From Candidatus Hydrogenedens sp. (GTDB lineage: Bacteria; Hydrogenedentota; Hydrogenedentia; Hydrogenedentales; Hydrogenedentaceae), in the NCBI GenBank assembly GCA_020216745.1, contig JAIWNQ010000275.1:1-19100 (forward strand): a DNA stretch of 19,100 nt, written 5' to 3'. The notes below the pieces were generated by a model. It ran no database searches. It was not told the DNA's origin and saw only the letters and a program-made list of their open reading frames with translations. Positions 1-19,100 of the stretch are shown here, one piece after another (positions within the stretch are counted from its first letter, which is position 1; each line of letters starts with the position of its first letter). The translations under genes were made by a program, and so were the position numbers.

Positions 1-2771
1 TGAAACGTGAAGTCGCCATAAAGGTGCTCCATCCTCAGCATTCCTCAGAGCCGAGTCGTGTTTCTCGGTTCCTACGCGAGGCACAAAGTGCTGCACGACT
101 GAACTATCCTGGGATAGTGCAGATTTACGATATTGTTGAGGAAAATCAGCGGTTGGCGTTAGTGATGGAGTATGTCAATGGGAAGAATTTAGACCGCTAT
201 TTGCGTGAACATCCCAATTTATCCCTTGTAGAACGCATTGGTATTGGCGTGCAGATAGCAGAGGCATTATACTTAGCACATCAAGCAGGGATTGTTCATC
301 GAGATGTGAAACCAGCGAATATCCTTGTAGATGAAAATGGAATTGTTAAATTAACGGATTTCAATCTTGCTCGACTTAGAGATACCTCATTAACCCCACT
401 AACAGGTGAGCATAATGTATTAGGGACGCCAGCATATATGTCGCCTGAACAGTGCTTGGGTAAAGAGGCAACTCCGCAATCGGATTTATACTCATTAGGG
501 GTTGTTCTCTATTTCATATTTACAGGGAGCCTACCTTTTGAAGCGGATAATTACCTTGCTTTGATGCGACAGCATACAGACACACCTCCGACGCCAGTGC
601 GATTAATAAACCCAGACCTACCAGTAGCACTGGAAAAACTTATATCGCAATGCCTTACCAAAAATCCAGAAGGCAGACCTGCCACAGGCAAAGAAGTTGC
701 GGAACGTCTTCGTGAAATAGAAAAAGAAATTATAAAACATGAGTCAGGGGAAACACCGTTAGCCCAACAGACGATGGTCTTGAAGGAAGAAGGTGTCCCA
801 GGTCCTGAGCATACTACGCCGTTGCGTGAGATACAGCCTAATTATCCATTAACCCCGCCATCAGATAGCCAGCGACTTCAGAAAGTAGAGAATACGTATG
901 CCCGACCTGTTGATGGTTCTGGAGCAGTGGGTGATACGGTCAGAACACCACCTATGTATGCCACACCTGCTGGACAAGGGACTCCTATGACAGGTTTTCA
1001 ACCTACACCATCACCAACTTCTGGAATGAATGCACAAATACAAACCCCAACACCGACATCTGCCCCGCCCACAGGACCCGCATACACGATGACTCCTGTT
1101 CCACCGTCAGGGTCGCAATACCCTATGAACACACCTTATTCGCCAATTCCTGGAACAATGACACCTATTGAAGTAGCAACGTCCCAGGGTTCTCCTTCAG
1201 GGTTAAAAAATAACGTTCTTGTGTTGATACTTCTGCTTATCTCACTTGTGTCCTTAATGCTGAGCGGGTTTATGGTTTATACATATTACCATGGGGGATT
1301 AAATAAAGAATCACAGGAGGCAAAAACAACTTCAACAGCATTAACGGATAAAAAGAAACCTGAATATGACTACTCAAAAGTATTGTCCGATTATTTAAAA
1401 AATAGCGATGATGATAATTATCATTTTGAGGTGTATGGTGAGAAACAAGGCGAAGGCTATAAGGCATATTTTTTGGACCTTACCTCTCAGAGCTGGCATC
1501 CTGAGAAAACGGTACCTCCATTGTGGCGCCACTGGTTAACCGTAATTGTCCCTAAACAGCGGGTAAAAGATATTGGGATGATGGTTCTCACAGAAGGTTT
1601 TTCAACCAGCGAAGTCCCAATGAGTGATGTGCCACCCTATTTCATTTCCCTTGCGGTATCTACGAAATCCGTTGTTGCGATATTAGAAGGTTTTCCCCGC
1701 GACAATGTCGGATTTTATGAGACACCAACCAAGGTCACCAATCTCACACCCGTTGAATTTATAAACCGCAGTCTTCAGCAATACTTCGAAACGCACGACC
1801 CAGGTTGGATTGTATTTTGTCCAATAGTCAAGTCCATTGTAAAAGCGATGGATTCCATTCAGGATTTCTTCTTGAAAAACTTACGTTCAGAAATTCCAGT
1901 GAAGGAATTTGTTCTCTGTGGAGATGCTCCGTTCTTTGTTCCATGGCTGGTTCCTGTGGTTGACAAGCGAGTAATTGGTGTCGCTGGAATTAATAATTTT
2001 TCATTCAACATAGAACAGCAGGTAAAACGGTTCCTTCTTGACGAGATGACCCTTCCAGCCCTATTTGCAGAGATGGATGATGCGGGGATACTTGCCTTAT
2101 TTGAAACGGGAGATGGCGAACATCTTCTTCGGGTTATCGACCCTTATTATTACCGCTCCTCTTTGAACATACCCAAACTAATCATTTCATTGGGTACCGA
2201 GGCATCCAATCATCTCGGTACGTGGTCAGAACAAATGATTTCCGATATTCCTGAACCTACCTGTTGGGTCGTTTATCCCCACGTGCAAATGTCGCGGGAA
2301 TATGCATTCCTACCGCAACAAATACGCCCAAGTTACGCCTTAACTTCCTCTGTCCGCCTATATGATTTCAAGGATACCATTCAGGTGTTCTACCAGCGGA
2401 TTTTAGGACAACGCAGTATGCCCGTTTTCCGCTGGCATATCGGAACTAATGGCGAGTGCACTGTTAAAGTAGGTGAAGAAGCGGTGGAGTGTCGATTGTG
2501 GTTTTGTAGCAAAGATAAAAGAGGTGATATTTTCGATTCATCGAACAAAGACTGGAAATGCAAATTACTCACCGAATCTGCGGAAGGTACCTATAGAACA
2601 AATATCTCCCTCGTGTCTCATCAATATAACGCACTCTTTTTTGAAGTTATTTTCCCAAGCCTTATTGGGGTGCAGTTTCCACTGACCTCAAATATTCACG
2701 TTATTCCACCCAGTATCATTCGGGATACTGTTGATACCCCCTCCGATACAGAAACAGTAACACCACAATAA
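1..2771 (+). CDS. Membrane-anchored Ser/Thr protein kinase, 5' truncated
   Basis: The reading frame is already open at base 3, where K-R-E-V-A-I-K-V-L contains the VAIK catalytic lysine (bases 21-23), so the gene starts outside the window and the GTG at 24 is not its start. Numbering from that GTG, the HRDVKPAN catalytic loop is at 92-99 (D94, K96, N99). The magnesium-binding motif reads DFN (112-114) instead of DFG. The GTPAYMSPEQ activation segment follows, and the kinase domain ends near residue 235. A Pro/Thr-rich linker of about 150 residues leads to one transmembrane helix (about 398-422). The remaining 490 residues should lie outside the cytoplasm and match no domain I recognise. This is the layout of bacterial PknB-type receptor kinases: cytoplasmic kinase, one membrane span, external sensor. 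The stop codon is 5 bp from the convergent DJ-1 gene. The kinase call is secure; the signal and substrates are unknown. Confidence 0.93.
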   Translation, partial: KREVAIKVLHPQHSSEPSRVSRFLREAQSAARLNYPGIVQIYDIVEENQRLALVMEYVNGKNLDRYLREHPNLSLVERIGIGVQIAEALYLAHQAGIVHRDVKPANILVDENGIVKLTDFNLARLRDTSLTPLTGEHNVLGTPAYMSPEQCLGKEATPQSDLYSLGVVLYFIFTGSLPFEADNYLALMRQHTDTPPTPVRLINPDLPVALEKLISQCLTKNPEGRPATGKEVAERLREIEKEIIKHESGETPLAQQTMVLKEEGVPGPEHTTPLREIQPNYPLTPPSDSQRLQKVENTYARPVDGSGAVGDTVRTPPMYATPAGQGTPMTGFQPTPSPTSGMNAQIQTPTPTSAPPTGPAYTMTPVPPSGSQYPMNTPYSPIPGTMTPIEVATSQGSPSGLKNNVLVLILLLISLVSLMLSGFMVYTYYHGGLNKESQEAKTTSTALTDKKKPEYDYSKVLSDYLKNSDDDNYHFEVYGEKQGEGYKAYFLDLTSQSWHPEKTVPPLWRHWLTVIVPKQRVKDIGMMVLTEGFSTSEVPMSDVPPYFISLAVSTKSVVAILEGFPRDNVGFYETPTKVTNLTPVEFINRSLQQYFETHDPGWIVFCPIVKSIVKAMDSIQDFFLKNLRSEIPVKEFVLCGDAPFFVPWLVPVVDKRVIGVAGINNFSFNIEQQVKRFLLDEMTLPALFAEMDDAGILALFETGDGEHLLRVIDPYYYRSSLNIPKLIISLGTEASNHLGTWSEQMISDIPEPTCWVVYPHVQMSREYAFLPQQIRPSYALTSSVRLYDFKDTIQVFYQRILGQRSMPVFRWHIGTNGECTVKVGEEAVECRLWFCSKDKRGDIFDSSNKDWKCKLLTESAEGTYRTNISLVSHQYNALFFEVIFPSLIGVQFPLTSNIHVIPPSIIRDTVDTPSDTETVTPQ

Positions 2772-2776
2772 CGAGA

Positions 2777-3331
2777 TTAATACCGCACCAATGTCGCCTC
2801 TACCTTGTCGCGAATGGCTTTCCCTTCCAAAGCCTCAATGAGAGCAAGAGCAAAATCCATCGCAACCCCTGGACCTCTCCCTGTAATAATATTACCGCAT
2901 ACCACCACCGCATCATCACAAATCTCAATTTTAGGGAAGTCCTTTTTCTTTAAAAATCCAGGATACGCAGTTGCTCTCTTCCCATCCAACAGTCCATTTT
3001 GGGCAAGTATATGTGGAGCGGCACAAATAGCCGATACATACTTCCCAGAATTCGCCATATTTTTTATAAGTTGAATCACCCGTGCATTATTTGCAAGATT
3101 ATCTGCTCCAGGCAAACCTCCAGGCAAAACTACCATGTCAAACTCTTCCGTTAATACCTCATCTAAAAGTTTCTGGGCTACAAGTAATGCACCATGACTT
3201 GCATGTATTATCTTTTCCTTATCCAAACAGGCGGTTGTTACTTCAACGCCAGCACGATTTAATAAATCAATTACAGTTACAGCTTCGACTTCTTCGCAAC
3301 CTTGGGCTAACAAAACAAGAACCTTAGACAT
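2777..3331 (-). CDS. DJ-1/PfpI family protein (YajL/ThiJ-like)
   Basis: This 184-residue protein has the full length of a DJ-1/YajL family member. The family hallmarks are visible: the N-terminal strand with G-C-E-E-V-E-A (E16 aligns with DJ-1 Glu18), the VVLPGG turn at 67-72, the nucleophile elbow SAICAAP with C103 aligned to DJ-1 Cys106, and the late motif TGRGPG (150-155) before the last helix. DJ-1 relatives are cytoplasmic proteins assigned roles in oxidative-stress protection, glyoxalase III-type methylglyoxal removal and debated deglycase activity; which applies here cannot be told from sequence. The ATG is preceded by AAAGGAGG at an 8-base spacing. The gene converges on the kinase gene and diverges from the GH2 gene, so it is probably transcribed alone. 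Confidence 0.93.
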   Translation of the reverse strand: MSKVLVLLAQGCEEVEAVTVIDLLNRAGVEVTTACLDKEKIIHASHGALLVAQKLLDEVLTEEFDMVVLPGGLPGADNLANNARVIQLIKNMANSGKYVSAICAAPHILAQNGLLDGKRATAYPGFLKKKDFPKIEICDDAVVVCGNIITGRGPGVAMDFALALIEALEGKAIRDKVEATLVRY

Positions 3332-3404
3332 ACCGACAACCTCCTTTGCTTTGTTTAATTAATTATTTTACCTCTAATTTAATGGTTAATTCTAAATTTT
3401 GACC

Positions 3405-3453
3405 GACTCGTCTGACTCGTCCGACTTGTCTGACTTGTCCGACTTGTCCGACC
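3405..3453. repeat. 9-bp tandem repeat, array 1 (five units)
   Basis: Five consecutive 9-bp units (ACTCGTCTG, ACTCGTCCG, ACTTGTCTG, ACTTGTCCG, ACTTGTCCG) run from 3406 to 3450. Read as GTCYGAC separated by two variable bases, each unit is an odd palindrome, and the overlapping GACNNGTC is an even palindrome. The array lies in the divergent spacer between the DJ-1 and GH2 genes, just upstream of the GH2 promoter. Related arrays sit at 5352, 9141 and 14769. The period is a multiple of three, so the plus strand reads as Ser-Asp-Leu repeats in one frame, but no supported gene uses it. Confidence 0.9.
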
Positions 3454-3461
3454 CATTTGTT

Positions 3462-3491
3462 TTGGAAACCAACACAAAATTTAAATATAAT
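3462..3491 (+). promoter_or_regulatory. Sigma70-like promoter for the GH2 gene
   Basis: TTGGAA (3462-3467) and a perfect TATAAT (3486-3491) are separated by 18 bases, and the GH2 start codon lies about 50 bases beyond the expected transcription start. The 9-bp repeat array ends about ten bases upstream of the -35 box, so anything bound there could affect this promoter. Confidence 0.6.
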
Positions 3492-3546
3492 ACATTCTTG
3501 TTTTCAAAAAAGATACCGAACATTAGAACGTTAGAAAGGAAACCTC

Positions 3547-5337
3547 ATGAAAATGTTGCTATTCTCAACAATCCTATTTATCAGCATCTGTTTTTATATA
3601 TCTCACTCTGCAACAGCAGAGGCTATCCCACGTCCCGAACACCCACGTCCAGATATGATGCGTGAGCAGTGGGTTAACCTGAATGGTATCTGGGAATTTG
3701 CAGAAACGGACGACAATAACGCCTCATTTTTAGAGGCAAATGCTGTATTTCCAGACCGCATTCAGGTTCCATTTTGCCGAGAAAGTGAATTATCTGGGCT
3801 TAATCGCAAACAGTTTGTTCGCAATGTATGGTATCGTCGAACCATATCCGTCCCTTTTGAAAATTGGAAAGAACATCGTGTCTTATTTCATATTGGTGCC
3901 TGTGATTGGCATACACGAATCTGGTGGAATGGGAATTTATGTGGAGAGCACTTTGGCGGTAGTGCCCCTATTACCTGCGATGTAACGCCATTTATAAAAG
4001 AAGGGGAGAACGTTATCATTGTTCATGCCTTTGATGATGTTCGCACTGGTCTTCAAGCGGGTGGCAAACAATCACCCAAGCCAGAAAGTTTTGGGTGTGT
4101 CTATACTCGGACAACAGGTATCTGGCAAACAGTATGGTTAGAATTAGTTGGCACGTCCTATATCGAACGATTCAAAGTATACCCAGATATGGATAAGGGT
4201 CAAATAACCCTTCATGCTCTCTGTCGGGGCGATTTGCCAGAAGGCTTGTCATTAACAGCGGAAGCGTTTTTCAATGGTGCAAATGTGGGCAATGCAACAG
4301 TAAAATTAAATGGCGATACAGCCCAATTAGTATTACCTCTCCAAGTGGTTAACGTATGGGAGCCAGGCAAACCTGAACTATACGACCTAAAACTAACCTT
4401 AAAAAAAGGTAATGTGGTAGTTGACAGATTAAACTCCTACTTTGGGTTGCGGAAATTGACATTAGAAGGACGTAAATTTCTTATTAATGGCAAACCTGTC
4501 TTTCATCGTACCGTCCTCGACCAGGGCTTTTACCCCGATGGGATTTGGACTGCACCGACAGACGAAGAACTTCGTGCCGACATAGAACGTTCTATGCAAG
4601 CAGGCTTTAATGGGGCACGTCTTCATCAGAAAGTATTTGAACCACGTTTCTTATACTGGGCAGATAAATTAGGGTATATTGTTTGGGGTGAGTTTCCAGA
4701 CTGGCAATTCGACCATAAGAATACTGCAGGACAGTTACATTATATTAACGAGTGGCGTGAAATAGTCGAACGCGATTTTAACCATCCCGCAATTATTGGC
4801 TGGTGCCCGTTTAATGAGACACCCAAAGAAGCAATGCCTTTACAGGGAGTTATTCTTGAATTAACCCGTGCCATTGACTCAACCCGACCTGTGCTGGAAG
4901 CCAGTGGATGGACTCACGGCTACCCTAAGCCAATGCTTATCGATGCCCATGATTATGAGCAAGACCCCGTAAAATTCAAAGCCAAATGGGATACAATTGC
5001 GGATAATCCTAAAAAGCCCGATTGCTCCTATGCAGAAACACGTCCTGTCCCATTTTTCATTAGTGAATATGGTGGAATTGGCTGGAATGTGGAACAAGGT
5101 GGTTGGGGATATGGCAACAATCCGAAGACATTAGAGGAATTTTACCAGAGATTGGAAGGGCTCACAAAGGCAATTCTGGATAACCCCTACATTTTCGGCT
5201 TCTGCTATACGCAGTTATATAACATTGAGCAAGAACAAAATGGAATTTATACATACGACCGTAAACCGAAATTTGACCTTGACCGTATTCGTGCCATTTT
5301 TTCTGCAGAATCTGCCTACGAAAAATCTAATAAGTAA
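3547..5337 (+). CDS. Exported glycoside hydrolase family 2 (beta-galactosidase/beta-glucuronidase-like)
   Basis: The 596-residue product begins with a signal peptide (hydrophobic core about residues 4-20, likely cleaved near SATAEA at 21-26), so it should act outside the cytoplasm. The mature protein follows the three-domain GH2 plan: a jelly-roll sugar-binding domain (about 30-190), an Ig-like sandwich (about 195-300) and a TIM barrel (about 305-590). The acid/base glutamate is E424 in GWCPFNE, and the nucleophile is E507 in FFISEYGG. Both are where family 2 retaining hydrolases have them. The length suits the short beta-glucuronidase/beta-galactosidase type rather than the LacZ of about 1,000 residues; the exact sugar cannot be deduced. 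AGAAAGGA precedes the ATG. The gene is probably a single transcription unit with its own promoter and converges on the dehydrogenase gene. Confidence 0.92.
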   Translation: MKMLLFSTILFISICFYISHSATAEAIPRPEHPRPDMMREQWVNLNGIWEFAETDDNNASFLEANAVFPDRIQVPFCRESELSGLNRKQFVRNVWYRRTISVPFENWKEHRVLFHIGACDWHTRIWWNGNLCGEHFGGSAPITCDVTPFIKEGENVIIVHAFDDVRTGLQAGGKQSPKPESFGCVYTRTTGIWQTVWLELVGTSYIERFKVYPDMDKGQITLHALCRGDLPEGLSLTAEAFFNGANVGNATVKLNGDTAQLVLPLQVVNVWEPGKPELYDLKLTLKKGNVVVDRLNSYFGLRKLTLEGRKFLINGKPVFHRTVLDQGFYPDGIWTAPTDEELRADIERSMQAGFNGARLHQKVFEPRFLYWADKLGYIVWGEFPDWQFDHKNTAGQLHYINEWREIVERDFNHPAIIGWCPFNETPKEAMPLQGVILELTRAIDSTRPVLEASGWTHGYPKPMLIDAHDYEQDPVKFKAKWDTIADNPKKPDCSYAETRPVPFFISEYGGIGWNVEQGGWGYGNNPKTLEEFYQRLEGLTKAILDNPYIFGFCYTQLYNIEQEQNGIYTYDRKPKFDLDRIRAIFSAESAYEKSNK

Positions 5338-5351
5338 AAGAGGTTTAACCC

Positions 5352-5381
5352 CGACCTGTCCGGACCCGTCCGACTGGTCTC
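5352..5381. repeat. 9-bp tandem repeat, array 2 (degenerate)
   Basis: Three units (ACCTGTCCG, ACCCGTCCG and the partial ACTGGTCT), with one extra G between the first two, occupy the 56-bp gap between the convergent GH2 and dehydrogenase genes. The extra base creates the perfect 8-bp palindrome GTCCGGAC. The consensus is the same as at 3405, 9141 and 14769. No conventional intrinsic terminator is visible in this convergent gap. Confidence 0.75.
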
Positions 5382-5393
5382 ATAAAACTCCTT

Positions 5394-6440
5394 TTACATC
5401 CAGTCAATAGAAGCCTTTATCAACTTTCCTGCTCCAGAAGCAACCATATCAAAAGCCAAACTCGTCTGTTCAGGTGGGAAATGGTGTGTTAATATCGGTT
5501 CAATCTTAATTTTCCCCTGTCGTATTAGTTCGATGGTGCTCGGAAAGTTATACCTAAACCGCCGACACCATTGTAATTTCAGTTCACGACGTCGTGCAAT
5601 ACTAACAGGGATAGGGTCGTAATCCTTCCCAGAAATTCCCACCAGTACACATCTTCCAGCAGGTTTAGCACCATGGCAAGCAATAACAATCCCTTCTGAA
5701 CTGTTTGTGCAATCAAACGTTACATCAAACCCATGATGCTCTGTGATTTTATTGCACCAATCTATACTTTCTTGGGTCGGTTCACTGGAAATCGGAGTAA
5801 GACTTTTATGGGCACCTAATTGTATCGCAATAGCACTACGGTAAAGATTTAAATCTATTCCTGCTACCAGAGAAGCACCACTTAACAGCAATAACTGTAC
5901 AGTTAGTAGTCCTATGGAGCCGAGACCTACTACCAGTGCTGTTTCGCCAGGATGAAAGCAAGCCAATTCTACCGCATGCAAGGCAACTGCTGTTGGCTCT
6001 ACCATTGCGGAAATAGGAGCGGACATCGTATCAGGAACCGAGAAACACATCTGTGCTGGTACCGAAATAAATTCGGATAGAGCACCATCACAACCAGGTC
6101 CCCCTAAAAATTTCATAAATGGACAAACATTATAATGCCCCTTATTACAAAACTCACATTCCCCGCAAGGTATCCCTGGCTCCACTGCTACCCGTTTACC
6201 GACCAGATGTTCAAATTGCGAACCTTTAACTTCAATAACGTTACCAGCGAATTCATGCCCTAACACCAATGGTGGCGAGATATACTGGTCTCCAATTTTA
6301 CCTTCTACGTAGTAATGAATATCCGAGCCACATATTCCGACAGATTCCACCTGAACTAATGCCTCACCATCTTTTGGGATAGGTTTTGGCTTCTCAATAA
6401 TTTGTATATTTTTAGGTCCGAGCCAGCAAGCACACTTCAT
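5394..6440 (-). CDS. Zinc-dependent medium-chain dehydrogenase (sorbitol/polyol dehydrogenase-like)
   Basis: This 348-residue protein is a complete zinc-type member of the medium-chain dehydrogenase/reductase family. Catalytic zinc ligands are visible as C37 (GICGSD), H62-E63 (GHEFAG) and E148 (VEPT). The structural zinc lobe is intact with C92, C95, C98 and C106. The Rossmann motif GLGSIG lies at 172-177. An acidic residue at the end of the next strand (GIDLN, D196) suggests NAD(H) rather than NADP(H). CGSDIHYY and the overall spacing are closest to sorbitol/xylitol dehydrogenases; L-threonine or another polyol dehydrogenase is possible. The enzyme would oxidise a secondary alcohol in the cytoplasm. 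AAAGGGAAG sits just before the ATG. The gene starts 62 bp after the cotransporter gene on the same strand, so cotranscription is possible. Confidence 0.9.
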   Translation of the reverse strand: MKCACWLGPKNIQIIEKPKPIPKDGEALVQVESVGICGSDIHYYVEGKIGDQYISPPLVLGHEFAGNVIEVKGSQFEHLVGKRVAVEPGIPCGECEFCNKGHYNVCPFMKFLGGPGCDGALSEFISVPAQMCFSVPDTMSAPISAMVEPTAVALHAVELACFHPGETALVVGLGSIGLLTVQLLLLSGASLVAGIDLNLYRSAIAIQLGAHKSLTPISSEPTQESIDWCNKITEHHGFDVTFDCTNSSEGIVIACHGAKPAGRCVLVGISGKDYDPIPVSIARRRELKLQWCRRFRYNFPSTIELIRQGKIKIEPILTHHFPPEQTSLAFDMVASGAGKLIKASIDWM

Positions 6441-6502
6441 TTGCTTCCCTTTGCGTTTTATTACATATTCCTTTGTAACGAAGATTTAAGATATAGTTTG
6501 TT

Positions 6503-8980
6503 TTATCGAATGACATTCAATATAATTTCAGCACGTTCCGCAATATTAACAATGTGGTCGCTAATACGTTCTAAATGCCCTAAAACATCCAAGAACACAA
6601 CCCCAGCCTTTACAGAACATTCACCTGTATCCAAACGATGAACATGGTTCTCGGTGAAATGGTGAACAAGTTCTTGAATTTTCCCACCTGTAAAAATAGA
6701 TTTCTGTGCAGAGTCAATGTCATGCTTTTCAAATGTTTGAAATAGAAATTCCATCTGTTCATTTAATGTGTGCTGAAGTTCACGAATTTCATTCAAAGCA
6801 GATGATGTTAAAGTTAGTTCATTCTGTTTCAAGATGTGGTAAAGTTCAATAAAGGCTTCCGCATGGTCACCCAATCGTTCCGCATCGTTAACGGCATGGA
6901 TTAAAGCAGGGATTAATTTCGATTGAGACGGTTCTAATTCTTTTCGGGATAGTTCTACAAGATATTCCGTTATATCATGTTGGAGACGGTCAATTAATAT
7001 TTCGCGTTCCTGAATACGTTGGATTAACGGTTCTTTCCCTGTGCAGAACAGTTCGCATGCATCATTGATGGAGTTTTGTCCTTTGCGAATCATATATGTG
7101 ACTTCTTTTACCGCTTGTTCAAGAGCAAATAGTGGTGAATTTAAAAGTTTCGGTTCGAGATATTCAAGCACTGTTTCTCGATCCTCTCGAGTGGTTGGGA
7201 TAATCAACATGCAAAGTTTTGCATGTAAATTGACAAATGGCAGGAATAGGAGTGCATTGATAATGTTGAACAAACTATGTGCATTCGCAGCATGTCGTAC
7301 AATATTTTCTGGATGTTGAGAAAACACATTTCCTGGAGTTAACCAATCTACAAATCCTAAAAATAACGGCTGATGGTTCCAGAGTGGGACAAAGAATAAG
7401 CCAAACATAATTAATGTCCCGATTACATTAAAGAAGGTATGAGCCAACGCTGCACGCTTTGCATTACGGTTCGCACTCAATGCTGCAAGGTTCGCCGTGA
7501 TAGTCGTTCCAATGTTATCCCCGAGAATAAGCGGAACCGCTGTATAAAAATTAATGAGCCCCTGAGCACAAAGTGCTTGCACAAGACCTACCGTAGCACT
7601 ACTGGACTGAATAACACAGGTTGCTATGGTTCCAATGAGAATACACATAAGCGTTGGCACTAATGGCATGACCCCTTGGGCATCAGGGGAACAATCGAAC
7701 TTATGAAACCACTGTATAAACTCGGTACTGTAACGTAACGGTTTTAGCACATCGGACATGATGGTCAAGCCAAGAAATAATAAACCAAACCCGAGAATGG
7801 CTTGTCCGAAGGCTTTTACCTTTGCATTTTTAGGAATCCACATCATGATGAATCCGATTGCAATTGCAGGTAAGGATAATGTCTCTAACCGAAAAGCAAT
7901 CAATTGTGCCGTGACAGTCGTACCGATGTTTGCACCATAAATTACACCGATAGCCTGCTTCAATGAAAGCATCCCAGCATTGACAAAACCGACAGTCATT
8001 ACTGTAGTTGCAGAAGAGGATTGAACAAGAGCAGTGGTAATAGTCCCTGCTAACAATGCAGTCACACGATTTTGCGTCATAAATTGAAGGATGGCTTTCA
8101 ATTTGCGGTCTGCAGCTAATTGAATGCCTGACGACATCAAGGTCATCCCATAAATGAATACCGCAAGTCCACCCAGTAACGTTACTAATAGCCCCCATTT
8201 ATTCATCCCCATCACTTTGAACTCCAAAGACCTTGCATCAAATCGGTCTCTGGGGGTTATATCGGGTCGTGTATCACGAATTTCAATGGAGGCATAATTT
8301 ATTCCCGTCTCGTTCCCTAATTTCCAGGAGGTAACTGCCTTACCTTCGTCGTCAGTAAGTATATGCGTATTTTTAACCGAGGCACCTTTGGAAGAACCCT
8401 CAACACGGAAAAAGACTTCCACTCCTTTTGCAGGTGAACCATCACTATTGACCAATCGAACACCAAAAGAATCAATGGTACCTCCTGCTACCGATTCCTT
8501 TGAAGATAAAATTTTTTCTACACCACCGATAGCACGTAATCGGGCAGGTTTAACATTCGGGAAATCTGGTAACGATGCCTCTACCCAAATGTCTCCACAC
8601 CAATTCCCTAATTTTAATAATGCAGAGGCGGAACCCCCTGCATCCGTTATAACCTCTGCTTTAGGTTGGTTCGTTTTGGTAAATACAGCACCGGTATCCT
8701 CGTTAAGAACTCTGAATAAGACTCGAACACCACCAATGCCCTTTCTGCCTCCTTCACCACCAAGTAGACCTTTCTGAATTGCACTCTCTACCGTAACACG
8801 AAACGGCTGAGGCAACGTCTCACCATGCATACATACCTGATTATCACCACTTGCATATTCATCTGGCACAACCCTTTCAGGTGATAGACTCCCCGAATCA
8901 CAACCTGTAAATACAAAAATAAGAAGTGTAAAAAGGAGAATAGCCATAGAAAATACACGAAGAGAGAAAATATGAAACAT
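6503..8980 (-). CDS. Na+/phosphate cotransporter with C-terminal PhoU domain and N-terminal Ig-like lipoprotein region
   Basis: The membrane core carries the two inverted Na/Pi-cotransporter repeats, each with QSSSAT (residues 320-325 and 458-463) followed by GANIGTT or GDNIGTT, as in the NptA/YjbB family. The last 215 residues are helical and PhoU-like, with RLGDHAE and a second late match ERISDHI. The first 255 residues are unusual: a hydrophobic signal ending in VFTGC (C27, a lipobox), then two Ig-like domains of the invasin/Big type (about 55-155 and 160-255). I place the start at 8980 because AGAGGA lies five bases upstream and the product then begins as a normal lipoprotein signal. The open frame extends to an ATG at 9073, preceded by GGGGAG at a 12-base spacing, giving 856 residues. 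Expected role: sodium-driven phosphate transport at the inner membrane, with an external N-terminal module of unknown use. Confidence 0.9.
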   Translation of the reverse strand: MFHIFSLRVFSMAILLFTLLIFVFTGCDSGSLSPERVVPDEYASGDNQVCMHGETLPQPFRVTVESAIQKGLLGGEGGRKGIGGVRVLFRVLNEDTGAVFTKTNQPKAEVITDAGGSASALLKLGNWCGDIWVEASLPDFPNVKPARLRAIGGVEKILSSKESVAGGTIDSFGVRLVNSDGSPAKGVEVFFRVEGSSKGASVKNTHILTDDEGKAVTSWKLGNETGINYASIEIRDTRPDITPRDRFDARSLEFKVMGMNKWGLLVTLLGGLAVFIYGMTLMSSGIQLAADRKLKAILQFMTQNRVTALLAGTITTALVQSSSATTVMTVGFVNAGMLSLKQAIGVIYGANIGTTVTAQLIAFRLETLSLPAIAIGFIMMWIPKNAKVKAFGQAILGFGLLFLGLTIMSDVLKPLRYSTEFIQWFHKFDCSPDAQGVMPLVPTLMCILIGTIATCVIQSSSATVGLVQALCAQGLINFYTAVPLILGDNIGTTITANLAALSANRNAKRAALAHTFFNVIGTLIMFGLFFVPLWNHQPLFLGFVDWLTPGNVFSQHPENIVRHAANAHSLFNIINALLFLPFVNLHAKLCMLIIPTTREDRETVLEYLEPKLLNSPLFALEQAVKEVTYMIRKGQNSINDACELFCTGKEPLIQRIQEREILIDRLQHDITEYLVELSRKELEPSQSKLIPALIHAVNDAERLGDHAEAFIELYHILKQNELTLTSSALNEIRELQHTLNEQMEFLFQTFEKHDIDSAQKSIFTGGKIQELVHHFTENHVHRLDTGECSVKAGVVFLDVLGHLERISDHIVNIAERAEIILNVIR

Positions 8981-9097
8981 GGATTTCCTCTGCATAAAAA
9001 TCCGTTTTAATGGCAAACCCCAGACCTCTTTATTCGAAGCCCAAAAACAATTTTGGTATTTGTCTAAAATCATAAATTTTTTTTACTCCCCACGTTT

Positions 9098-9127
9098 ATT
9101 ATACAGAAAAGCAGTCTACTTAGTCAA
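9098..9127 (-). promoter_or_regulatory. Sigma70-like promoter for the Na/Pi cotransporter gene
   Basis: On the minus strand TTGACT (9127-9122) and a perfect TATAAT (9103-9098) are separated by 18 bases. Transcription would start near 9091, giving a leader of about 110 bases to the start at 8980, or about 18 bases to the alternative ATG at 9073. Repeat array 3 lies immediately upstream of the -35 box. Confidence 0.75.
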
Positions 9128-9140
9128 TCTCAAATGTTTT

Positions 9141-9180
9141 GTCCGACGTGCCTGACGTGTCCAACTCGTCTGACGTATCT
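9141..9180. repeat. 9-bp tandem repeat, array 3
   Basis: Units ACGTGCCTG, ACGTGTCCA, ACTCGTCTG and the partial ACGTATCT follow GTCCG. This is the same 9-bp period and GTCYGAC-N2 pattern as the other arrays, with two point differences. It lies in the divergent spacer between the cotransporter promoter and the first capsid-cluster gene. The rest of this 210-bp spacer is AT-rich and contains a short CCCTG/CAGGG inverted repeat near 9220. I see no convincing promoter for the capsid cluster there. Confidence 0.8.
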
Positions 9181-9282
9181 ACCCCCCCAATAACCTATTC
9201 TCTATCAATAAGTTAAACCCTGTTCAGGGCAAAATACTCACTCTTATTTATAGAGCAATTTTACAAAGGAAAAGGAATAGTT

Positions 9283-10563
9283 ATGGGCATATATCCAGAA
9301 AAAGCATTAACATGGTTATATCGTTTATTATCCCTGAAAGGCTCAAATAGCCCTTCTAATACAAAGGCAAAACCTGCAAATGCAATTCGCCACTCCCTGA
9401 TATTTGATACCCCTAATCCTTTGTCATATAACTTCGTCCCGCTACCAGACCATATCCCCTTTTTTATGCTCGAAGTTTACAGATACTTGCGTGATTCCAT
9501 TCCCGACCTGTCCGATGCAGTCTGGACATGGAAACGACTTTGTAATAATGGCTTCGACCTACAGTGGGGAAACGAAGTAACGGAGGCGAAACTTGTTCAG
9601 GCAAAACGGATAATTGAACAGTTAAACCAGCGAATAAATAGTGGTGATGGTGGTCTTACAAATTTGCTGGATATTATATATACCTCACTATTTACCTATG
9701 GGGCATCCGCCCTTGAAATTGTTTTTTCACCTTCCAGCAATTACATTCAGGATATAGTCCCGATTGATGTCTGGACTATCCGCTTCCGTTGGGAAGACCA
9801 TTCATGGCAGGCATACCAGATTTATGGGAATGAAACAATCCATTTGCCATCAGAACGATTCGTATATATAGCCTTAGACCGTGATGGAACAAACCCTTAC
9901 GGTCGTTCCTTATTTCGTGCTTTGCCCTTTGTAATCAAGGTTCAACAGAGACTTATGGAGGATATGGCACGTGCAATGCATAACGCAGGCTGGGCACGAC
10001 TCCATGTGCAGTATAAACCCGAAGCAAAACTACCAGAAGAAAGTGAAGAGGAATATCAGAACCGAATGGAGGCAAACTTGGCTGAGATTCGGGAACAAAT
10101 GAGCAATTTAGGCGTTGACCAAAATGTCGTTACCTATGATAATGTAGGAATTTCTGTGGTTCAAGGGGCACAACGCTATCCTGCCTATTACGATACACAG
10201 CGAGCCATTGAAGAACAAATCATCACAGGCACACACATGATGCCCATCTTGTTAGGTCGGAATTATGGAACGACAGAGACCTATGGGACGGTGCAATATG
10301 AGATTATCAATCGTCAGGTAGAGACAATCAATCGCTCCATCGCTCGAATATTAGAACGGATTTATCGTTTAGAGTTGGCACTTGCAGGTGTTCAGGTAAA
10401 GTTGACGGTTCAGCCACGTTCCAATTGCACTTCAGATGCCCAAAAACAATCACTGGTCGAAACAAGACGGGTGAATGAGTTATTGCAATTGTTGCAGGCT
10501 GGAATCATTAGTATTGAAGAAGTCCGTAATCAACTTCGTCACATGAACATTTTATCTTCATAA
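9283..10563 (+). CDS. Phage portal protein
   Basis: The 426-residue product has the character of a tailed-phage portal, the dodecameric ring at one capsid vertex through which DNA passes. The supporting segments are the early YLRDSIPDLSDAVWTWKRLC region, the central stretch NPYGRSLFRALPFVIKVQQR (the helix around which portal cores assemble), the acidic E-rich wing segment (about residues 245-275), and the late GTHMMPILLGRNYGTTETYG followed by a long helix with repeated R-I and E-R. Residual similarity to Mu gp29-like (DUF935) and HK97-like portals is possible; I cannot separate them by eye. AAGGAAAAGGAA lies upstream of the ATG. It is the first gene of an eight-gene head/lysis run. A large terminase gene would normally lie just upstream, but the sequence there is a spacer and a host transporter. 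Confidence 0.88.
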   Translation: MGIYPEKALTWLYRLLSLKGSNSPSNTKAKPANAIRHSLIFDTPNPLSYNFVPLPDHIPFFMLEVYRYLRDSIPDLSDAVWTWKRLCNNGFDLQWGNEVTEAKLVQAKRIIEQLNQRINSGDGGLTNLLDIIYTSLFTYGASALEIVFSPSSNYIQDIVPIDVWTIRFRWEDHSWQAYQIYGNETIHLPSERFVYIALDRDGTNPYGRSLFRALPFVIKVQQRLMEDMARAMHNAGWARLHVQYKPEAKLPEESEEEYQNRMEANLAEIREQMSNLGVDQNVVTYDNVGISVVQGAQRYPAYYDTQRAIEEQIITGTHMMPILLGRNYGTTETYGTVQYEIINRQVETINRSIARILERIYRLELALAGVQVKLTVQPRSNCTSDAQKQSLVETRRVNELLQLLQAGIISIEEVRNQLRHMNILSS

Positions 10564-10593
10564 ACAACAGAACATCATAAAGGAGGTTTAACA

Positions 10594-11313
10594 ATGAGTA
10601 TTTTGGACACACTTTGTTTCGCAGAACGCTGGGGTGAAGTTATATCACCCGCACGTACTCAATTATCAGCAGAAACGGAGACAGATGAAAATAAAGAAGT
10701 CAATCGCTACACCTTGCGGGAACTAAAACCAGAGGAATATGTCGTTTTTACCCTTGATTTATGCCACAATCAAATTGACCGTCATTTCAGTTGCTTTCCA
10801 GAAGAGGAATTGAACACCATCAATCGTCTTGTGCCAGGTAGACCTTTAATGGAGCGTCATGATTTAAGAGGCTCTTTACCTCGGGGCACCTTCTTCCGTT
10901 CAACATTATCTCGCAATGGAGATTATGTTTCAGTTCGTCCTAAAGTATATGTGCTATTGTTAGACGAAAATCGGCACTTTATTGCAAATATCGAGGGTGG
11001 TATCTATCGGGAGACATCAATTGGCTTTTCATTTACCTTCCCTGAATGTTCTATCTGCGGTAAGGATATCCGTCAATGTATTCATGTGCCTGGCACAAAA
11101 TATGATGGCAATTTGTGTTTCTATCACATTCGCGGGGTTCAGGATGTATTAGAAGGCTCGGTTGTTGCCTGTGGTTCTCAAGGAACATCCTTCATAACAG
11201 AAGCACGCTCCCAATTTGCAGAGCGGATGGCTGAAAAATCACAGAACATATTGGGTCTAAATTACTTTAATGAATATAAAAATAGAAACCATAAATATTG
11301 GAGTTATGAATAA
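10594..11313 (+). CDS. Phage prohead (capsid maturation) protease-like protein
   Basis: The 239-residue protein matches the pattern of herpesvirus/HK97-type prohead serine proteases. A conserved histidine occurs in LMERHDLRGSLPRGTF (H89), the candidate nucleophile serine is in YRETSIGF (S142), and the third conserved segment is LEGSVVACGSQGTSF (187-200). Between the last two is an unusual cysteine/histidine cluster, C152-S-I-C155 then C162-I-H164, which looks like a small metal site. Such enzymes trim scaffold and capsid N-termini during head assembly, and the gene sits in the expected place between portal and capsid genes. AAAGGAGG precedes the ATG, 30 bp after the portal stop. Catalytic assignments are by motif position only. 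Confidence 0.78.
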   Translation: MSILDTLCFAERWGEVISPARTQLSAETETDENKEVNRYTLRELKPEEYVVFTLDLCHNQIDRHFSCFPEEELNTINRLVPGRPLMERHDLRGSLPRGTFFRSTLSRNGDYVSVRPKVYVLLLDENRHFIANIEGGIYRETSIGFSFTFPECSICGKDIRQCIHVPGTKYDGNLCFYHIRGVQDVLEGSVVACGSQGTSFITEARSQFAERMAEKSQNILGLNYFNEYKNRNHKYWSYE

Positions 11314-11350
11314 ATCATTGGGTCATCAAAACAGAAAAGGAGGTCTCAAA

Positions 11351-11557
11351 ATGCCACCAAAAATATCATTAACCAATAAGAAAAAATCACCACAAGGATT
11401 TGAACTTATGAACCGCCTTTGTGAGGATATTTCCGAACTACGAGAACGAGTTTCACGTCTTGAACAGTCCCTTCTACGCGGATTGTGGCTACTTGTGGCT
11501 AATTTGTTAGGAGTAATCTTCTCCCTTGTTCAGCAAAACATGTTTAACAATTACTAA
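11351..11557 (+). CDS. Small coiled-coil and membrane protein (XhlA-like)
   Basis: I start this gene at the ATG at 11351, which is preceded by AAAAGGAGG, rather than at the upstream in-frame ATG at 11270 that overlaps the protease gene by 44 bases and has no ribosome binding site. The resulting 68-residue protein has a charged N-terminus, a short amphipathic helix with heptad-like spacing (DISELRERVSRLEQSL, about 26-41) and one hydrophobic span (about 43-61). That is the layout of XhlA/hemolysin-type phage accessory proteins that act with holins, but no diagnostic motif proves it. It sits between the protease and the phosphoesterase-like gene, with 15 bp to the next gene. Confidence 0.72.
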   Translation: MPPKISLTNKKKSPQGFELMNRLCEDISELRERVSRLEQSLLRGLWLLVANLLGVIFSLVQQNMFNNY

Positions 11558-11572
11558 CGAAAGGAGGTGAAA

Positions 11573-12313
11573 ATGCTAAGTCGGTTCCGAAAATATGAAG
11601 AATCCATCCCTATTGACTGTGCCTTACACTCCGAAGGGCGGTTTGTAGTACAGCGACATAAGGATAAGCAGGGACATCATCTCGATGTCCGCCTTGAACA
11701 AGACCACTATCTATTAGGTTGGAGAATAGAAGCACATGAACTCCTACCAAAACTATGGGGTCAAGAAAAACTCCCCCACGACCCTATTTGGTTAGAGACG
11801 GATAAGGAGACAGAGTGTCTGCTTGCAGGACGGTATCGTTGGTTCAAGCAAAGCGATACATGTGGTTATCTGGAATTAACTTCAGAAACAGGTCAGCAAA
11901 TGGTGTATCAGGTCGAACGTTGGGCAGGCTTCCCTGCACGATTTCAGCAGGCTCTATGGCAACGGATGCAGACATGGCAAATTGCACCAGCGGATGTGCC
12001 ATCCTTGATAGAAGATGGTATTCACGCTCGGAAGTATGCCATCCGTAAACTTTGTGGATTAGGACAATTTTTAGATGGCGACGCATTCTGCTCGGAACAC
12101 TGGGAGAAGGCTCTGGCTCGATGCTCTTTGGAAGAGATCTATTCATATCTGCAAAAATGGGAGGCTCGTTTTTCCAGATATGCACCGTCGGAACGGATAT
12201 CTCGACCAGAGAAGATAGATGAGTCTTGGGTAAAATCGGGAGATAACAAGTTATCTCAGGAAATACTAAACCTTGTGTTGACACAACAACAAAAAGAAAC
12301 AACTAACATATAA
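11573..12313 (+). CDS. Protein resembling the LigD 3'-phosphoesterase domain
   Basis: Residues 23-50 read RFVVQRH..., then H-L-D-V-R-L-E, then L-L-G-W-R-I. This parallels the 3'-phosphoesterase domain of bacterial DNA ligase D (FVxQxH...LHxDxRLE...SW). H29, H36, D38 and R40 align with the metal- and phosphate-binding H, H, D and R of that domain, with one extra residue between the histidines. The later conserved histidine and tyrosine of LigD are not obvious here, where the region reads LETDKETECL, so activity is uncertain. The second half (about 100-246) is unrecognised. The family removes 3'-ribonucleotides or phosphates to leave clean 3'-OH ends. I use the ATG at 11573, five bases after AGGAGG; the GTG at 11567 overlaps the Shine-Dalgarno. 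The location inside a capsid gene run suggests a role with packaged DNA, which is inference. Confidence 0.65.
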   Translation: MLSRFRKYEESIPIDCALHSEGRFVVQRHKDKQGHHLDVRLEQDHYLLGWRIEAHELLPKLWGQEKLPHDPIWLETDKETECLLAGRYRWFKQSDTCGYLELTSETGQQMVYQVERWAGFPARFQQALWQRMQTWQIAPADVPSLIEDGIHARKYAIRKLCGLGQFLDGDAFCSEHWEKALARCSLEEIYSYLQKWEARFSRYAPSERISRPEKIDESWVKSGDNKLSQEILNLVLTQQQKETTNI

Positions 12314-12331
12314 CAAAAAGGAGGTTCTAAT

Positions 12332-12712
12332 ATGGTCTTCGGTGATATTGGTGGAACATACACAGAATTAATCATTACCTGCTCCACACCATCAACAGGA
12401 ACAGTAAGCATCCATCGTGGAGATGCCTTGAAACTTACAGGTGATTATGAGGTGAGTAATGCCTTCGCAGGAGAGGATGTTATCTTCGGGCAAGCCATGA
12501 GTGATTGCGATACAAATGAAAGTGCCATTCCTGTAAAGGTTCGAGGCGTGTGTATCTTTGATTATCAGGGGACACCGCCTACGGTAGATGGATTAAAAGG
12601 CATCGTGGGGGCATCTGTGCCAGGCAAAGTTAAAGCACCCGCTACGGGTAATGGTTTTGGCAGAGTTATTAAAGTAGAACCAGCCACGAGTCGTGTTCAT
12701 GTCTTACTCTAA
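12332..12712 (+). CDS. Probable capsid decoration (cement) protein
   Basis: This 126-residue, beta-rich, glycine-rich protein has no signal peptide or membrane span. Its pattern (an early AL-K-L-T-G-D-Y-E segment, a central G-E-D-V-I-F-G-Q-A, then VRGVCIFDY and a C-terminal G-x-G-F-G-R-V segment) resembles DUF2190-type head decoration proteins. It also occupies the standard place for them, directly before the major capsid gene. Such proteins bind the outside of the mature capsid and stabilise it. AAAAGGAGG precedes the ATG, with 18 bp from the previous gene. The call rests more on position and size than on decisive motifs. Confidence 0.62.
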   Translation: MVFGDIGGTYTELIITCSTPSTGTVSIHRGDALKLTGDYEVSNAFAGEDVIFGQAMSDCDTNESAIPVKVRGVCIFDYQGTPPTVDGLKGIVGASVPGKVKAPATGNGFGRVIKVEPATSRVHVLL

Positions 12713-12733
12713 CAAGAAAAGGAGGATATTTGT

Positions 12734-13783
12734 ATGATAAAAGAAAACACCAAACTAATGGAACAGATGCAGTTTTTATCCCAACCGAAAGAAAAACTGA
12801 TTTCAACGAAAGGTAAAGAACTATACGAGACCTTAAACACGTTGGGCTTGTCTTATTCTCAATATTTCCGTGCGTTGGGAACGAATATTGAGGAGTATTG
12901 TGCAAGAGAATTTGGAATAGACCTGCATCAAATTACGGTTGAACGTTTCTTCCAGACGGACCCAAATACGAAATGGTTATTTCCAGATTTGGTTCGTGAG
13001 TCAGTAGTTGCTGGAATGCAAAGCAAACCTATTTATCCACAATTAATCATCCGTGATGAGCATATTGGCAGTGCAGTTTATGATGTGCCGTATGTGGAAG
13101 AATCAGAGGAAGAGGAAGAACTTCGTCTGGTTAGTGAAGGTTCCGCTATTCCAGAATCGGAAATTACGTATGGAGACCGTGTGATTCGGCTGGAGAAATT
13201 AGGACGGGGTGTCATTGCTTCGTATGAAGTTATTCGCAGAATGTCGGTAGATATGTTGCGGGTTCATTTGCGAAGAATGGGAGAGTGTTTAGGTCGGAAT
13301 TTAGATAAACGGCTTGCTCTAATATTGGTCTATGGGGATGCTTCTGGCAGTGGAACCGCCCCAGAAATACTTAACTCAAGCACAGCTGGAACATGGAGTT
13401 ATACAGACCTTGTCCGTGCATTTTTACACCTGACCACTAAAAATTTCTTTACTCCTACACATCTGGTCGCCGATGCAAATACGATGGAGGCATTACTGTC
13501 GTTGCCAGAACTAACCGATTCAGGTCTGTTTGATTTTGCACGGAGTGGAAATTTGCCAACACCATTAGGTGTAAAACTTGTGCCAATGGCTGACCACCCA
13601 GTAAACTGCTTTACATTGCTCGATTCACGTTATGCTGTGCAGAAGTTGACCGAGCAGGACTTATTAGTCGAAAGTGACCGATTAATTAACCAGCAATGGG
13701 ATCGCAGTTATCTAACTGTAGTAACTGATTTTGCGGTTATCTACCAAAAAGCACGAGTTGTTGTTCGGAACGATTGGAGTTAG
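12734..13783 (+). CDS. Major capsid protein, HK97-fold type
   Basis: The 349-residue protein sits in the canonical place after protease and decoration genes. It has a charged N-terminal region (about 1-60), a possible protease-trimmed segment, then an acidic E-loop-like stretch (VEESEEEEELR). This is followed by the long helix region with VIASYEVIRRMSVDML and NLDKRLALILVYGDASGSG, and a C-terminal half alternating strands and helices: FFTPTHLVADANTMEALL, a loop with PLGVKLVPM, and ending in VVTDFAVIYQKARVVVRNDW. This arrangement is typical of HK97-fold capsids. AAAAGGAGGATATTTGT precedes the ATG. An encapsulin is a conceivable alternative fold relative, but the portal and protease next door argue for a viral-type shell. 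A strong stem-loop follows the stop. Confidence 0.82.
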   Translation: MIKENTKLMEQMQFLSQPKEKLISTKGKELYETLNTLGLSYSQYFRALGTNIEEYCAREFGIDLHQITVERFFQTDPNTKWLFPDLVRESVVAGMQSKPIYPQLIIRDEHIGSAVYDVPYVEESEEEEELRLVSEGSAIPESEITYGDRVIRLEKLGRGVIASYEVIRRMSVDMLRVHLRRMGECLGRNLDKRLALILVYGDASGSGTAPEILNSSTAGTWSYTDLVRAFLHLTTKNFFTPTHLVADANTMEALLSLPELTDSGLFDFARSGNLPTPLGVKLVPMADHPVNCFTLLDSRYAVQKLTEQDLLVESDRLINQQWDRSYLTVVTDFAVIYQKARVVVRNDWS

Positions 13784-13808
13784 CTCTTTTCCATTGACCA
13801 GATTACAT

Positions 13809-13849
13809 ATCTATGAGGGGTGTGCTTATACCTGCCACCCCTCATAGAT
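13809..13849 (+). other. Perfect 14-bp stem-loop after the capsid gene
   Basis: ATCTATGAGGGGTG (13809-13822) and CACCCCTCATAGAT (13836-13849) are exact reverse complements around a 13-base loop. Neither strand has a T-run after the stem, so it is not a standard intrinsic terminator. Placed 25 bp after the major capsid stop, it could stabilise the capsid mRNA 3' end, serve as a processing site, or partly end transcription so that capsid is made in excess over the lysis genes. It could also be a DNA-level recognition site. Confidence 0.75.
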
Positions 13850-13882
13850 GGCAAGAAAAACAAGATAAAAGGAAGGAAATTT

Positions 13883-14347
13883 ATGTCTGGACGGAATAAT
13901 CTTCAACTTGCTATCAAAATAGGTGATACATATCAAATAACACACTTCAATCTAAAAGAATTTGAAAATCCAAATGGGTGGGCTATGGTACATGAGTCGG
14001 TAATAATATCACTTACCAAAGTCCGTAAAGCTTTGATGGAAAAAATAGGCGAAGAGGTTGAGATTATTATTACTGGCTCAACACGAACACCACAGGATCT
14101 AAAAAGATTGGCTGAACGGCTTGGCTGGCTGGAGGAGGGAGGCTCTGTTGCAAGAAATTCAAGGCATCTCGACCGCTTTGGAGGGATTGCAGTAGACTTT
14201 TACGCACGGCAGAAACGGGATAAAAAACGAATCGCGACAAATATTGTCAAAGAAGTCTCACAACAATATTTTGATTTTGTAAAGGCTGATTATCCAGATG
14301 GGCATATCCACGCAGATAATCGGAATCAAAGTAATACAACATTATGA
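13883..14347 (+). CDS. M15-family peptidase, endolysin-like
   Basis: Starting at the ATG at 13883, which follows AGGAAGG, gives 154 residues. The open frame begins earlier at 13820, but that would run through the stem-loop without a ribosome binding site. The zinc-peptidase signature of the M15 D-Ala-D-Ala carboxypeptidase/L-Ala-D-Glu endopeptidase family is present: S93-R-H95 and AVD105 (the SxH...GxAxD motif) and the late H141-I-H143-A-D motif, with D139 in front as a possible catalytic acid. The GSTRTPQDL segment (65-73) is where the family has its substrate-side loop. In phages such proteins cut peptidoglycan stem peptides for release. The downstream holin-like gene supports a lysis role. 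There is no signal peptide, so export would need the holin. Confidence 0.75.
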   Translation: MSGRNNLQLAIKIGDTYQITHFNLKEFENPNGWAMVHESVIISLTKVRKALMEKIGEEVEIIITGSTRTPQDLKRLAERLGWLEEGGSVARNSRHLDRFGGIAVDFYARQKRDKKRIATNIVKEVSQQYFDFVKADYPDGHIHADNRNQSNTTL

Positions 14348-14376
14348 ACCACTAAATTAAAAAGGAGGAATAAAAT

Positions 14377-14763
14377 ATGATTACAACAACAATTCCTGTT
14401 TTAGACCAGTTCTTATTTTATTTACTAATGATGGTCTTTGGTAGCCTTTGGACAATAATGCGTGCTTATGAGTTATACCAACAACTCCGCAACTCAAAAT
14501 ATCGATTGGTGCTCAGTATTATTGAAAGTGCTGTCCAAAAAACATACGACACCTATACTCGTGAAATCAAAAAAAGTCGTGAAGATGGAAAATTAACACC
14601 TGAAGAACGACAAAAAGCGTTTCAACTTGCTATGGAAACCGCCATTGATTTGGCTAAAAACCAGAATTTAGACATCTTCAACATTGTACGGCGAGAATTT
14701 ATGCCTTATCTCATTCAACGCTCGTTGCAAAAACTAAAACTACAAAAGGCACAAAACAAATGA
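14377..14763 (+). CDS. Holin-like small membrane protein
   Basis: The 128-residue protein has one N-terminal hydrophobic span (about residues 10-28), then a long charged, helical tail with alternating basic and acidic residues. One N-terminal helix plus an amphipathic tail resembles LL-H-type phage holins, and the gene directly follows the endolysin-like gene with an AAAAAGGAGG ribosome binding site. No decisive motif supports the family, so a structural membrane protein remains possible. It is the last gene of the run; repeat array 4 begins six bases after its stop codon. Confidence 0.58.
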   Translation: MITTTIPVLDQFLFYLLMMVFGSLWTIMRAYELYQQLRNSKYRLVLSIIESAVQKTYDTYTREIKKSREDGKLTPEERQKAFQLAMETAIDLAKNQNLDIFNIVRREFMPYLIQRSLQKLKLQKAQNK

Positions 14764-14768
14764 CTACA

Positions 14769-14804
14769 ACCCGTCCGACTTGTCCGACCTGTCTAATGTG
14801 TCTG
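14769..14804. repeat. 9-bp tandem repeat, array 4
   Basis: Units ACCCGTCCG, ACTTGTCCG, ACCTGTCTA and ATGTGTCTG follow the last capsid-cluster gene directly and end 11 bases before the rplJ promoter. They have the same period and GTCYGAC-N2 pattern as arrays 1-3. Together with array 3 they bracket the whole capsid/lysis run. Confidence 0.85.
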
Positions 14805-14815
14805 CCTTCATCTGT

Positions 14816-14845
14816 TTGAAAGCATCGATTTAATTGTGATACAAT
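14816..14845 (+). promoter_or_regulatory. Sigma70-like promoter of rplJL
   Basis: TTGAAA (14816-14821) and TACAAT (14840-14845) are spaced by 18 bases, and transcription should begin near 14852, right where the L10 leader structure starts. Its presence shows that the ribosomal genes do not depend on the upstream capsid cluster. Confidence 0.75.
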
Positions 14846-14851
14846 TCTAAT

Positions 14852-14985
14852 AGTGCATCAAAGACAGCCGGTGGTTCGCAAGAACCTTAATATTGCCAGC
14901 CGAGAGGCACGAAACACAAAATAATTAGTCAATTATGGAAATTTGTGTCCGTGTTGCCTTGAGGTGGCACGGATGTTTTTTTTAA
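14852..14985 (+). promoter_or_regulatory. L10 (rplJL) leader with attenuator
   Basis: The leader matches the bacterial ribosomal protein L10 leader motif: AAGACAGCCGGTGG, a short hairpin GGTTC-GCAA-GAACC (14873-14886, GNRA loop), then TTAATATTGCCAGCCGAGAGG. Downstream, 14906-14911 and 14914-14920 can pair with 14950-14955 and 14942-14948. That fold excludes the terminator hairpin at 14949-14972, which is followed by eight T residues. In the known mechanism excess L10 with L7/L12 binds the upper element and shifts folding to the terminator, lowering its own synthesis. Motif and both alternative folds are seen; L10 binding is established for the family. Confidence 0.9.
14949..14983 (+). terminator. 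Intrinsic terminator (attenuator) of the L10 leader
   Basis: A 10-bp stem, CCGTGTTGCC with GGTGGCACGG (three G-T pairs inside), has a TTGA loop and is followed by ATG and eight T residues. It lies 58 bases before the rplJ start and competes with the antiterminator pairing of the leader. Confidence 0.85.
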
Positions 14986-15040
14986 TAACTGAATAATAAC
15001 GTTTAAGTGTAATGAGTGTTATGAGAGGAGGTGAAAAGCC

Positions 15041-15571
15041 TTGCCTACAAAGGAAAAAATTGAATCCGTTAACGAGATACGAGAGCGACTCGAATCGAAT
15101 AAGATAGCAATTATGACCCAATATATGGGTATAAATGTGGCACAGGTTACGGAACTACGTAAAAAACTGCGGGATGCGGGTATTCAATACAAAGTGTATA
15201 AAAATAATCTCGCCCGAATAGCCTTACGCGAAATTGGAGCAGAATCTGCCGCTGATTTTATGAATGGTCCGACCGCATGGGCTTTTTGTAATGACCCAGT
15301 TGCACCTGCAAAAATTTTGAAAGAATTTTCTAAAGAAGTACCTTTTGTTCAAATCGTCGGTGGTGTTATGGAAGGTAAGGTGCTCACGAAGGAGCAGGTT
15401 ATCAGTCTTGCGACTCTACCGCCGAGAGAGGTATTGCTGGCTCAAGCCGTCGGAACAATTTCAGCACCGCTACGTAATCTTGTCACAGTCCTGAATGCGA
15501 TACCAACAAGTCTGGTTAATGTAATTAATCAAATTAAAAAGAAGAAAGAAGAAGCCCAAACGGCTGCTTAA
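15041..15571 (+). CDS. rplJ: Ribosomal protein L10 (uL10)
   Basis: The 176-residue protein is full length for L10, the base of the ribosomal stalk that anchors L7/L12 dimers and binds 23S rRNA. The conserved N-terminal core is clear: K-x-x-x-V, then a strand ending in QYMGINVAQVTELRKKLRDAG, then YKVYKNNLARIAL and the FxNDPVAPAKIL segment. The C-terminal helix (about 145-172) that carries L7/L12 ends in a lysine-rich tail. Translation begins at TTG at 15041, preceded by GAGAGGAGGTG; there is no nearby ATG or GTG in frame, so a weak start codon may help keep synthesis limited. Regulated by the L10 leader upstream; rplL follows after 56 bp. Confidence 0.97.
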   Translation: MPTKEKIESVNEIRERLESNKIAIMTQYMGINVAQVTELRKKLRDAGIQYKVYKNNLARIALREIGAESAADFMNGPTAWAFCNDPVAPAKILKEFSKEVPFVQIVGGVMEGKVLTKEQVISLATLPPREVLLAQAVGTISAPLRNLVTVLNAIPTSLVNVINQIKKKKEEAQTAA

Positions 15572-15627
15572 TTTCATATTGATAACAAACCAAATAAAAA
15601 CAATATAACAAATAAGGAGATAATACG

Positions 15628-16032
15628 ATGTCAGACAAATTACAACCAATTATTGATGCAATTGCAGAACTGAATGTTCTGGAACTCAGCGAACTGGTCA
15701 AGGCGCTGGAAGAAAAGTTCGGTGTCACCGCTGCAGCGCCGATGGCAATGGCTATGCCAATGATGATGCCCGGTGCCGGTGCATCTGCTGGCGGTGAAGC
15801 CAAAGAAGAGGGACCCTCTGCATATAACGTCATTCTTAAAGAGCAGGGTTCCCAAAAGATTAACCTCATCAAGAAGGTTAAAGATTTATTAGGTCTTGGG
15901 TTGAAAGAAGCCAAAGATTTAGTCGACTCCGTACCTAAGGCAATTAAAGAGAACGTTAGCGAAGAAGAAGCCAAGAAGATTAAGGAAGAATTGGAAAGCG
16001 TCGGAGCGGTTGTTGAACTTCAAGGTGTATAA
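15628..16032 (+). CDS. rplL: Ribosomal protein L7/L12 (bL12)
   Basis: The 134-residue protein has the standard layout: an N-terminal dimerisation and L10-binding helix pair (about 1-33, with [14 protein letters not shown]), a flexible hinge (about 34-60) and a globular C-terminal domain (about 65-134) with [22 protein letters not shown], which recruits elongation factors. The hinge is unusual in being methionine-rich ([13 protein letters not shown]) besides alanine and glycine. The ribosome binding site AAGGAGA lies before the ATG. Cotranscribed with rplJ; a strong terminator follows 32 bases after the stop, so rpoB and rpoC, which often continue this operon, are not linked here. Confidence 0.97.
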
Positions 16033-16064
16033 TTAACACCGAAAATTTTAGACCATTCATATTA

Positions 16065-16100
16065 CAGCACTGGGATATTCTCCCAGTGCTGATTTTTATT
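16065..16100 (+). terminator. Intrinsic terminator of the rplJL operon
   Basis: CAGCACTGGGA (16065-16075) and TCCCAGTGCTG (16081-16091) form a perfect 11-bp stem with a five-base loop, followed by ATTTTTATTT. This closes the rplJL transcript. Confidence 0.92.
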
Positions 16101-16248
16101 TGTGCTCTCAAAATAAATACGGCATAATTTAATTTCGATTTTCAACCTTTGTTATATAGACATGTTCAAAAGTGCGTTTAACAAACATATTGGCATATAA
16201 TTACCAAAAAATGAATTTGTTTAATCTTTTCCGTCGGATGTTTTTGTT

Positions 16249-18156
16249 ATGGAACGAAATAAAGAGAATAATTATGTCAGAGATATAATTCTTATTGGAT
16301 TATGGGCACTGGTACTGTTTGGTGCTAATATCTGGGGGTATGATTTATGGTCACCAGATGAGCCACGGTACGCAGAAGTGGCACGAGAAATGCAAGTTAT
16401 GAATAATTATCTGGTTCCACATGTAAATGGGAGACCGTATCTTGAAAAACCACCTTTGTTGATGTGGCTAATGATAGTATGTTCGTATCCGTTTGGAGGG
16501 GAGGTAAGCGAGATACCAGCAAGGTTGCCTTCTGTTCTAAGTGGAGTTGTAGCGACTATTCTGACTTACCTGCTGGCACGAAGATTAGCACATAGAAAAA
16601 TAGCTATGCTTTCCGCATTGATATTTATGACCATGCAGAGAGTCTGGTGGCAGGCTCGGTTCGGTCAGATTGATATGCTACTTACCGCATTACTGCTATT
16701 TGCCCTTTATGCTTTTCATTCATGGTATTACTCGGAAAGGCGAGATTGGAAATGGTTAATTATTATGTACCTTTGCCTCGGCGGTGCCTTATTTGCGAAA
16801 GGTCCAGGAACGTTGGTCTTTCCAGTCTTGTTCTTTCTTGTCTTTTATTGGAGAGAGAAGAGGGAGGTTATCAAAATTCATCCGATTGGCGGATTTGGGG
16901 CGATTATTGTTTTATATGGGCTGTGGTACGTATATGCACGATGGGTTGGTGCGGAACAAATGCAAGAGGGGTCTGTGCATGTGATGGGTTCCGACCTGTT
17001 CAAGCAAACTTTAGGCAGATTTATCTATGGAGTTTCACATCCACAACCGCCATGGTACTATTTCATTTCAGTACCTATTGATATGTTCCCTTGGTCTATC
17101 TTCCTTTTGTGGGTTATTCCTTGGGTCTGGAAAAATCGCAATGAACATGAATATGAAGGATTACGATTTTTACTTCTATGGGTTGTGCCAACGTTTATTT
17201 TTTTCTCAATCGCCGTTGGAAAACGAGCAATTTATTTACTGCCTATCTTCCCGATGCTCGCCATCATAACTGCGCTCAGCCTGATGTCATTTGAATCCAC
17301 ATCAACCAAACGGTGGAAAAAAGGGATACGTATCCTCTGGATGGTGTTATTGCTCATTTTGGCAGTGGTTCCATATACAGTATTTTGGACAGAAATTAAA
17401 CATATTTGGAACTCTTACTGGATATTACTAAGTGCAGTTGCATTAATAGCGATTATTGATACCTTCATTGATTTTGTCAAACAGTCCGAAAAACGCTCCC
17501 TCCTACGGCAAATTCCGCAACACGTGTCCTTATATCTTATTCTAACAGCATTTGTTCTTTTTCCATCTGTTAATCAGATTAAATCAGTGCGGTATTTTTG
17601 TGAGCCATTACGACAATGGAGTGAAGAGAATAAATTATACGAGGCATACAGCTTCGGATTTGAAGAAGAGGAGTATACCTATTATGCCAAACATTTTATA
17701 ATTCCCTTCTTTTCAGAAAAAGAATTAGATGCCTTCTTAACCGAACAGTCAGAACCTTATGAATTTATGAAACAAATATCTGAGGTTCATAAACAATTTG
17801 CAAAGACTGCAAGAAAGATAAACTTTAATGATATCCTTTTACCAACATCAGAAGAGATAACACAAATAAAATCTGTGTTGGAAGAGGTCAAAATAGAGGC
17901 AGATAAGAAAGGGAAAATAAATATATTTAATCAAATTGAACTAATGTTAAATAAAAAAATAGAGGAGCTCCATACAATATTAAAGAAGGAGACACCCGTT
18001 TTCATGCTCATCAGAGATGAAGATTGGAAATGGGTTGTCGCTCTTAAACCTGAACTGGGTAGTGAAGTCAAAATTATAAACAAGAGAGATGAACTCGACC
18101 GCTCAATGCTACTTTTAGCAAATAAACCTGCCTCCATAACCATAAATAAAAAGTAA
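16249..18156 (+). CDS. GT39/ArnT-like membrane glycosyltransferase
   Basis: The 635-residue protein has the signature of the dolichyl/undecaprenyl-phosphate sugar transferase superfamily (GT39, ArnT and PMT). After the first membrane span comes DLWSPDEPRYAEVAREM, whose D37-E38 is the catalytic acidic pair in the first external loop, followed by GRPYLEKPPLLMWLM (61-75), another family hallmark. About ten or more membrane spans follow to residue 444, then a charged soluble tail of about 190 residues with coiled-coil-like stretches. Relatives transfer a sugar from a polyprenyl-phosphate carrier to lipid A, protein or another envelope acceptor; the substrate here is unknown. The ATG at 16249 has only a weak ribosome binding site (CGGATG, 10 bases away). 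The 217-bp gap upstream holds the rplL terminator and AT-rich sequence with a TATAAT at 16196 but no clear -35 box. Confidence 0.88.
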   Translation: MERNKENNYVRDIILIGLWALVLFGANIWGYDLWSPDEPRYAEVAREMQVMNNYLVPHVNGRPYLEKPPLLMWLMIVCSYPFGGEVSEIPARLPSVLSGVVATILTYLLARRLAHRKIAMLSALIFMTMQRVWWQARFGQIDMLLTALLLFALYAFHSWYYSERRDWKWLIIMYLCLGGALFAKGPGTLVFPVLFFLVFYWREKREVIKIHPIGGFGAIIVLYGLWYVYARWVGAEQMQEGSVHVMGSDLFKQTLGRFIYGVSHPQPPWYYFISVPIDMFPWSIFLLWVIPWVWKNRNEHEYEGLRFLLLWVVPTFIFFSIAVGKRAIYLLPIFPMLAIITALSLMSFESTSTKRWKKGIRILWMVLLLILAVVPYTVFWTEIKHIWNSYWILLSAVALIAIIDTFIDFVKQSEKRSLLRQIPQHVSLYLILTAFVLFPSVNQIKSVRYFCEPLRQWSEENKLYEAYSFGFEEEEYTYYAKHFIIPFFSEKELDAFLTEQSEPYEFMKQISEVHKQFAKTARKINFNDILLPTSEEITQIKSVLEEVKIEADKKGKINIFNQIELMLNKKIEELHTILKKETPVFMLIRDEDWKWVVALKPELGSEVKIINKRDELDRSMLLLANKPASITINKK

Positions 18157-18552
18157 CAATCCTAACTCTACAAACGAAGTATGTATAATATAAAAGACAA
18201 GTAATTCTTCTTCTCCGATTCGCATTATTTCCCCCTGGAAAAACATTCTATGTCAGTTTTGACTAAAAAATTTTATTCAAAAAGAACAAAATTAAATCAA
18301 ATTAAACAATAAACAGGAAAAATAAAGAGTATACTTGTATAATTTTCAATTTCTGTTTTGTATGAAAGGTTGTTTAATGATAATACTGTTTATTACATTC
18401 TTAATTTGGGAATAAAATTCTTGAAAAATTTTTCCACTTTTTTAAAATTACATGGTATAATGATGATAAGAAAAAAACAGAAAGCTGTGGGCAAAAGGGT
18501 GCTTACAGCGGAAGTGGTAAACAAATAACACTAAATTGTAAGGAGGTATATT
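18157..18552. other. AT-rich 396-bp intergenic region
   Basis: No gene is supported here. It begins after the glycosyltransferase stop without a visible intrinsic terminator. It contains two exact 9-bp inverted pairs in AT-rich sequence (18301-18309 with 18370-18378, and 18308-18316 with 18386-18394), which may be chance. It ends with a promoter and a leader of about 85 bases before the next gene. Confidence 0.6.
18432..18461 (+). promoter_or_regulatory. Extended -10 promoter upstream of the exported protein gene
   Basis: TGGTATAAT at 18453-18461 is a perfect TATAAT with an extended -10 TG. A poor -35 candidate, TTCCAC (18432-18437), lies 18 bases upstream, consistent with reliance on the extended -10. 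Transcription would start near 18468. The leader could form AAGCTGT/ACAGC pairings (18482-18509) around GGGCAAAAGGG, but I recognise no known riboswitch in it. Confidence 0.6.
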
Positions 18553-19100
18553 ATGTGTCAGTCAGGTAAAACGACAGGTAAATTTATGTTACGGAGTTTA
18601 CTCCTAATAAGTGTATTTATTGTATTAGGAGTAATGACGAGTATGCTTTTCGTGTCTGATGTGTCAGGCCAAGAGAAAGCATACAATGTGCGTGGTAAGG
18701 TAATAAACAGTATAAGCAAGAAGCCTGTGGCAGGAGCGACAGTAGAGATTAGTATAGCGGATAAGGCAAGCACAGCACCTGTAGTAACAGATGCGAATGG
18801 TAATTTTGAATTTCCTGATTTAGGGACATTAGAACCGCCATATCGATTAGATGTTACGAAACGTAAATATAAGCCGAAGACGGTCCAGCCGGTTGATAGT
18901 GGTGCGAATATTACAATAGATTTAGAACCGGGAAATATTCAGAAACCGGTAAAACCGAGGGTGTATAGTGGGCCGCGTAGTGTCCGAGTTGGTTGGGATG
19001 CGAATCCAGAGTATAACATTGCAGGGTATAATGTGTACCGTCGGACAGTCGATGCGAATGGGAATGCATTAACGGCTTGGACGCGTCTGAACAATCCAGG
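18553..19100 (+). CDS. Exported protein with carboxypeptidase-regulatory-like domain, 3' truncated
   Basis: An open frame of 182 codons runs from the ATG at 18553 off the right edge. AAGGAGG lies six bases upstream. The product begins with a basic n-region and a long hydrophobic segment (about 13-34), with likely signal cleavage near VSG-QE (39/40). Residues about 45-115 form a carboxypeptidase-regulatory-like (CarboxypepD_reg) sandwich: VRGKVINSISKKPVAGATVEI, then VVTDANGNFEFPDL. From about 140 a second beta-domain begins with VRVGWDANPEYNIAGYNVYRR, the pattern of a fibronectin type III domain. Such chains are usually large cell-surface or secreted proteins. The adhesive or enzymatic part, if any, lies outside the window. 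Confidence 0.85.
   Translation, partial: MCQSGKTTGKFMLRSLLLISVFIVLGVMTSMLFVSDVSGQEKAYNVRGKVINSISKKPVAGATVEISIADKASTAPVVTDANGNFEFPDLGTLEPPYRLDVTKRKYKPKTVQPVDSGANITIDLEPGNIQKPVKPRVYSGPRSVRVGWDANPEYNIAGYNVYRRTVDANGNALTAWTRLNNP

Follow-up and report, generated by a model that had tools for sequence, protein, structure and literature searches.

A capsid and putative lysis cassette between host genes

Why would a bacterial genome keep the genes of a phage head, together with putative lysis genes, at a site where no gene for cutting and pumping DNA is recognisable? The question is raised by a contig of a Hydrogenedentota MAG (86 % complete), of which a stretch of 19 100 nt, hereafter the window, was analysed. 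An earlier note had reported eight intact plus-strand genes lacking a terminase or integrase, and this was confirmed: all eight open reading frames are present and intact, and the window has no recognisable gene for a terminase, a tail tube, an integrase or replication. The features are as follows, with refined starts for the membrane protein, the peptidase and, probably, the LigD-like protein.

6503..9073, minus strand: host gene upstream, boundary, outside the element (open reading frame)
9283..10563, plus strand: portal protein, 426 aa (PF06074, 4.9e-10; phrog_3753, 2.5e-48)
10594..11313, plus strand: prohead-protease-like protein, 239 aa (phrog_16951, 2.4e-34; position and motif)
11351..11557, plus strand: small membrane protein, 68 aa, possibly an XhlA-like lysis partner (phrog_1193, 0.0048, weak)
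11573..12313, plus strand: LigD 3'-phosphoesterase domain with helical C-terminal domain (family profile, fold)
12332..12712, plus strand: decoration protein, 126 aa (phrog_4588, virion structural protein, 1.9e-9)
12734..13783, plus strand: HK97-fold major capsid protein, 349 aa (PF25209, 4.6e-11; phrog_3922, 5.5e-46)
13883..14347, plus strand: M15-type peptidase/endolysin, moderately supported, 154 aa (phrog_894, endolysin, 6.9e-7)
14377..14763, plus strand: holin-like protein, 128 aa (phrog_13712, holin, 0.005, weak)
14840..14988, plus strand: ribosomal protein L10 leader, downstream host boundary, outside the element (RF00557, 46.9 bits)

The upstream host gene is presumably a Na/phosphate cotransporter, and a relative of it also precedes the cassette in the same-genus locus L036.

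The identities first proposed for the portal, decoration and capsid proteins and for the LigD domain were borne out. The portal was detected in 35 of 42 relative loci, and the capsid family profile matches the HK97 capsid 2gp1 at 0.0014. The LigD phosphoesterase domain is recognised by family profile and by fold, with its catalytic-type columns kept, while the Pfam scan of the window protein itself gave no LigD phosphoesterase match; we take its gene to occupy the usual scaffold position of phage head gene order. The other identities are held less firmly. The product of 10594..11313 is probably a protease judging by position and motif, outside any named protease family: its match, phrog_16951, is a family of unknown function and no solved relative was found, but H89 and S142 are invariant (19/19) and the gene follows the portal and precedes the capsid, an order also seen in the nearest phages. 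The M15 assignment is moderately supported, with S93-x-H95, D105, H141 and H143 unchanged in all 16 sequences and a weak match to 2vo9 (0.12) in a PDB profile search. The last gene may encode a holin, a weak assignment, i.e. phrog_13712 matches 8 of 17 family members (E up to 0.05) and no Pfam holin matches. The small membrane protein was detected in 31 of the 42 relative loci.

Distribution and inheritance in the Hydrogenedentota

Our sample comprised 68 Hydrogenedentota genomes, all drafts, of which 38 were good (completeness of 90 % or more, contamination of 5 % or less). The capsid gene was found in 52 of the 68 and in 34 of the 38, so that restriction to one strain, which would have spoken against the earlier note, does not apply. 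The gene order sought in related genomes recurs across the phylum in constant form while the neighbourhoods differ (42 relative loci); therefore, the cassette is not a chance arrangement. The expected position next to rplJ is not shared by relatives, as the L10 and L12 of the window had no match in any of the 42 loci, and genes outside the cassette span recur in 6 of 43 neighbourhoods at most.

On the capsid-locus tree the nine host families require eight changes, the fewest possible, and the terminase tree (see below) likewise gives this minimum; neither tree groups host family f11 as a single clade. Capsid-locus distances rise with terminase distances (r 0.58, a value reached in 0 of 2000 permutations), as expected for any two vertically inherited genes, whatever their function. 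Values of dN/dS were 0.03–0.41 for the cassette genes (8 of 10 pairs gave values) and 0.035–0.28 for the terminase (9 of 10 pairs), those of the window itself being mostly saturated. Frames are intact across relatives with few exceptions, such as one hub gene, in G025, interrupted by TAG; at L040 a portal alignment ran past its stop, and an intact frame lies on the same contig. Phylum-wide presence, family-wise inheritance and dN/dS well below 1 thus uphold the view that the intact genes reflect selection and not decay.

Organism-named homologues of the capsid (120 listed of 359) and of the tail hub described below (120 listed of 158) are Hydrogenedentota or taxonomically unresolved. The viral relatives of the capsid that were found are at most 33 % identical, and no close viral relative of capsid or terminase was found in IMG/VR or INPHARED.

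A DNA-packaging terminase at a second locus

The earlier statement that there is nothing to cut and pump DNA holds for the window but fails for the genome, which carries a divergent large terminase on another contig (C151). Its family profile, A7, was built after G035 had shown a terminase at about 5 kb from its capsid gene; among the members of A7 is an extra, divergent copy from G040 (PF03237 at 5e-4; 42 % to the first row) with a very long branch on the terminase tree. A7 matches the terminase of the window's genome at E 1.3e-233 and finds the family in 57 of the 68 genomes (56 without G058, whose only match is a distant relative) and in 37 of the 38 good ones; a few members are fragments, and several genomes hold second copies. 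It is present in every one of the 34 good genomes that carry the capsid. Among the good genomes, none has the capsid only, three have a terminase without a capsid match and one has neither; among all 68, 8 have only the capsid and 12 only the terminase.

Capsid and terminase lie on different contigs in 41 of the 44 genomes having both, the same-contig gaps being about 5 kb (G035), 13 kb (G047) and 50 kb (G057). Among database homologues, long contigs of 6.6 and 5.1 Mb bear a capsid and a terminase member. The terminase is not part of one contiguous prophage, an arrangement that would have undermined the earlier reading, and neither the window nor the neighbourhoods show a contiguous block of integrase, replication and packaging genes as in an intact or recent prophage. 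The motifs GRDVGK, DLG[FY] and DHxID occur in 40 of 40 terminase loci, of which 30 have a candidate small terminase and 22 a gene for a 3D-domain lipoprotein. One such candidate small terminase is encoded at L203:11303-11818 on the minus strand.

Public profiles see little of this family. The window genome's own terminase matches phrog_2 (1.1e-23) and no Pfam entry; the G002 member is missed by phrog_2, and what does match it are short terminase profiles with E of 2e-4 or weaker. PF03237 matches in 11 of the 68 genomes, PF04466 in 3, PF17289 in 5, PF03354 in 4, phrog_9 in 9 and PF05876 in 6. While phrog_2 matches 55 at E up to 0.01, only 16 do so below 1e-15 and most others are weak; of 11 weak places inspected by eye, 9 looked PhoH-like and 2 like other ATPases. 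Among the 120 database records listed, the terminase has no Pfam domain and is 'hypothetical' wherever the source names a product, so that similarly divided systems may go unnoticed in other phyla.

Two readings were discarded. The absence of a shared motor, with 22 of 34 good capsid carriers seemingly lacking a terminase, was a false negative of seven profiles, as A7 found the family phylum-wide. Terminases caught by phrog_2 in, for example, G006, G033 and G025 had been wrongly taken for prophage genes and belong to the A7 family; unrelated prophage-type terminases are scattered among these genomes. In IMG/VR, a terminase adjoins the capsid in only 3 of 30 capsid loci by pairwise tblastn, a set unfit as a control.

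Tail tip

In many relatives there are, in addition, genes for an adaptor, a distal-tail protein (Dit) and a tail hub, the latter a hub fold with an inserted staphylococcal-nuclease-type (SNase) domain whose active-site columns are largely conserved. Dit was found in 29 of the 42 relative loci; the hub is present in 25, absent from 11 and undecided in 6, because the contig ends there. By genome, the hub occurs in 37 of 68, against 52 for the capsid and 57 for the terminase. It was found in none of the four genomes of the window's genus, nor in several genera of family f3, most of which has no detectable hub. The pattern on the tree takes two changes if regain is allowed, and at least three if only losses are. 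The suggestion of a tailless particle is compatible with the window's own genus, in which the hub was not found.

No tail tube, stopper or tape measure was found in this element; matches to one tape-measure profile, run over the whole phylum, are scattered over 11 of the 68 genomes. Staphylococcal-type nucleases leave 3'-phosphates, and such ends are healed by LigD phosphoesterases. A strict pairing of hub nuclease and LigD is contradicted by g1, which keeps the LigD domain and has no hub, and by g2, which keeps the hub and has no LigD domain.

Proposed function and alternatives

Phage-type structural genes that are not decaying reside in the host chromosome, they are co-inherited with the host lineage according to both trees, and a DNA-packaging terminase is present in the genome. 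We therefore consider it likely that the element is a dispersed, vertically inherited, domesticated gene-transfer-agent-like system, of which the window holds the capsid-and-release locus, and that its ancestor was probably a single tailed phage, domesticated early in the history of the Hydrogenedentota. The proposal of such a module with parts elsewhere fits the phylum-wide terminase at a separate locus. Since the DNA-pumping motor lies elsewhere in the genome, the element probably makes virus-like particles carrying the cell's own DNA.

Judging from the gene families, capsid, portal and decoration proteins would form a head that the protease matures. The second locus (C151 here) would supply the large terminase, which may drive pieces of the host chromosome through the portal, the candidate small terminase and the 3D-domain cell-wall lipoprotein. 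The latter, with the holin-like protein, the small membrane protein and the M15 peptidase, would open the cell. In many lineages, adaptor, Dit ring and nuclease-domain hub would form a very short tail tip that closes the head, and the probable task of the LigD domain is to heal 3' ends in packaged or delivered DNA.

It is tempting to go further, though only tentatively, as we think the following joint reading rather improbable as a whole: in the window's genus and most of f3, heads with host DNA, made of motor, portal and shell, would be set free by lysis without a tail tip, a head-borne 3'-phosphoesterase mending the ends, and the DNA could enter without injection, e.g. via the recipient's uptake machinery, while elsewhere in the phylum the same head would bear a tail tip with a nuclease hub.

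It is unlikely that the element is a capsid-derived, encapsulin-like compartment in which portal and protease survive and which stores or exports an enzyme, for instance the LigD domain, while the terminase serves otherwise. The window's genus has no detectable tail tip and yet its head genes are under selection, the LigD-like protein seems to stand in scaffold position, and in g2 the C-terminal domain of the LigD-like protein occurs as a fusion with the protease, which might suit a role in targeting or scaffolding. However, both portal and terminase are present, and it is hard to see what a portal would do in a protein shell that is closed. The nanocompartment once suggested is disfavoured because the terminase is co-conserved, in all good capsid genomes and with motor and nuclease motifs at all 40 loci.

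Even less probable are weapons, i.e. phage-derived particles that lysis sets free and whose active part, the hub nuclease, kills or harms neighbouring cells. The inserted SNase fold with its largely conserved active-site columns and the lysis genes would suit this, but the hub is rarer than capsid and terminase (37 versus 52 and 57 of 68) and was not found in the window's genus or several f3 genera. It is very improbable that the genes are ordinary prophages, or the remains of phages from one lineage-specific family that were re-acquired repeatedly, despite the phage-type genes and the scattered unrelated prophage-type terminases, given the minimal host-family changes on both trees, the mostly intact frames with low dN/dS, the lack of conserved genes beyond the cassette (each shared by 6 of 43 neighbourhoods at most) and of close viral relatives of capsid or terminase in IMG/VR or INPHARED.

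Significance

We found no report of a gene-transfer-agent-like element in Hydrogenedentota in the literature searched, i.e. open-licence PMC papers. As of 2022, by the account of known agents given in PMC9662315, the groups with an established genetic basis numbered three, two alphaproteobacterial and one from Brachyspira. If our reading is true, a gene transfer agent inherited by most of an uncultured phylum would be among the widest phage domestications known to us, and the phylum could be used to test whether it is the movement of host DNA that makes such elements persist. That the tail tip is lost while head and motor stay also raises the question of which part of a transfer particle selection needs.

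Comparison with known systems

Portal and/or capsid relatives (23–31 % identity) occur in Enterococcus phage fHoEfm07, Brevibacillus phage Jenst and the fecal records MT835508, MT835952 and MT835769, with a similar order of portal, protease, decoration and capsid. In contrast to the cassette, these five have a terminase just before the portal, and tape measures are annotated in Jenst and fHoEfm07. Encapsulins likewise are an HK97 fold under selection in a cellular genome; we know of none with portal, prohead protease or terminase. With the LigD 3'-phosphoesterase family, the cassette domain shares fold and catalytic-type columns, but it has a helical tail and sits in a capsid operon without ligase or polymerase.

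The RcGTA-like agents (Rhodogtaviriformidae) have in common with the element the portal, protease, HK97 capsid, Dit, hub, vertical inheritance and dispersed parts. The main RcGTA cluster holds terminase, tail tube and tape measure, whereas the Hydrogenedentota terminase lies apart from the capsid cluster and neither tube nor tape measure was found.

The Brachyspira gene transfer agent (Brachygtaviriformidae) likewise has a structural and lysis cluster with terL apart. According to PMC9662315, terL of BhGTA/VSH-1 lies outside that cluster, is single-copy, conserved in the genus and co-diversified with the host, with a putative role. Particles and gene transfer have been demonstrated for BhGTA. 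The Hydrogenedentota element, by contrast, spans a phylum, its second locus adds a 3D lipoprotein, and LigD and SNase domains are present.

The capsid cassette in Hydrogenedentota

The cassette is old and inherited. Of the phylum's 68 genomes, 52 carried the capsid gene, as did 34 of the 38 good ones (i.e. completeness at least 90 %, contamination at most 5 %), a few matches being fragments; its product measured 343–350 aa over 42 loci. Among the matches listed in the DNA search were three relatives, titled Hydrogenedentota or Hydrogenedentes. The gene order over the 42 loci was as follows, with counts to be read knowing that many contigs stop within the cassette:

Genes in cassette order and loci in which each was detected
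portal, 35/42
protease, 37/42
membrane protein, 31/42
LigD, 38/42
decoration, 41/42
capsid, 42/42
d1, d2, d3 and d4 (between capsid and peptidase in relatives), 29, 29, 25 and 25 of 42, respectively
peptidase, 19/42
holin, 28/42

The earlier note had proposed a search for this order at the rplJ-adjacent locus of relatives; the order recurred, but the adjacency did not, i.e. L10 and L12 of the window had no match in any of the 42 relative loci. Since, in addition, gene families beyond the ends of the cassette, compared by position, were each common to at most 6 of 43 neighbourhoods, the cassette is a fixed unit in a variable location. Glycoside-hydrolase-like genes, similar by eye, lie on one side of the cassette in the window (3547–5337) and on the other side in G030 of the same genus (L035:11600–13375), so that local rearrangement has taken place around it.

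In the four-gene tree (42 rows), the nine host families need 8 label changes, the minimum, against 25.7 with shuffled labels; family f11 is not one clade, f5 being nested inside it. That selection keeps the frames intact, as previously proposed, agrees with dN/dS values of 0.03–0.41 (8 of 10 pairs yielded values), although in the window's own pairs (n=3) decoration alone yielded a value (dN/dS 0.065), the other genes being saturated (pN/pS 0.14–0.59).

In the protease (window 10594–11313), C152, C155, C162 and H164 form an invariant motif, C-x2-C ... C-x-H, that is a possible metal site; we know of no such cysteine/histidine motif in prohead proteases. In genus g2 (L003:8447–9541; also L037 and L040) there is no phosphoesterase domain, and what is elsewhere the helical C-terminus of the LigD-like protein instead extends the protease frame; this fusion suggests a scaffolding or targeting role for the helical domain.

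Among 5.8 billion proteins, 359 capsid relatives were found; the 120 listed were all 341–352 aa, and those assigned to a named organism were Hydrogenedentota, 'FCB group' or 'bacterium'. Scanning IMG/VR gave no match with a single capsid sequence and 30 viral loci (24–33 % identity) with the capsid profile.

A divergent large terminase at a second locus

The result obtained with public profiles, i.e. no shared terminase, was overturned when a divergent large terminase was found near the G035 cassette and then across the phylum. A profile built from four such proteins detected it in 57 of 68 genomes, including 37 of the 38 good ones, and in the window's own genome (C151:15283–16689, E 1.3e-233), which fits the proposal of a gene-transfer-agent-like module with other parts elsewhere. 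This second locus comprises:

G000:C151:15259–17817 (L203:9260–11818), all on one strand: candidate small terminase, 3D-domain lipoprotein, Pfam-invisible large terminase

A protein of 131–274 aa (longest frame) lies upstream of the terminase in 30 of 40 loci and, by position and without a convincing family match, is a candidate small terminase; the lipoprotein (PF06725, 4.8e-13) lies upstream in 22 of 40.

The own-genome large terminase matched phrog_2 (terminase large subunit) at 1.1e-23 and no Pfam domain (best 0.078), while the G002 member had no phrog_2 match, only short terminase profiles (best 2e-4). Identity to phage proteins annotated as terminase was 21–30 %. The motifs GRDVGK, DLG[FY] and DHxID occur in 40 of 40 terminase loci and VDEA in 36. 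The terminase tree also needs 8 changes for nine families, the minimum, with two each for f7, f8 and f11. The protein database contained 406 relatives; the 120 listed had no Pfam domain, and those assigned to a named organism were Hydrogenedentota, bar one labelled Nitrospiraceae bacterium (P0211), probably a mislabelled MAG. Two peptide patterns found no relative in IMG/VR. Second copies (G046:C17, G047:C65, G002:C187, G043:C343, G053:C178, G040:C66 and C119) may be paralogues or related prophages.

Two loci kept together

Of the 44 genomes in which both capsid and terminase occur, 41 carry the two genes on separate contigs; the exceptions, with both on one contig, are G035 (~5 kb apart), G047 (~13 kb) and G057 (~50 kb). 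The G035 terminase (L046:2760–4211, minus strand), ~5 kb from the capsid gene, is 1 kb from the holin-like gene; this linkage may be ancestral or secondary.

Mean pairwise distances were 0.33 (capsid) and 0.35 (terminase), with a correlation of 0.58 (34 genomes; 0 of 2000 permutations as high), as vertical inheritance would produce for any pair of genes; more informative is the presence pattern. Among the 38 good genomes, 34 have both, three terminase only, one neither and none capsid only (44, 12, 4 and 8, respectively, among all 68). There are two loci, one for shell plus release and one for the motor; both have been passed down across the phylum and retained jointly.

In such an element, known here from its genes, their conservation, co-occurrence and selection and not placed in any named GTA family, the cassette products would form particles, host DNA would be packaged into them, and cell lysis and transfer would take place. 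In the Brachyspira agent, terL is likewise described as lying outside the cluster (PMC9662315). Given two co-kept, inherited loci in this same layout, the Hydrogenedentota element is therefore most likely gene-transfer-agent-like.
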